A stretch of 64,000 bases of DNA from Alphaproteobacteria bacterium. GTDB taxonomy: Bacteria; Pseudomonadota; Alphaproteobacteria; UBA7887. A program made the position numbers and the translations under genes. The notes beneath the pieces were generated by a model, which was not told the origin of the DNA, did no database searches, and saw only the letters and a list, made by a program, of their open reading frames with translations. Of the stretch, positions 1 through 64,000 are shown in pieces. The stretch lies in NCBI GenBank assembly GCA_030739735.1, contig JASLYQ010000005.1:62001-126000 (forward strand), read 5' to 3'. Position 1 is the stretch's first letter; every line of letters begins with the position of its first letter.

Positions 1-698
1 ACGCCCAGGCCACGCTGCAAGATTTCAATCCGGGCGTTATCCTACTCGACCCCCTTATATTCATCTTGTCTGTGTATGTCGGAATTAGTCTATTGCTTTG
101 GGGGCGCGGCGTCTTCTGCGGTTGGCTCTGTCCGTTCGGTGCCATGCAGGAACTGCTAGCGCGTGCGGCCCGCATTCTACATATCCCGCAAATTACCCTG
201 CCTCAGGACCTGCAAGAGCGGGCTTGGGCACTGAAATATGTGGTAGTCGTCGTAATCTTCGGACTGTCTTTCTGGTCAATAGATGCGGCGATCTTCGCAG
301 CCGAGGTTGAGCCCTTCAAGACGACGATCATTGTCGGACTAGACCGCAGTTGGCCCTACATCCTTTACGCAGGCATCCTGTTGGGAGTTGGCTTGAGCAT
401 GGAGCGGTTCTTCTGCCGCTTTCTCTGCCCCCTCGGCGCATCACTCAGTATTCTTGGGCGTGCACGCCTCTTAAACTGGCTGAAACGACGCCCACAATGT
501 GGCAAGCCATGTAATATTTGTCAGGGCAGCTGTCCCGTTGGTGCCATCCGAAACGACGGTGCCATCGACATGAACGAGTGCTTCCAATGCCTCGAATGCG
601 AAGTTGACTTTTACGACTTTCACAAATGTCCCCCGTTGGTGGCAGAGCGCAAACGGGCGTTGCGGTCGGAGCCAACTTTTTCGGTGGCTGCAGAATGA
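1..698 (+). CDS. NosR-type membrane iron-sulfur protein, C-terminal part
   Basis: The reading frame is open from the window edge (first full codon at base 3), so only about 231 C-terminal residues are present. They show several membrane segments and two polyferredoxin-type cysteine motifs (FCGWLCPFGA and FCRFLCPLGA). A soluble tail follows with a CxxxCxxCxxxCP cluster and a second cysteine group ending in HKCPPLV. This pattern fits the C-terminus of NosR/NapH-like proteins, which pass electrons across the cytoplasmic membrane; in NosR this supports nitrous oxide reductase. The stop overlaps the next gene's start by four bases (ATGA). No nos gene is visible downstream, so the physiological partner is unknown. 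The upstream FMN-binding domain, which would settle the identity, lies outside the window. Confidence 0.8.
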   Translation, partial: AQATLQDFNPGVILLDPLIFILSVYVGISLLLWGRGVFCGWLCPFGAMQELLARAARILHIPQITLPQDLQERAWALKYVVVVVIFGLSFWSIDAAIFAAEVEPFKTTIIVGLDRSWPYILYAGILLGVGLSMERFFCRFLCPLGASLSILGRARLLNWLKRRPQCGKPCNICQGSCPVGAIRNDGAIDMNECFQCLECEVDFYDFHKCPPLVAERKRALRSEPTFSVAAE

Positions 699-2461
699 GC
701 GAGTGGCGGGATCTCACGCCGCTTTTCAAGCCGCAATCGGTCGCTGTCGTCGGTGCAACGTCAAACCCCAAACGTGTTGGCGGTCGCCCCATCCCATTTT
801 TGAAAAATTTTGGGTTCCCTGGCCCAATCCACCCGGTAAATCCGCGTTACGACGAGCTCGACGGGGACTGCTGCTTTCCACGCGTAAGCGACATTCCCGA
901 TTGCCCAGACATGGCGATATTGGCTGTACCGGCCGCGCTTTGCCTCGATGCCGTACGCGACTGTCAAGCAGCAGGCGTTCCGGCGATCACGGTTTACACC
1001 TCAGGTTTCGGCGAAACCGGCGATGAGGGCAAAGCCCTGCAAGCTGAGCTTACGGCACTCGCTAAGAGTAAAGGGACGCTGATTTGTGGGCCCAACTGTC
1101 AGGGGATAGCAAACTTTCATGACCACGCGGTCTCTAACTTTACCTCTGCCCTGGCCAGTGGCGGAATGGAGGCAGGGCCGGTTGGTTTTGCCAGTCAAAG
1201 CGGCTTGTTCGGTGGCATAGTCGTGGCTGAGTTCCGCCGCCGCGGCATGGGGCTCGGCTACCTCGTCAGCACCGGCAACGAAGCGGATGTCGACTTCGCT
1301 GAAGCATTTGCCTACATGGCGGCTGACCCGCGTATCCGTGTGGTTGCCGGTTATGTAGAAGGTGCGCGAGACGGCAGCAAGCTGCGCCGAGCAGCAGCCG
1401 TTGCCAGGGCACATGGCAAGCCGATCGTCCTGATCAAGGTCGGACGCAGTGCTGATGGCGCGAGGACGGCGTCTGCCCACACCGGCGCTACGGCCGGGGA
1501 CTACGAGGTCTATCGCGCGGCGCTGGAGCAGTGGGGCATTGTCGAGGTCAACACTATCCAAGAACTCTTCGATGTCATGGAGACCTTCGGGCACGGGACG
1601 CCGGCGGCAAAAGGCAACCGTATCGGCATTGCCTCGAATTCGGGCGGGATCGGCGTATTCTGTGCAGACAAAGTTACCGAGCAAGGATTGCGCCTGAGCG
1701 AATTTTCGCCGGTTACGACCGCAGGTATTCTCGAGAGCCTCCCAGCCTTCGGCTCACCTGCCAATCCGGTCGATTTCACGCTGCAAGCGTTCACGGATCC
1801 GCATTCGGTTGGGTCTCATATTCGCAATATCGTACAGGACGATGGGGTCGATGTCGCATTAGCATTCTTCGGCGTGCAAATGCTCAATGCAGACGAGCTA
1901 GTCCAGGAGTTGGTTGAGGCAAATACCCTAAACGACACGCCTTTGTTGGTTGGTTGGATGCTTGGTGCAAGCGAGGTGCCCGGCAGGTTGCGCAAGGAAG
2001 GCATTCCTTGCTTCGAGGATCCCCTGGCGGCGATAACGGCTGCGGCTGCCCTCGCACGGCAGGGACAGTTTCTCACCATCCCGAGTGACGAGCGTATGCC
2101 CGAACCGATTGATCCAGGAGCCGGCTTATCAGAGCAAGCCATCTGTGACTTACTCGGGTTAGAGGACATCGGATCTGGCGAGGGGAATTACGCGCTGGGG
2201 TTCGTGCGCAGCACGGTCTTCGGTGCGATGGTCTGGCTCGCAAATATCTCGGAAGGCAGTCGCAACTTAAAAGTGGCGCCTTTGTCGCAGCACGATGCGG
2301 AAGGCCTAGCACCAGAGCAATGGCTTGTTGATGCACTTCTCACCTTATCGGACTTGGCGATGGCGCGGCTGGATGTCGACTCGATCACTATTGATCTTTC
2401 GGCGAACGGCGTTGTCGTCAAGATGCCCTCTAGCGACGACGCGCGAGAAATTCACCCATGA
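695..2461 (+). CDS. NDP-forming acyl-CoA synthetase-like protein with a shortened ATP-grasp part
   Basis: This 588-residue protein is related to ADP-forming acetyl/acyl-CoA synthetases, which interconvert acyl-CoA and acid with ADP/ATP. An N-terminal CoA-binding Rossmann domain (SVAVVGATSNPKRVGG, about residues 10-135) is followed by succinyl-CoA-ligase-like domains. These include SAHTGATAG, which aligns with the family's phosphohistidine loop. From about residue 475 a fused ATP-grasp domain of some 220 residues would be expected. Only about 113 remain: its start (GLSEQAICDLLG) runs directly into its end (STVFGAMVWLANISEG to the C-terminus). The ATG at 695 is chosen because it overlaps the upstream stop and begins at the conserved domain; an earlier in-frame ATG at 626 lies inside the upstream gene. 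Catalytic competence alone is doubtful. Confidence 0.85.
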   Translation: MSEWRDLTPLFKPQSVAVVGATSNPKRVGGRPIPFLKNFGFPGPIHPVNPRYDELDGDCCFPRVSDIPDCPDMAILAVPAALCLDAVRDCQAAGVPAITVYTSGFGETGDEGKALQAELTALAKSKGTLICGPNCQGIANFHDHAVSNFTSALASGGMEAGPVGFASQSGLFGGIVVAEFRRRGMGLGYLVSTGNEADVDFAEAFAYMAADPRIRVVAGYVEGARDGSKLRRAAAVARAHGKPIVLIKVGRSADGARTASAHTGATAGDYEVYRAALEQWGIVEVNTIQELFDVMETFGHGTPAAKGNRIGIASNSGGIGVFCADKVTEQGLRLSEFSPVTTAGILESLPAFGSPANPVDFTLQAFTDPHSVGSHIRNIVQDDGVDVALAFFGVQMLNADELVQELVEANTLNDTPLLVGWMLGASEVPGRLRKEGIPCFEDPLAAITAAAALARQGQFLTIPSDERMPEPIDPGAGLSEQAICDLLGLEDIGSGEGNYALGFVRSTVFGAMVWLANISEGSRNLKVAPLSQHDAEGLAPEQWLVDALLTLSDLAMARLDVDSITIDLSANGVVVKMPSSDDAREIHP

Positions 2462-3182
2462 TCCTTTGCGGCTCACCGCTCTCGTATGCCGCGCGTTGTA
2501 GCCTGGCAGCAGCGGCAAATGTCTCGTCGAAGCCGGCTTGAGTTATCTCGCGCAGACGTTGTTTGCTGAGACGGAAGGCGTTGGGCGGCCTCTGCAATAG
2601 GTAGCGCACCGACGCAATCGCTTCGTCGACAACAGCCTCGGCATCAACCAGCTGCGTCAACATTCCTATTGCCAGTGCTTCCTCCGCATCGAGCAGGCGA
2701 CCGCTCAGCGCCAAATCAGTTGTGCGCGCGTGGCCGAGTATCAGGCTCAGAAGGTGAACCCCGATAACGCTCGCGAGGCCGACGCGGATTTCGGGCTGTC
2801 CGATTTTCACGCCGGGATGCCCGATGCGCATATCGCACAGCAGTGCGACTTGCATGCCGGCGCCCGCCGCCGTTCCGTTCACGGCAGCGACACAGGGTTT
2901 GTCGAGATCGCGGATGGCCGATAGGAAATACCTCAGGTCTTCCACCCAGAATTCCGCATTTTCCGGATCAAAGGCCTGAGCTTCCGCCAAGTCTTGACCA
3001 GCGCAGAATGCCTCGCCATTCCCGGTGACGACCACGCCCGCGACAGCCGGATCCTGGTCTGCAGCCGTAAAGGCCATTGCCAGTTCCGCGCGGGTCGCCG
3101 CATCGACCGCGTTACGCTTGCGAGGGCGATCAAAGGCCAGAACACGGATTTCAGCATGGTCTATTATTTTAATATTTGACAT
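2430..3182 (-). CDS. Enoyl-CoA hydratase/isomerase family protein
   Basis: This 250-residue crotonase-fold protein probably hydrates a 2-enoyl-CoA or isomerises a related CoA thioester. Visible features are the acyl-CoA-binding stretch RPRKRNAVDAAT, the oxyanion-hole region AFCAGQDLAEAQ, and the second loop AAVNGTAAGAGMQVALLCD followed by GQPEIRVG. The position that holds the first catalytic glutamate in classical hydratases (GGGCELA) reads GAGMQVA, so a glutamine replaces it. Isomerase, hydrolase or other crotonase chemistry is therefore possible. The 3' end overlaps the convergent acyl-CoA synthetase gene by 32 bases. An AT-rich divergent region separates it from the Sel1-repeat gene. The exact substrate cannot be read from sequence. 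Confidence 0.88.
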   Translation of the reverse strand: MSNIKIIDHAEIRVLAFDRPRKRNAVDAATRAELAMAFTAADQDPAVAGVVVTGNGEAFCAGQDLAEAQAFDPENAEFWVEDLRYFLSAIRDLDKPCVAAVNGTAAGAGMQVALLCDMRIGHPGVKIGQPEIRVGLASVIGVHLLSLILGHARTTDLALSGRLLDAEEALAIGMLTQLVDAEAVVDEAIASVRYLLQRPPNAFRLSKQRLREITQAGFDETFAAAARLQRAAYESGEPQRIMGEFLARRR

Positions 3183-3286
3183 GAAAATAACACTATATCT
3201 ATTTATTTTAATTCATTAAATCACTACTATATATATCCACGTTGTCATAGATGATCGCGCTGCTTCAAGCCCTTATAGTCCGGAGT
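3183..3286. promoter_or_regulatory. AT-rich divergent intergenic region
   Basis: The stretch between the divergent enoyl-CoA hydratase and Sel1-repeat genes is strikingly AT-rich compared with its surroundings, with runs such as TATATATAT. It probably holds promoters for both genes. No single -35/-10 pair is convincing enough to place. Confidence 0.35.
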
Positions 3287-4144
3287 ATGAAGTTATTTCA
3301 ACGAACAGCGGCTGTAATCGCGATGGCCTTGTCGTTGGCGCCGGTGGCCGCCGATGCCGACAATGCTCAGGCTGAGGCTGCCTATGACCGAGGCGAGCTG
3401 GCCGAAGCGATGGTGATTTGGTTGGCCGTAGCGGAGGAGGGTGATGCGGCAGCGCAGTACAATGTCGCGACCTTGCTGCGAAAGGGCGAAGGCGTGCCGC
3501 GCGATGCCGCCGCCGCCGCCAGCTGGTACGAGCGGGCCGCCCAGCAGGGCCATCACCATGCGCAGGTAAACCTTGGCCGCCTTTACCTTGACGGTGACGG
3601 GGTCAAGCGGGATCTCGGACGGGCCTTCCACTGGTTTGACGAGGCCGCGCACGCAGACTTCCCGCCAGCACAATATTACCTGGCGACTTTGTATGAGTCC
3701 GGTGCTGGTGTGCTCCGCGATATCGAGCAGGCCAAAGCGCTTTACGAGGTCGCGGCGGAAGCGGGTTTGGGCGCCGCTGCCTATCGCCTTTCCCGCTTAT
3801 ACGACCAGGAAGAGATGGCCGAGCGCAACTATGGCCAGAGCGAGATGGGTGAGCGCAACCCTCGCCTAGCGCGCAAATGGCTAGTCCGTGGGGCGGTTGC
3901 AGGCTACCCGGAGGCCCAGCTGCGGCTTGCCGAACTCTATCGCAACGGCGAAGGCGAGGGCCCGAACCTGGTACTCGCTTATTTCTGGGCAATGAAAGCC
4001 GAGCGCAGCGGCATGGAGAAGGCTACGACCATGCGACGGCAAATCGGCGAGCGAATGACACCGGCGCAAAAGCGCGAACTTATCAAGATGGCCAAGATGA
4101 TGCGCGAGGCCGTGGACAGGCCCCAACGCGATGGCGAGGAGTGA
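3287..4144 (+). CDS. Exported Sel1-repeat (tetratricopeptide-like) protein
   Basis: This 285-residue protein begins with a signal peptide (MKLFQRTAAVIAMALSLAPV, then AADA). At least five Sel1-like repeats of about 36 residues follow, recognisable by AAAQYNVATLLRKGEGVPRD, HAQVNLGRLYLDGDGVKRD and PPAQYYLATLYESGAGVLRD, ending near residue 255. Sel1 repeats form alpha-helical scaffolds for protein-protein contacts, often in the envelope. The start at 3287 is preferred because it begins a normal signal peptide; an in-frame ATG at 3251 would add twelve residues. Neither has a good ribosome-binding site. The partner is unknown and the neighbours, all acyl-CoA enzymes, give no hint. Confidence 0.85.
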   Translation: MKLFQRTAAVIAMALSLAPVAADADNAQAEAAYDRGELAEAMVIWLAVAEEGDAAAQYNVATLLRKGEGVPRDAAAAASWYERAAQQGHHHAQVNLGRLYLDGDGVKRDLGRAFHWFDEAAHADFPPAQYYLATLYESGAGVLRDIEQAKALYEVAAEAGLGAAAYRLSRLYDQEEMAERNYGQSEMGERNPRLARKWLVRGAVAGYPEAQLRLAELYRNGEGEGPNLVLAYFWAMKAERSGMEKATTMRRQIGERMTPAQKRELIKMAKMMREAVDRPQRDGEE

Positions 4145-4257
4145 CGGGGCCTCAGGTGAATTTTATTTTCATAGTGATCCGCCAGGATCGTACCGTAGAC
4201 GACTGTCAGGCGTGCGTCGAAGCCGGCCATTGGCCGTTTGAGTGAGGGGTTTAGGAA

Positions 4258-5022
4258 GTGAGTCTGTTCAATTTATCGGGAAAGGTCGCGCTGGTCACTG
4301 GCGGCAATGGCGGTATCGGCCTCGGCATGGCGCAGGGCCTGGCCAACGCCGGTGCAGCGATACTCGTCGCAGGGCGCAATGATGAAAAGAATGCAGCCGC
4401 TGTGGCAACTCTGGTCGAAAGCGGCTCAGATGCCGCTGCGGCCACGGCAGACGTGACCGACGAGACTGCCGTTGCTGCTATGGTCGAGGCGGCGCTTTCA
4501 CGCTGGGGGCGCCTCAACATCCTGGTCAACAACGCGGGTATCAATATTCGCAAGGAACCGCAGGAGCTGTCGCTGGACGAATGGCGCTCGGTGCTTGACA
4601 CCAACCTGACCTCAGCTTTCCTCTGCTCCCAGGCAGTCTATCCGTATATGGCCGCCAACGGTGGCGGAAAGATCATCAATATCGGCTCGATGATGTCAAT
4701 TTTCGGCGCCGCCTTTGCGCCGGCCTACGCCAGCAGCAAGGGCGGAATCGTGCAACTGACCAAGGCGACTGCGACAGCCTGGGCCAAGCACAACATCCAG
4801 GTCAATGCGGTGCTGCCCGGCTGGATCGACACTGATTTGACACGGCGCGGCCGGCGTGAGGTCGAAGGGCTGCACGAGCGGGCCCTCGCGCGGACGCCAG
4901 CGGGTCGCTGGGGCGAGCCGGCGGACATGGCCGGCATCGCCGTATTCCTTTCGGGGCCGGCCTCGGACTTCGTGACAGGCGCGGCGATCCCTGTAGATGG
5001 TGGCTTCTCGGTTCAGGGCTAA
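4258..5022 (+). CDS. SDR family NAD(P)-dependent oxidoreductase
   Basis: This is a classical short-chain dehydrogenase of 254 residues. It has the cofactor motif TGGNGGIG near residue 14, NNAG in the central fold, the catalytic serine in NIGSMMS, and the YASSK Tyr/Lys pair. The C-terminal segment GWIDTDLT and a final VDGGFSVQG are typical of the glucose-1-dehydrogenase/3-oxoacyl reductase-like subgroup. It starts with GTG at 4258, preceded by TTTAGGAA. It converges with a second SDR gene, leaving 37 bases between them. The two SDRs are not close paralogues. The substrate is unknown, probably a secondary alcohol or 3-oxoacyl compound. Confidence 0.9.
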   Translation: MSLFNLSGKVALVTGGNGGIGLGMAQGLANAGAAILVAGRNDEKNAAAVATLVESGSDAAAATADVTDETAVAAMVEAALSRWGRLNILVNNAGINIRKEPQELSLDEWRSVLDTNLTSAFLCSQAVYPYMAANGGGKIINIGSMMSIFGAAFAPAYASSKGGIVQLTKATATAWAKHNIQVNAVLPGWIDTDLTRRGRREVEGLHERALARTPAGRWGEPADMAGIAVFLSGPASDFVTGAAIPVDGGFSVQG

Positions 5023-5059
5023 CGTCTGGTAGACATATCCTGACCTCACCGAAGCGTAA

Positions 5060-5863
5060 TCAAGATCCGCTGCGTGCGGTCAGGCCACCATCCACGACGA
5101 TCTCCGTCGCTGTAACGTAGCGCGCTTCGTCGGACGCCAAGTATAGCGCTGCATAGGCGACATCCCAGGCGTCGCCCATGTGCCCCATGGGCGCAGAGGC
5201 GTGGCGCCGTGTCATGATGGTGTCGGCCTTGGTGGGATCGTCCTTATCGATCAAGCGGTGCCGGACCAGCGGTGTGTCCATCATTCCGGGAACCACACAA
5301 TTGCAGCGAATGCGCTTGCCTGCATATTCGACTGCCACCGCGCGGCTGAATTGGATTAGACCGGCTTTGGCGGCTTGGTACGATGCCAAGGGCCGGTCGA
5401 CGAAGGTCATGCCGGCCACAGATGCAACATTGACGATTACCCCACCGCCTTGCTCAACCATGATCGGCAGGGCGTGCTTGCATGCCAGAAACGCGGTTGT
5501 GAGATTGTAGGTAAGATTATCGCTCCAGTCCTCTTCGGCTATCTCCACAGGACCGCCTGGAATCGAGCCTCCGACATTGTTATGCAGGATATCGAGCCTG
5601 CCGAATTGCTCGATGCATCCCAAAATCATGACGCGCACCTGGCCAGAGTCGGTCGCGTCAACCGTGTGAGCAACGGCAACGCCGCCTTCGCCTTTGATCA
5701 AAGCCACGGTCTGCGCGGCTGACTCCGGATTGATATCGGCAGCCACTACTTTGGCGCCTTCCCGGGCAAATAAAACGGCGGTCGCGCGCCCGTTGCTCCA
5801 GCCGTCACCGACCGATCCTGCGCCCACCACCAGGGCGACCTTGCTGTCGAGCCTCTTTGTCAT
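5060..5863 (-). CDS. SDR family oxidoreductase
   Basis: This is a 267-residue short-chain dehydrogenase. The glycine-rich cofactor loop is the less common GAGSVGDGWSNG form. Further motifs are NNVGG, the catalytic serine in NVASVAG and the SYQAAK Tyr/Lys pair. It ends with the usual VVDGGLTARSG. The start at 5863 (MTKRLDSKVALVVG) places the Rossmann fold at the expected distance; an upstream in-frame ATG at 5881 would add six residues. It lies between another SDR gene and a gap containing transposase debris. The substrate cannot be deduced; family members with this loop act on varied alcohols and cyclic ketones. Confidence 0.88.
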   Translation of the reverse strand: MTKRLDSKVALVVGAGSVGDGWSNGRATAVLFAREGAKVVAADINPESAAQTVALIKGEGGVAVAHTVDATDSGQVRVMILGCIEQFGRLDILHNNVGGSIPGGPVEIAEEDWSDNLTYNLTTAFLACKHALPIMVEQGGGVIVNVASVAGMTFVDRPLASYQAAKAGLIQFSRAVAVEYAGKRIRCNCVVPGMMDTPLVRHRLIDKDDPTKADTIMTRRHASAPMGHMGDAWDVAYAALYLASDEARYVTATEIVVDGGLTARSGS

Positions 5864-6005
5864 GGTCGATTTCCAATCCATCCCAGCCTACCAATGCTTA
5901 CACTGGCCCGGACGAACGAGCTAGCACACCATCACATTACAGCGTGGTCGTAGATCCCATGTTGTGCCAGTTGTTGGTGGCAACGCACGGCCGACGCCTC
6001 GGCGA

Positions 6006-6116
6006 TAGGCTCTCGGCGATGCCTTCACGCAGGCACAGTGCGCCAATGCTGTCGTCGCCGCGCAGACCCTCTAGGACAATGCGGATCCTCTCGTCCGCGA
6101 AGTGGCGCCGCCGGGT
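6006..6116 (-). pseudogene. Remnant of an IS3-type transposase OrfA (helix-turn-helix part)
   Basis: On the minus strand one frame reads TRRRHFADERIRIVLEGLRG and then DDSIGALCLREGIAESL. This matches the N-terminal helix-turn-helix of IS3-group OrfA proteins (RRxFSxEEKIRIVLEGLRGEDSI..LCRREGIAESLYY). The similarity stops abruptly after ESL. There is no OrfB, no DDE domain and no visible terminal inverted repeat, so this is a short fossil. It lies in a 510-base stretch (5882-6393) with no other convincing gene except the tiny reading frame at 6245. Confidence 0.6.
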
Positions 6117-6244
6117 TTGGCGGCCATGGCAAGGTTGGCACGTTGAATACCTGAAGGCATGGCATTCCGATCAAGATGTAACCACCATCACAGTGCCGAC
6201 AACGCTTCTCTGGCCACATAAATAGCCATCAAGAGGATCGCAGT

Positions 6245-6310
6245 ATGTTTGAAATGTTTTTGGTACTTGGGCTGCTGAGCGTGATCTCAGCATCGATGTT
6301 ATGGCGCTAG
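6245..6310 (+). CDS. Possible 21-residue hydrophobic peptide
   Basis: A short reading frame encodes MFEMFLVLGLLSVISASMLW plus a final R, which could form a single membrane helix. AGAGG lies eight bases upstream of the ATG. It is in the otherwise gene-poor gap before the CoA-transferase gene. A frame of this size can arise by chance; only the good ribosome-binding site and strong hydrophobicity argue for it. Confidence 0.25.
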   Translation: MFEMFLVLGLLSVISASMLWR

Positions 6311-6393
6311 TCAGAATCTCGGAGACTTCCCGATCATCGTAACTTAGGGCACACTCTGATCTCCACGTAATCGCTATCGGCGGGAGATCACAC

Positions 6394-7608
6394 GTGACGG
6401 CTGACCAGACCCTGGCGAAGCCTCTTGCCGGCATTCGGGTCCTCGATATCGCGACTTTCATTGCTGCGCCATTTTGCGCCACGTTGCTGGCCGAATTCGG
6501 CGCCGAGGTCATCAAAATCGAAATGCCGAAGAACGGCGATCCGGTACGCCGCCTGGGCAGTATGACCGAGGCGGGTGATTCCCTGATTTGGCTCAGCGAG
6601 GGACGCAACAAGAAATCGGTCACTCTAGATCTTCGTACCCTGGATGGTGTGCGCCTGTTCAAGCAGCTCGCCGCCGAAGCCGATGTGGTGTGTGAGAACT
6701 TCCGTACCGGCACCCTCGAGCGCTGGGGTATCGGCTACCAGACTTTGGCCGAGATCAATCCGGGCCTGATCATGCTCAGAGTGACTGGCTACGGGCAGAC
6801 AGGGCCCAACGCCGAACGACCGAGCTTCGGACGCATCGGTAATGCTTTCGGTGGTCTTTCCTACCTTGCCGGCTATTCGGATCGGGCGCCAGTGACACCG
6901 GGCTCGGCAACCTTAGCCGATTACATGTCGGGCTTGTTCGGTGCTTTCGGCGTAATGGTCGCCTTGCGGGCGCGGGAGACCTCTAGCAAAGGGCAAGTCG
7001 TAGATATCGGGCTCTACGAATCGATCTTTCGCATCCTGGATGAGCTGGCGCCAGCATACGACCGTTTCGGGTTTGTACGCGAGCGCATGGGACCGGCGAC
7101 GGTCAATGTTGTTCCCCACAGCCATTACCAGGCGCGCGATGGCCGCTGGCTGGCGATCGCCTGCACCAACGATCGCATTTTCGGGCGCCTAGCCGAGGTA
7201 ATGGGACAGCCCGAGCTCGCCGCGGCGGATCGCTTTGCCACCATCGCCGCACGCGAAGAAGCGCGCGATACGTTGGACGGCCTTGTCTCCGACTGGGTCG
7301 GGTCCAAGGATGCGGACGAGATTTTGACGCTTTGTGAGAAGGGCGCCGTACCTTGCGGTCCGGTCTATTCGATCGATGAGATATTCAAAGACCCGCAGTA
7401 CCGCGCACGGGGCAATATTCAATCCATCGAAGACCCACGCATAGGAGCTCTGGCGGTGCCGGGAGTGGTGCCACGACTATCCGAAACGCCCGGCCATATC
7501 GACAATCTGGGGCCGCCGTTAGGCGAGCATCTTACCGAGGTGTTCGGGCGCATGCTGGGGCTCGACGACAGGGCAATAGCAGAGCTTCAATCACGCGGCA
7601 TTGTGTGA
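6394..7608 (+). CDS. CaiB/BaiF class III CoA-transferase
   Basis: This 404-residue protein probably moves CoA between an acyl-CoA donor and a free carboxylic acid, the reaction of formyl-CoA:oxalate and carnitine CoA-transferases. It has the family N-terminus (LAGIRVLDIATFIAAPFC, GAEVIKIE, GDPVR), NKKSVTLDLR, the segment VVCENFRTG, and ADYMSGLFGAFG, whose aspartate corresponds to the catalytic residue of the family. The C-terminal half continues to full length. It starts with GTG at 6394, after GGGAG at about twelve bases. It is monocistronic by spacing but sits among other acyl-CoA genes (synthetase, hydratase, SDRs), suggesting a shared degradation role. Confidence 0.92.
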   Translation: MTADQTLAKPLAGIRVLDIATFIAAPFCATLLAEFGAEVIKIEMPKNGDPVRRLGSMTEAGDSLIWLSEGRNKKSVTLDLRTLDGVRLFKQLAAEADVVCENFRTGTLERWGIGYQTLAEINPGLIMLRVTGYGQTGPNAERPSFGRIGNAFGGLSYLAGYSDRAPVTPGSATLADYMSGLFGAFGVMVALRARETSSKGQVVDIGLYESIFRILDELAPAYDRFGFVRERMGPATVNVVPHSHYQARDGRWLAIACTNDRIFGRLAEVMGQPELAAADRFATIAAREEARDTLDGLVSDWVGSKDADEILTLCEKGAVPCGPVYSIDEIFKDPQYRARGNIQSIEDPRIGALAVPGVVPRLSETPGHIDNLGPPLGEHLTEVFGRMLGLDDRAIAELQSRGIV

Positions 7609-7669
7609 AAACTCGGCGGAACGTCCAATGCCATGGGCAAGGACTTGTCAGTCATCGTGGGCGACTGAG

Positions 7670-8080
7670 CTATGCCGGAATGCCGCGCCAATGTTCGGTG
7701 ATTTCCTGGCGTTGCGGCTCGAAGGCAGCTGTCAGGACGGGGAGGGCTTCGTAAGGGCGCGTATCACCGCACATGAAGATGTCGATGGCGGCATAACCGC
7801 GCTCCGGCCAAGTATGGATGCTGATATGGCTTTCCGCCAGGATAGCCACGCCCGTGACGCCACCGCTCGACTCGAAACGATGCAAGTCCAGGCGCAAGAC
7901 CGTCGCGCCAGCGGCCGCCGATGCATCGCACAAAGCCCTTTCGACGCACTCTGTATCCTTGAGATGCCGCGCCTGCCAAAAATCGATGAGCAGATGACGG
8001 CCCGCGAAACGCGCGCCGTCATGTTCGACAAAGTGGTCGTCGTCGGCCGAGGCCGTGCGAATGGCAAAGGCATCGTCCAT
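7670..8080 (-). CDS. speD: S-adenosylmethionine decarboxylase proenzyme (SpeH type)
   Basis: This 136-residue protein is the short prokaryotic S-adenosylmethionine decarboxylase, which makes decarboxylated AdoMet for spermidine synthesis. The self-cleavage site is plain: LAESHISIHTWPE, with cleavage expected between Glu83 and Ser84 so that Ser84 becomes the pyruvoyl cofactor. The conserved cysteine is Cys104 in FMCGD, after AAIDI. Spermidine synthase, which usually neighbours it, is absent. Spermidine synthesis releases methylthioadenosine, whose salvage enzyme MtnA is encoded 16 kb away in this window. The gene is isolated and convergent with the CoA-transferase gene. Confidence 0.93.
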   Translation of the reverse strand: MDDAFAIRTASADDDHFVEHDGARFAGRHLLIDFWQARHLKDTECVERALCDASAAAGATVLRLDLHRFESSGGVTGVAILAESHISIHTWPERGYAAIDIFMCGDTRPYEALPVLTAAFEPQRQEITEHWRGIPA

Positions 8081-8211
8081 GATTATCCCCGTTTATCGAC
8101 CGAGGGACGGATCCGATCCATACCAGCTACCACCATGGGCGATCAATAGAGCTGGCGGACGCAAGCGCGACATGCCAAATAATCAACCGGCACTAACGCT
8201 AGGAGTAGCGA

Positions 8212-9423
8212 ATGACAAATGGGTTGGTCCGCTTCGTGGCGGTGGCGATCGTAACGATGCTGACCCCGTCGTGCGGGGCTGTCGCCGCATCATGTGCGCC
8301 GGTAGGAACTTGGCTAGTGCCGTCCCAACAAGGCAAACGGCTTTCTGCGGATAACGCGATCTCTAGATTGGCGGAGCGGCAGGTCGTTTTACTCGGCGAA
8401 TCCCATGGAAATGCCGACGATCATCGCTGGCAGCTCCAGGTACTGGCAGCACTACATGGTCGCCGCCCAGATTTGCGCATTGGCCTGGAAATGTTGCCGC
8501 GTGCAGCGCAACCGGTTTTGGATCGGTGGATGGCCGGAGAGCTTTCCGTCAAGGCCTTCCTGGAGAGCGTCAATTGGGATCGCGTTTGGGGATATAATTC
8601 AAACCTTTATATGCCAATTTTCGAATTTTCTCGTATGAATCAAGTGCCCCTGATCGCGATCAATATTCCGCGCAGTCTCGTGGCCAAAGTGAGAGACGAA
8701 GGCTGGGCTGCGATCCCTGACGAGGAGCGTGTCGGTGTCGGTGATCCGGCGACTGCACCTAGCGCTTATAGCGACATGCTGGCCGATGTCTTTGTCGTAA
8801 AGGAACGAATGGCAGCAGGCGGGCACGAGGACAGTGCCATGGCGCCGACAAGCGACGCTGAACGCATGGCCTTGGTCGACGACCCCGAATTTCAGCGCTT
8901 TGTCGAGGCACAACTGACCTGGGATCGGGCCATGGCCGAGGCACTCGCCGAGGTTGCGTTAGCAAGGACTGAGGCGCCGCTTGTGGTCGGTATCGTGGGA
9001 CGCGGCCACGCGGAAGGTGGCCACGGCATCGCGCATCAACTCCGCGATCTCGGTGTGGACGACATCGGAATCGCTGTGACGACGACGGAGTCCTGTGCCA
9101 ATCTGCCGACAGGCTTGGCTGACCTTGTGTTCGTCACCACCGTGCAAGAAGTCGGATCATCGCCGGGACCGCGGCTGGGCATTTTGATCGATAGGGCCGA
9201 CGACGGTGTTGTCGTCCGCCATGTGGTTCCCGACAGTGTCGCCGCCGAAGCCGGAATCAAAGAAACCGATATCATCACCGAGGCGGCGGGTTTCGCGCTT
9301 AGCGATCCCGGTGACCTGATACGGATCGTGCGACGCCAAGCGCCCGGCACATGGCTGCCGCTAGTTCTGATGCGGGATGGCGAAGGCTTGCATCTGGTGG
9401 CTAAGTTTCCGATGCACTTCTAA
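8212..9423 (+). CDS. Exported ChaN-like (Tiki/heme-binding superfamily) protein with C-terminal PDZ domain
   Basis: This 403-residue protein starts with a hydrophobic export signal ending near SCGAVAA; the cysteine raises a weak lipoprotein possibility. A ChaN-like domain follows (about residues 45-290) with the family's histidine motifs: VVLLGESHGNADDH near the start and VGRGHAEGGHG near the end. ChaN-like proteins bind heme, and the related TIKI proteins are metal-dependent proteases. From about residue 310 a PDZ domain is visible (LGILIDRADDGVVVRHVVPD, then AGIKETDIITEA). AGGAG lies six bases upstream. The next gene begins two bases after the stop, so the ChaN-PDZ protein and the metallopeptidase are very likely co-translated. 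A role in periplasmic protein or heme handling is inference. Confidence 0.85.
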   Translation: MTNGLVRFVAVAIVTMLTPSCGAVAASCAPVGTWLVPSQQGKRLSADNAISRLAERQVVLLGESHGNADDHRWQLQVLAALHGRRPDLRIGLEMLPRAAQPVLDRWMAGELSVKAFLESVNWDRVWGYNSNLYMPIFEFSRMNQVPLIAINIPRSLVAKVRDEGWAAIPDEERVGVGDPATAPSAYSDMLADVFVVKERMAAGGHEDSAMAPTSDAERMALVDDPEFQRFVEAQLTWDRAMAEALAEVALARTEAPLVVGIVGRGHAEGGHGIAHQLRDLGVDDIGIAVTTTESCANLPTGLADLVFVTTVQEVGSSPGPRLGILIDRADDGVVVRHVVPDSVAAEAGIKETDIITEAAGFALSDPGDLIRIVRRQAPGTWLPLVLMRDGEGLHLVAKFPMHF

Positions 9424-9425
9424 AT

Positions 9426-11267
9426 ATGAGCATCACTTGGGGGAGACGCATAGTAGGCGCCCTAATATCCCTTTTCTGTGCCGGACCCATCACCGCAGGG
9501 GAAATCGTTGAGCTCCAGGTTACTTTCGATCCGACGACCGGCCGTCTCGAAGGGATGGCTTCCCACGGTGCTATAACATTCACCAAACAAATTCCGCTTG
9601 CCGACTCTCATTCCTTTGATGCCATGCCGGACGCAGCCTTGGCCTCACCCGACGGCAGTTATCTTCCGCCACAGGCGTGGTGGCCAACGTTGGGGCACAA
9701 CGGCGTAGATTATAGATACAGGCTGACCCTCACGGTTCCCCTCGGTCAGGTCGCAGTCGCGACGGCTCACCTCGATTCAGAGCCGTTTACCGCTGCCGGA
9801 TATCGGGCAACGTTCGTTGGCGAGATACCGCCTCTGATTTTCGTCGGGCCTTACGAGGTGACGGAGCGCTGGCACACGGGCAAGCGCCTGCGAACCTATT
9901 TTCCGTCAGAAATGTCGTCGCTCGGCCAGCGGTATCTCGATCGCGTGGTCTCTTACATCGACCGCTTCGAGGCGGACATCGGTGACTATCCCCATTCCCA
10001 TTTCTGGGTCGTCTCTGCGCCTTTCCCGGTTGGCCTAGGATTTTCGGGCGCAACTTATGTGAGCGAACGCATTTTGCCGTTGCCGTTCATGCAGGGGCGC
10101 TCGCTGGCACATGAGGTGCTTCATAACTGGTGGGGCAATGGCGTTCGTGCAGATTACGCAACCGGCAATTGGTCCGAGGGCCTGACCACATATCTCGCCG
10201 ATTATGGCCTCGCCGAGGAAACAGGTGAGACAGCGGCCCATAACATGCGTCTAGCATGGCTGCGGGATATAAGCGCTCTCCGCGATTATGACGACACGGC
10301 CCTGTCCGCCTTCGTCCAGCGCCATCACGATGCTGCCCAAGTGGTGGGCTACGATAAAGTCGCGATGGTCTTCCACATGCTGCGTCGAAAAATTGGTGAT
10401 GCCGCTTTTGACAATGGCTTGAAAGACCTCTGGAAACGATGGCGCGGAAATGTCGCAGGGTGGTCGGACCTTCGAAGAGTGTTTGAAAGCGCGTCATCGC
10501 GTGAGCTCGGGCGCTTTTTCGAGCAATGGATAACACGGGCCGGTACACCTGATTTGACGTTGCAGAATGTTGCCGTTGAGGAAGGCCCATCGGGGTGGCG
10601 CCTGGCGTTGCGATTGCGGCAGGACGGTCGCCCATGGGATCTCACGGTGCCCGTTGTCGTTAAGACGGCGGAAGGCACCGTCGTGCGTTTTGCCGAACTG
10701 TCGACAACGACCGGGGACTATGCGTGGGACTTGTCGTCGCGTCCCATAGCGGTGGCCATCGACCCCGATCATCATGTCCTCAGGCGTTTGGCAACGGGAG
10801 AGGCGCCAGCAATATTTCGCGATGTCACACTGGATGGCGGCGCAGCCGTCGTCGTCGCCGGCGATGACACCGAGCTGGCCGCAGTGGCCGAAGTAATGGC
10901 GGCACATCTCCTGGGCCGCAAAGCCAAAATCCGACCGGAGACGGCTCTGACTTCGTTACTCGACGGGCAGGGTATTGTGCTGATTGGCTTGGATGGTACG
11001 ATCGAAGAGATACTCGTCGGTAACGGCATATCAATTCCCGACTTCGCGTCAGTTGAGGGAACGGCTAGGGCATGGGCAACACAGCTTACCAACGGCCAAG
11101 CCGTGCTGGTCATCGCGGCGAATGATCGTGCTGCGCTGGAGGCCATAATTCGACCGTTGCCACATTACGGGAGCCATAGCTACGTGGTTTTCGACGGGCG
11201 CCGAGCGATCAACAAAGGCACTTTACCGCCCGCCCCCGAACATCCATTGAGTATTGTTTTCGACTAG
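9426..11267 (+). CDS. Exported M1-like zinc metallopeptidase
   Basis: This 613-residue protein has a signal peptide (cleavage near ITAG) and the gluzincin motif HEVLHNWWGN. Zinc ligands are His229 and His233 with Glu251 in NWSEG as the third, and Glu230 is catalytic; the 18-residue spacing is normal for M1 peptidases. VVGYDKVAMVFHMLRRKIG matches the M1 tyrosine helix. The exopeptidase GAMEN motif is absent: the equivalent stretch reads GLGFSGATYVSE. After about residue 440 comes a 170-residue alpha/beta-looking C-terminal region that I do not recognise. It sits between the ChaN-PDZ gene (two-base gap) and a binding-protein gene (36-base gap), suggesting one operon of exported proteins. Its substrate is unknown. 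Confidence 0.85.
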   Translation: MSITWGRRIVGALISLFCAGPITAGEIVELQVTFDPTTGRLEGMASHGAITFTKQIPLADSHSFDAMPDAALASPDGSYLPPQAWWPTLGHNGVDYRYRLTLTVPLGQVAVATAHLDSEPFTAAGYRATFVGEIPPLIFVGPYEVTERWHTGKRLRTYFPSEMSSLGQRYLDRVVSYIDRFEADIGDYPHSHFWVVSAPFPVGLGFSGATYVSERILPLPFMQGRSLAHEVLHNWWGNGVRADYATGNWSEGLTTYLADYGLAEETGETAAHNMRLAWLRDISALRDYDDTALSAFVQRHHDAAQVVGYDKVAMVFHMLRRKIGDAAFDNGLKDLWKRWRGNVAGWSDLRRVFESASSRELGRFFEQWITRAGTPDLTLQNVAVEEGPSGWRLALRLRQDGRPWDLTVPVVVKTAEGTVVRFAELSTTTGDYAWDLSSRPIAVAIDPDHHVLRRLATGEAPAIFRDVTLDGGAAVVVAGDDTELAAVAEVMAAHLLGRKAKIRPETALTSLLDGQGIVLIGLDGTIEEILVGNGISIPDFASVEGTARAWATQLTNGQAVLVIAANDRAALEAIIRPLPHYGSHSYVVFDGRRAINKGTLPPAPEHPLSIVFD

Positions 11268-11303
11268 GCCGATAGTCAGACGATTCGTGGGAGGGGTAAG
11301 GGC

Positions 11304-12491
11304 ATGCGACTGATCAGCAACATACTGTCCCGTCGGAGCGTGGTGTGTGGCGTTGGCGCCGCTGCTGCCACCTGTTTGCTGCCATTGCGTGGTGCCTTAA
11401 CGGCTCCGCCTGTAACGATCGGTGTCCTACTACCCACAAGCGGCGGCCTCAACGATCATGTCGCGCAAATACGGTTGGGCGTGACCGCAGCGGTGGCCGA
11501 ACTGAACGAGAAGGACGGCGTACTGGGGCGACCTCTGCGTCTCGCATTTCGCGATTCCGAAGGGACGCTGCGAAACCTTGCGAACCGTTGTGCCGAACTC
11601 GTGCGCGACGAAAAGGCACAGGCGGTTATCGGGCCCTTTGTCGCCGCCGGCCGCAAGACCGCAGCACGCGCCTTAGCCTCAAGCCGAGTTCCTTTGTTGA
11701 CTGCGAGCAACAATGAAGGTGGGTTTTGTACGCTAGGCGCATTCACCCTAGCCCCGACGCCCTACCAGGACTCTTTTCCGCTACTACAATATCTCGATGG
11801 CGGACGCGGCCGCTCCTATTTCCTCGTCGGTAGCGGCACAAGCTGGCAAAGGAGCATGTTCAGACGAACGGTCTTGCGCGTCCTCTACCACCACGGCGGA
11901 AAAGTGCTGGGTGAGGCGCTTACCAGAATCGGAGAGACTAATTTCGAGCCTGTTGCGCGCTGGATCGCAGCGACGGAGGCCGATGTGGTATTGCTTTGTG
12001 TCCCGCGGCGAAATGGTAGCGAGTTCGTACGGCAAGCCCACGCCATAGGGTTGCTTGATCGGATCGATCTCGGATGGCTAGGTTTCAACGAGATGCACGC
12101 GCAAGATCTTGGCGCCGATTTGGCAAAAAAAGTGGTAACCGCATCGAGTTTTGTTGCTAGCGACACAGCCAATGGCGTGCCCGCGTTAGCTTCACAGCTG
12201 GATAGCCACGCCGGAGACTCTATGCCAATCACCTATTATGCCTTCACCCATTATACCACCATTATGGCGCTTGCTTCGGCATGGCGGTCCGCCGGAGAAG
12301 CCAGTGGAGAAGCGGCGCTGAGGGCCCTACCAGATACCGTATTCGAGGGGGCCACGGGTCGCATCGGCTTCGATGGCCAGAGCCGTCAGGCAAAGTTGCC
12401 AATGGTGATTGGCAGAGGCACGGGTGAGGGGGCGCTCGAGGTTATCGAACGCTTGGGTATCGTCGACCCGGGACCAGGCTGCAACACCTGA
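11304..12491 (+). CDS. Tat-exported LivK-type ABC transporter substrate-binding protein
   Basis: This 395-residue periplasmic binding protein is of the branched-chain amino acid type (type I fold). A twin-arginine signal (SRRSVVCGVGAAAATCLLPL) is followed by VTIGVLLPTSGGLNDHVAQI, the typical first strand and ligand loop. Then come VAELNEKDGVLGRPLRL, a DEKAQAVIGPFVAAG second strand and a full second lobe. No permease or ATPase gene of an amino-acid ABC system is adjacent, so this may be an orphan receptor or serve a transporter elsewhere. It follows the metallopeptidase gene in the same orientation with a 36-base gap, which hints that it binds a peptide or amino-acid product. That is inference. 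Confidence 0.88.
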   Translation: MRLISNILSRRSVVCGVGAAAATCLLPLRGALTAPPVTIGVLLPTSGGLNDHVAQIRLGVTAAVAELNEKDGVLGRPLRLAFRDSEGTLRNLANRCAELVRDEKAQAVIGPFVAAGRKTAARALASSRVPLLTASNNEGGFCTLGAFTLAPTPYQDSFPLLQYLDGGRGRSYFLVGSGTSWQRSMFRRTVLRVLYHHGGKVLGEALTRIGETNFEPVARWIAATEADVVLLCVPRRNGSEFVRQAHAIGLLDRIDLGWLGFNEMHAQDLGADLAKKVVTASSFVASDTANGVPALASQLDSHAGDSMPITYYAFTHYTTIMALASAWRSAGEASGEAALRALPDTVFEGATGRIGFDGQSRQAKLPMVIGRGTGEGALEVIERLGIVDPGPGCNT

Positions 12492-12626
12492 GGTTTATGC
12501 CTCAGCAGCCTTGACCTTGCCGGTGGAAAAGGCATGAATACTAAGCACACGGAGCACAAAGCTGCTAACGGCACCAGAGTGACCCGGAGCAGCTGAACCG
12601 GTGCCTCACAGGGGAGGAGCTACGAC

Positions 12627-13733
12627 ATGAAACGCAATACAGTAATCGTCGCCATCGTGATGCTTGTCATCGGTTTGGCATTGGGAAAGTTCTTTTTGGA
12701 TGATGGTGGCGAAAGCCTCACCTTGGCACCCAGCACCGAACAAGCCGCTGAAGCACCGGCTGCAGATAAGGTTCGTTGGAAAATGGCCAGCGCTTTTGCG
12801 AGTGAGCTGGTACAGCTTGGCGACCAGGGGCAGTTGATTGAAAAGCGTATCGGCGAGCTTTCCGGCGGCACCATGGAGGTCAAGTTCTTCGAGCCTAGCG
12901 CCTTGGTCCCGGCCTTGGAGATCTTCGATGCGGTTTCCGCAGGCTCCGTCGATGCAGGCTGGTCAGCGGCCGGCTATTGGGCCGGCAAGGTACCTGCACT
13001 GCAATTCTTTACGGCTGTACCATTCGGTCCTAGGGCGGGTGAGGCGATCGCCTGGCTGTACTATGGCGGTGGCGAGGAGCTGCTGCAGGAGTTGTATGCG
13101 CCCCACAATATTCACCCCCTGCAATGTAACCTGATCTCGCCAGAAGGATCCGGCTGGTTTCGCGAGCCGATCGAGACGCTTGAGGACCTAAAGGACCTGA
13201 AGATGCGTTTCTTCGGTCTTGGCGCAAAGGTGATGGAAAAGCTTGGTGTTTCCACTCAACTCATCGCTGGTGGTGATATTTTTCCGGCCCTAGAGCTTGG
13301 CACCATCGATGCCACAGAGTTCTCCATGCCGGCGATCGACCTTGAGCTAGGCTTCTACCAGGTTGCCAAGCATTACTATTTTCCAGGGTGGCACCAACCG
13401 ATCAGCATGGGCGAACTCATCATCAACATGGATCGATGGAACGCTCTCAACACAACCCAGCAAGAGATTGTCAAAGCGGCGTGTAAAGAGAGCATGCTTC
13501 GCGGGCTGGCGCAGGGTGAGGCCATCCAATTCGGCGCTTTGCAGGAATTGCAGAACAAAGGCGTCACGCTACATCGCTGGTCGCCCGAGATCCTAGCAGC
13601 GCTTGAGAAAGCCTGGCAGGAAGTTGTCGCGGAAGAAGCGGCGGCAAATGCTGACTTTGCCCGGGTCTGGGAGTCGCTCAGCGAGTTCCGCAAGAACTAT
13701 AAGGTATGGGGTGATTACGGCTACCTCGACTAA
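12627..13733 (+). CDS. TRAP transporter substrate-binding protein (DctP family)
   Basis: This 368-residue periplasmic TRAP-type binding protein delivers an organic acid or other solute to a DctQM permease. After an N-terminal hydrophobic helix (IVAIVMLVIGLALGKFFL) and a long Ala/Pro/Glu-rich linker, the mature domain begins at VRWKMASAF. It has the DctP landmarks DLKDLKMRFFGLGAKVMEKL and a long hinge helix. No clear signal-peptidase site follows the helix, so it may stay membrane-tethered. GGGGAGGAG precedes the ATG. DctQ and DctM genes do not follow, making this an orphan component. Family members with aromatic-rich pockets bind 2-oxoacids or mannitol-like solutes; the ligand here is unknown. 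Confidence 0.9.
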   Translation: MKRNTVIVAIVMLVIGLALGKFFLDDGGESLTLAPSTEQAAEAPAADKVRWKMASAFASELVQLGDQGQLIEKRIGELSGGTMEVKFFEPSALVPALEIFDAVSAGSVDAGWSAAGYWAGKVPALQFFTAVPFGPRAGEAIAWLYYGGGEELLQELYAPHNIHPLQCNLISPEGSGWFREPIETLEDLKDLKMRFFGLGAKVMEKLGVSTQLIAGGDIFPALELGTIDATEFSMPAIDLELGFYQVAKHYYFPGWHQPISMGELIINMDRWNALNTTQQEIVKAACKESMLRGLAQGEAIQFGALQELQNKGVTLHRWSPEILAALEKAWQEVVAEEAAANADFARVWESLSEFRKNYKVWGDYGYLD

Positions 13734-13754
13734 GTCAGGATAAGGCGCGACGAC

Positions 13755-13892
13755 ATGACGATTGCGGCATTGCCGCACTGCCTTGCGCTCGCCCGTCCCC
13801 TGCTGTGGGTCGGGCGGGTGGCGGCGGTTGCAGCGATGATTGGTATTTGCTCCATAGCAGCCATGGCCCAAGAGGGTGATGCAGAGAACTAA
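13755..13892 (+). CDS. Possible 45-residue exported or membrane peptide
   Basis: A short frame follows the TRAP binding-protein gene by 21 bases, at the place where a DctQ gene would normally start. It encodes a basic N-terminus, a hydrophobic stretch (VAAVAAMIGICSIAAMA) and a short acidic tail (QEGDAEN). AMA followed by QEG could be a signal-peptidase site, leaving only a seven-residue tail. It is too short for DctQ, which has four membrane helices. It could be a genuine small protein or the eroded start of a permease gene. Confidence 0.3.
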   Translation: MTIAALPHCLALARPLLWVGRVAAVAAMIGICSIAAMAQEGDAEN

Positions 13893-13990
13893 GATCCGAT
13901 CGGGCTGCGCACACGTGTGGGCTGGACGTCGCTCCCATACAATATTTATCGTAGGGCCTCAGGCGGCCGCAGCCTGATTAGGCGGTTGCT

Positions 13991-14953
13991 ATGTGGAGAG
14001 CGGGCGAGCCGCGAATGACTTGGGCGCGCGCGTGTATGGCTTGGCCTCGTAATCTAGTGCTTTTGGCGTTTCTGAGTGCCAACGGAACTGCGGCGGATGC
14101 ACCACATGTTGTGACGAGCATAGCCCCAGTGCAAGCCTTGGCGACTGGCGTGACCCAAGGCGTCACCGAGCCAACACTTCTGTTGCGCGGAGCAGGCTCG
14201 CCCCATGACAACCAGCTCAAACCCTCCGATGCGTCGGCGCTCGCTGCCGCCGACATCGTTTTTTGGGTTGGACCGGAACTGGAGAGATTTCTTGTTCGAC
14301 CCTTGGAATCACTGGCGAGATCGGCAGCTATCGTGTCGCTGTTGGAGGCTGACGGCATTGTCAAATTGCCCGCCCGCGCTCATGAAATCTGGCATGTTGA
14401 GGCGCACTCTGAACTCAGCCAATCTTCGAACATCACCGATCCGCATATCTGGCTTTCGCCTGCGAATGCCCGCGCGATAGTTACAGCGATGGTCAACACA
14501 CTTGCCGAAGTAGATCCCGAACACATAGATGTTTACCATAAGAATCGTGATAAGTTGCATGTGCAATTATGGGAGCTTGAGATTGACCTGAGCACCACGC
14601 TAGCACCGGTGCGGAATATTCCATTCGTGGTGTTACATGACGCCTATCAATATCTTGAGCATGCTTTTGGATTGCGCGCCGTAAGCGCTGTTACCCTCGG
14701 ACCGGTGAGGCGTCCGGGCATTCAATACCTGCAAAAGCTCACGCATCAACTGGATCGTGTCGATGCGCCCTGCCTCTTCGGAGAAATCGGGGTAGTATCA
14801 CCAATCGCGACCCAACTTACCCGTGACTGGGGCCTGCGGAGCGGTCAGCTCGATCCTCTCGGCATTGCTCGACAAGAGGGTCCCGAGGGCTATTTAGCGA
14901 TGATGCGGGCGAACGCGGTTGCGCTCGTAGCGTGTTTGTCAGAAGCGCCGTAA
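13991..14953 (+). CDS. znuA: Zinc ABC transporter substrate-binding protein ZnuA
   Basis: This is a 320-residue periplasmic metal-binding lipocalin-like helical-backbone protein of the ZnuA family, which captures Zn2+ for the ZnuBC importer. Three metal-ligand histidines are recognisable in GSPHDNQLKPSDA, DPHIWLSP and VLHDAYQYLEHAFGL, with the closing QLDPLG. The histidine-rich mobile loop usual in ZnuA is almost missing: the region between the first two ligands has only isolated histidines. The start at 13991 is used; ATG at 14015 would also give a good signal peptide. It faces znuB and znuC end-to-end, nine bases apart, so it has its own promoter. No Zur box was found nearby. Confidence 0.9.
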   Translation: MWRAGEPRMTWARACMAWPRNLVLLAFLSANGTAADAPHVVTSIAPVQALATGVTQGVTEPTLLLRGAGSPHDNQLKPSDASALAAADIVFWVGPELERFLVRPLESLARSAAIVSLLEADGIVKLPARAHEIWHVEAHSELSQSSNITDPHIWLSPANARAIVTAMVNTLAEVDPEHIDVYHKNRDKLHVQLWELEIDLSTTLAPVRNIPFVVLHDAYQYLEHAFGLRAVSAVTLGPVRRPGIQYLQKLTHQLDRVDAPCLFGEIGVVSPIATQLTRDWGLRSGQLDPLGIARQEGPEGYLAMMRANAVALVACLSEAP

Positions 14954-14961
14954 GTCAGCCG

Positions 14962-15756
14962 TCAAGCGCTATCGCGTCGTGGAAGAATACACATAACCGC
15001 GAATATCGCTGCTGCGACAACGACAATCGATGGTCCGGCCGGACTATCAAAGGACGCGGAAGCATACAAGCCGCCCAGAACCGAAACGACGCCGATGATA
15101 GTGGCCAGAGCGACCATCTGCTCCGGCGACGACACTAACCGCCTCGCCGCCGCTGCAGGCAATATGAGCATTGACACGATCAATAGAATACCAACGACTT
15201 TCATGCCGATCGCTACCACCAGTGCAACCATGACCATTAACGAAAATTGCGATGCATCGACTGGTGCACCTTCTACTGTCGCCAAGTCCCTGTGCACTGT
15301 GGCCGACAACAGCGGGCGCCAACCCCAGTACAAATATATTCCGGCGACCGCGAGTGTCACAAATATGGCGGCAATATCGGCGGCACCAACGGCGAGAATA
15401 TCGCCGAACAGATAAGCCATAAGATCAACGCGAACGGCATGAAGTGATGCAAGGACGACCAGGCCGATCGCAAGCGCGGCATGAGCCACGACACCCATCA
15501 GTGTATCCGTCGGGAGCAATTGGCGTCGGTCCAGTGCGGCCAGAAGAACAGCCATGGCGAGGCAAGTGGTACCCGCGCCGATCATAGGATCGACCCCAAT
15601 GAACAGGCCTAACGCCACGCCGAGCAGAGCGGAGTGCGATACAGCAGCGCCGAAGTAGGCCATGCGGCGCCAAATCAGGAAGCAGCCAAGCGGGCCGGTA
15701 AACATGGCGAGACCCAAACCGGCTACAATCGCCCGGCCAAAGAAGTCCTCTATCAT
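14962..15756 (-). CDS. znuB: Zinc ABC transporter permease ZnuB
   Basis: This 264-residue integral membrane protein is the pore of the zinc importer. It has about seven to eight hydrophobic helices and the family start (DFFGRAIVAGLGLAMFTGPLGC) with FLIWRRMAYFGAAVSHSALLG, the segment that contacts the ATPase. The C-terminal half has MKVVGILLIVSMLILPAAAARRL, highly characteristic of ABC-3 (zinc/manganese) permeases. Its start overlaps the znuC stop by four bases, so the two are translated together. The 3' end meets znuA tail-to-tail. Confidence 0.93.
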   Translation of the reverse strand: MIEDFFGRAIVAGLGLAMFTGPLGCFLIWRRMAYFGAAVSHSALLGVALGLFIGVDPMIGAGTTCLAMAVLLAALDRRQLLPTDTLMGVVAHAALAIGLVVLASLHAVRVDLMAYLFGDILAVGAADIAAIFVTLAVAGIYLYWGWRPLLSATVHRDLATVEGAPVDASQFSLMVMVALVVAIGMKVVGILLIVSMLILPAAAARRLVSSPEQMVALATIIGVVSVLGGLYASASFDSPAGPSIVVVAAAIFAVMCILPRRDSA

Positions 15757-16547
15757 CGGGCGGGAGGTTCCGTTGATGATGAGAGAGAAACGATTCGCCC
15801 TGCATCGTCGTGCCTGTGGTCATGGTGATGTCGGTAGAGGGCAATGGCGCTCGATATCTGGACCCCAAATAGATTCTGGAAGGCAGGGTCGTTTACTACG
15901 GCCTCCGGGTGACCGGTACAGCACACATGCCGGTTCAGGCAGACCACAGTTTGCGTAGCAGCCATTACCAGGTGCAGATCGTGGGACACCAACAAGACAC
16001 CGCAACCTCTGCGATCTCGAATTCGCGCGATCAGGTCATAAAGGGCCGCTTGGCTGGCTACGTCCACGCCAGACGTAGGCTCATCAAGAGCGAGCAACTC
16101 CGGATCGCCAACCAATGCCCTGGCCAACAGGACCCGGCTTATCTCGCCGCCGGACAACACCGCCATCTGATCATGCTTGACCGCTTTAGCACCAACTTCA
16201 TCCAATAGTTCATCGAGATCGACGCCCGATATCGGCTGGCCGAGGCTAAGAAACCGAGAGACTGTCAATGGTAGAGTCGGGTCGATGGCTACGCTTTGCG
16301 GCGCATAGCCAATACGCAGGTCCGGCCTGTGCCATATCTTGCCTGCTTGGCAATCGGTCAGTCCTAAAAGCACGCGAACAAGGCTGGTCTTTCCCGAGCC
16401 GTTCAATCCGATGAGGGTGGTGATCTCATTGCGATTCACGGTGATGTCAACATTATCGAGGATCAAGCGGTCACCAAACCGCAGCGTGATACCGTGTGCA
16501 TCAATCAATGAGCCCCCGTGCTTCCGAGTTTCTACCGTGCTCGCCAT
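15753..16547 (-). CDS. znuC: Zinc ABC transporter ATP-binding protein ZnuC
   Basis: This 264-residue ATPase powers zinc import with ZnuB. Walker A is GLNGSGKTS, the Q-loop lies in YAPQSVAID, the signature is LSGGE and Walker B is LLALDEPTSGVD, with the switch histidine in VSHDLH. The C-terminal tail has the histidine cluster HHHDHRHDD, common in ZnuC and supporting zinc rather than manganese. It is the first gene of the znuCB pair and divergent from the MaoC gene. Regulation by Zur would be expected, but no clear Zur palindrome is visible between 16548 and 16689. Confidence 0.94.
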   Translation of the reverse strand: MASTVETRKHGGSLIDAHGITLRFGDRLILDNVDITVNRNEITTLIGLNGSGKTSLVRVLLGLTDCQAGKIWHRPDLRIGYAPQSVAIDPTLPLTVSRFLSLGQPISGVDLDELLDEVGAKAVKHDQMAVLSGGEISRVLLARALVGDPELLALDEPTSGVDVASQAALYDLIARIRDRRGCGVLLVSHDLHLVMAATQTVVCLNRHVCCTGHPEAVVNDPAFQNLFGVQISSAIALYRHHHDHRHDDAGRIVSLSSSTEPPAR

Positions 16548-16689
16548 CGTTTCATCCCGACTCGTTGTGTGCTGTCTTAATAACGGATAGGGAAAGACAC
16601 GTCATCGACCGTGGCATCGTGTTTCGGATAGCAAATACCTGCCGCTTTGCCGTAGGGTTCGGCCGAATCGTAATTGACCGGAGGCTGCA

Positions 16690-17157
16690 ATGGATGCCGA
16701 CCTTTCCCAATTGTATCTTGAGGATTTCCAGGTGGGCCAGGTTGTCGAATTGGGAAGTACGACCATAACTCGTGATGAGATTCTCGATTTTGCGACCCAA
16801 TACGACCCGCAGCCGTTCCATGTGGACGAGGCAGCGGCAGAGCAATCCATGTACGGAGGCCTTATTGCAAGCGGCTGGCATACGGTGTCGCTTTTCATGC
16901 GGCTTCTGGTCGATGGTCTGCTTTGCCAGGCGGCAAGTTTGGGCTCACCGGGTGTAGACGAAGTGCGTTGGCTGAAACCGGTCAGACCGGGCGACACACT
17001 TTTGGCCCGCGGTATTATTCACGCCGTGATTCCCTCGCGCAGCAAACCTGACCGCGGGATCTTGCGCACCACTTATGAAATGTTCAATCAGGATGGTGAC
17101 CGTGTTCTGTCTATGAAGGGGGTTGGGATGTTTGCTCGACGTCAGGAAAGCGGATAG
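16690..17157 (+). CDS. MaoC family (R)-specific enoyl-CoA hydratase
   Basis: This 155-residue hot-dog-fold protein begins [20 protein letters not shown]. The hydratase-2 motif follows in [20 protein letters not shown] and LIASGWHT, with the catalytic Asp/His pair in DPQPFHVD. Members hydrate trans-2-enoyl-CoA to (R)-3-hydroxyacyl-CoA. GGAGG lies five bases before the ATG at 16690. It is a single gene between divergent znuC and the converging molybdenum-hydroxylase operon, which also encodes a crotonase-type hydratase and an acyl-CoA ligase. A shared pathway is plausible but unproven. Confidence 0.9.
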
Positions 17158-17483
17158 GCGAAGCGCGTGCACGCAAGATAGCCTCATAATATTAGAATTT
17201 AGGCACGACCAACATGTGATGTCTATTTCGGATATACCTTATAAGATAGTAAAATAAGAACAATTTCATGAGAATGACTTTAATATTAAGCTTGGAAAAA
17301 TAGATGCCTCACAAAGGGTAGCCAAACCATCCGAGAAGAAGTGCAGATCCTAACCACCGCTTGCTCGGAATTATCGACGTTTTCGAGCTGAACCTGTGGT
17401 GCTTGGCGAAAACTTTGTTTGCTTCAGGCAAACTACAACTCAGGTGAATGTGCGTAAAACCGTCGGTGCCGAGTTGAATATCC
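17158..17483. other. Gene-free convergent intergenic region
   Basis: This stretch of 326 bases separates the convergent MaoC and enoyl-CoA hydratase genes. The first half is AT-rich and resembles no known gene. A small hairpin (GTTTGC/GCAAAC, 17417-17433) lies downstream of the minus-strand operon, but no proper T-tract follows, so it is not called a terminator. I see nothing else in it. Confidence 0.5.
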
Positions 17484-18296
17484 TCAACGTCCCTTGTAGC
17501 TGGGCTTGCGCTTCTCGCTAAAAGCGGCGAGCCCTTCTGCATAGTCCTCGGTGCGCCGCAGTTTCTCGTAGGCATGGCCCTCGATCTCCAGCGCCACCTT
17601 GAGGCTGCTGTCATAGGCCGCGTTGAGGACGCGCTTGAGCGAGCGCAGTGCCACCGGCGCCATGGCATTGAGCTTGCCGGTATAATCATCGATGAGCGCA
17701 GTCAAGGCGTCAGAATCCTCAGCCACTGCCGTCACCAGACCCCAGTCGCAGGCCTGCTCGACCGAAATGCGCTTGCCCAGCATTACCATGTCCTTAGCGC
17801 GCGTCATGCCGGCTATCCGCGCAACGCGGACGCTGCCACCCGAACCCGGCATCTGGCCCAGGGTGATTTCAGGCAAACCGACAAGCGTCTCTTTTGACGC
17901 CAGGCGGTAGTCGCAGGCCAGCGACAACTCGAAGCCGACGCCAAAGGCGTATTTCTCCAGTGCCGCGATAACCGGCTTAGAACAGCGCTCCGGCGCGCCG
18001 ATATTGTCGGCGAGATCGGACATGCGATCGACCGGGATCTCGGGAAAGCGCTTGACGTCACCACCCGAGGTAAAGACGCCGTTGGCACCGCGGATTACAA
18101 CCACGCCCACATCATCATCCTCGTCGAACGTCTCGATGATGGCGCGGATCTGTGCCCGGCCGCGATAGCTCACCGTGTTGAGCGGCGGCCGATCCAGGGT
18201 CAGCGTGCCGATGCGGCGTTCGGCATCAACATCGACGCGTAAGCCGTCGAGATCTTCTAGCAGGGCTGCGCGGCGGGCGGCGTAGTCGGGTTCCAT
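17484..18296 (-). CDS. Enoyl-CoA hydratase/isomerase, last gene of the mtnA-Mo hydroxylase operon
   Basis: This is a 270-residue crotonase. It has VDAERRIGTLTLDRPPLNTV, the oxyanion loop GVFTSGGDVKRF, and both canonical hydratase glutamates: one in GVGFELSLACDYR and one in GLPEITLGQMPGSGG. Hydration of an enoyl-CoA is therefore likely. The start at 18296 has GGAGG five bases upstream; an upstream in-frame extension to 18419 lies inside the ligase gene and shows no homology. It follows the acyl-CoA ligase gene by 16 bases. Placed after a ligase, it would act on the CoA ester that the ligase makes, after dehydrogenation or on a naturally unsaturated acid. Confidence 0.9.
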   Translation of the reverse strand: MEPDYAARRAALLEDLDGLRVDVDAERRIGTLTLDRPPLNTVSYRGRAQIRAIIETFDEDDDVGVVVIRGANGVFTSGGDVKRFPEIPVDRMSDLADNIGAPERCSKPVIAALEKYAFGVGFELSLACDYRLASKETLVGLPEITLGQMPGSGGSVRVARIAGMTRAKDMVMLGKRISVEQACDWGLVTAVAEDSDALTALIDDYTGKLNAMAPVALRSLKRVLNAAYDSSLKVALEIEGHAYEKLRRTEDYAEGLAAFSEKRKPSYKGR

Positions 18297-18312
18297 AGGG
18301 CCTCCATCAGGT

Positions 18313-19824
18313 TCAGAGCCTGGTGTCGTAGCTAAGCAGACCCCGATAGTTGCCATCCCGCAGCTCGCGTCGCAACAGCTTCCCGGACCCGGAGCGCGGA
18401 ATCTTGGCGACAAATACATAGTCGCGGGGACGCTTGAACCGCGCGAGACCGTTGTCGAGGCAATAGCTATCCAGCGCCACAGCAGAGGCGTCTGTTTGCG
18501 CAGGCTCGACGAACGCCGTCACGCGTTCGCCCCAGCGTTTGTCTGCAACACCGATGACCGCCGCCTGTCGCACGAGTGGCGAGCAGGTCAGAACGTCCTC
18601 CACCTCCTCGGGGTGAATATTCTCTCCGCCTGAGATGATCATGTCATCGACTCGGCCGATGACGTAAAGCTCGCCATCCTCGTCGAAGTAACCAAGATCG
18701 CCGGTGAAGTACCAGCCGTCGCGGATCGCCTTGGTGTCCGCATCCGGACGCCTCCAGTAACCACGAAAGGCTTCAGGGCTTGCCATGGAGGCGATGATCT
18801 CCCCCAGCCGGCCCTGTGGTACGGTGTCGTCGCGATGCACGGTGGGTGCAGCGTCGGCGCGCACGATGCGAATCTCCTGACCGATACCGGGCGTGCCGGC
18901 ACAACCCGGTTTGTCAGCCACATGGTCGCATACGGTGAACGTAAAGATCTCGCTAGAGCCATAGAAATTGTGGAAGCGTTGTGGTCGGAAGACCTCGACG
19001 CAGCGTGCTGTTAGGGCGCTTCTCATCGACATGCCGGCATAACCAATAGTGCGAACGCTGGAGAGGTCGGCGTTGGCAATATCGGGGTGGTTGACTATGT
19101 CGTGAAACACGGTCGGTACCAGAAAAAGCGCGCTGATCCGCTCTTCCACGATATGGGCTAACGCCGCACCGGCGTCGAACTGCGCCATCGCCACCCAATG
19201 ACCACCCAGCAGCTCGCAAGTCAGGAGCTGGCGGACACCCATGGTATGGAACAGTGGCATGACACCGAGTTGGACTTCTCCGCGCCGGTAGCCGAGCTGG
19301 GTGATGGCGTTACGTCCAGCGGCAAGCTCGGCCGCATGGCTACGCGGCACACCCTTTGGCCCTCCCGTGGTACCCGAGGTGTAGAGCATCAGGCATGGGT
19401 CTTCAGTTGCCACCTCAACAGGCGTGGCCAAAGGCTCGCTCGCTGAGAGTTCCGAAAAATCGTCATCGATATTGATACTGTCGGCAGGGGCGGCAGACGC
19501 GGTGATGTGCTCGCAAATCACCAATTTAGCTTCGCTATCGGCCAAGATGATGGCGACCTCTTCCGCCGTCGCCCGCCAATTGAACGGTGTGAAAACAACG
19601 CCCGACATCTGACACGCCCAGTAAAGGGTTGCCGTTTCCCAGCGATTGGTCAGCAGTGTCAGTAAGCGGTCCCCGGGTTGTAAGCCTCGGGCCACAAGGC
19701 AGCCGGCCACGGCCGCGGCACGCTCCTGCAAGTCGCCATAGGTCAGGCGCACCGAGCCATCGCTAAGCGCCAGTGCATCGGCATTCTGCGTGGCACTCTC
19801 GACGAACGCCTGGCCCAGGCTCAC
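18313..19824 (-). CDS. AMP-forming acyl-CoA ligase
   Basis: This 503-residue member of the acyl-adenylate superfamily activates a carboxylic acid with ATP and joins it to CoA. Motifs in order are LMLYTSGTTGGPKGVPRSH (P-loop), FYGSSE, GWYFTGDLGYFDEDG, the hinge VIGRVDDMIISGGENIHPEE and the catalytic lysine in PRSGSGKLLRREL. It starts with GTG at 19824, overlapping the TGA of the iron-sulfur subunit gene (GTGA). This fits the other junctions of the operon better than an ATG 72 bases upstream. The substrate is presumably the acid made by the molybdenum hydroxylase encoded just upstream. Family members accept fatty, aromatic and sulfur-containing acids (DmdB-type), so identity is open. Confidence 0.9.
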   Translation of the reverse strand: MSLGQAFVESATQNADALALSDGSVRLTYGDLQERAAAVAGCLVARGLQPGDRLLTLLTNRWETATLYWACQMSGVVFTPFNWRATAEEVAIILADSEAKLVICEHITASAAPADSINIDDDFSELSASEPLATPVEVATEDPCLMLYTSGTTGGPKGVPRSHAAELAAGRNAITQLGYRRGEVQLGVMPLFHTMGVRQLLTCELLGGHWVAMAQFDAGAALAHIVEERISALFLVPTVFHDIVNHPDIANADLSSVRTIGYAGMSMRSALTARCVEVFRPQRFHNFYGSSEIFTFTVCDHVADKPGCAGTPGIGQEIRIVRADAAPTVHRDDTVPQGRLGEIIASMASPEAFRGYWRRPDADTKAIRDGWYFTGDLGYFDEDGELYVIGRVDDMIISGGENIHPEEVEDVLTCSPLVRQAAVIGVADKRWGERVTAFVEPAQTDASAVALDSYCLDNGLARFKRPRDYVFVAKIPRSGSGKLLRRELRDGNYRGLLSYDTRL

Positions 19825-20318
19825 TTGCCGCTCCGCCGTTTGGCCGCCACCTCGAGCACGGCGCGCACCATGCCAACATAGCCGGTGCAGCGGCAAATAT
19901 GGCCCGACAGCATATCGCGCACCGCCACCTCGTCAGGGTCCGAATTCTCCGCTAGGAACTGAACGCAGGAGGCTAGAATGCCGGGCGTGCAATAGCCGCA
20001 TTGCAAGGCGCCGTTCTCGCTGAAGGCCTGCTGGAGGTCGTTGAGGCCGCCATCTTCGGCGTGGTCTTCTATGGTCACGAGTTCGCAGCCTTCCGCCTGC
20101 ACAGCGAGCGTCAGACAGGTGCGTTCGGCACGACCGTCAATGAGAATCGTGCAAGCACCGCAGACGCCGTGTTCGCAACCGACATGGGTCCCGGGCAGGC
20201 CAACCTCGTGGCGCAAAAAATCGCTGAGCAGGGTGCGTGACATGGCCATGCCGGCCCGGCGGCGGCCGTTCACGTTGAGAGTTAGCGTGATCCGTTCCTC
20301 GGCACCGATACGTCTCAC
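19821..20318 (-). CDS. Molybdenum hydroxylase small subunit, [2Fe-2S] protein (CoxS/XdhA-type)
   Basis: This 165-residue protein holds two [2Fe-2S] clusters. The plant-ferredoxin-type site is CEHGVCGACTILIDG with a later RTCL, and the second site is CGYCTPG with HICRCTGY. It passes electrons from the molybdopterin subunit to the FAD subunit in xanthine dehydrogenase/CO dehydrogenase-family enzymes. It starts with GTG at 20318, overlapping the stop of the FAD subunit gene (GTGA); the longer ATG start at 20345 lies in the upstream gene. Order in the operon is large, FAD, iron-sulfur, then ligase, all with four-base overlaps. Confidence 0.93.
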   Translation of the reverse strand: MRRIGAEERITLTLNVNGRRRAGMAMSRTLLSDFLRHEVGLPGTHVGCEHGVCGACTILIDGRAERTCLTLAVQAEGCELVTIEDHAEDGGLNDLQQAFSENGALQCGYCTPGILASCVQFLAENSDPDEVAVRDMLSGHICRCTGYVGMVRAVLEVAAKRRSGK

Positions 20319-21151
20319 GACACGGCTCCCGCGAATGCGTCGCAAAGCGCACGCGTCGCCATTTCCACACCAAGGTGGCGGCGAAAGGCAGCATCAGCCT
20401 GGCGATCAGACATGGCGTCAAGCTCGCCAACAGCCGTCTCCGCTAGCTCGCGCGCCGTTGCCTCGCTCGCTGGTAGGCCGGACGCATCGGGTGTGAACGC
20501 GCGTGGTCTGTCCTCGATACCGCCAAGGGCAAAGCCGACCCTGGCGATAGCGCCGTCGACGCACGCCCATGCGGCTGCGGCGGCAAGGGCAAAATCGCCA
20601 CGGCGCTGCGCGATCTCGGCAAAACCGTAGCCGGTTCCGGGCGGCGACTTTGGCCATGTCAGTGCTGTGATCATTTCGTTCGGCTCACGTGCCGTCGTCA
20701 GCAGACCATCGAAAAAAACCGCGGCTGCGACTTTTTGTGTGCCGCATTGCGACGTCAGCTCGACCTCGCCGTCAAGGGCAGTAAGGCAAAGCGGCACCTC
20801 GGCGCTCGGATCGGCGTGGGCGACAGAGCCGCACAGCGTTCCGCGGTTGCGCGTCTGCATGTGTCCAACATGGGGTAGGGCGAGCGAGAGCAGCGGCACG
20901 TTACCATTCCTCAGCATCACCGCCTGGCGTACCAGGCAGGGCGTGCGCACGGTATCGCCTTCGACGGCGATGACATCGCAGCCCGACAGGCGATTGATGT
21001 CGACCACCAACTCTGGCCAGGCGAGGCGCATGTTAAGCATAGGGCCAAGTGACATACCACCGGCGAGCACGCTGGCCTCACCATCAGCAAGTAACGAAAG
21101 CGCCTCCTCGACGGTTTCGGGACGAGCATAGGCAAAGCGCGGTGGCTTCAT
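20315..21151 (-). CDS. Molybdenum hydroxylase FAD-binding subunit (CoxM-type)
   Basis: This 278-residue subunit carries FAD and hands electrons to NAD+ or another acceptor. The two flavin motifs are SVLAGGMSLGPMLNMRLAWP near residue 40 and TRNRGTLCGSVAHADPSAE near residue 105. They correspond to the AGGxSLxPxLNxRL and RNxGTxGGSxAHADPxAE signatures of the CoxM family. The C-terminal CO dehydrogenase flavoprotein domain is present. ATG at 21151 overlaps the large-subunit TGA (ATGA). No maturation genes (coxDEF or xdhC type) are next to it; they would have to lie elsewhere. Confidence 0.92.
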   Translation of the reverse strand: MKPPRFAYARPETVEEALSLLADGEASVLAGGMSLGPMLNMRLAWPELVVDINRLSGCDVIAVEGDTVRTPCLVRQAVMLRNGNVPLLSLALPHVGHMQTRNRGTLCGSVAHADPSAEVPLCLTALDGEVELTSQCGTQKVAAAVFFDGLLTTAREPNEMITALTWPKSPPGTGYGFAEIAQRRGDFALAAAAAWACVDGAIARVGFALGGIEDRPRAFTPDASGLPASEATARELAETAVGELDAMSDRQADAAFRRHLGVEMATRALCDAFAGAVS

Positions 21152-23535
21152 GCTTGGGCCAGCCGCCAAAGGCGATTGAGGGTGAGGGGAATCTCTATAT
21201 CCTCCCGCCCGAGCGCATCGGCAACAGCATTGGCGATTGCCGATGGGGTGAGCATGGCGGAGCCGTCGCCCATGCCCTTCGAGCCCACAGCGTTGCGCGG
21301 CGAGGGTGTAGTCACGGTGGCCGTCTCAATATCTGGCATATCGGGTGCCGTGGGGCAGAGGTACTCGGCGAAGCTACCCGAAAGGAAATTGCCACCCTCG
21401 TCGTAATCCAACTCCTCAAGGAAGGCGGCGCCGAAACCATGAGCGAAGCCGCCGAGGACCTGCCCCTCCGCCACCAACGGGTTAAGGATGGTGCCGCAGT
21501 CGTGCACCGAGACGTAGGAATGCACGGTCGCGCGCCCGGTTGCACGGTCGATCTCGACAGCCGCGAGATCGCAGACAACGCCGAAGGTCACGGCCGAGCC
21601 CACACGATCCTGCTCGTCCGGCGAGGTGAGCACGTCGGGCGAGACGACAGCCGTTTCCCGCAGCATCGCCGGTTCGCCTTCGGGCAGGCCGAGGGGGTGC
21701 CAATGAGCGCGGGCGGCGACGCGCCGAATGGGTAGCCCTTGGTCGGGCACGCCAACGATGCACGCGCGTCCGTCGCCAAGCTCGACGTCCTCTGGCGCAA
21801 CCTCCAACATGTCACCGGCGATGCGCCTCAGACGGCCTGCGATGCGATCTGCGGCCAGCGCGATGGCATCAACTACAACGGAGGAGAAGCGGTTGGCATA
21901 GTTGCCCGAGGCCAAAGACCAGTCGCTGGTGAAGGTGTCGGCCTGAGTGTTCACCGTGATGTCGTCTGGATGCAGACCGAGCCTGTCGGCGACGATTTGC
22001 GCCGCCACCGTGGCATGCCCTTGGCCCGCCGGGGTCGAGACCGTGCGCACGGTAACCACTCCTGAGGGGTCGAAGGATACTGTCGCCGAGCCCGGTCCGC
22101 CAGAACGCCCGTCGGCCTTAGCACGCTCCTCCGGCGATTGGGCGAGAGTGACATAAGCCATGTTCGAGCCCGACGGTTCGACCCCCATAGCCATGCCGAT
22201 GCCGAACAGCCGCCCTTCGGAGCGCGCTGTCTCGCGCTCGGCCAGCAGGGCAGGGTAGTCGGCGCGCTCGGCGACGAGATCGAGCACGCTTTCATAGTCG
22301 CCGGCGTCGTAGGTAGCGCCGGCTGGCGCCTCGTAGGGGAAGGCATCGGCCGGAATGATATTGCGGCGACGCATGGCTAAAGGATCGAGGCCGAGGCGAC
22401 GCCCGGCGCTATCCATCAGGCGCTCGAGCCCGTAATAAAACTGCGGACCACCATAACCGCGATTGAGACCAACCGGCGGCAGGTTCGTCAGGGCCACTCG
22501 ATTGTCCACCGCGATGTCGCGCACCCGATAGCAGCCGTTGGATGCGGCATGCATGCGATACAGAGAAGCAGGCTCCGGCGCACGCACATAGGCGCCGGCA
22601 TTCATCAGGTTGTCGTAGCGCAGGCCGAGCAGCGTACCGTCAGCGGCAAAAGCGCCGGATACCGCGTCCGCCCGGTCCGAAGCGCAGGAGCCAGCCTGCA
22701 GGTTCTCCAGGCGATCCTCGATCCATTTCAGCGGCACGCCCAGCAAGCGGCTGACGGCCGCCAGCATGACCATCTGAGGGAACATAGCCTGCTTGTTGCC
22801 AAAGCTGCCGCCGCTGCTCGGAGCGCTGATCAAGCGCAGCCGGTTGCCATCAACGCCGAGCGCTGCACTCATCAGGCCGTGCAAAATATATGGGCCCTGG
22901 AAGTTGGACCAGAGGGTGTAGCGGGCAGGGTGGCTTTCGAAATGAGCGATAACGCCACAGGTTTCCATCGGTGTGCAGGATTGCCGCGGATAATGCCATG
23001 ACAGCGAGATAGTCTCGTCTGCCACCGCGAAAGCGGCTTCCGGATCACCGTAACAAAAATGGCGTTGGTGGACGAGATTGCTGTCCATCGACTCATGGAC
23101 TTTCGGTGCCTCATCGCCTGCAGCAGCGGCCGGATCCACCACCGCGGATAGAGGCTCGTAATCGACCAGGATCGCTTCAAGTGCGTCTTCCGCCAGATAG
23201 CGGTCTACAGCGGCAACGAGAGCCACCGGCTCGCCGACATAGCGTGCTACATCGACCGCCATCGGATAGTAAGTCATGGGTGCGCGCAAGGCGCTCGCGA
23301 GCGGTCGTAATCCTTCCGCGAGCTCGGCACCGGTAACGATACCGATAACACCCTCCATCTCGAGTGCGACGACCGTGTCGATGCTACGGATTCGCGCATG
23401 CGCGTGCGGCGAACGCAGCAGCGCGACGTGGGCGATACCCGGCACAGGTGCCATGTCGTCGATAAAGCGTGCAGCCCCGGTCAGCAAAGCCGGGTCTTCC
23501 TTGCGCGGTAGGGGCGTGCCGAGCCAACTCGTCAT
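21148..23535 (-). CDS. Molybdenum hydroxylase large subunit, molybdopterin-binding (xanthine dehydrogenase family)
   Basis: This 795-residue catalytic subunit binds the molybdopterin-cytosine-dinucleotide cofactor. It has the N-terminal LPRKEDPALLTGAARFIDDM typical of the family, an aldehyde-oxidase a/b hammerhead domain (about residues 20-125) and the long Mo-binding domain, including APSSGGSFGNKQ, NRGYGGPQ and the late SKGMGDGS segment. The CO-dehydrogenase loop AYxCSFR is not present, so this is not an aerobic CO dehydrogenase. Aldehyde or heterocycle hydroxylation is more likely. Its start overlaps the mtnA stop by one base (TGATG). The genomic link to mtnA and an acyl-CoA ligase favours an aldehyde oxidase role, which is inference. 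Confidence 0.92.
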   Translation of the reverse strand: MTSWLGTPLPRKEDPALLTGAARFIDDMAPVPGIAHVALLRSPHAHARIRSIDTVVALEMEGVIGIVTGAELAEGLRPLASALRAPMTYYPMAVDVARYVGEPVALVAAVDRYLAEDALEAILVDYEPLSAVVDPAAAAGDEAPKVHESMDSNLVHQRHFCYGDPEAAFAVADETISLSWHYPRQSCTPMETCGVIAHFESHPARYTLWSNFQGPYILHGLMSAALGVDGNRLRLISAPSSGGSFGNKQAMFPQMVMLAAVSRLLGVPLKWIEDRLENLQAGSCASDRADAVSGAFAADGTLLGLRYDNLMNAGAYVRAPEPASLYRMHAASNGCYRVRDIAVDNRVALTNLPPVGLNRGYGGPQFYYGLERLMDSAGRRLGLDPLAMRRRNIIPADAFPYEAPAGATYDAGDYESVLDLVAERADYPALLAERETARSEGRLFGIGMAMGVEPSGSNMAYVTLAQSPEERAKADGRSGGPGSATVSFDPSGVVTVRTVSTPAGQGHATVAAQIVADRLGLHPDDITVNTQADTFTSDWSLASGNYANRFSSVVVDAIALAADRIAGRLRRIAGDMLEVAPEDVELGDGRACIVGVPDQGLPIRRVAARAHWHPLGLPEGEPAMLRETAVVSPDVLTSPDEQDRVGSAVTFGVVCDLAAVEIDRATGRATVHSYVSVHDCGTILNPLVAEGQVLGGFAHGFGAAFLEELDYDEGGNFLSGSFAEYLCPTAPDMPDIETATVTTPSPRNAVGSKGMGDGSAMLTPSAIANAVADALGREDIEIPLTLNRLWRLAQA

Positions 23536-24626
23536 CAGGCGACCCGCTCAGGATACAGAACGCCGAGGCCGACGGATGAGGCCTCACAAACGCCGCGCTC
23601 GGTGATCAGGCCATCGACTAGGCGCGCAGGTGTCACGTCGAAGGCGTAGTTTGCCACTGGGCTGCCGTCGGGGACAACCCGAACACGAGAAATGCTGCCG
23701 TCGGACGCGCGACCGTGAATGCAGGCCACCTCCTCATCGTCGCGTTGCTCTATGGGGATCTCGGCCACACCATCACTGAGCGTCCAGTCGATGGTCGTGG
23801 AGGGCAGCGCGGCATAGAACGGCACGCCATTATCGCGTGCGGCCAGCGCTTTTAGGTATGTGCCGATCTTGTTCGCCACGTCGCCGCCGCCGGTGGTGCG
23901 GTCGCTGCCAACGATCACCGCATCAACCTGGCCATGCTGCATCAGGTGCCCACCAACATTGTCGACGATCACCGTGTGTGGCACGCCGTGCTGGCCAAGC
24001 TCGAAAGCGGTCAGCGAGGCACCCTGATTGCGCGGCCGCGTCTCGTCGACCCAAACATGCACATCTAGCCCCGCCTCATGGGCCGCGTAGATCGGTGCCG
24101 TCGCCGTGCCCCAATCTATGGTCGCGAGCCAGCCTGCGTTGCAATGGGTGAGAATGTTGAGCGGCTCGCCGGTAGGTTTTTTCGCGACTATGTCACGTAG
24201 GACGGCGAGACCATACTCACCAATGCTGCGACAACTTACCACATCATCATCACATATCGTGGCCGCATGGCGCCAAGCTACCTCCGCCCTACTATCTTCT
24301 GGTAACGGGGCTAGCCGATCCCTCATCTCCTGTAAAGCCCAAGCAAGGTTGACGGCAGTCGGTCGCGTCGTCGCTAGAATCTCATGTGCCTCGGCAAGCG
24401 CGATATCGGAAGGATCAACCGCTGCGGCGACAGCCATACCATAGGCGGCAGCGCCGCCAATCAGGGGCGCACCGCGCACCTGCATGTCGCGAATAGCGCG
24501 TGCTACGTCGTCGATATCCCGCAGGGTGACGATGACAAGTTCATGGGGCAGGCGTGTCTGATCAATGATCTGCACCCCGTCCTCCGCACGCCAGATTGTG
24601 CGATACGCCTTACCGTCAATGTTCAT
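23535..24626 (-). CDS. mtnA: S-methyl-5-thioribose-1-phosphate isomerase
   Basis: This 363-residue member of the MtnA/eIF2B-alpha family converts 5-methylthioribose 1-phosphate to the ribulose form in methylthioadenosine salvage. It has [16 protein letters not shown], the catalytic cysteine in [12 protein letters not shown] and the catalytic aspartate in [19 protein letters not shown], plus [21 protein letters not shown] at 24626 is used because it begins the conserved part and follows GGGAGGG; an upstream in-frame extension to 24689 is unlikely. It is the first gene of the operon with the molybdenum hydroxylase. The usual salvage partners (mtnB, mtnK/P, mtnC, mtnD) are not nearby, so the ketose phosphate must be processed by enzymes encoded elsewhere or by a different route. 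Confidence 0.9.
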
Positions 24627-24683
24627 GCCGTCCCTCCCAGCGGGGCGCAGGGTGGAAGCACGCGGCTTGCGGGTCAAGATGGC

Positions 24684-24713
24684 TTGCAAAATAATAATTT
24701 AGTTTCATAAAAT
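24684..24713 (+). promoter_or_regulatory. Possible sigma-70-type promoter for the lytic transglycosylase gene
   Basis: Between divergent mtnA and the transglycosylase gene lies an AT-rich block. TTGCAA at 24684-24689 and TAAAAT at 24708-24713 are separated by 18 bases, a fair match to -35/-10 boxes. A TAATAT at 24718 is an alternative -10. The assignment rests on sequence resemblance only. Confidence 0.3.
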
Positions 24714-24762
24714 AGTGTAATATACTGGAACTTCAGTAACCAAGGCGGAACACTAACGCTCC

Positions 24763-25731
24763 ATGCTTGGATTGTCGCGAACGATTATCGCTGTGCTGTT
24801 CTGGATCGCGGCTGCTCAGGCTGCGGATTCGTCGAATTTTGATCCCTGGCTTGTCGGCCTGCGCGCGGAGGCTATAGCGATGGGCGTTGACGTCGAGATT
24901 CTCGATGCGGCATTGACGGGAATTCGGCCGATAGCACGCATCATCGAGCTTGACCGCAGACAACCCGAAGGGCGACTCACGGCGGCACAATATCTCGAGC
25001 GAGTGGTTCCTACATCACGCCAAACAGTAGCTAAGCAACGACTCTCTAAACATCGAAAATTATTAAAATTCATCGCCGCCAAGTACGGAGTGCAGCCACG
25101 CTTCATCGTGGCCTTATGGGGCATAGAAACAGATTTTGGGCGCAACACCGGCGGGTTCGGAGTTATCGAAGCCCTTGCCACACTGGCCTATGACGGCCGC
25201 CGCGCGAACTTCTTCCGTAGCGAATTACTTGCCGCCTTGCAGATTTTGGACGAACGACACATCGCGCCAGACGCGATGCGCGGCTCCTGGGCCGGTGCCA
25301 TGGGGCAAAGCCAGTTTATGCCGTCGAGCTTTCTTGCCTATGCTGTGGACGAGAACGACGACGGCCGTCGCGATATCTGGAAGACACTGCCTGACGTTTT
25401 CGCATCCATCGCCAATTATCTGACCCAATTCGGCTGGGAAGATAACCAGACCTGGGGCAGGGCAGTGCGCCTACCGACGGGGTTTGACAAGAATCTCATC
25501 GGTCTCGAAACTAAACGACCGATCGGCGGCTGGCAGGTGCTCGGCGTGCGCCGACAGGACGGCCGTGATCTGCCGACACGGCAGTTGCCGGCCTCGATCG
25601 TGCAGCCCGATGGTGAAGGTACTCAAGCCTATATGGTGTACGGAAACTTCGCCACTACGCTGAAATGGAACCGCTCCACCTATTTTGCCCTGGCGGTCGG
25701 AAAACTTGCCGATTCCATGATTGGTCACTAG
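24763..25731 (+). CDS. Lytic murein transglycosylase (MltB/SltB family)
   Basis: This 322-residue exported enzyme cleaves peptidoglycan glycan strands non-hydrolytically. A signal peptide (cleavage after AAQA) precedes the SLT-type domain. The catalytic glutamate is Glu122 in FIVALWGIETDFG. SWAGAMGQSQFMPSSFLAYA and the calcium-site-like DENDDGRRDIW are hallmarks of the MltB group. It has no lipobox and no C-terminal peptidoglycan-binding domain, so it is the short soluble periplasmic form. It is the first of three co-directional cell-wall genes (this gene, rlpA, dacA). Confidence 0.92.
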   Translation: MLGLSRTIIAVLFWIAAAQAADSSNFDPWLVGLRAEAIAMGVDVEILDAALTGIRPIARIIELDRRQPEGRLTAAQYLERVVPTSRQTVAKQRLSKHRKLLKFIAAKYGVQPRFIVALWGIETDFGRNTGGFGVIEALATLAYDGRRANFFRSELLAALQILDERHIAPDAMRGSWAGAMGQSQFMPSSFLAYAVDENDDGRRDIWKTLPDVFASIANYLTQFGWEDNQTWGRAVRLPTGFDKNLIGLETKRPIGGWQVLGVRRQDGRDLPTRQLPASIVQPDGEGTQAYMVYGNFATTLKWNRSTYFALAVGKLADSMIGH

Positions 25732-25765
25732 ATTCTTGCCTAGCTTGCCTATTGGAGAAAAGCAA

Positions 25766-26641
25766 ATGGCGCTAAAACCGTTGCAACGACAGTCGCTGAT
25801 TGGAAGTCTGCTGATCATGGGCTGCCTCCTGGTCGGTGGCTGTTCCGGGACAGAGCTTGCGGCCCATGTGGTCAAGGTCGGAACCAAGGCCGAAACTCAG
25901 GTCGGCGGCGGCGATGCTGATCGCTCGGTAAAGGTAGGTCGACCCTATACGATCAATGGCGTACGCTACGTGCCGCGTGTCGAGCCGGGTTACGATGAGA
26001 CCGGCCTAGCCTCGTGGTACGGCACAGATTTCCACGGCAAGCGCACGGCGAATGGCGAAATCTACAACATGAACGCGCTTACCGCCGCGCACAAGACGCT
26101 GCCGATGCCGAGCCGGGTGCGGGTGACCAATCTGGAAAACGGTCGCAGCCTAGAGTTGGTTGTCAATGACCGTGGCCCCTTCGTGCGCGGGCGCATCATC
26201 GATGTCTCGCGCCACGCCGCCGAAGTCCTTGGGTTTCGTCGCCAGGGTGTCGCTAAGGTCCGCGTGCAGATTCTCGGCTGGCCCGCAACGGAGGTCGCTA
26301 CCGCCTCACTATCACCGGCACCACCGCCGCCTGTCACTGCGCCGCATGAGCCAGAACGCAGCTTCTCCCTCATCTCGTCCGCCGTCGCCGCCGAGTTTGA
26401 GACCGTGAAAAATTCGCGCCTTTATGTCCAGGGCGGCGCCTTTACCCAACAAGATAACGCTGTCAAGCTGGGTGAGCGGCTATCTCCTTTCGGGCCCACC
26501 CTCATTACAGCACTCGAGACCAGCGGGCGTATTCTCTACCGCGTCCGTCTCGGGCCAATCTACAATCGCGATGCTGCCAAACACCTGCTCACTCAGGTCA
26601 TTGCTGCCGGTCACAGCGAGGCCCACATCGTCACCGACTAA
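25766..26641 (+). CDS. rlpA: Septal ring lytic transglycosylase RlpA, lipoprotein with SPOR domain
   Basis: This 291-residue protein has a lipobox in CLLVGGC followed by a double-psi beta-barrel RlpA domain (GLASWYGTDFHGKRTANGE, then LTAAHKTLPMPSRVRVTN and VVNDRGPFVRGRIIDVS). The aspartate in the last motif is the proposed catalytic residue of the family. A proline-rich linker leads to a C-terminal SPOR domain (RLYVQGGAFTQQDNAVKLGE) that binds denuded glycan at the division site. The start at 25766 follows TTGGAG and gives a proper lipoprotein signal; an earlier ATG at 25721 overlaps the previous gene. Confidence 0.92.
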   Translation: MALKPLQRQSLIGSLLIMGCLLVGGCSGTELAAHVVKVGTKAETQVGGGDADRSVKVGRPYTINGVRYVPRVEPGYDETGLASWYGTDFHGKRTANGEIYNMNALTAAHKTLPMPSRVRVTNLENGRSLELVVNDRGPFVRGRIIDVSRHAAEVLGFRRQGVAKVRVQILGWPATEVATASLSPAPPPPVTAPHEPERSFSLISSAVAAEFETVKNSRLYVQGGAFTQQDNAVKLGERLSPFGPTLITALETSGRILYRVRLGPIYNRDAAKHLLTQVIAAGHSEAHIVTD

Positions 26642-26682
26642 CCTATTCGCAAGCGCCGCATAGTGGTAGAACATCAGCCACG

Positions 26683-27813
26683 ATGAGTTTGCTGCGCACC
26701 ATCTATCTTTTCACCCTGCTCGCGTGGACCACAGCTGCGGCGGCCTTCGACACGACTGCGCGCGAGGCGCTGCTTATCGACTTCGACTCCGGCGCCGTTT
26801 TGCTCGAAAAGAACGCCGACGTGCCCATGCCGCCGGCTTCCATGAGCAAGCTGATGACCGTCTATATGGTTTTCGAACGCCTGGCCGAGGGTACGTTGAT
26901 GCCCACCGATACCATGCCGGTCAGCAAGAAAGCTTGGCAGATGGGCGGCTCCAGAACCTTCGTCGAGGTCGACACCGACGTGACCGTCGCTGACCTGTTG
27001 CGCGGCATCATCGTGCAATCGGGCAACGATGCCTGCATCGTCGTCGCGGAAGCGCTGGCTGGCAGCGAAGAGGCCTTTGCTTTAGCCATGACAGAGCGCG
27101 GCCAGGAAATCGGCCTCATGGACAGCGAGTTCACCAATGCCACCGGTTGGCCTCATACGGACCATTACATGACAGCCCGAGACCTGGCTTTTTTGACGAG
27201 GCTGATCATCAAGGAGTATCCAGAATATTTTTCGCTCTTCGCTGAAAAGTCCTTTACCTATAACGACATTGAGCAGAGCAATCGCAATCCGCTGCTCTAC
27301 AAGGATCTCGGCGCCGATGGCATGAAGACAGGCTATACGGAAGAGGCCGGCTTCGGCCTTACCGCAACGGCTAAGCGCGACGGCCGCCGCCTGATCCTGG
27401 TGCTGAACGGCCAGAAAAGCGCGCGGGCTCGGGCGCTTGAAGCAGAGCGCGTACTCAATTGGGGCTTCCGCGAGACCAAGAACTACGACCTGTTCGAGGC
27501 CGGCGACGAGGTAGAGCAGGCCGAAGTTTGGCTTGGCACGGAGCCACTCGTGCCGCTCGTCATCAAGGAGGATGTTGTCGTCACTCTGAACCGCGAGGCA
27601 CGCAAGAAGCTGACCGTCTGGGTGGAATATGATTCTCCCGTGCCGGCCCCGATCACCGAGGGAGATCTCATCGCACACCTGATGATCGAGGCGCCTGACA
27701 TGACCTCACAGCGAATCTCTCTTGCGGCGGCCCATGACGTGGACCAGCTCGACCTATTTGGTCGCCTGTTTTCGGCCATCGATTACATCGTTTTCGGCCC
27801 ACCCGCGCCATGA
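26683..27813 (+). CDS. dacA: D-alanyl-D-alanine carboxypeptidase (PBP5/6 type)
   Basis: This 376-residue penicillin-binding protein trims pentapeptide side chains in the periplasm. After a signal peptide (AAAAF) the three active-site motifs are intact: Ser53-x-x-Lys56 in PASMSKL, Ser113-Gly-Asn115 in VQSGNDA and Lys215-Thr-Gly in GMKTGYTEEAGFGLTA. The C-terminal PBP5 beta domain is followed by a moderately hydrophobic, amphipathic tail (FGRLFSAIDYIVFG) that could anchor it to the membrane. Its stop overlaps the tmk start (ATGA), joining cell-wall and DNA-synthesis genes in one transcript. Confidence 0.93.
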   Translation: MSLLRTIYLFTLLAWTTAAAAFDTTAREALLIDFDSGAVLLEKNADVPMPPASMSKLMTVYMVFERLAEGTLMPTDTMPVSKKAWQMGGSRTFVEVDTDVTVADLLRGIIVQSGNDACIVVAEALAGSEEAFALAMTERGQEIGLMDSEFTNATGWPHTDHYMTARDLAFLTRLIIKEYPEYFSLFAEKSFTYNDIEQSNRNPLLYKDLGADGMKTGYTEEAGFGLTATAKRDGRRLILVLNGQKSARARALEAERVLNWGFRETKNYDLFEAGDEVEQAEVWLGTEPLVPLVIKEDVVVTLNREARKKLTVWVEYDSPVPAPITEGDLIAHLMIEAPDMTSQRISLAAAHDVDQLDLFGRLFSAIDYIVFGPPAP

Positions 27814-28442
27814 CGACGGCCGCGGCGGGCCGCGGCCGCTTCATCACCTTCGAAGGCGGCGAGGGGACAGGCAAGTCAACTCAATGCGGCCGCCTTTCCG
27901 ATTGGCTTCAAGAGCAAGGCAAGGCCGTTCTTACCACACGCGAACCGGGTGGAACGCCGGCCGCCGAAGCGATCCGCTGCCTGCTGCTCGACGCCAATGC
28001 CGACCGTCTGGATGTCATGAGCGAGGCGCTGTTGCATTTCGCGGCACGCCGCGAACATGCGCACACGGTGATTGCGCCCGCCTTATCCGCCGGCACCTGG
28101 GTGCTGTGCGATCGCTTCACGGATTCCACCATGGCCTATCAGGGTCTCGCCATGGGGCTTGGTCGTCCTGTTATCGAGAGCCTGCACCGCCTTGCCGTCG
28201 GCACCCTGGTTCCCGACCTGACCCTGGTGCTAGATCTACCGGTGGTGGAGAGCCTGCCGCGGGCGCTTCGGCAAGGCGGCGACGATCGCTACGAAAGCCG
28301 CGATGTGGCGTTTCACGAGGCTTTGCGCCAAGCCTACCTGGACATTGCCGCGCGCGAGCCGGAACGGTGTATCGTCATCCATGCCGACGGTGACGAAGAG
28401 ACCGTGGCCACCGCAATTCAAAAATATATGCACGATGCTTGA
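27810..28442 (+). CDS. tmk: Thymidylate kinase
   Basis: This 210-residue kinase phosphorylates dTMP to dTDP. The P-loop is FEGGEGTGKSTQ near residue 14, and the nucleoside-binding motif appears as CDRFTDSTMAYQGLAMG. The LID region has RALRQGGDDRYESRD. Thymidylate kinase followed by holB is a common bacterial arrangement. Here the two genes overlap by eight bases and dacA precedes with a four-base overlap. Confidence 0.96.
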   Translation: MTTAAAGRGRFITFEGGEGTGKSTQCGRLSDWLQEQGKAVLTTREPGGTPAAEAIRCLLLDANADRLDVMSEALLHFAARREHAHTVIAPALSAGTWVLCDRFTDSTMAYQGLAMGLGRPVIESLHRLAVGTLVPDLTLVLDLPVVESLPRALRQGGDDRYESRDVAFHEALRQAYLDIAAREPERCIVIHADGDEETVATAIQKYMHDA

Positions 28443-29517
28443 GTGGGACACCCTGACGCCTCGGGCAAACCCGGACCTGCTTGGCCACGAGGCGGCCGAA
28501 AAGACCATGCGAGCAACCTTCGAATCCGACTGCCTTGCTCATGCCTGGCTGATCAGCGGTCCGCGAGGGGTGGGCAAGGCGACACTCGCCTTCCGCTTCG
28601 CCCGCTTTGTGCTGACCGGCGACGCAGCCCAGAACGAACTGCTCAGTGATGATAGCGCCGGTGGACTGTGGGTGGATCCCGAAGACCCCGTCTTTTCTCG
28701 TGTCGCTTCGGGTGGACACACGGACCTGCTTACCCTTGAGCGCGGCCGCGACACCAAAGGTAAGCAGCGTGGAGAAATTATCGTCGAGGACGCCCGCCGT
28801 CTCGGTGATTTCCTGTCGCTGACCGCCGGCGAGGGTGGCTGGCGCGTTGTCGTGATCGACGCCGCCGACGAACTCAACCGCAATGCGGCCAATGCGCTTC
28901 TCAAGCTTGTGGAGGAGCCGCCGCCGCGCGCGCTGCTGCTGCTCGTTTGCCACGTGCCAGGCCGCGTCAGCGCTACCTTGCGTAGCCGCTGCCGGCGCTT
29001 GGGTCTGGCGCCACTCAACAACGCGACGGTCGCCGATTTACTGCAGGGTTGGCAGCCCGGTCTTGACGCCGACGATGTCCACGGCCTCACGCATCTTGCC
29101 GAAGGCTCGCCGGGGCGCGCGCTGGCGCTAGCGGAAGCGGGCGGCATGGCGCTGTATCGCGAGCTTGTCGGCCTGATCGCCAGCGCCCCGGGGATCGACG
29201 CGCAAGCGCTGCACGGTTTCGGCGACAAGTTAGCGAGCCGCGGCAACGAGGATACCTTCGCCCAAGCCATGGCTCTGCTCAGCGGTTGGCTGGCCCGCCT
29301 GGTCGGTAGTGCCGCGCGCGGCGTCGCTTTCGTCGAGCTGGTGCCGGGCGAGGCTCGGACCGCCAAACGCCTGTTGGCGGCACGCGACCTTGATCAATGG
29401 CTGGAGCTGTGGGAAAAGGTCGGCGACCTCGCGGCGCGCGCCGGCCGCGTCAATCTCGACCGCAAGCAGATCGTACTGGGCGTTTTTACCGCGCTGGAAC
29501 GCAACGCGCGCGCCTGA
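28435..29517 (+). CDS. holB: DNA polymerase III subunit delta prime
   Basis: This 360-residue protein is the clamp-loader delta prime subunit. The AAA+ P-loop is present (HAWLISGPRGVGKATLAFRF), and the downstream motif VIDAADELNRNAANALLKLVEEPPPRALLLLV ends in the SRC sensor (TLRSRCRRL). The GKA form at the P-loop resembles that of other alphaproteobacterial delta primes. The ATG at 28435 overlaps tmk by eight bases and starts the homologous region; longer upstream frames are inside tmk. Confidence 0.94.
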   Translation: MLEWDTLTPRANPDLLGHEAAEKTMRATFESDCLAHAWLISGPRGVGKATLAFRFARFVLTGDAAQNELLSDDSAGGLWVDPEDPVFSRVASGGHTDLLTLERGRDTKGKQRGEIIVEDARRLGDFLSLTAGEGGWRVVVIDAADELNRNAANALLKLVEEPPPRALLLLVCHVPGRVSATLRSRCRRLGLAPLNNATVADLLQGWQPGLDADDVHGLTHLAEGSPGRALALAEAGGMALYRELVGLIASAPGIDAQALHGFGDKLASRGNEDTFAQAMALLSGWLARLVGSAARGVAFVELVPGEARTAKRLLAARDLDQWLELWEKVGDLAARAGRVNLDRKQIVLGVFTALERNARA

Positions 29518-29544
29518 CCGGTTACACAGCAGGAGAGCTCGCGC

Positions 29545-31095
29545 ATGCCGGGACCGACGGCCTATTACGTCACAACACCCATCTATTATGTCAACGACGT
29601 GCCCCATCTCGGGCACGCCTACACGACGATTGCCTGCGACGCGCTGTCGCGCTTCATGCGCCTTGACGGCCGCAAGGTCATGTTCCTGACTGGCACCGAC
29701 GAGCATGGCCAAAAGGTAGAGAAGTCCGCCGCTGCCGCGGGCGAAGACCCGCAGGTGTTTACCGACCGGGTGTCGCAGCATTTCCGTGATTTAACGGGCG
29801 TGCTCGGCTGCGCCAATGACGACTTCATCCGCACCACCGAGCCACGCCACGCTGCAGCCAGCCAGGCGATCTGGTCGGCGTTGGCCGCAGCCGGAGATAT
29901 CTATCTCAACAAGTACGACGGCTGGTACTCGGTGCGCGACGAGGCCTATTTCGCCGAACAAGAGCTCATCGAGGGCCCCGACGGCGAGAAGCTTACGCCG
30001 GCTGGCGCGCCGGTGGAGTGGGTCGAGGAGCCGAGTTATTTCTTCCGCTTGTCGCGCTGGCAAGAGCCGTTGCTGGCCCATTACGAGGCCAACCCGGATG
30101 CCATTCTGCCCGAGAGCCGACGCAACGAGGTGCTGAGCTTCATTCGCGGCGGCCTGCAGGATCTTTCGATCTCGCGCACTAGCTTCAAATGGGGCGTACC
30201 GGTGCCGGGCGATGACGAGCATATCATGTATGTCTGGCTCGACGCGCTAACCAACTATCTGACTGCCGTCGGCTATCCCGACACTGACGGCGAGGCCTAC
30301 AAGACCTTTTGGTCAGAGGTGCTGCATGTGGTCGGGAAAGACATCCTGCGCTTCCACGCGGTCTATTGGCCAGCATTCCTGATGTCCGCCGGCATGATGC
30401 CACCTAAGCGCGTCTTCGCTCACGGCTGGTGGACGGTCGAGAGTGAGAAAATGTCCAAAACCATCGGCAATGTCGTCGAGCCCTTCGACCTCGTCGCCAC
30501 CTATGGTCTCGATCAAGTGCGTTATTTCCTCTTGCGCGAAGTACCTTTCGGCAATGACGGCGATTTTTCGCGCGCGGCCATGATCCATAGAATAAATAGC
30601 GATTTAGCGAATGATTTCGGAAATTTGGCGCAACGTGTTCTGAGTATGATTCAAAAGAATTGCGACGCCGCCGTGCCTAATCCCGGAGCCTACAGCGGCG
30701 ACGACACGGCGTTTCTGGATAGTGCCAACTCATTGATCGCCGAGCTGCGACCGCTAATGGAGCGCCAGGCGCTCCACGCGGCGCTGGAAAGCCTTTGGGG
30801 CGTCGTTCGCGCCGCCAATTCCTATGTCGATCGCCAGGCACCCTGGACCCTGCGCAAAACCGATCCGAAACGCATGGCGACGGTACTCTATGTCCTGGCC
30901 GAGACCATCCGCCATCTGGCTATCTTGGTGCAGCCATTCATGCCGGACGCCGCCGGCAAGATGCTCGACCAGCTCGCCGTACCGGGCGACGCGCGAGATT
31001 TTTCCCATCTCGGCCCAGGCCATGCGTTACATGCCGGTGTCGCATTACCCAAGCCAGAAGGCGTGTTTCCTCGCATCGAAGCCGAGGCCGAGTGA
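29545..31095 (+). CDS. metG: Methionyl-tRNA synthetase, zinc-less type
   Basis: This 516-residue class I synthetase charges tRNA-Met. It has the HIGH equivalent HLGHAYTT, LTGTDEHGQK, and the KMSKS loop as SEKMSKTIGN. The connecting region lacks the CxxC knuckles of the E. coli form, giving the shorter metal-free subtype usual in alphaproteobacteria. There is no C-terminal tRNA-binding (Trbp111-like) domain. GGAGAG lies upstream of the ATG. The stop overlaps the tatD start by one base (TGATG). Confidence 0.95.
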   Translation: MPGPTAYYVTTPIYYVNDVPHLGHAYTTIACDALSRFMRLDGRKVMFLTGTDEHGQKVEKSAAAAGEDPQVFTDRVSQHFRDLTGVLGCANDDFIRTTEPRHAAASQAIWSALAAAGDIYLNKYDGWYSVRDEAYFAEQELIEGPDGEKLTPAGAPVEWVEEPSYFFRLSRWQEPLLAHYEANPDAILPESRRNEVLSFIRGGLQDLSISRTSFKWGVPVPGDDEHIMYVWLDALTNYLTAVGYPDTDGEAYKTFWSEVLHVVGKDILRFHAVYWPAFLMSAGMMPPKRVFAHGWWTVESEKMSKTIGNVVEPFDLVATYGLDQVRYFLLREVPFGNDGDFSRAAMIHRINSDLANDFGNLAQRVLSMIQKNCDAAVPNPGAYSGDDTAFLDSANSLIAELRPLMERQALHAALESLWGVVRAANSYVDRQAPWTLRKTDPKRMATVLYVLAETIRHLAILVQPFMPDAAGKMLDQLAVPGDARDFSHLGPGHALHAGVALPKPEGVFPRIEAEAE

Positions 31096-31886
31096 TGCTT
31101 GTAGATAGCCATTGCCATCTCGATTTTCCGGACTATGCAGACGATCTCGACAATGTGGTGGCGCAGGCGCGACAGGCTGGTGTCGGCGTGATCCAGACCA
31201 TCAGCACCCGCATGACCACCTTTCCCAAAGTGCTAGCGTTGGCAAAACGTTACGACGATATGTACTGCTCCGTCGGCGTGCATCCCCATAATGCGGGAGA
31301 CGAGGGCGACGTCACCAGCGCCGAACTGGTTGCGGCAATCAAACATGCCGAGGTCATCGGCATCGGCGAGACGGGACTCGATTACTATTACAAACACAGC
31401 CCGCGCGAAGCCCAACGGGCTAGCTTCCGCAGCCACATCGCAGCGGCACGCGAGAGCGGTCTGCCGCTGATCGTTCATAGTCGCAACGCCGACGAAGACA
31501 CTGCCGAGATTTTGCGCGACGAAGCCGGGAAGGGCGCCTTTTTTGGCCTCATCCATTGCTTCACCTCGGGGCGGGCACTGGCTGAGACGGCCTTGGCGCT
31601 TGGTATGAGCATCTCGATCTCGGGTATCGTGACCTTTCGCAACGCGCAGGCGTTGCGCAACATCGTGCGCGAAATCCCGCTCAACCGGCTGTTGATCGAG
31701 ACCGATGCACCATTTTTGGCGCCAGCGCCCAATCGTGGCCGCCGCAACGAACCCGCCTATGTCGCCCATACCGCAGCGGCGATCGCCGATTTGCTGGATG
31801 TCCCAACGGAACGCCTGGCCGAGGCGACAACGGCAAACTTTCATGCGCTATTTCGCGAGGCCCGTGCTGCCGTTGCAGCTGCCTGA
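31095..31886 (+). CDS. tatD: TatD family metal-dependent hydrolase (DNase)
   Basis: This 263-residue TIM-barrel hydrolase is probably a 3'-5' exonuclease acting on damaged or single-stranded DNA. Metal-site motifs are DSHCHLDF at the N-terminus, GIGETGLDYYY, IVHSRNADEDT, IHCFTSG and IETDAPFLAP. The start at 31095 shares a base with the metG stop. The tmk-holB-metG-tatD order is widely conserved, which supports the call. Confidence 0.94.
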   Translation: MLVDSHCHLDFPDYADDLDNVVAQARQAGVGVIQTISTRMTTFPKVLALAKRYDDMYCSVGVHPHNAGDEGDVTSAELVAAIKHAEVIGIGETGLDYYYKHSPREAQRASFRSHIAAARESGLPLIVHSRNADEDTAEILRDEAGKGAFFGLIHCFTSGRALAETALALGMSISISGIVTFRNAQALRNIVREIPLNRLLIETDAPFLAPAPNRGRRNEPAYVAHTAAAIADLLDVPTERLAEATTANFHALFREARAAVAAA

Positions 31887-31887
31887 G

Positions 31888-32181
31888 ATGGAACCGGAGC
31901 TGTTCAACGTACTATTGGGCGGAGCAATCCGCGATCCATTGTTGTGGATCATCGGCACCGTTTTCGGCTGGGATCAGAAGCGCCCAGCGCGATTGACACT
32001 GGCCTATCTCATAACCGCGGGAAGCCTGTGGGGTACCATCCGCGTTGCCGTTTATATTGGCTTCGGCGAGACTCTCGGGCTGCAATGGGCCACATTCGTC
32101 GTAGCCATTTGCGTCGTTTTAATGCTGGTCTTTGGCTTTATCGTGCGCGAAGCTCGCTGGTACTTTGCCAAACCACGATGA
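31888..32181 (+). CDS. Small integral membrane protein of unknown function
   Basis: This 97-residue protein begins one base after the tatD stop (MEPELFNVLLGGAIRDPLLW). It has about three hydrophobic segments: LLWIIGTVFGW, LAYLITAGSLWGTIRVAVYI and TFVVAICVVLMLVFGFIV. It ends in a basic tail. I do not recognise a family. Its tight spacing after tatD implies co-transcription, while the following mazG gene begins 22 bases later. Confidence 0.65.
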   Translation: MEPELFNVLLGGAIRDPLLWIIGTVFGWDQKRPARLTLAYLITAGSLWGTIRVAVYIGFGETLGLQWATFVVAICVVLMLVFGFIVREARWYFAKPR

Positions 32182-32203
32182 ATAATTTCCCATAATATAC
32201 ATT

Positions 32204-33022
32204 ATGCGACATTCCCAAATACCTAATCCCGGCCCGATCGAGCAGCTTTTAGCGATCATGGTCAAGTTACGGGATCCGGATGGCGGATGTCCTTGGGATA
32301 TTGAGCAAAATTTTTCTTCCATCGCCCCCCACACCATCGAGGAAGCCTACGAGGTCGCCGCAGCAATTGCAGAGAACGATATGCCAGGGCTTGCGGACGA
32401 GCTCGGCGATCTGCTGTTTCAGATTGTTTTCTACGCCCAGATGGCGGCCGAAGACGGCGCCTTTGATTTTGCCACAGTTGTCGGTGCCGTGATCGAAAAA
32501 ATGCTGAGAAGGCATCCTCATGTATTCGGCAATGCCGATATCACCACATCTGCGGCACAGACACGTTCCTGGGAAACCCTAAAAGCCAAAGAGCGCGCTG
32601 CCAAGGCCTCCGATGGCGATATTAGCGCCCTGGCCGGGGTGGCTCGCGCCCTGCCCGCCTTATCGCGAGCGGTAAAGCTGCAGAAACGCGCTGCGCGCGT
32701 CGGCTTCGATTGGTCAGGTTTGGGCCCGGTGCTCGACAAGCTGCGCGAAGAACTTGTGGAATTAGAAGCGGAAGTGGCCGAGGACGATGCGTTACCTGAG
32801 CGCTTGGTAGAGGAAGTGGGCGACCTCTTGTTCGTCTGTGCGAACATCGCCCGACACACCGGTGTCGATGCAGAAGCCGCCTTGCGCGGTGCCAACAACA
32901 AGTTCGAGAGTCGCTTTCGGCGCATCGAAGCCTTCCTGGCAGAAGCCGGCAAGCAGGCCGAAGATTCGTCGCTTGCCGAGCTTGACACGCTCTGGGATCG
33001 CGCCAAAGATGAGGAAAGCTGA
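32204..33022 (+). CDS. mazG: Nucleoside triphosphate pyrophosphohydrolase MazG
   Basis: This 272-residue protein hydrolyses nucleoside triphosphates to monophosphates and can lower ppGpp or remove damaged nucleotides. Two MazG domains are present. The first has DGGCPWDIEQNFSSIAPHTI and EEAYEVAAAI with the metal motif DELGDLLFQIVFYAQMA. The second has LREELVELEAEVAED and EEVGDLLFVCANIARH. In many alphaproteobacteria mazG lies just after hflX; here hflX is broken and lies 4 kb away on the other strand, so this neighbourhood has been rearranged. Confidence 0.95.
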   Translation: MRHSQIPNPGPIEQLLAIMVKLRDPDGGCPWDIEQNFSSIAPHTIEEAYEVAAAIAENDMPGLADELGDLLFQIVFYAQMAAEDGAFDFATVVGAVIEKMLRRHPHVFGNADITTSAAQTRSWETLKAKERAAKASDGDISALAGVARALPALSRAVKLQKRAARVGFDWSGLGPVLDKLREELVELEAEVAEDDALPERLVEEVGDLLFVCANIARHTGVDAEAALRGANNKFESRFRRIEAFLAEAGKQAEDSSLAELDTLWDRAKDEES

Positions 33023-33377
33023 TAAGCGCGTTATCGTGACACCTATCTGGTCGTCGAAACTCGCATTCCCGAGATGATCATCTAATTTAACGACTGCGTA
33101 CCCGGGCGAACAGGTGAAATGGATCGCCTGCGGAAGAAGCAAAATACGCCAATGCATCAGGGAATGAAGACATGGTCTTCGAGTCATTGCCCGACTGGGA
33201 CAAGCCGCAGCTCACGTTCTCCGGAAACATCACAATCGACTGATGCCAGAGGTTGCGGCTGAAGCTTAACTTAATTTCCTCGTCTACGGACTTCGCCACT
33301 AAGCCCAGCGTGAGCACTTCGTTGGCGACGCGCCGCTGCCCGACGACGCGGTGGCGCGGCTAACAGAGGCTGACGCA
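33023..33377. other. Gene-free region with no recognisable content
   Basis: These 355 bases lie between convergent mazG and the hydroxyacid dehydrogenase gene. Several interrupted frames exist on both strands (for example a plus-strand frame reading RYRDTYLVVETRIPEMII before a stop). They may be gene debris, but none resembles a family I know. No terminator hairpin with a T-tract is visible. Confidence 0.4.
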
Positions 33378-34247
33378 TCAGTCATGAGCCAGGAGATGGA
33401 TGAGGCTGGAGGTGTCCCAGCGACCACCATCGCGAGCCTGGACCTGGGCGTAGAACTGGTCCACCAGCGCCGTCATGGGCAGGCGGGCACCATTGCGCCC
33501 CGCCTCTTCTAACGCAATCTTTAAGTCTTTTCGCATCCAATTGACAGCAAATCCAAATTCAAATTCATCACGCACCATAGTGCTGGCTCGATTCTCCATC
33601 TGCCAGGAGCCCGCCGCACCCTTCGAAATAACGTCCTTGACAAGTTCACCGTCGAGCCCCGCCTTGGTCGCAAAGTTAAACGCCTCTGCCAAGCCCTGTA
33701 GCACGCCGGCTATGCAAATCTGGTTGACCATCTTGGTGAGTTGACCGCTGCCGACCGGACCCATCAGGGTGACAGCGCGGCTGAAGGCATCCATGATAGG
33801 CCACGCGATCGCAAAGGTCGCATCATCGCCGCCGACCATAACCGTGAGCACGCCGTTCTCCGCCCCCGCCTGGCCGCCCGAAACTGGTGCATCCAGAAAG
33901 CCCACACCCTCCGCCACTGCGGCCTCGGCGACCTCGCGGGCGAGGTCTCCGGAATCGGTGGTGTGATCGATCAGAATAGCGCCCGAGGCTATGCCGGCGA
34001 GAATACCGTCATCGCCGTAGGTGACGCTGCGCACGTCGTCATCGTTGCCAACACACATGAAGACGATCTCGCGCCCTGCCGCCGCTGCCGCAGGCGTCGG
34101 TGCGCTAGCGCCACCATGCTCGGTGACCCAGCCCTCGGCCTTGGATGCCGTGCGATTGTAGACCACCACGTCGTGGCCCGCCTTGGCAAGATGACCCGCC
34201 ATCGGATACCCCATCACGCCTAGACCAACGAAGGCGACTTTCGCCAT
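33378..34247 (-). CDS. NAD(P)-dependent beta-hydroxyacid dehydrogenase (3-hydroxyisobutyrate dehydrogenase family)
   Basis: This 289-residue oxidoreductase has the Rossmann motif VGLGVMGYPMAGHLAKAGHD, the substrate signature FLDAPVSGGQAGAENGVLTV and the catalytic lysine in GQLTKMVNQIC. It is related to 3-hydroxyisobutyrate dehydrogenase and tartronate semialdehyde reductase; sequence alone does not separate them. The start at 34247 follows GGAG and gives the canonical N-terminus. The open frame continues upstream to 34472, but that part translates the groEL repeat and terminator backwards. The groEL terminator separates it from groESL, so it needs its own promoter. Confidence 0.9.
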   Translation of the reverse strand: MAKVAFVGLGVMGYPMAGHLAKAGHDVVVYNRTASKAEGWVTEHGGASAPTPAAAAAGREIVFMCVGNDDDVRSVTYGDDGILAGIASGAILIDHTTDSGDLAREVAEAAVAEGVGFLDAPVSGGQAGAENGVLTVMVGGDDATFAIAWPIMDAFSRAVTLMGPVGSGQLTKMVNQICIAGVLQGLAEAFNFATKAGLDGELVKDVISKGAAGSWQMENRASTMVRDEFEFGFAVNWMRKDLKIALEEAGRNGARLPMTALVDQFYAQVQARDGGRWDTSSLIHLLAHD

Positions 34248-34302
34248 TTTCCCGTACTCCTGCCCTGTCTGAGAATGGGCCGCATATACCCCACGCGTAG
34301 CC

Positions 34303-34344
34303 AAAAGAAAAGCGGCCGCACCCCGACAGCAGGGTACGGCCGCT
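34303..34344 (-). terminator. Rho-independent terminator of groES-groEL
   Basis: On the minus strand, 22 bases after the groEL stop, AGCGGCCG (34344-34337) pairs perfectly with CGGCCGCT (34318-34311) across an 18-base loop. TTTTCTTTT follows directly. The eight-pair GC-rich stem with a T-run is a textbook intrinsic terminator and isolates groESL from the dehydrogenase gene downstream. Confidence 0.88.
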
Positions 34345-34365
34345 CCAAGCGTACGCAGCTCTGCC

Positions 34366-36334
<1,969 letters not shown>

Positions 36335-36377
36335 GAGTCCTTCTCCCTCGCTTGCGCGTCTCATCGGCGAACACGAT

Positions 36378-36404
36378 TTGGCACTGTCGCGACAAGACTG
36401 CCAA
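36378..36404 (-). promoter_or_regulatory. CIRCE-like operator upstream of groES
   Basis: TTGGCACTG, nine bases, GACTGCCAA: the exact 9-9-9 layout of the CIRCE element (TTAGCACTC-N9-GAGTGCTAA), with 14 of 18 arm positions matching the consensus. It lies 43 bases before the groES start, where HrcA-type repressors act. The arms are degenerate but keep the six outer complementary bases (TTGGCA/TGCCAA). No hrcA gene is in the window. Confidence 0.7.
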
Positions 36405-36619
36405 TAGCCGTCGCCGGGATATATGTAGGGCAACCGGTGCTGTCAAGCAGCGGAAGGGATCGCCTCGCTCGATTGCGGGTAAATTCTGCTGCAATAGTCG
36501 AGGCGATGAGCAAAACGGGCAAGATTGGCACGCTCCAAAACTTCCCTGGACTGGGCCGACATTTCGTCATCACGGGGGGGTCATATCCTCAGCATATTAG
36601 TTAGAGACAGGCTAGGGTA

Positions 36620-37005
36620 ACCCCTCTTCCAACGGCACGTAGAGACCGCAGCTAGCTCTACCTGCAAGCGTCCCCCGCGAATTCGCCACTCGCCAAAGAT
36701 CTGGAGAATCAGCGCGGTCCGGCCAGGCGCCCTGTAGCGCCATGCCTTTTTCAGGTCGCGCTGTTGCACGGGGCTCAAAGCCACCACATCGATAATGAAT
36801 GCTTCCAGTTGCCCATCAGGTGTGGCGTTAGGGATTCGCCAGCAGCTTCAACCTTTCCGACACCAAACTAAAGTGGCGGACCATTGCACCCATAGCCGCA
36901 GTGCCTCGGCCATCGTCACCTACAGCCAGACGGCACTGGTCAGGCCAACCGCTTCTGCCAAGCCTGCAGAATCATTGTGGACGACCGCCACGTTACGGCC
37001 ACTCG
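36620..37005 (-). pseudogene. hflX: Degenerate, truncated hflX (ribosome-associated GTPase)
   Basis: Directly after hfq on the same strand, where hflX normally lies, one minus-strand frame reads NVAVVHNDSAGLAEAVGLTS. After an in-frame TAG (36920-36922) and a one-base shift another frame reads FGVGKVEAAGE. Then the first frame resumes with IIDVVALSPVQQRDLKKAW, APGRTALILQIFGEWRIR and GGRLQVELAA. These match the N-terminal domain of HflX (FGKGKVEE, LSPxQQRNLEKA, DRTxLILDIFxxRARTxEGKLQVELA). A second stop lies at 36848-36850. The GTPase domain is entirely missing. The remaining intergenic sequence (36435-36619 and 37006-37089) holds no gene apart from the CIRCE-like region upstream of groES. Confidence 0.85.
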
Positions 37006-37089
37006 AAAGCGCCGAATAGAACCTAGGCTACTCCAACGGCAAGAACTGAACCATCCATATGCCTGTTCTTGTCGCGTCTCTTGTTCAGG

Positions 37090-37341
37090 TCACTCTGTTT
37101 CGTCGTTCTGATTCGCCTCGAAAAGCTGGATCGGCGCCACCGGCATCACCGTTGAGATAGCGTGCTTGTATACTAGCTGCGATATTCCATCGCGACGCAA
37201 CAGCACACAAAAATTATCGAACCAGGTGATCACACCCTGCAACTTCACCCCGTTTACCAAGAACACGGTTAACGGCGTCTTGTTCTTCCGCACATAGTTC
37301 AGGAATACGTCCTGAACGTTTTGCGATTTCTCCGCTGCCAT
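37090..37341 (-). CDS. hfq: RNA chaperone Hfq
   Basis: This 83-residue Sm-like protein pairs small RNAs with mRNAs. The Sm1 motif is [20 protein letters not shown], followed by [20 protein letters not shown], and the Sm2 motif is VYKHAIST. The start at 37341 follows GGGGGG and yields the usual short N-terminus ([11 protein letters not shown]). It lies downstream of dat, in the conserved ntr-trk-dat-hfq order. The usual downstream partner hflX is destroyed here. Confidence 0.97.
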
Positions 37342-37464
37342 TATCCCCCCATTCCGTTCCGTACGGACCGGAAGTCCTTCTCGTATTAGCAACGTGCAAA
37401 TTCCACGCTCTACCGAACCATTATACCAACGCTTTTTGGCCCGCTGCGCAAGCCCATGTAGTTG

Positions 37465-38316
37465 CTAAGAGGAACTCGCGAAGGCAAGATACAAGGTGAG
37501 AAGGTGCTCAGTCACACTGCCAGGGCGGCCGTTTGCAATAACCTTGTCATCAATTTGCACCACGGGCACGACAAAAGAGCTGGTGCTGGTGAGGAAGGCT
37601 TCCCGGGCAGCTTTGGCCTCGTCCAGGCTAAAGGCGCGCTCGACCACCGGCAAACCAGCATCGCGCGCAACCGCCAGCAAGCGGCGGCGGGTGATGCCGC
37701 TCAGGATCGCGTTACTTTCCGGACGGGTGACGATGGCGCCATCGTGGTCCACGATCCAGGCGTTGGAGTGGGTTCCCTCGGTGACCATGCTGTCGGCATC
37801 GACCTGCCAGGCCTCAAAGGCGCCAGCCTCTGCTGCCCCCTGTTTGGCAAGAACATTGGGAAGTAGAGCCACCGACTTTACGTCGCAGCGTTCCCAACGC
37901 TGGTCATGAGTCGACACCACCCTCACTCCCTCTATCAAGGCGGAGGCGCTTGCCGGACGAGATGAGCGCGCCGTCGCCACCACCGAGGGACGGACGTGTG
38001 CCGGAAAAGTATGTTCGCGCGGCGCTACACCGCGGCCGACTTGCAGGTAGACGATACCCTCGTCAACCCGATTCCGTCGCACCATCTCTTCGAGCACCGC
38101 GTCGAGGGCAGCGCGGGACATCGGTATCGCGATGCCGAGTTCGCCCAACGAACGCTCAAGCCGCTCATGATGCCATTCCCGGTCAACCAGCTTGCCATTG
38201 AGGACCGCCACGACCTCATAGACACCATCAGCAAATTGCATGCTGCGGTCTTCGATATGGACCTGTGCGGAATGGTGCGGCACATAGCGTCTATTGACGT
38301 AGGCAACGCGGGTCAT
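37465..38316 (-). CDS. dat: D-amino-acid transaminase (class IV aminotransferase)
   Basis: This 283-residue PLP enzyme of fold type IV probably interconverts D-alanine and D-glutamate with their 2-oxoacids. It has AYVNRRYVPHHSAQVHIEDR, FADGVYEVVAV and the catalytic lysine in CDVKSVALLPNVLAK. EGTHSNAWIV and SGITRRRLLAVA are phosphate-cup motifs. The start at 38316 overlaps the trkH stop (ATGA) and follows GGAGA. D-amino-acid transaminase at this place between trkH and hfq is conserved in alphaproteobacteria. Branched-chain transaminase is the main alternative within the family. Confidence 0.9.
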   Translation of the reverse strand: MTRVAYVNRRYVPHHSAQVHIEDRSMQFADGVYEVVAVLNGKLVDREWHHERLERSLGELGIAIPMSRAALDAVLEEMVRRNRVDEGIVYLQVGRGVAPREHTFPAHVRPSVVATARSSRPASASALIEGVRVVSTHDQRWERCDVKSVALLPNVLAKQGAAEAGAFEAWQVDADSMVTEGTHSNAWIVDHDGAIVTRPESNAILSGITRRRLLAVARDAGLPVVERAFSLDEAKAAREAFLTSTSSFVVPVVQIDDKVIANGRPGSVTEHLLTLYLAFASSS

Positions 38317-39782
38317 GGTTTCTCCAAGGCTCGTCGTTGCCAAAAGACCGGTGTTAATAGCACCAGAACCGCGAATACTTCCAGACGGCCGACCAACATG
38401 CCTGTCAAAAGCAACCACTTGGCGACCGTCCCGAGATCAGCAAGATCCGCCTTCACCTCAGTGACCTGAGACAGCAGCGGACCGGAATTGGTAAGAGCGC
38501 TTAAAGCCAGCGCCAAGGCAGTCTCGAAATGCAGGCCGGTCGCTGACAGCGTGATAGTCAAGAGGATTAGACAGAAGAGAAAAAGAACGAAAAATGACCA
38601 GACGGTCTGCATGACCTTATCATCCACCGCCGCCCGGCCGACCTTTACCGGGACGATGCCGTGTGGGTGATTGAGGCGGCGCAATTCACGAGCGCTCTGG
38701 CGCAGCAACAATAAGGCCCGCACGAGTTTGACCCCGCCAGCAGTTGACGCCGAGGCGCCGCCAATCAAAGCAAGGCCTGCAAGGAGCATAAGCCCGAAGA
38801 CGGATGTGGCGACGGTCGAGGTCTGGCTGGGAAAGCCGGTGGTCGTCGCCGCCGATACCACGAAGAACACCGTATCACGCAATCCGGCCATGCTGCCAGG
38901 TGAGCCAGCGGCAATTTGCACTAGCCAGAGGACCGCCACCGAGACGCTCAGCAATACCAGCCAAAAGCCAAGCTCTGGGTCGCAACGGTAAACCCGACGC
39001 TGACCGTTAAGAGCGGCCCAATGGACCAGAAAATTCATCGCGCCGGCCATCATGAAGACGATCAGAACGATCTCGACCATAGCGTTGCCAAGACCAGACG
39101 GGCCGCCCGTGTTCGGTACAAAGCCACCCGTAGATAGTGTCGTGAGCGCATAGCAAAGCGCCAAAAACGGCGGCAAGCCAGAGAGTAGCAGCGCTACCAG
39201 GCAAAAGGTCGTCAAAGTGACATAGGATATCGCGACGATTTTTAGAGCTTGGGCAAATTGGGGGCGGAAAGATCCCTGCCCTCGCCGCCGTCCAACCTCG
39301 GCGACCACATCGGTGGGCATGGCCAGGCTTGGAGCTAGCGCAACAGCGAAGAGCAGCGTGCCGAAGCCGCCTAGGTATTGCAGGATGGCGCGCCACAAGA
39401 CGATGCTGCGCTCGATTATTCCTGGATCCGCGAAGATCGAAAGCCCGGTCGTAGTCAGACCAGACATAGCCTCGAATACGGCGCCGGTATATTTTTCCAC
39501 ACCGCTGCTATAGGCGATGGGAATTGCGCCAAACAGCGCCAAGCTTACCCAGGCAAGAACGGTGAGCGCCAAGGCCTGACGGCGATCGACACCGCGTCCG
39601 GCATCACGGCCGACGATGAACAGTGCCACACCAACGAACAATGCCGCCCCGGCCCCAAGAGAAAAGCCAGCTGCAGCCAGGCTCTCGCCCTCGTCAAGTG
39701 CCAGCGCCAAGGGCAGACATTCCAGACCCGCAAAGACTATTAGCAACAGGCCAAGGACCCTGAAAAGCGAGGCCGAAACCAT
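38313..39782 (-). CDS. trkH: Trk potassium transporter membrane subunit TrkH
   Basis: This 489-residue potassium channel-like transporter has about ten hydrophobic helices and the four selectivity-filter repeats: MSGLTTTGLSI, LTTLSTGGFVPN, SAATTTGFPSQ and LSALTNSGPLL. It works with the TrkA gating protein, encoded six bases upstream on the same strand. Membership of the ntr-trk operon suggests co-transcription with nitrogen regulators. Confidence 0.94.
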   Translation of the reverse strand: MVSASLFRVLGLLLIVFAGLECLPLALALDEGESLAAAGFSLGAGAALFVGVALFIVGRDAGRGVDRRQALALTVLAWVSLALFGAIPIAYSSGVEKYTGAVFEAMSGLTTTGLSIFADPGIIERSIVLWRAILQYLGGFGTLLFAVALAPSLAMPTDVVAEVGRRRGQGSFRPQFAQALKIVAISYVTLTTFCLVALLLSGLPPFLALCYALTTLSTGGFVPNTGGPSGLGNAMVEIVLIVFMMAGAMNFLVHWAALNGQRRVYRCDPELGFWLVLLSVSVAVLWLVQIAAGSPGSMAGLRDTVFFVVSAATTTGFPSQTSTVATSVFGLMLLAGLALIGGASASTAGGVKLVRALLLLRQSARELRRLNHPHGIVPVKVGRAAVDDKVMQTVWSFFVLFLFCLILLTITLSATGLHFETALALALSALTNSGPLLSQVTEVKADLADLGTVAKWLLLTGMLVGRLEVFAVLVLLTPVFWQRRALEKP

Positions 39783-39788
39783 AAAAAA

Positions 39789-41165
39789 TCAGAAGAAGCC
39801 GATCGCCACTGCAAACATCTGTTCGACCTTCTTCACCATATCGTGGGGAGCGAACAGAATGACTCTGTCATGTTCCTTTATGACGGTATCTCCACGCGGC
39901 ACGATCACCTCGTCACCGCGCACCACAGCACCGACCAGAACACCTTTCGGCAGCCTGACATCCTTCAAAGGTGAGCCGACAAGGGGAGAGGTTTTCATTG
40001 CCTCAGCATCGATCACCTCGGCTGCACCGGCCCGCACAGTATAGACCGAGCGGATACGACCACGCCGCACATGCTGCAGAATGGTTGAGACCGTGATCTC
40101 TCGCGGACTCACAGAAGCATCGATGCCGAGGGGCGAGATCAGGGGCGCATAGGTGCTAGCATTGATCAGCGTCACGGCGCGCAAACAGCCATGGCGTTTA
40201 GCCAATACAGAGACCAACACGTTCGCCTCGTCATTGTCGGTCACTGTGATGATGGTTTCGGCAGCGGCGACATTGGCTTCCTCCAGCAAGTCGGCATCGA
40301 GGGCATCGCCGTTGAGCACAATGGTGTGCTCGAGCGTGTCTGCGACGTATTCAGCGCGGGCCTTGTCGAATTCTATGAGCTTGAGGTTGATCGACGGATT
40401 GCTGTTCTCTATCTGGCGCGCCAACAGTACGCCGATATTGCCGCCGCCAACGATGATAAGTCGCCGCGCCGCCTCTTCCTCGTGGCCGAATAACGTCATG
40501 GCGCGCGGCACGGCAGCCGTCTCGGAGATGAAATAGATCTCATCTCCGGACTGCAGCTGTTCCAATGGATCCGGATAGAGGCTGCGGTCGCCGCGGTTGA
40601 TAGAGACAATGGTGATGGCGAGATCGGGGAATAGCTCGTTAAGCTGACGCAGTGGTGTGTTGAGCACTGGGCAGTCCTCGCCGAGTCGCACGGCCACAAG
40701 CCTCACCTTGTCGTCAGCAAAGTCGGCCATATCGAGCGCACCAGGCACATCAAGACGGCGAGCAACCGATTGCGCAACCTCCATCTCCGGCGAGATGACC
40801 ACGTCGATCGGCATATGATCTCGGCTGAATAAATCCGCCCAGGCCGGCTCCAGGTAGGCCTGATTGCGCACGCGCGCGATCTTGGTCGGCACGTTGAATA
40901 GCGTGTGGGCGACTTGGCAGGCAACAATATTGATTTCGTCCGACTGGGTCACGGCGATGAGCATGTCCGCATCCCCAGCGCCGCCCTGCATTAGCATATC
41001 CGGATGCGATGCATAGCCCATTAGCGCCTGCACATCGAGCGCCTTCCCCACCTTTTGAATGCGTTCGCGCGAATGATCGATAACCACGACATCATTATCT
41101 TCGTCGGCCAGATGGCGGGCGATATTGAATCCCACCTCGCCGGCGCCGCAAACAAGCACTTTCAC
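39789..41165 (-). CDS. trkA: Trk potassium uptake NAD-binding regulator TrkA
   Basis: This 458-residue cytosolic protein gates TrkH. It has two RCK units, each with a Rossmann nucleotide-binding motif: VCGAGEVGFNIARHLADEDN at the N-terminus and IIVGGGNIGVLLARQIE near residue 235. Each is followed by a TrkA-C domain (GDRSLYPDPLEQLQSGDEIY and GDEVIVPRGDTVIKEHDRVI). The gene starts 21 bases after ntrX. Confidence 0.95.
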   Translation of the reverse strand: MKVLVCGAGEVGFNIARHLADEDNDVVVIDHSRERIQKVGKALDVQALMGYASHPDMLMQGGAGDADMLIAVTQSDEINIVACQVAHTLFNVPTKIARVRNQAYLEPAWADLFSRDHMPIDVVISPEMEVAQSVARRLDVPGALDMADFADDKVRLVAVRLGEDCPVLNTPLRQLNELFPDLAITIVSINRGDRSLYPDPLEQLQSGDEIYFISETAAVPRAMTLFGHEEEAARRLIIVGGGNIGVLLARQIENSNPSINLKLIEFDKARAEYVADTLEHTIVLNGDALDADLLEEANVAAAETIITVTDNDEANVLVSVLAKRHGCLRAVTLINASTYAPLISPLGIDASVSPREITVSTILQHVRRGRIRSVYTVRAGAAEVIDAEAMKTSPLVGSPLKDVRLPKGVLVGAVVRGDEVIVPRGDTVIKEHDRVILFAPHDMVKKVEQMFAVAIGFF

Positions 41166-41186
41166 GATGCCGCTCCGACTGTCGTC

Positions 41187-42575
41187 CTAACGATCGTCAC
41201 CGGTGATGCCGAGTGTCTTTAGCTTGCGGTGCAAGGCAGAGCGCTCCATGCCGACAAACGAAGCTGTGCGCGAGATGTTGTGTCCGAACCGGGTGACCTG
41301 CCTCTCCAAATATTGTTTTTCAAACATTTCGCGCGCTTCACGCAAAGGCAACCCCATCATCTCAGCACCGTTCTTAGGACGCAGAGAAACTGGTGTTTGC
41401 ATCAGCAGCTCCGCCGGGAGCATGTCCGAGTTTACCGGGGCGTTGCTACCGCCCGGCGCCATAATCAAAATCCAGTCGATGACATTGCGCAATTGCCGCA
41501 CATTGCCGGGCCAGTCGCAAGTCTGCAATACCGCAAGCGCGTCGCTGGAAAGCTCACGCGGCACCAGCCCGCTCATGGCGGTAGCACTACCCAGAAAATG
41601 ATGAATCAGCAGAGGAATATCATCGCGACGCTCGTTCAGAGATGGCACCCGCAGCGGCACAACATTCAAGCGATAAAAGAGATCCTCGCGGAAGCGCTTT
41701 CCCGCGATCTCCACCTGAAGATCGCGACTGGTCGATGCTATGACACGCACCTCGACCTTGATGTGGCGGCTACCGCCGACACGCTGAAACGTTTGCTCCT
41801 GTAGGACCCGGAGGATTTTACCCTGAGTTTCCAGTGGCATATCAGAAATCTCATCGAGGTAGAGGATGCCGCCGTGAGCCTGCTCGAACATGCCGACCTT
41901 ATTCACAGCGCCCGGCACAGCACTACCGCCATCGACGCCGAACAGTTTCTCCTCCATGCGCTCCGGTGTAATTGCCGCTGCATTGATGGCCACGAAAGGC
42001 GCCTGCTCGTGGCCCGATTGGGCATGAATGGCGCGGGCGACAACTTCTTTGCCCGAGCCAGCGGGACCATTGATCAAAACTCGGCTGCCGGTCGGCGCAA
42101 CTTTGCTCACCGCTTCGCGCAATTGCTTGACCGACTGGGATTTGCCAACGATCTCGATCTGCCGCCCTGTGCGCAGGCGAAGCTCCGCGTTCTCACGTCT
42201 CAGCCGGAATGCCTCCAGGCCCCGTTCAATACAAAGCAGCAAACGATCCGCTTCGAACGGCTTCTCGATGAAGTCATATGCCCCGAACTTAATGGATGTA
42301 ACCGCGGTCTGGATGTTGCCATGCCCGCTGATCATGATCACCGGCATGTCCATGTCACGTTCTTTGAGCAGTTTGAGCAGCGCCATGCCGTCGAGCCGGC
42401 TGCCCTCCAGCCAAATATCGAGGAGAATCGCATCCGGCTGACGGTCCTCAATCTCCGCAAGCGCACTATCAGCATCGCCCGCCACGCGAGCTTTGTAGCC
42501 CTCATCGACGAGAATTCCGGATATCAGCGAGCAAATGTCCCGCTCGTCATCAACAATCAGGATGTCAGTTGCCAT
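41187..42575 (-). CDS. ntrX: Nitrogen/redox response regulator NtrX
   Basis: This 462-residue response regulator pairs with NtrY. The receiver domain has the acidic pair DDER near residue 9 and phospho-acceptor Asp53 in ILLDIWLEG. The AAA+ domain keeps Walker A (GPAGSGKEVVARAIH) and Walker B (GGILYLDEISDMP). The sigma-54-contacting GAFTGA loop is absent, replaced by a stretch reading VDGGSAVPGAVNKVG; loss of this loop is known in alphaproteobacterial NtrX, which often works with sigma-70. A Fis-type helix-turn-helix (NISRTASFVGMERSALHRKL) ends the protein. It overlaps ntrY by eleven bases. Confidence 0.94.
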   Translation of the reverse strand: MATDILIVDDERDICSLISGILVDEGYKARVAGDADSALAEIEDRQPDAILLDIWLEGSRLDGMALLKLLKERDMDMPVIMISGHGNIQTAVTSIKFGAYDFIEKPFEADRLLLCIERGLEAFRLRRENAELRLRTGRQIEIVGKSQSVKQLREAVSKVAPTGSRVLINGPAGSGKEVVARAIHAQSGHEQAPFVAINAAAITPERMEEKLFGVDGGSAVPGAVNKVGMFEQAHGGILYLDEISDMPLETQGKILRVLQEQTFQRVGGSRHIKVEVRVIASTSRDLQVEIAGKRFREDLFYRLNVVPLRVPSLNERRDDIPLLIHHFLGSATAMSGLVPRELSSDALAVLQTCDWPGNVRQLRNVIDWILIMAPGGSNAPVNSDMLPAELLMQTPVSLRPKNGAEMMGLPLREAREMFEKQYLERQVTRFGHNISRTASFVGMERSALHRKLKTLGITGDDR

Positions 42576-44838
42576 CGGCTCGGGTCGTGCTCATGACTTC
42601 CTTGGTTCTCTCAGCCTGCCGATCGTCGCTCCGATCGAGCCGTGGAAAGCGCAAACACGCAAGGGTTCCGCATCCGCCACCCTCGGCGAGCACAACCTCA
42701 CCTCGGTGATCCTCCATGATCTTTCTGACAATGGCAAGACCAAGACCAGTGCCAACCTCGCGCGTGGTCACATAGGGCTCGGTAAGGCGCGCACGCTGCG
42801 AAAGATCTTCCGGGAGCCCACGACCATTGTCTGCCACCATGACCACTAGATGCTCGACTTCGCTGTCATCTATGGTGACGTCGATTCGGCCCGGCGCAAG
42901 GCGCTCATCCCCTTCAACCACCCGCTCCGCAATAGCGTCGATGGCATTTTGCAGCAAATTGGTCATGGCCTGGCTCGCCTGACTGCCGTCGCAATGAATG
43001 ATCACATCACCGTCCGGTACGGCAGTATTAAAAGTAATCTCCGGATGTGCCATGCACTGCAGGGCCACGGCCTCGGCGACCAAAACAGCTAGATCCTCGT
43101 CGGCAAACTCAGGCATCGGTAAGCGCGCGTAGTCAGAGAACTCGTCGACCATGCCGCGAATGGCCTTGACTTGGCGCACGATGGTATCGACGCAAGTATC
43201 GAACACCTGTTCCGCATCATCCACATCGTCGGCAAACTTGCGACGCAGGCGCTCAGCGGCGAGCTGGATGGGCGTCAGTGGATTCTTAATCTCGTGCGCG
43301 ACACGTCTGGCGACGTCGGTGTAGGCCACAACCCGTTGTGCCCGGACCAAGTCGGTCACATCGTCGAAGGTCACTACATATCCGCCAGAACCGCCACCCT
43401 GCACACCAATCCGCACTAGCAGTTCGCGGGCATGACCACCGCGCACCAGCGAGACGTGCCCCTGAATCAGAGATCGATGAGTCTGGCGCAGGCTGGCGAG
43501 CAGTTCAGCCATTTCCGGCATTGCGGTTTCCAGCCGTTGTCCGATCAATGTATCCGCTTCACAGTTCAGCAGTTCCAAGGCCGAGCGGTTGGGCAGGAAG
43601 ATACGACCCACATCGTCGAGGCCGATAACACCAGCCGATACGCCATACAGGACGGCTTCAGTGAAGCGGCGGCGATTGTCGATCTGCTCGTTAGCGTCGA
43701 TCAACTCAGCGCGCTGCTCTTCGAGTTGCCCAGTCATGCGATTGAAGGCGCGGCTGAGTACGGCGATCTCGTCGCCATCCGGACCCTCATCGACGCGAAC
43801 GGTGAGGTCGCCGTCACGCACCCGCTGGGTGGCGCCGACGAGCGCCGAGATAGGACCAATCAGCCAGTTCGAGAACATCAGCCCCAGCCAAACTGCGGCA
43901 AGCAGCAGCATCAGTGCTACGGTCACATAGAGCAACGTAAAAGTAATCTGAATACCCGAACGCCGGCTCTCCAAATTCTGGTATTCACTGACCGCATTGG
44001 TAAGGCGGGTCATGTGATTGAGCACCGCGGAATCGACGAAACGTCCGACATAAAGATAGGCCCCGATCATGGCGTCGATACGGGCCAGCGCGCGCACCCG
44101 ATCACTGGCATCGCTGGTCATTATCACCACCTCACCTTCGGCAGCACGGCGCAGGGCCGCGTTTTCTATGGGATCAAACTCAAGCACGAAGCTAAGTTGA
44201 CTGCGCGCTACGACCTTGCCATCACCACGGGTAATGATCGCCTCAGCAAGTGAGCGCTCAACTACCAGAACGTCTATAATACGATTTAAGGCTTCTGGAG
44301 AATCGAATAATGCCGGCGGCTGGCGGTTGAGTACCGCCACCATCGACAAGATATCGGCGCGAATAAAGCTGCGGTGGTCGCTGAGATAGGCCTCCGAGAC
44401 CGCAAGCGAGCGTTCAAGCGCGGTGCGGACGCGGTCGCTAAACCAATCCTGGATGCCGAGATTGAAGAATGTGGCGGAGAATACGGCAACGATAATCGCC
44501 GGTGCCACCGCAACGACGCTGAACATCCCCACCATGCGCCCTTGCAGACGGGCACCGGCTAAGCCCTGGCGGCGGGCGATCCACAAACGCACCAGACGCC
44601 AGGCGACCAGCGCGCCGAGCAGAAGAAGCAGCACCAGGTCGATATTGAGCAGCACAATGATGGTGTTCGGGTCGGCGCCTTCGGGTGACAGATATCCCGT
44701 CAAGGCGCCATACGTGGTGATGCCAGAGACGACCGCACCAACCGATAGCGCGAATGCTAACTTACGGCTAAGGCCGACACGCGTCGCCGATTCAAAGAAC
44801 CGTTGCATACGGTTGGGCTGGGTGAGTTCAATGCCCAC
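42565..44838 (-). CDS. ntrY: Membrane sensor histidine kinase NtrY
   Basis: This 757-residue kinase begins with several transmembrane helices and a large periplasmic or extracytoplasmic loop (about residues 125-290). A HAMP domain follows (LIGPISALVGATQRVRDGDL), then a PAS domain (YGVSAGVIGLDDVGRIFLPN) and the HisKA box with the phosphorylated histidine in VARRVAHEIKNPLTPIQLAA. The ATPase domain has the N box (AMTNLLQNAIDAI), G1 (VMVADNGRGLP) and G2 (GTGLGLAIVRKI). It signals to NtrX. It starts two bases after the ntrC stop. Confidence 0.95.
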   Translation of the reverse strand: MGIELTQPNRMQRFFESATRVGLSRKLAFALSVGAVVSGITTYGALTGYLSPEGADPNTIIVLLNIDLVLLLLLGALVAWRLVRLWIARRQGLAGARLQGRMVGMFSVVAVAPAIIVAVFSATFFNLGIQDWFSDRVRTALERSLAVSEAYLSDHRSFIRADILSMVAVLNRQPPALFDSPEALNRIIDVLVVERSLAEAIITRGDGKVVARSQLSFVLEFDPIENAALRRAAEGEVVIMTSDASDRVRALARIDAMIGAYLYVGRFVDSAVLNHMTRLTNAVSEYQNLESRRSGIQITFTLLYVTVALMLLLAAVWLGLMFSNWLIGPISALVGATQRVRDGDLTVRVDEGPDGDEIAVLSRAFNRMTGQLEEQRAELIDANEQIDNRRRFTEAVLYGVSAGVIGLDDVGRIFLPNRSALELLNCEADTLIGQRLETAMPEMAELLASLRQTHRSLIQGHVSLVRGGHARELLVRIGVQGGGSGGYVVTFDDVTDLVRAQRVVAYTDVARRVAHEIKNPLTPIQLAAERLRRKFADDVDDAEQVFDTCVDTIVRQVKAIRGMVDEFSDYARLPMPEFADEDLAVLVAEAVALQCMAHPEITFNTAVPDGDVIIHCDGSQASQAMTNLLQNAIDAIAERVVEGDERLAPGRIDVTIDDSEVEHLVVMVADNGRGLPEDLSQRARLTEPYVTTREVGTGLGLAIVRKIMEDHRGEVVLAEGGGCGTLACLRFPRLDRSDDRQAERTKEVMSTTRADGN

Positions 44839-44840
44839 GC

Positions 44841-46289
44841 TTATTGCACGGCCCGGGAAACCTGGATGCCAAGCTCGCGAATTTTCTTGCGCAGGGTATT
44901 GCGATTGAGCCCAAGCACTTCGGCTGCCCGTACCTGATTGCCGCGGGTAGCAGCCAGAGTGCGCTGGAGAAGAGGCTGCTCGACCTCGCGCAGAATTCGG
45001 CCATAAAGACCGGGTGTTGGCAGGGCGTCCTTGTGGGCGGCGAAGTATTGCGCCACATGCCTGTCGACGGAATTTCCAAGACTGTCAGCCTCAGCATCGT
45101 CCACCGCCTCGACCATCTGGCGGTCGCCAAGCAACTCCCTCTCGATGATATCAGCGCCGATATTCTCTTCAGTATAGAGCGCCGAAAGGCGGCACACCAA
45201 ATTCTCCAACTCACGTACATTACCCGGCCAATCATAAGACTGCAACAAACGCACTGCCTCACCGCTCAACATTTTGCCGGGTAGGCCCTCCTTCTGAATG
45301 CAGGTAAAAAAATGGCGGGCCAAGAGGGGAATGTCCTCCGTGCGTTCTCGCAATGGTGGCAGGCGCAGCGGCACGACATTGAGACGGTAGTAGAGATCCT
45401 CGCGGAAGAGCCCCTGTTCCACCAGGACACCGAGGTCGCGATGGGTTGCCGCGACTATGCGAACATCGGTGCGGATCGGTTCGCGGCCGCCAACTATCGT
45501 AAACTCACCTTCCTGCAACACACGTAGCAAGCGGGTCTGCGCCTCCAGCGGCATGTCGCCGATCTCGTCCAGAAACAAGGTTCCCCGGTTGGCTTGTTCG
45601 AAACGACCCAGCGAGCGACTCGTGGCGCCGGTGAAGGCACCTTTTTCATGCCCGAACAGCTCACTCTCGATCAATTCTCTCGGGATGGCCGCCATGTTGA
45701 TGGCGACGAAGGGATATGCGCCGCGCTTGCCAAAATCGTGCAGCGCGCGTGCAAACAGCTCCTTACCGGTGCCGGATTCGCCGGTGATCGTGACCGTCAG
45801 GTCAGTGCCTATCAGTCGCGCCAAGACCCGGTAGACCTCCTGCATAGCCGGCGAACGCCCCACCAACGGTAGACTGTCGTCTTCCTCCGGCTGTGGCGGC
45901 GTCGCGGTTTGCTGCGGCAACGGCTCAGACAATGCCCGCTTGACCACGCTGATGACCTCGTTGAGGTCAAAGGGCTTGGGCAGGTATTCGTAGGCGCCGC
46001 GCTCATTGGCCCGAATCGCCGTCATCAGCGTGTTTTGTGCACTCATGACGATCACCGGCATATCTGGACGCGCCTTCTTTAGGCGCGGCAACATGTCAAG
46101 GCCGTCTTCGTCGGGCATGATCACGTCGGTGATCACGAGATCACCTTCGCCATCTGCCGCCCAGCGCCACAGCGCCGACGCCGTGCCTGTCGCGCGCACT
46201 GTGTAACCGAGACGGCCGAGCGCCTTGCTCAAGACCGTGCGAATGCCGCTATCGTCGTCGGCTATGAGAATCGTCGAACCGTCTGCCAT
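44841..46289 (-). CDS. ntrC: Nitrogen regulator NtrC (sigma-54 activator)
   Basis: This 482-residue enhancer-binding protein activates nitrogen-scavenging genes. The receiver domain has IADDD and phospho-acceptor Asp55 in [12 protein letters not shown]. The AAA+ domain has Walker [16 protein letters not shown], the intact sigma-54 loop [10 protein letters not shown], and Walker [15 protein letters not shown]. The C-terminal Fis-like helix-turn-helix reads [20 protein letters not shown]. The start at 46289 matches the usual N-terminus; it lies eleven bases after ntrB. Confidence 0.96.
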
Positions 46290-46300
46290 GGCCCCTCGCC

Positions 46301-47392
46301 TCAGCTCGCCACCGGCAAGCGCACGGTGAACGTTGTGCGGCGGTGGCCGCTCTCGCACTCCACCAGCCCGCCGTGACCCTCGATAATCTTTGCTACCAGC
46401 GACAGGCCGAGTCCGATACCAGCCTTCTTGGTGGTGACGAAAGGGTCGAACAGATAGTTGCGCAGTTCCTCCGGCACGCCTGAACCGTTGTCCTGCACTG
46501 AGACCACGATTGGTAGATGGTGCTGCCTGCCGTCGCCGACATTGGAAAAGCGTAAGCCATGATGGTAGGCGGAGGTAATCTGTATCTCGCCACCATTGGT
46601 TGACACGGCCTCCATCGCGTTCTTGACGATATTTAGGAAAACCTGAACCAGTTGATCGCGGTTGCCATGCACCGACGGTAGCGAGGGATCGTAGTGCTCG
46701 AGAAAGCGAATCTGACCCTTTGCACTGCTTTCGCAGAGCCTGCGCACGTGCTCGAGAACGGTGTGAATGTTTATGCGATCCCGATCCCCCAGCGGCCGGT
46801 CATCGGCAAACACGTCCATGCTATCAACCAGATCTCGGATACGGTCGGCCTCACTGCAAATAAGCTGGGTCAGGTCGCGCTCGGATTCGTCCACCGAATG
46901 CTCAAGCAACTGCGCTGCGCCACGTATGCCGGAGAGCGGGTTCTTCACCTCATGCGCAAGCATGGCCGACATTCCGGTGACCGAGCGCGCCGCGCCACGA
47001 TGGGTGAGCTGACGGTCCAATTGCTGCGCCATAGTACGTTTCTCCAGGCAGATCACCACCATGTCGGCGGCATCGGTGAGCGGCGTGACCTTCACGTCAA
47101 CCGGTTGCTCGCCCAAGCGTGGGCTGGCCAGCATGACACCATACTCGACAACGGAATGCCCGCAGTTGAACACCTGCCCGATCAGGAAGAGCAATTGACT
47201 ATCCGCGGCGACCAGATCCGTCATGCGGTGTCTGGTGAGAAATTCTTCGCTACCACCGAGCAAGTCTTCCGCAGCCGGATTTGCTACCGTCACCTGATAA
47301 TCGCGGTCGACTGCAAACACGGCCACGGGCAGCGCCGCCAGGATGGCCAAGCGCTTGCTATCTTCGATCGCGCTGTCAAGCGGCATAGGCAT
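46301..47392 (-). CDS. ntrB: Nitrogen sensor histidine kinase NtrB
   Basis: This 363-residue cytosolic kinase phosphorylates NtrC and is controlled by PII proteins. A PAS domain ([20 protein letters not shown]) leads to the H-box [20 protein letters not shown], the N box ([13 protein letters not shown]), G1 (VQDNGSGVP) and G2 ([12 protein letters not shown]). The start at 47392 lies in the end of dusB, nine bases after GGAG; ATG at 47386 is an alternative. dusB-ntrB-ntrC-ntrY-ntrX is the classic alphaproteobacterial nitrogen operon. Confidence 0.94.
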
Positions 47393-48362
47393 AGGCCCTG
47401 GCTCCGAACAGCTTACGCAACGCCGCAATCACGGCCACCGGATCGGTCAGGCAAAATACCCGCTTGCGGAACCGTGCGGCGCCCGGCAAGCCCAGGGTGT
47501 ACCAGCCAAGATGCTTACGTGCATTGTGCAAGCCGCGATTGGTTCCGTAATGGCTGAGCATAGCTTCGTAATGCTCCAGCACAATCACTAGCCGGTCAGG
47601 CAGCGAAAATTCCGGTGGCATTTTTCCACTAGCCAGAAAAGCTGCCACATGGCCGGGCAACCAGGGACGCCCGCACGCCGCACGCCCGATCATCACGCCG
47701 TCGGCACCTGAGCGGCGCAAAATCTCAGATGCCGCCGCGCAATCGGTGACATCGCCGTTAGCGACCACGGGCACAGAAACGGCGTCTTTCACCTCTCCGA
47801 TGAAATCCCAGTCGGCATGGCCAGCGTACCGCTGCTTACGAGTACGTCCGTGCACAGTCAGCAGCTTGATGCCACAGTCCTCAGCAATGCGGGCAAGCCG
47901 CGGCGCATTACGGCTGTCGTCGTCCCAGCCCGTGCGCATCTTGACTGTCACGGGCACTTCGACCGCGTCTACCACAGCGGTGAATATTCGCGCGGCCTTG
48001 CTCTCGTCGCGCATCAGCGCCGAGCCTGCCATATCATTCACGACCTTCTTGGCCGGGCAGCCAAAATTGAGATCGACGATGGCGGCCCCCCGGTCACGGG
48101 CAAGCTTGGCCGCCTCAGCCATCACGCCAGGCTCGCAGCCCGCCAGTTGGATGGAGAGCGGCGCCATCTCCTCGGCCCCGCGGGACATGCTAAGAGTGCG
48201 CCGGTTGGCATGAATCAGCGCCTGACTAGCGATCATCTCGGAGACCACCAGACCGGCTCCGAAACGCTTTGCAAGGCGGCGAAATGGCAAATCGGTAACC
48301 CCCGACATGGGAGCCAAAATCACAGGGTTGTCCAGCGTGATTGAACCGATCCGCAGGGTCAT
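47376..48362 (-). CDS. dusB: tRNA-dihydrouridine synthase DusB
   Basis: This 328-residue FMN enzyme reduces uridine in the tRNA D-loop. It has PVILAPMSGVTDLPFRRLA, SEMIASQALI, the proton-donating cysteine Cys102 in DLNFGCPAKKVVNDMAGSAL, and VHGRTRKQRYAGHADW. DusB (formerly NifR3) heading the ntrBC operon is typical of this class. Its 3' end overlaps the ntrB start by 17 bases. Confidence 0.96.
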   Translation of the reverse strand: MTLRIGSITLDNPVILAPMSGVTDLPFRRLAKRFGAGLVVSEMIASQALIHANRRTLSMSRGAEEMAPLSIQLAGCEPGVMAEAAKLARDRGAAIVDLNFGCPAKKVVNDMAGSALMRDESKAARIFTAVVDAVEVPVTVKMRTGWDDDSRNAPRLARIAEDCGIKLLTVHGRTRKQRYAGHADWDFIGEVKDAVSVPVVANGDVTDCAAASEILRRSGADGVMIGRAACGRPWLPGHVAAFLASGKMPPEFSLPDRLVIVLEHYEAMLSHYGTNRGLHNARKHLGWYTLGLPGAARFRKRVFCLTDPVAVIAALRKLFGARAYAYAA

Positions 48363-48572
48363 GGCGCAGTTGTCTTTCTAGGCTGCCTAATTCTTGAGCA
48401 ACCTACGAACATCGCCGCCTAAAATCAATCAATTGGAGACGCCGGAGCGGATCACTTCGCGAAAATGGATGCGGTTAGCAATTTCCGTTCACTCAATGGC
48501 GTGCAAGGATAAGGATCACGCTAATAGCTTCCCAATGGCGATAGCACAATGGATGCAAGCGAGGCGTTTCCG

Positions 48573-48785
48573 GTTTAGATATGGACACCGAGACCGAAGG
48601 CAAGATGTCGATTGGGCTTGCACTCAACATCGAAACGGTCTGGTTCCGAGAACAGTGGCGGATCGCGGTTGGCAGCACCGGTCATGAGATGCACGGCCGT
48701 GTCGGCCCACATCGTCGCACAACATTATACCTCGTCGGGGCGCCGCAACAGCTGGTGAATGCCATTACGTTCCCTGACTCATGGG
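48573..48785 (-). pseudogene. Cytochrome P450 remnant lacking its heme cysteine
   Basis: On the minus strand one frame reads GIHQLLRRPDEV then a stop, resembling the P450 I/J-helix region. After a gap it reads [40 protein letters not shown] and VHI before TAA (48576-48574). This matches the P450 segment GAANRDPxxFxDPDRFDxxRxPNxHLAFGxGxHxCxG, but the cysteine that holds the heme is replaced by Ile-stop. Upstream and downstream exons of similarity are missing. The surrounding gap (48363-48845) contains no other credible gene, and plus-strand frames across it are antisense shadows of this fossil. Confidence 0.8.
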
Positions 48786-48845
48786 GTCGCATTGTAGAGC
48801 TGGGGCGCCTTGGCAACGCGCCAACCAGGCGCTACCGTGCGCGCC

Positions 48846-49994
48846 ATGCCTCGAACTTTCGCTTTGATCGTCGCCGCCGGGCGCGGACACCGCCTAGGGG
48901 GCGCCGTGCCTAAGCAATTCCTGCCGCTAGCGGGCGAGCCCATGTTGCGGCGAACGACCAAGGTCTTTGTTAACCATCCCGGGATCGATGGCGTGGCGGT
49001 GGTTATTCATCCGGACGATCGGGCGCTTTACGATGGGGCAACCCAAGGCTTGGATCTGCTAGATCCCATCGCCGGCGGGGCCACCCGCCAGGACTCGGTG
49101 CTCAACGGGCTCGAAGCCTTGAAAGAAAGTGAGCCGGATCACGTTTTGATCCACGACGCCGCCCGCCCATTCATAATTCCCAGGGACATTTCCGCCTGCA
49201 TCGCGGCCCTCGCCGAGCGCGATGGCGCCATTCTCGCTGTACCTGTGCGTGATACCCTCAAGCGAGGCAAACAATGCATCACGGATACGGTATCGCGCGA
49301 TGGGTTGTGGCGGGCACAGACACCGCAGGCCTTCCGCTATCTCGCCATCCTAGCAGCGCACCGCGCTGCTGCGGGCGAGGCTCTGACAGACGATGCGGCC
49401 GTCGCCGAGAAGGCCGGCCTGAGCGTCGCACTGGTTTCGGGTAAGGAGGATAATCTGAAAGTGACGACAGTCGAAGACGTCACTTTGGCCGAGCGCATGC
49501 TTGCCCTGGCATCGAGCGAGACCCGCGTTGGTAGTGGCTTCGACGTACACCGTTTCACGGAGGGCGATCACGTGATGCTCTGTGGTGTATCCATACCCCA
49601 CGATCGCGCCCTTGCCGGCCATTCCGATGCGGATGTCGCGTTACATGCCCTGGTTGATGCCATTCTTGGCGCCCTCGGTGCCGGCGATATCGGGGTGCAT
49701 TTTCCGCCCTCCGACGCGCGTTGGCACGGCGCGGAGTCGAGCATCTTCGTCGAGCATGCCTGCCAGCTGGTGCGCGACGCTGGGGCCTGTTTTGCCAATA
49801 TCGACCTGACCGTGATCTGTGAGCGCCCAGACCTCGGCCCGCACAAGCCGGCAATGAGCGAGCGCCTCGCCGAGCTTCTCGACTTGCCGGTTGGGCGCAT
49901 TGGTCTCAAGGCGACAACAACCGAGGGCCTGGGTTTCACCGGCCGTGGCGAAGGTATCGCAGCGCAGGCTGTGGTCTCGCTTTTCGTCGCATGA
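48846..49994 (+). CDS. ispDF: Bifunctional IspD/IspF of the methylerythritol phosphate pathway
   Basis: This 382-residue fusion catalyses the third and fifth steps of isoprenoid precursor synthesis. Residues 1-220 are IspD, MEP cytidylyltransferase (IVAAGRGHRLGGAVPKQFLP, then VLIHDAARPF and RAQTPQAF). From about residue 225 comes IspF, the 2,4-cyclodiphosphate synthase: VGSGFDVHRF and AGHSDADVALHALVDAILGA with zinc-binding Asp/His residues, closing TTEGLGFTGRGEGIAAQAVV. The start at 48846 matches the conserved N-terminus; no strong ribosome-binding site is seen. Its stop overlaps pgpA (ATGA). Confidence 0.96.
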   Translation: MPRTFALIVAAGRGHRLGGAVPKQFLPLAGEPMLRRTTKVFVNHPGIDGVAVVIHPDDRALYDGATQGLDLLDPIAGGATRQDSVLNGLEALKESEPDHVLIHDAARPFIIPRDISACIAALAERDGAILAVPVRDTLKRGKQCITDTVSRDGLWRAQTPQAFRYLAILAAHRAAAGEALTDDAAVAEKAGLSVALVSGKEDNLKVTTVEDVTLAERMLALASSETRVGSGFDVHRFTEGDHVMLCGVSIPHDRALAGHSDADVALHALVDAILGALGAGDIGVHFPPSDARWHGAESSIFVEHACQLVRDAGACFANIDLTVICERPDLGPHKPAMSERLAELLDLPVGRIGLKATTTEGLGFTGRGEGIAAQAVVSLFVA

Positions 49995-50443
49995 CCCTCT
50001 CGGCCCTGCTTGCAACCTGGTTTGGCACCGGATTTCTGCCGAAAGCGCCGGGGACCTGGGGCTCGCTTGTCGCCCTACCTTTTGCCTTCGTGATTCAAAC
50101 TCTCGCGGGCCAATTCACCTTGCTTCTAGGCAGTGTCGTGGTCTTTGGCATCGGCTGCTGGGCCGCCGAGGTGTATATTCAACAAACTGGGCGTAAGGAC
50201 CCCGGAGAGGTGGTGATCGATGAGGTTGCTGGGCAATGGCTGACCCTGGCAGTGGTGCCGGTTTCTCCACTGGCTTACGGGCTCGGCTTCGTGCTGTTTC
50301 GCCTCACCGACATTTTCAAGCCCTGGCCGATCTCATGGCTCGACCAGAATATTGAGGGTGGTGCCGGCGTTATGGCCGACGATATGGCGGCGGGCATCTA
50401 TGCCGGCCTCGTTCTGTGGCTGATCGTGGAGGTGACCTTGTGA
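49991..50443 (+). CDS. pgpA: Phosphatidylglycerophosphatase A
   Basis: This 150-residue membrane phosphatase completes phosphatidylglycerol synthesis. It has WFGTGFLPKAPGTWGSLVAL at the N-terminus, DPGEVVIDEVAGQW (the metal-binding acidic motif) and FRLTDIFKPWPISWLDQN, followed by GVMADDMAAGIYAGL. Three to four hydrophobic segments are present. It overlaps ispDF and cinA by four bases on each side, forming a three-gene translationally coupled unit. Confidence 0.95.
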   Translation: MTLSALLATWFGTGFLPKAPGTWGSLVALPFAFVIQTLAGQFTLLLGSVVVFGIGCWAAEVYIQQTGRKDPGEVVIDEVAGQWLTLAVVPVSPLAYGLGFVLFRLTDIFKPWPISWLDQNIEGGAGVMADDMAAGIYAGLVLWLIVEVTL

Positions 50444-50934
50444 GCTTTTCGGATGCCCTGCTACAGAATGCGCAAGCCGTGCTGCAGCTTTGCCGGGAGC
50501 ACAACTGGATGATCGCCACGGCCGAATCTTGCACCGGCGGTTTGATCGCCGGTTGCCTGACTGAGATCGCTGGATCCTCAGATGTGGTCGATCGCGGCTT
50601 CATCACCTATTCTAACGCCGCTAAGCAGACGATGTTGGGCGTGACCGAGGAAATGCTTATCGTGCACGGCGCCGTCAGCGAGCCCGTCGCGCGGGCCATG
50701 GCGAAAGGCGCATTGGCAAGGTCAGATGCCCATCTCGCCGTGGCCGTGACGGGGGTCGCCGGCCCCGGTGGTGGGACGGCGGAGAAACCTGTCGGACTGG
50801 TGCATTTCGGGCTTGCCGCACGTACCGAAGCGACGCAAACTGAGCACTATCTCTTTGCTGGGAATCGTCAGGCGGTGCGACTCTCCACCGTCGAGCACGC
50901 CGTAGCCATGCTGGCCTCCGTCCCGTTGCCATAA
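50440..50934 (+). CDS. pncC: CinA-type nicotinamide-nucleotide amidohydrolase
   Basis: This 164-residue stand-alone CinA C-terminal domain hydrolyses NMN to nicotinate mononucleotide in pyridine nucleotide recycling. It has the signatures ATAESCTGGLIAGCLTEIAG, VDRGFITYSNAAKQTMLGV, GAVSEPVARAMAKGAL and AVTGVAGPGGGTAEKPVGLV. It starts with GTG at 50440, overlapping the pgpA stop (GTGA), with GGAGG seven bases upstream. The 3' end runs 67 bases into the convergent ratA gene. Confidence 0.93.
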   Translation: MSFSDALLQNAQAVLQLCREHNWMIATAESCTGGLIAGCLTEIAGSSDVVDRGFITYSNAAKQTMLGVTEEMLIVHGAVSEPVARAMAKGALARSDAHLAVAVTGVAGPGGGTAEKPVGLVHFGLAARTEATQTEHYLFAGNRQAVRLSTVEHAVAMLASVPLP

Positions 50935-51356
50935 AGCGCCTTAGCGCGGTCCTCAAAGGCGCCCACCATGCAGCGCACGGCCTCGTGGAGCAGCGCGCCA
51001 ACCAGCGCATTGAGGACGCGTGAGCGGAACTCGAACTCGACATCAAGCTCGACGCGGCAGCCACCATCATCCAGATCATGGAAGTACCAACTGTTCGAAA
51101 GGCAGCGAAACGGCCCGCTTGTCTGGGTAACGTCGATGCTACCTGGGCGAACGCCGACGATGCGCGAGCCAAAACGCTCTCGAATCATGCGAAAGCCAAC
51201 AACGAGATCGGCGTAGGTGGCAAGATTATTGCGTGCGGTCAGCCGTGCTGTGATGCACCACGGTAGAAAGTCCGGATAGCGCTCGACATCAGAGACGAGA
51301 TCATAAAGCTGCTCAGCAGTATAGGGAAAAACCCGTTGTTCCTCATGGCAGTACAC
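50868..51356 (-). CDS. START-domain (COQ10/RatA family) ubiquinone-binding protein
   Basis: This 162-residue protein matches the polyketide cyclase/START group called RatA in E. coli and Coq10 in mitochondria. It probably helps ubiquinone function in respiration. Motifs are RVFPYTAEQLYDLVSDVERY with PDFLPWC, and YADLVVGFRMIRERFGSRI. A GTG start at 51356 is chosen because the resulting N-terminus (MYCHEEQRVFPYT) has the same length as family members (MPTHxExRxLPYT); longer frames extend into lipA. It follows lipA by four bases, the usual alphaproteobacterial order. The 3' end overlaps pncC by 67 bases. Confidence 0.88.
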   Translation of the reverse strand: MYCHEEQRVFPYTAEQLYDLVSDVERYPDFLPWCITARLTARNNLATYADLVVGFRMIRERFGSRIVGVRPGSIDVTQTSGPFRCLSNSWYFHDLDDGGCRVELDVEFEFRSRVLNALVGALLHEAVRCMVGAFEDRAKALYGNGTEASMATACSTVESRTA

Positions 51357-51360
51357 CGAT

Positions 51361-52266
51361 CTATACCAATGCCTCTCGGGCCACCCGCAGTTTCGCAAAA
51401 TCCGTATCGGCATGATAGGATGAACGCGTCAGCGGCGACGATGACGCCATCAGAAAGCCCTTGTCGTAAGCGGCTATCTCGAAGGCCAAAAACTCCTCAT
51501 GTGTGACGAAACGCTTAACCGAATGGTGTTTGTGCGTCGGCTGAAGATATTGGCCGATAGTGATGAAATCGATATCATGCGCACGCATATCATCCATAAC
51601 AGAGAGAATCTCATCAGGTTTCTCGCCGAGCCCGACCATCAGGCCGGACTTGGTGAAGATCCCTAGCTCCAAGTCCTTGACATGCTTCAATACCCACAAG
51701 GAATGCTCGTAGCTCGCAGCGCGGCGAACCGTGCGGTAAAGTCGTGGCACAACCTCCAAATTGTGATTGAAGACGTCCGGACCCGCATGGGCCACAGCTT
51801 CGACCGCACCGTCCTTGCGCTGGAAGTCTGGCGTCAGGACTTCTATCGTGGTTTTGGGTGAGGCCTTGCGGATATTCCGGATGCAGCGCACGAAGTGCCC
51901 TGCCCCGCCATCGTCGAGATCGTCGCGATCGACCGAGGTGATCACCACATGGCGCAATCCGAGTTCCGCCACAGCCTTGGCCAAGTTATCGGGTTCGCGC
52001 GGATCGAGTGCATCAGGACGCCCAGTGGCGACGTTGCAGAAGGCGCATTTGCGCGTGCAAACATTGCCTAGAATCATCATGGTGGCGTGGCCACTGTGCC
52101 AACACTCGCCGATATTGGGACAGGCCGCCTCCTCGCAGACCGTGTTGAGCGACAGTGAGCGCACCAGCTTGCGAGTCTCGTTGCACTGGCGCGAGACCGG
52201 TGCCTTGACGCGGATCCAGTCCGGCATTCTTTGGCCTTTGGCAACAGCTGACGGTGATATGCCCAT
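51361..52266 (-). CDS. lipA: Lipoyl synthase
   Basis: This 301-residue radical SAM enzyme inserts two sulfurs into octanoyl chains on lipoyl domains. The auxiliary cluster is held by [12 protein letters not shown], and the radical SAM cluster by [10 protein letters not shown]. The C-terminal [12 protein letters not shown] supplies the serine ligand of the auxiliary cluster. It follows lpd by three bases. It would mature the lipoyl domain of PdhC encoded two genes upstream. Confidence 0.96.
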
Positions 52267-52269
52267 ATG

Positions 52270-53673
52270 TCAGATGTGGATCGCGCGTCCGTATGCGTCA
52301 AGCACCGACTCGTGCATCATCTCTGACAATGTCGGGTGCGGGAAGATGCTATGCATGAGGTCGAGTTCGGTACCTTCCATCCTCTTGGCCACGACGTAGC
52401 CCTGTATCAGTTCGGACACGTCGGCGCCGACCATATGTGCGCCAAGCAACTCGCCGGTCTTGGCATCAAACACGGTTTTCACCATGCCGTCGGACTCGCC
52501 GAGAACTATCGCCTTGCCGTTGCCCATGAACGGAAAACGCCCGACCTTGACCTCGTGGCCCGCCTTCTTGGCCGCGTCTTCGGTTAATCCGACGCTGGCC
52601 ACTTGGGGCCGGCAATAAGTGCACCCAGGGATGTCGCTCGTATCAAGCGGGCGAAGGCCCTCAACGCCGGCGATCTTCTCGACACAAAGCACGCCTTCGT
52701 GGCTTGCCTTGTGTGCCAGCCAGGGCGGACCCACTAGGTCGCCGATAGCGTAGACGCTAGGCTCGCCCGTTCGCAGCCACTCGTCGACCACCACGTGGCC
52801 ATGATCGACTTTGACCTTGCTACCTCCGAGGCCAATATTCTCAACATTGCCGGTGATACCAATGGCAAGGATGACGCAATCGTACGTCTGCTTCTCTCTT
52901 TTGCCATCGCCATGGACGATGGTGGCCGTGACTTTTCCGGCCTTCTTGTCGAGCGCGTTGACTGTGGCATCGGTATGGATGGTCATACCCCGTTCGGTGA
53001 AGGCCTTCTCCGCAAAGGCCGAGATCTCCGCGTCCTCCACCGGTAGCAGCCGATCGAGCACTTCGACGACCGTGACTTCAGCTCCGAACTCGCGATAGAA
53101 GCTCGCGAACTCGATGCCGATCGCCCCCGAACCCACCACGAGGAGAGACTTGGGTATCGTTTCGGGCACCATGGCTTCCTTGTAAGTCCAGATCAACTCG
53201 CCGTCAGGCTCGAGGCCCGACAGGGAGAGAGGGCGCGCGCCGGTCGCGAGGATGATGTGTTTTGCATCGAGGATCACGACAGGCTTGTCATCCCTGCCCA
53301 CGGCAACCTTGCCCTTACCTGCCAAAGAGCCATGACCATCAACCACCGTCACCTTGTTCTTCTTTAAGAGATGCGCGACGCCGCTCGAGAGTCGCTTCGC
53401 CACCTCGCGCGAACGGGCAACGACTTTCTTGAGATCGAAAGACACGTTGTCGGCGGAGAAGCCGTATTCGTCGAGTTCGGCAAGCATGTGTCCGACCTCG
53501 GCCGAGCGCAACAGCGCCTTGGTAGGGATACACCCCCAGTTAAGGCAAATTCCACCCAAGTGCTGACCCTCGACCACAGCGGTAGCAAAACCAAGTTGCG
53601 CTGCGCGGATGGCGGCAACGTACCCGCCGGGACCACCGCCGACGACGACCATATCGAAACTGGTGTCCGCCAT
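52270..53673 (-). CDS. lpd: Dihydrolipoyl dehydrogenase (E3)
   Basis: This 467-residue flavoprotein reoxidises the lipoyl groups of the pyruvate dehydrogenase complex. The FAD motif is VVGGGPGGYVAAIRAAQLG, and the redox disulfide is in GGICLNWGCIPTKALL. The NAD motif is LLVVGSGAIGIEFASF and the catalytic His-Glu pair lies in FPHPTLSEMMHE. The position, one base into pdhC, ties it to this complex rather than to 2-oxoglutarate dehydrogenase. Confidence 0.96.
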   Translation of the reverse strand: MADTSFDMVVVGGGPGGYVAAIRAAQLGFATAVVEGQHLGGICLNWGCIPTKALLRSAEVGHMLAELDEYGFSADNVSFDLKKVVARSREVAKRLSSGVAHLLKKNKVTVVDGHGSLAGKGKVAVGRDDKPVVILDAKHIILATGARPLSLSGLEPDGELIWTYKEAMVPETIPKSLLVVGSGAIGIEFASFYREFGAEVTVVEVLDRLLPVEDAEISAFAEKAFTERGMTIHTDATVNALDKKAGKVTATIVHGDGKREKQTYDCVILAIGITGNVENIGLGGSKVKVDHGHVVVDEWLRTGEPSVYAIGDLVGPPWLAHKASHEGVLCVEKIAGVEGLRPLDTSDIPGCTYCRPQVASVGLTEDAAKKAGHEVKVGRFPFMGNGKAIVLGESDGMVKTVFDAKTGELLGAHMVGADVSELIQGYVVAKRMEGTELDLMHSIFPHPTLSEMMHESVLDAYGRAIHI

Positions 53674-54917
53674 CAGAGCAGCATTGTCAGCGGATCTTCG
53701 ATCAACGCCTTAAAGGCTGCGAGCAGACGGGCACCGACAGCACCGTCCATCACCCGGTGATCGGCCGACAGTGTACAACTCATGACAGTCGCAACCGACA
53801 ACGCGCCGTCCTTGACCACGGGCCTTTGCTCGCCCGCGCCAACGGCCAAAATGCCGGCTTGGGGCGGGTTGATGATAGCTGCGAACTCCTTGATGCCGAA
53901 CATGCCGAGATTGGAGACAGAGAAGCTACCTCCCTGATATTCCTCAGGCACCAGTTTGCCCTCACGGGCGCGGGCAGCGAAGTCCGCCATCTCGATGGAA
54001 ATTTGCGCCAAACCCTTGTTGTCAGCGTTGCGCACCACCGGCGTCACGAGCCCGCCCTCGACGGCCACCGCCACCGAGACATCGACGGAGTTATAAAACA
54101 GGGTCGCGGCATCGCTCCAGGAAACATTAGCCTCCGGCACCTTGCGCAGAGCGAGTGCCAGGGTGCGTACCACGAAGTCGTTGACGGACAGCTTGATACC
54201 GTCTGAGCGCCCGTTGAGGTCTTTGCGGATCTTGAGCAGTTCGTCGATCTCGCAATCCACGGTCAGGTAGAAATGTGGGATGGTCTGCTTTGATTGCAGC
54301 AGGCGCTGGGCGATGACCTTGCGCATGCCGGAATTGGACTGCTCGGTCACGGCAGCGCCAGCAGGGGCCCGGGCTGGTGCCGCCATGACCGCTGCGGGTG
54401 GAGGCGCTGCTGCAGCTTGTACAGCGTCGCCGGTGATCGCCGCTTCGATATCGCGCTTGACGATACGTCCGCGTGGGCCGCTGCCATTTATGCCAGTAAG
54501 ATCAAGCCCGGCCTGCTCAGCCATGCGCCGGGCCAGTGGGCTTGCGATGACGCGCGCACCATTCGCCTTGAGTGTCGGGGCAACGGCAGGGGCTGGCGCC
54601 GGTGTTAGCTCCGCCGCCGCCAGAGCGGCAGTTGGGACACTACCGTAGAAACTCTCGGTGGCGCTTACATCCTCGCCCTCTTCGAGCAGCACGGCGATGG
54701 GGGTGTTGATGGCTACACCTTCCGTACCTTCGCCGATCAAGATGCGGCCGAGCACCCCCTCCTCGATGGCTTCGATTTCCATCGTCGCCTTGTCAGTCTC
54801 GACCTCGGCAATAATGTCGCCGGAGACGACGTTATCGCCTTCGCCCTTGAGCCATTTGGCCAGCGTGCCTTCGGTCATAGTAGGTGACAGTGCCGGCATC
54901 AGGACAGGTATGGGCAT
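53673..54917 (-). CDS. pdhC: Pyruvate dehydrogenase dihydrolipoamide acetyltransferase (E2)
   Basis: This 414-residue core enzyme of the complex carries one N-terminal lipoyl domain with the lipoylated lysine in EVETDKATMEIEAIEEG. An Ala/Pro linker and a peripheral-subunit-binding domain follow (ASPLARRMAEQAGLDLTGIN, GRIVKRDIE), then the catalytic domain with the HxxxDG motif in LSADHRVMDGAVGARLL. The 75-base gap from pdhB holds a strong hairpin, and the ribosome-binding site GGGGGAG sits inside a CCCCGCGGGG palindrome. Confidence 0.96.
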   Translation of the reverse strand: MPIPVLMPALSPTMTEGTLAKWLKGEGDNVVSGDIIAEVETDKATMEIEAIEEGVLGRILIGEGTEGVAINTPIAVLLEEGEDVSATESFYGSVPTAALAAAELTPAPAPAVAPTLKANGARVIASPLARRMAEQAGLDLTGINGSGPRGRIVKRDIEAAITGDAVQAAAAPPPAAVMAAPARAPAGAAVTEQSNSGMRKVIAQRLLQSKQTIPHFYLTVDCEIDELLKIRKDLNGRSDGIKLSVNDFVVRTLALALRKVPEANVSWSDAATLFYNSVDVSVAVAVEGGLVTPVVRNADNKGLAQISIEMADFAARAREGKLVPEEYQGGSFSVSNLGMFGIKEFAAIINPPQAGILAVGAGEQRPVVKDGALSVATVMSCTLSADHRVMDGAVGARLLAAFKALIEDPLTMLL

Positions 54918-54927
54918 AGCTTTTCTC

Positions 54928-54994
54928 CCCCGCGGGGACCTCTGAGAGACGATTTCTCTTGTATAGAGCGGTTTCCGAAACGAGAAAACCGCTC
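54928..54994 (-). promoter_or_regulatory. pdhB-pdhC intercistronic hairpins
   Basis: On the minus strand, GAGCGGTTT starting within the pdhB stop codon (54994-54986) pairs perfectly with AAACCGCTC (54974-54966) over an 11-base loop. There is no T-run, so it is not a standard terminator. Just before pdhC, CCCCGCGGGG (54937-54928) overlaps its GGGGGAG ribosome-binding site. Together they could tune E2 synthesis relative to E1, or protect mRNA ends. The function is inference. Confidence 0.45.
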
Positions 54995-55967
54995 AGTGAT
55001 AGCAAACGCTCTTCGCCGCTTCGGCCACGGCCTCGGCGTTCGGCAAGGTCAGACGTTCAAGATTGGCGGCATAAGGCATCGGCACATCGACTCCGCTGAC
55101 CCGCTTCACCGGGGCATCGAGATGATCGAAGGCGCGCTCCATCACCTGTGTGGCGATCTCCGCGCCTATACCAGCGGTAGGCCAGCCCTCCTCCACCGTC
55201 ACTAGGCGATTGGTCTTCATGACGGAACTGACGACCGTGTCGATATCGAGCGGTCGCAAGGTACGCAGATCTATGATCTCGACCGCAATATCGCCGTCGA
55301 GACCGTCCGCCGCTTCCATCGCCAACTCGACGCTGCGGCCATAGGTGACAATCGTGACGTCCTCGCCTACGCGAATCGTGTTGGCAACGCCGATGGGCGT
55401 CAGGTACTCTTCGTCAGGAACCTCGGACTCGCGGCCATAGAGAATTTCGTTTTCGAGAAAGACAACCGGGTTGGGCTCACGGATCGCAGATTTGAGCAGC
55501 CCTTTGGCGTCTGCTGCCGAATAGGGCGCGATAACCACAAGGCCAGGCACATGGGCATACCAGGCCGACAAATCCTGGCTGTGCTGGGCGGCAACACGCG
55601 ACGCGGCACCATTGGGTCCCCGAAAGACGATGGGGCACGAGACTAGGCCGCCGGACATATAGCGCGTCTTGGCAGCCGAATTGATCACTTGATCAATGGC
55701 CTGCATGGCGAAGTTGAACGTCATATACTCGACCACGGGGCGCAGCCCCATGAATGCGGCGCCGACGCCAAGGCCGGTGAAGCCCGCCTCGGTGATCGGC
55801 GTGTCGACCACGCGTCGCGCACCGAACTCAGCCAACAGACCCTGGCTAACTTTGTAGGCGCCTTCATACTGCGCCACTTCCTCGCCCATCAGGAAGACGT
55901 CATCGTCTCGGCGCATCTCCTCTGCCATGGCATCACGCAAGGCCTCGCGCACAGTGCAAATCGCCAT
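54993..55967 (-). CDS. pdhB: Pyruvate dehydrogenase E1 beta subunit
   Basis: This 324-residue subunit pairs with PdhA to decarboxylate pyruvate. It has [80 protein letters not shown] and [13 protein letters not shown]. Unlike PdhB of many alphaproteobacteria it lacks an N-terminal lipoyl domain. The start at 55967 gives the plain E1-beta N-terminus, and the upstream frame belongs to pdhA. It follows pdhA by four bases. Confidence 0.96.
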
Positions 55968-55971
55968 TATC

Positions 55972-56982
55972 TCAGCCTTCCGCCATGATGTCGGTAGTGA
56001 GCGCCGCCGGATCCGGCTCCGGACTTGCCTGGGCGAATTCTGCAGCCTCAGCAACGATAGCGCGCACATCCTTGTCGACGACCTTGAACTCGGCCTCGTC
56101 GACCCCGTGATTCTCCATAAGGCGACGCTTCATCTGGTCGATCGGGTCATGGCTCTGACGTATGCCCTGGACCTCTTCCTTGGTGCGATATTTTGCCGGG
56201 TCCGACATCGAGTGGCCACGGTAGCGATAGGTCTTCATCTCGACGATCATCGGACCGTTGCCGGCACGCACGTAGGACACCGCCTCCAACGCTGCATCGC
56301 GGACTGCCAGCACGTCCATGCCATCGCAAGCAATGCCGGGAATGCCGTAGCTATCACCGTGCCGGTGGAACTCCGTTTCCGCCGTGGCACGCTTCACGGC
56401 CGTGCCCATTGCGTACTGGTTGTTCTCAATCACGTAGACCACGGGCAGTTTCCACAACGCTGCCATATTATAGGCCTCGTGCACTTGGCCCTGGTTGGCC
56501 GCGCCGTCGCCAAAATAGGTTAAGCAAACGCGATCGCTCTCACGGTATTTCAAGGCGAAGGCAAGGCCCGTGCCGATCGGCACTTGAGCACCGACGATCC
56601 CGTGACCGCCCCAAAAGCCGTCTTCGGGCGAAAATATATGCATCGAGCCACCCTTGCCTTTGGAGGTGCCCGTACCGCGGCCCGTCAACTCAGCCAAAAC
56701 ACATCTCGGATCAACGCCGCGGGCGATGGCGTGGGCGTGGCAGCGATAGCTGGTTATCACCGGGTCTTCCGGCCCGACCGCTTGCTCCGCACCAATCACG
56801 ACCGCTTCCTGGCCGATATAGAGGTGACAAAAGCCGCCTATCAGACCCATGCCGTATAGTTGACCCGCCTTTTCCTCAAAACGGCGGACCATGAGCATAT
56901 CGCGGTAATAGGAGAACAGCGTCTCACGATCGGTCGCGGCCTCCACGGCCGCGAGCTTCGGCTTGAGCTTTGCCGCTGTCAT
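55972..56982 (-). CDS. pdhA: Pyruvate dehydrogenase E1 alpha subunit
   Basis: This 336-residue thiamine-diphosphate-binding subunit has the cofactor motif [20 protein letters not shown] ending in IENNQYAMG. Other features are [20 protein letters not shown] and the regulatory-loop-like [23 protein letters not shown] at 56982 with GGGAAG upstream is preferred over a TTG four codons earlier. It opens the pdhABC-lpd-lipA block and follows ftsB after a 94-base gap. Confidence 0.96.
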
Positions 56983-57076
56983 TCCACTTCCCAATTTATT
57001 GATGTTTCTCGGCGCACGGTAGAGGTACGGCGCAGAAAAATACTACCTGGCCGCCCCTGCAGCAAGCGAACCCGGT

Positions 57077-57414
57077 TCAGGGCTGCCCAGATTCATCCAA
57101 CACCAACAAATCCTCTTGCCCGCCTAGGTTGAGAACAGCTCCGGCACGTTCCTCAAGCAAATCAGGATCGAGGCCCTCGGGCCGCAACATGACCACCCGA
57201 TTCTCCAGCTGACTCCGCTCCGCGCTGGTCTCTGCGACTTCTTTGGTCAGGGTCAGGATATCTTCCTCGAGGCGCATCCAGGCCAGAATGCCGCGGTCGC
57301 CATGCACCATGTGATAGCCGAGGTAGAGTGCGAAGGCGAGCAAAAGCGCCGGCACTGCGGCGCGGCGCATACGCCGCCCCGAAGCCGTGAGCGCACTGCC
57401 GCGCGCCGTCGCCA

Positions 57415-57415
<1 letters not shown>
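57077..57415 (-). CDS. ftsB: Septum formation initiator FtsB/DivIC family protein
   Basis: This 112-residue division protein has a cytoplasmic basic start, one transmembrane helix (AAVPALLLAFALYLGYHMVH) and a coiled coil (LEEDILTLTKEVAETSAERS, QLENRV), followed by the short conserved LRPEGLDPDLLEERAGAVLN. It would join FtsL and FtsQ at midcell. Its position between eno and pdhA is the standard alphaproteobacterial location. The start overlaps the eno stop by one base (TGATG). Confidence 0.9.
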
Positions 57416-61162
<3,747 letters not shown>

Positions 61163-61234
61163 TTATCCTAACGCCTCGCGATGCTCCCGGCTAAGGTAAA
61201 TGCACCTAACCCGCAAGTCCTTACGTGCAAAGGC

Positions 61235-61570
61235 TTATTCGTCTGCAGGAACGATTGGCCCCTCGTCGGGCGTCGGTAATGGGAGCAACGTCGATTCGGT
61301 GGCGGGCTGCTCGCCGACGTCGAGGATAGAGGTCGGCTCGCTAGTGCCGGATGCCATGATCGCCAACAGCATACTGGTACCCATAAAGCAGGCCGCGAGG
61401 ATACCGGTGGTGCGGGTGAGCAGGTTGGCCGACTGACGCCCGCTCATGATGCCACCAAACGAGCCGCCGCCGAGCCCGCCAAGGGCGCCGCCGTCACTGC
61501 GTTGCAGCAGTACCGTGACCACCAAGGCAATGGCTATCAACATGTGAATCACCAGGATCACCGCGGTCAT
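61235..61570 (-). CDS. secG: Preprotein translocase subunit SecG
   Basis: This 111-residue membrane protein of the SecYEG channel has a first helix (VILVIHMLIAIALVVTVLLQ) leading into the conserved RSDGGALGGLGGGSFGGIM loop with NLLTRTTGILAACFMGTSML as the second helix. The acidic, proline-rich tail is typical of alphaproteobacteria. It lies between tpiA and pyrG. Confidence 0.94.
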   Translation of the reverse strand: MTAVILVIHMLIAIALVVTVLLQRSDGGALGGLGGGSFGGIMSGRQSANLLTRTTGILAACFMGTSMLLAIMASGTSEPTSILDVGEQPATESTLLPLPTPDEGPIVPADE

Positions 61571-61600
61571 TGTCTCACCTCGCTCACTGTTCGCGGGCCG

Positions 61601-62353
61601 TCATACAGCCTCGGCAGCACTTTGACAAATGGCCCAGAAATCATTGGCCTTCAAGGCCGCACCGCCAATCAATCCGCCGTCGACGTCCGCGACTGCAAAA
61701 AGCTCCGCGGCGTTGCCAGGCTTGACCGAGCCCCCATATAGCAATCGCGTTGCCAGCGCATCGACTCCGGTCATCGTGTCGAGGCAATCGCGCATGTGAC
61801 GGTGCATCTCCGCAACATCGTACGCGCTCGCGGTACGCCCAGTTCCGATCGCCCAAACGGGCTCGTAGGCAACAACCAAGCCCGGCGCGCTATCGGGCAC
61901 GGACTCGGACAATTGCTGGCCGACCACTGCAAGCGCCCCACCAGCATTGCGCTCGGCCTCGGTCTCGCCCACGCAAATAATCGGCGCAAGACCGGCCACC
62001 ACTGCGACCTCCGCCTTTGCACGAACCAGGGCGCTGCTTTCGCCATGGTCCTGACGACGCTCGGAATGGCCGAGAATGACGAGCCTGCATCCGGCATCGG
62101 CAAGCATCGGCGCGGCAATATCGCCCGTATGGGCGCCGTGGGTTTCTGCCGCGCAGTCCTGACCGCCAAGCAGAATGGATGAGCCCTCTATTGCTGCGGC
62201 AACGGTAGTCAGCAAGGTGGCGGGCGGGCACAACGCGACATCGCATCTGTCATCAGCGCGCTCGCGCGCAGCGGCGGCCAGGGCCGCACCGTCAGCACGC
62301 AGGCCGTTCATCTTCCAGTTGCCAGCCACCAGCGGCCGTCGTGTTGTCGCCAT
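61601..62353 (-). CDS. tpiA: Triosephosphate isomerase
   Basis: This 250-residue TIM-barrel enzyme interconverts dihydroxyacetone phosphate and glyceraldehyde 3-phosphate. Catalytic residues are visible: lysine in AGNWKMNG, histidine in [10 protein letters not shown] and glutamate in [13 protein letters not shown]. The phosphate loop [13 protein letters not shown] follows [11 protein letters not shown]. It is the first gene of the long minus-strand chain and divergent from the ppiD-type gene. Confidence 0.97.
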
Positions 62354-62503
62354 CGTTCATTCCCTACCGTTTGATTGATCGATTTAACACACTTACTTGT
62401 TCTGTCCGAGATGCCTGTTGCCGCTGTCCGGCCCGACTCTTATGATGCGCCGCGTTTCCCAGGGACGGTAACTGATGAGCGCTTAGGCGCAAGGGCTTGC
62501 GGC
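62354..62503. promoter_or_regulatory. Divergent intergenic region tpiA/ppiD
   Basis: The 150 bases between the divergent starts must carry the promoters for the tpiA-secG-pyrG chain and for the foldase gene. The segment near 62370-62400 is the most AT-rich. No convincing -35/-10 pair can be fixed by eye. Confidence 0.3.
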
Positions 62504-64000
62504 ATGCTTGATGCCATTCGAAATCGAACCAAGAACTGGGTGGTCAAAGGCTTTATGATCATCCTTGCCCTCAGCTTTGCAGTATGGGGTATCGGCGACA
62601 TGTTCCGCGGCTCCCAAGACCCTGCCGTGGCGGAAGCGGGATCAGTGCCCATCCGCGTCTCGGCGCTGCAAAATCAATACCGCCGCTCGCTGGCGAGCTT
62701 CCGGCAGATGACCCGCGGTCAGTTGACCGACGAGCAAGCGCGAGATTTTGGCGTTCTTGAACAGACTGTGGAAACCCTCGTGGTCCGGGCGCTAATGGCT
62801 CAGAAGACGAGCGACATCGGCATCGGTATCTCGGATGACGCTGTGCGCCAGGCCATCGCCGACAGCCCAAGCTTCCGTAACGAGGCCGGTTTGTTCGACC
62901 GCATGCTCTACGAGGCTGCCTTGCGCGAGAATGGCTATAGCGAACAAAGCTATGTTGCGACCGTGCGCGAGGATCTGGCCAGTGCCCAGATCATCGGCAG
63001 TCTTACCGAGGGCCTAGCAACGCCGGAGGCAGTCATCGATCTGCTGCACGCCCATCGTGGCGAGCGCCGGCGCGCCATCGTCGCTACCATCATGCCCGAG
63101 ACCATGAGCAATATCTCCGAGCCAACGATCAGCGATATCCAGACCTATTACACAGCAAATGAAGCCCAGTTCATGGCCCAGGAGTCACGGCGGGTGGCTT
63201 TTCTGTCACTACGCCCGGCTGACCTCCTGGACGAAATCGAGGTGGCCGACGAATACGTGAGAGCAGAATACGACGCCCGCGTCGAGGCACTCACTGTGCC
63301 AAACCGTCGCGATATCGACATGGTCGTTCTGGCAGACGAGGACGCGGCGCAGGCGGCGCAGCGGCGCGTGCAGGAAGGCGAGGATTTTTTTGCCGTCGGC
63401 GCCGACATCACGGGCAATACCAAGGACGATATGCGCCTCGGCCTCGTCGAGGAAGGCGACCTGCTGCCAGAGATCGCCGAGGCGATCTTCTCCGCCCCGA
63501 TCGACGAGGCCCTATTCTTCCGGAGCGCTTTCGGCTGGCATCTCGTGCGTGTCAACGAGGACATACCGGGAGGCACCCCGACCTACGAGGACGTGGCCGA
63601 GGAGATCCGCCTCGAGTTCAAGATCAAAGAGGCGGCAGATGCCACCTGGGTCCTGAGTGGCCGTCTCGAGGACGAACGCGCTAGCGGCGCTACGCTAGAG
63701 GAAGCGGGGCGGGCTCTGGGCATTACCACCATCTCGCTTGGACCGCTCGATCGCTACGGGCGTGATGTCAAGGAAAAGGCCATCGAGGACATGCCGCCAA
63801 TCGCCGATTTTCTGGACAACGCTTTCCGGGCTCAGGAAGGCGAGGAATCTGACCTTATCGAGGCCCCGGGAAATATTTTCTATGCCTTCCGCGTTGACAG
63901 CGTTCAGCCGGCTGCCGTCAAACCGCTCGATACTGTGCGCGAGCAGGTCGCCGATGCCTGGCGCGACGAGCGCCGCAAGGAAGCCGCGGCTGCCATGGCG
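62504..64000 (+). CDS. ppiD: Membrane-anchored peptidyl-prolyl isomerase (PpiD/SurA-like), 5' part
   Basis: The frame is open from ATG 62504 to the window edge (499 residues), so the C-terminus is missing. A short cytoplasmic start (MLDAIRNRTKNWVVKG) leads to one transmembrane helix (FMIILALSFAVWGIGDMF). A SurA-like N-terminal chaperone domain (about residues 35-205) and a parvulin-type region follow (about 225-375; LPEIAEAIFSAPIDEALFFR, FGWHLVRVNED). This is the layout of PpiD, a periplasmic foldase near SecYEG. It is divergent from tpiA; TrpE/anthranilate genes often follow in this class but are not visible here. Confidence 0.9.
   Translation, partial: MLDAIRNRTKNWVVKGFMIILALSFAVWGIGDMFRGSQDPAVAEAGSVPIRVSALQNQYRRSLASFRQMTRGQLTDEQARDFGVLEQTVETLVVRALMAQKTSDIGIGISDDAVRQAIADSPSFRNEAGLFDRMLYEAALRENGYSEQSYVATVREDLASAQIIGSLTEGLATPEAVIDLLHAHRGERRRAIVATIMPETMSNISEPTISDIQTYYTANEAQFMAQESRRVAFLSLRPADLLDEIEVADEYVRAEYDARVEALTVPNRRDIDMVVLADEDAAQAAQRRVQEGEDFFAVGADITGNTKDDMRLGLVEEGDLLPEIAEAIFSAPIDEALFFRSAFGWHLVRVNEDIPGGTPTYEDVAEEIRLEFKIKEAADATWVLSGRLEDERASGATLEEAGRALGITTISLGPLDRYGRDVKEKAIEDMPPIADFLDNAFRAQEGEESDLIEAPGNIFYAFRVDSVQPAAVKPLDTVREQVADAWRDERRKEAAAAMA

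Follow-up and report, generated by a model that had tools for sequence, protein, structure and literature searches.

The protein HflX helps to free stuck ribosomes, and in alphaproteobacterial relatives of the organism considered here its gene is located between hfq and groES. The question raised by the present locus is what has become of this gene in a genome (2.64 Mb, 98.8% complete, 69-contig draft) whose hfq-groES spacer is about half as long as in those relatives. Judged from the sequence, the spacer almost certainly contains an hflX pseudogene at its ancestral locus, adjoining an intact hfq. The 64-kb stretch of DNA that was analysed is referred to below as the window.

The hfq-groES locus and its neighbours

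The gene order hfq-hflX-groES-groEL is found in all family relatives with contigs reaching the locus (G001, G003-G006 and G008), preceded by trkA-dat and followed by hibD-mazG on contigs that are long enough, and also occurs in more distant Alphaproteobacteria, e.g. Thalassobaculum. The window keeps the gene order of the relatives, while the hflX slot holds only a remnant, and the placement after hfq given in the preliminary description agrees with this syntenic slot. Intact copies of hfq (37090..37341; 83 aa from ATG), groES (36047..36333) and groEL (34366..36036) are encoded on the minus strand. A CIRCE-like inverted repeat (36378..36404, minus strand), which by itself is not above chance in 64 kb, is still in place approximately 45 bp upstream of groES, suggesting that groESL could have remained unharmed when the preceding gene was lost. 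In a simple ORF survey the window is otherwise densely coding, with a gap of 656 bp here and none above 355 bp elsewhere, and this compactness and the intact neighbours point to an isolated loss of hflX rather than a general erosion visible in this region. A rearrangement splitting hflX was considered since mazG lies on the other strand, and was rejected as relatives with an intact hflX have mazG in this orientation too. In two Endolissoclinum loci (L075 and L078) no hflX occurs within 6 kb of dat; the neighbouring genes there are also gone and these loci are thus uninformative on the hflX locus studied here. The sister genome G002 yielded no groES match. Its Hfq shares 82% identity with that encoded in the window (a value for which the frame was not checked again), while TrkH (38313-39782) shares 48%, far below TrkA (78%) and Dat (72%).

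Identity of the remnant

A profile of 439 positions, constructed from 90 HflX ORFs of alphaproteobacterial relatives, was searched against all six frames of the 756-bp spacer. It matched 36641-36967 on the minus strand over positions 29-140 (65.7 bits, E 1.1e-21), and the remaining frames of the spacer gave no HflX profile match. The N-terminal (ribosome-binding) domain of HflX is still recognisable in this region; apart from a short frameshifted part it is read in one frame, which a single stop interrupts. The translated search against HflX proteins called for in the preliminary description likewise returned HflX matches, with intact proteins aligning to the remnant by tblastn at E 6.7e-12 when a clean query was used. 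The longest tblastn hits (L011 and L007; 1e-17) extend into an off-frame translation of hfq, their queries being stop-to-stop ORFs, and these parts were ignored. The Pfam domain GTP-bdg_N (PF13167) scored 25.3 bits (E 2.3e-5) against the 68-aa ORF, just below the cut-off of 25.4, and 25.6 bits in the genome scan, above the cut-off, as a partial match to positions 55-88 of 89.

The HflX peptides quoted previously were all recovered on the minus strand. The block ALSPVQQRDLKKAW...GRLQVELAAVS is found at 36781-36641, while FGVGKVEAAGES (36867-36832) lies in a frame differing from that of the blocks on either side. A further upstream block at 36967-36869, consisting of AGLAEAVGLTSAVWL and VTMAEALRLWVQWSATL separated by a stop, had been overlooked. 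An open frame of 68 aa (36787-36581) retains LSPVQQRDLKKAW and GRLQVELA. The search for a second hflX, also called for earlier, found none in the genome: PF16360 had no match, PF13167 had none outside the remnant, and TIGR03156 gave nothing better than 3e-11, a level reached by other GTPases. Homology at the orthologous locus and disabling lesions are thus accompanied by the lack of a functional copy elsewhere, as in a pseudogene.

Lesions and missing domains

HflX is expected to be encoded in an uninterrupted frame of about 425-435 aa, and to contain the PF16360 middle domain and a P-loop GTPase domain. The frame here is interrupted by a TAG stop (36920..36922, minus strand; seen with both tblastn and the profile) and two frameshifts within a 756-bp spacer, and both domains are absent. 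The in-frame stops reported in the preliminary description reduce to this genuine TAG, since a TGA near 36848 is in frame only through the frameshift, and the single frameshift described there proved to be two offsetting frameshifts, between which the shifted-frame segment FGVGKVEAAGES (36832..36867, minus strand) is located. The remnant has no recognisable start codon and a codon is missing from its GERART motif. It ends after GRLQVELAAVS, where the profile match stops at position 140 of 439, and the GTPase and C-terminal domains are gone. The reported absence of the GTPase domain is therefore borne out by both the profile and the lack of PF16360 in the genome.

The hfq-groES spacer measures 1472-1499 bp in five intact relatives (approximate in three of these, where lengths were derived from tblastn ends) against 756 bp here, giving a net deletion of approximately 720-745 bp. 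From the profile and the spacing, the scar of this deletion is placed at 36434..36640 on the minus strand, at the site of the GTPase and C-terminal domains in relatives and without detected HflX similarity. A stretch resembling the HflX C-terminus (REVLERANLARFAHRL, at approximately 36560-36510) is unsupported by the HflX profile. The missing C-terminal half of hflX was not found elsewhere in the window or genome.

Residue conservation and timing of the loss

Thirty-five columns of the HflX N-terminal domain are near-invariant (at least 93% invariant). The remnant retains 23 of these residues and intact copies 33-35, with the exception of one truncated by a contig end (at least 33 of 35 in 95% of intact copies). 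The invariant residues lost include the D of DRT, the R and A of ERART and the E of EG. Identity of the N-terminal domain to relatives averages about 0.44 in the remnant, compared to about 0.59 (sd 0.05) among intact pairs with similar Dat divergence. The nearest relative compared was L039, apparently of the sister genome G002 (MAG IP29b_bin.128). In a rough comparison over 64 codons picked from alignable blocks, the remnant is identical to L039 at 58, 75 and 31% of first, second and third codon positions, the corresponding values being 77, 85 and 37% for dat and 82, 91 and 46% for trkA. The ranking second > first > third can still be recognised, which suggests that most of the divergence arose under constraint and supports, if only roughly, a loss that took place recently compared with the split from L039. 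The loss had been described as recent enough to be readable; the remnant is indeed readable, while its date can be given only as after the split from the nearest genus, a bound resting on a relative for which the contig breaks off within hflX and whose own copy is only presumably whole.

Alternative explanations

As the genome is a 69-contig draft and the lesions are known from the assembly alone, assembly or sequencing errors might make an intact hflX look broken. Such errors would have to account for four lesion types together, for approximately 720-745 bp of missing sequence and for altered invariant residues, all this away from the ends of a contig that is 126 kb or longer and between intact neighbours, and this explanation is highly improbable. 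Marginally more credible, if still very unlikely, is that the remnant serves as a small useful N-terminal ribosome-binding peptide or as a non-coding element of the spacer. The 68-aa open frame with LSPVQQRDLKKAW and GRLQVELA, and the 47 open codons from ALSPVQQ to AAVS, would in principle permit a peptide, but the N-terminal half of the domain lies behind the stop and frameshifts, the invariant residues named above have been lost, and neither an Rfam match nor a promoter-like site above chance was found in the spacer. Chance similarity, or derivation from another GTPase, has a negligible probability since the syntenic slot holds a match of E 1e-21 to a domain specific to HflX, and nothing was found in its favour.

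Proposed course and frequency of the loss

The pseudogene reading suggests the following course of events. An ancestor carried the operon-like order dat-hfq-hflX-groES-groEL, and hflX presumably ceased to be needed in the lineage of this genome. Its start, GTPase domain and C-terminus were then lost through point changes, a stop, two small indels and the net deletion of about 720-745 bp, and a functional protein is probably no longer made from the remnant. RRF, alpha-tmRNA and a short HPF are encoded in the genome, and, from established knowledge of these factors, stalled or hibernating ribosomes are presumably recycled by RRF/EF-G and trans-translation. Bacteria survive the knockout of hflX and show modest phenotypes (PMC4770234, PMC7196661), and in Staphylococcus aureus normal growth does not require HflX, which overlaps with RRF/EF-G (PMC7196661).

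HflX had been presented as widely conserved, and 327 of 389 alphaproteobacterial genomes at least 95% complete do contain a full match (E <= 1e-60). The implied rarity of its loss was overstated, as the match is absent in the other 62 (about one in six), a few of which may have split genes; the hflX-negative genomes listed are mostly smaller than 2 Mb. The locus thus represents ordinary gene decay, of which it is one further documented case.

A possible link with ribosome dimerisation

The HPF of this genome (123 aa; L105:1492-1863, contig C30), encoded between rpoN-like and ptsN-like genes, contains the S30AE domain and lacks S30AE_C, which was not found elsewhere in this genome, while two sister genera with HPF at the same locus (G002 and G003) have both domains. 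G002 also encodes a second HPF-like protein (L109:1261-1887) with a fused domain that is probably of the cold-shock type (26.8 bits, cut-off 27). Long HPF dimerises through S30AE_C, which is needed for 100S dimers in other bacteria. The S. aureus HflX splits such 100S dimers (PMC7196661). The 100S-forming domain and the 100S-splitting GTPase are thus missing together in this genome, and their joint loss is suggestive. Without 100S particles one HflX substrate would disappear, which could render hflX dispensable. In tables counted by hand from two listings without phylogenetic correction, and hence a lead only, S30AE_C is present in 30 of the 62 hflX-negative and 246 of the 327 hflX-positive genomes of the class sample (Fisher p 5e-5), and in 56 of 67 small (<=2.0 Mb) hflX-positive genomes (p 3e-5 against the hflX-negative set). 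Four relatives of the same family (G001, G004, G006 and G008) have no HPF (PF02482) match though their hflX is intact, which weakens a causal reading, and a link of the hflX loss to the loss of ribosome dimerisation through an HPF without S30AE_C is considered unlikely here. A testable link between the two losses in Alphaproteobacteria is nevertheless suggested.

Comparison with known systems

HflX is a ribosome-splitting GTPase (TIGR03156) comprising GTP-bdg_N (PF13167), GTP-bdg_M (PF16360) and a GTPase domain. The remnant resembles it in the residues of the N-terminal domain and in lying immediately behind hfq, as hflX does in E. coli and in relatives, but differs in the stop and frameshifts, the changed invariant residues and the absence of the middle, GTPase and C-terminal domains. 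The same gene has been lost in reduced genomes: lineage-specific retention and loss of hflX have been reported in Baumannia (PMC4758232), and among Patescibacteria the gene shows poor conservation (PMC12641178). Unlike these, the present case concerns a compact 2.64-Mb genome in which the still readable remnant is the sole apparent pseudogene of the 64-kb window, and it provides an intermediate stage of hflX loss that can still be read, with its surroundings intact.
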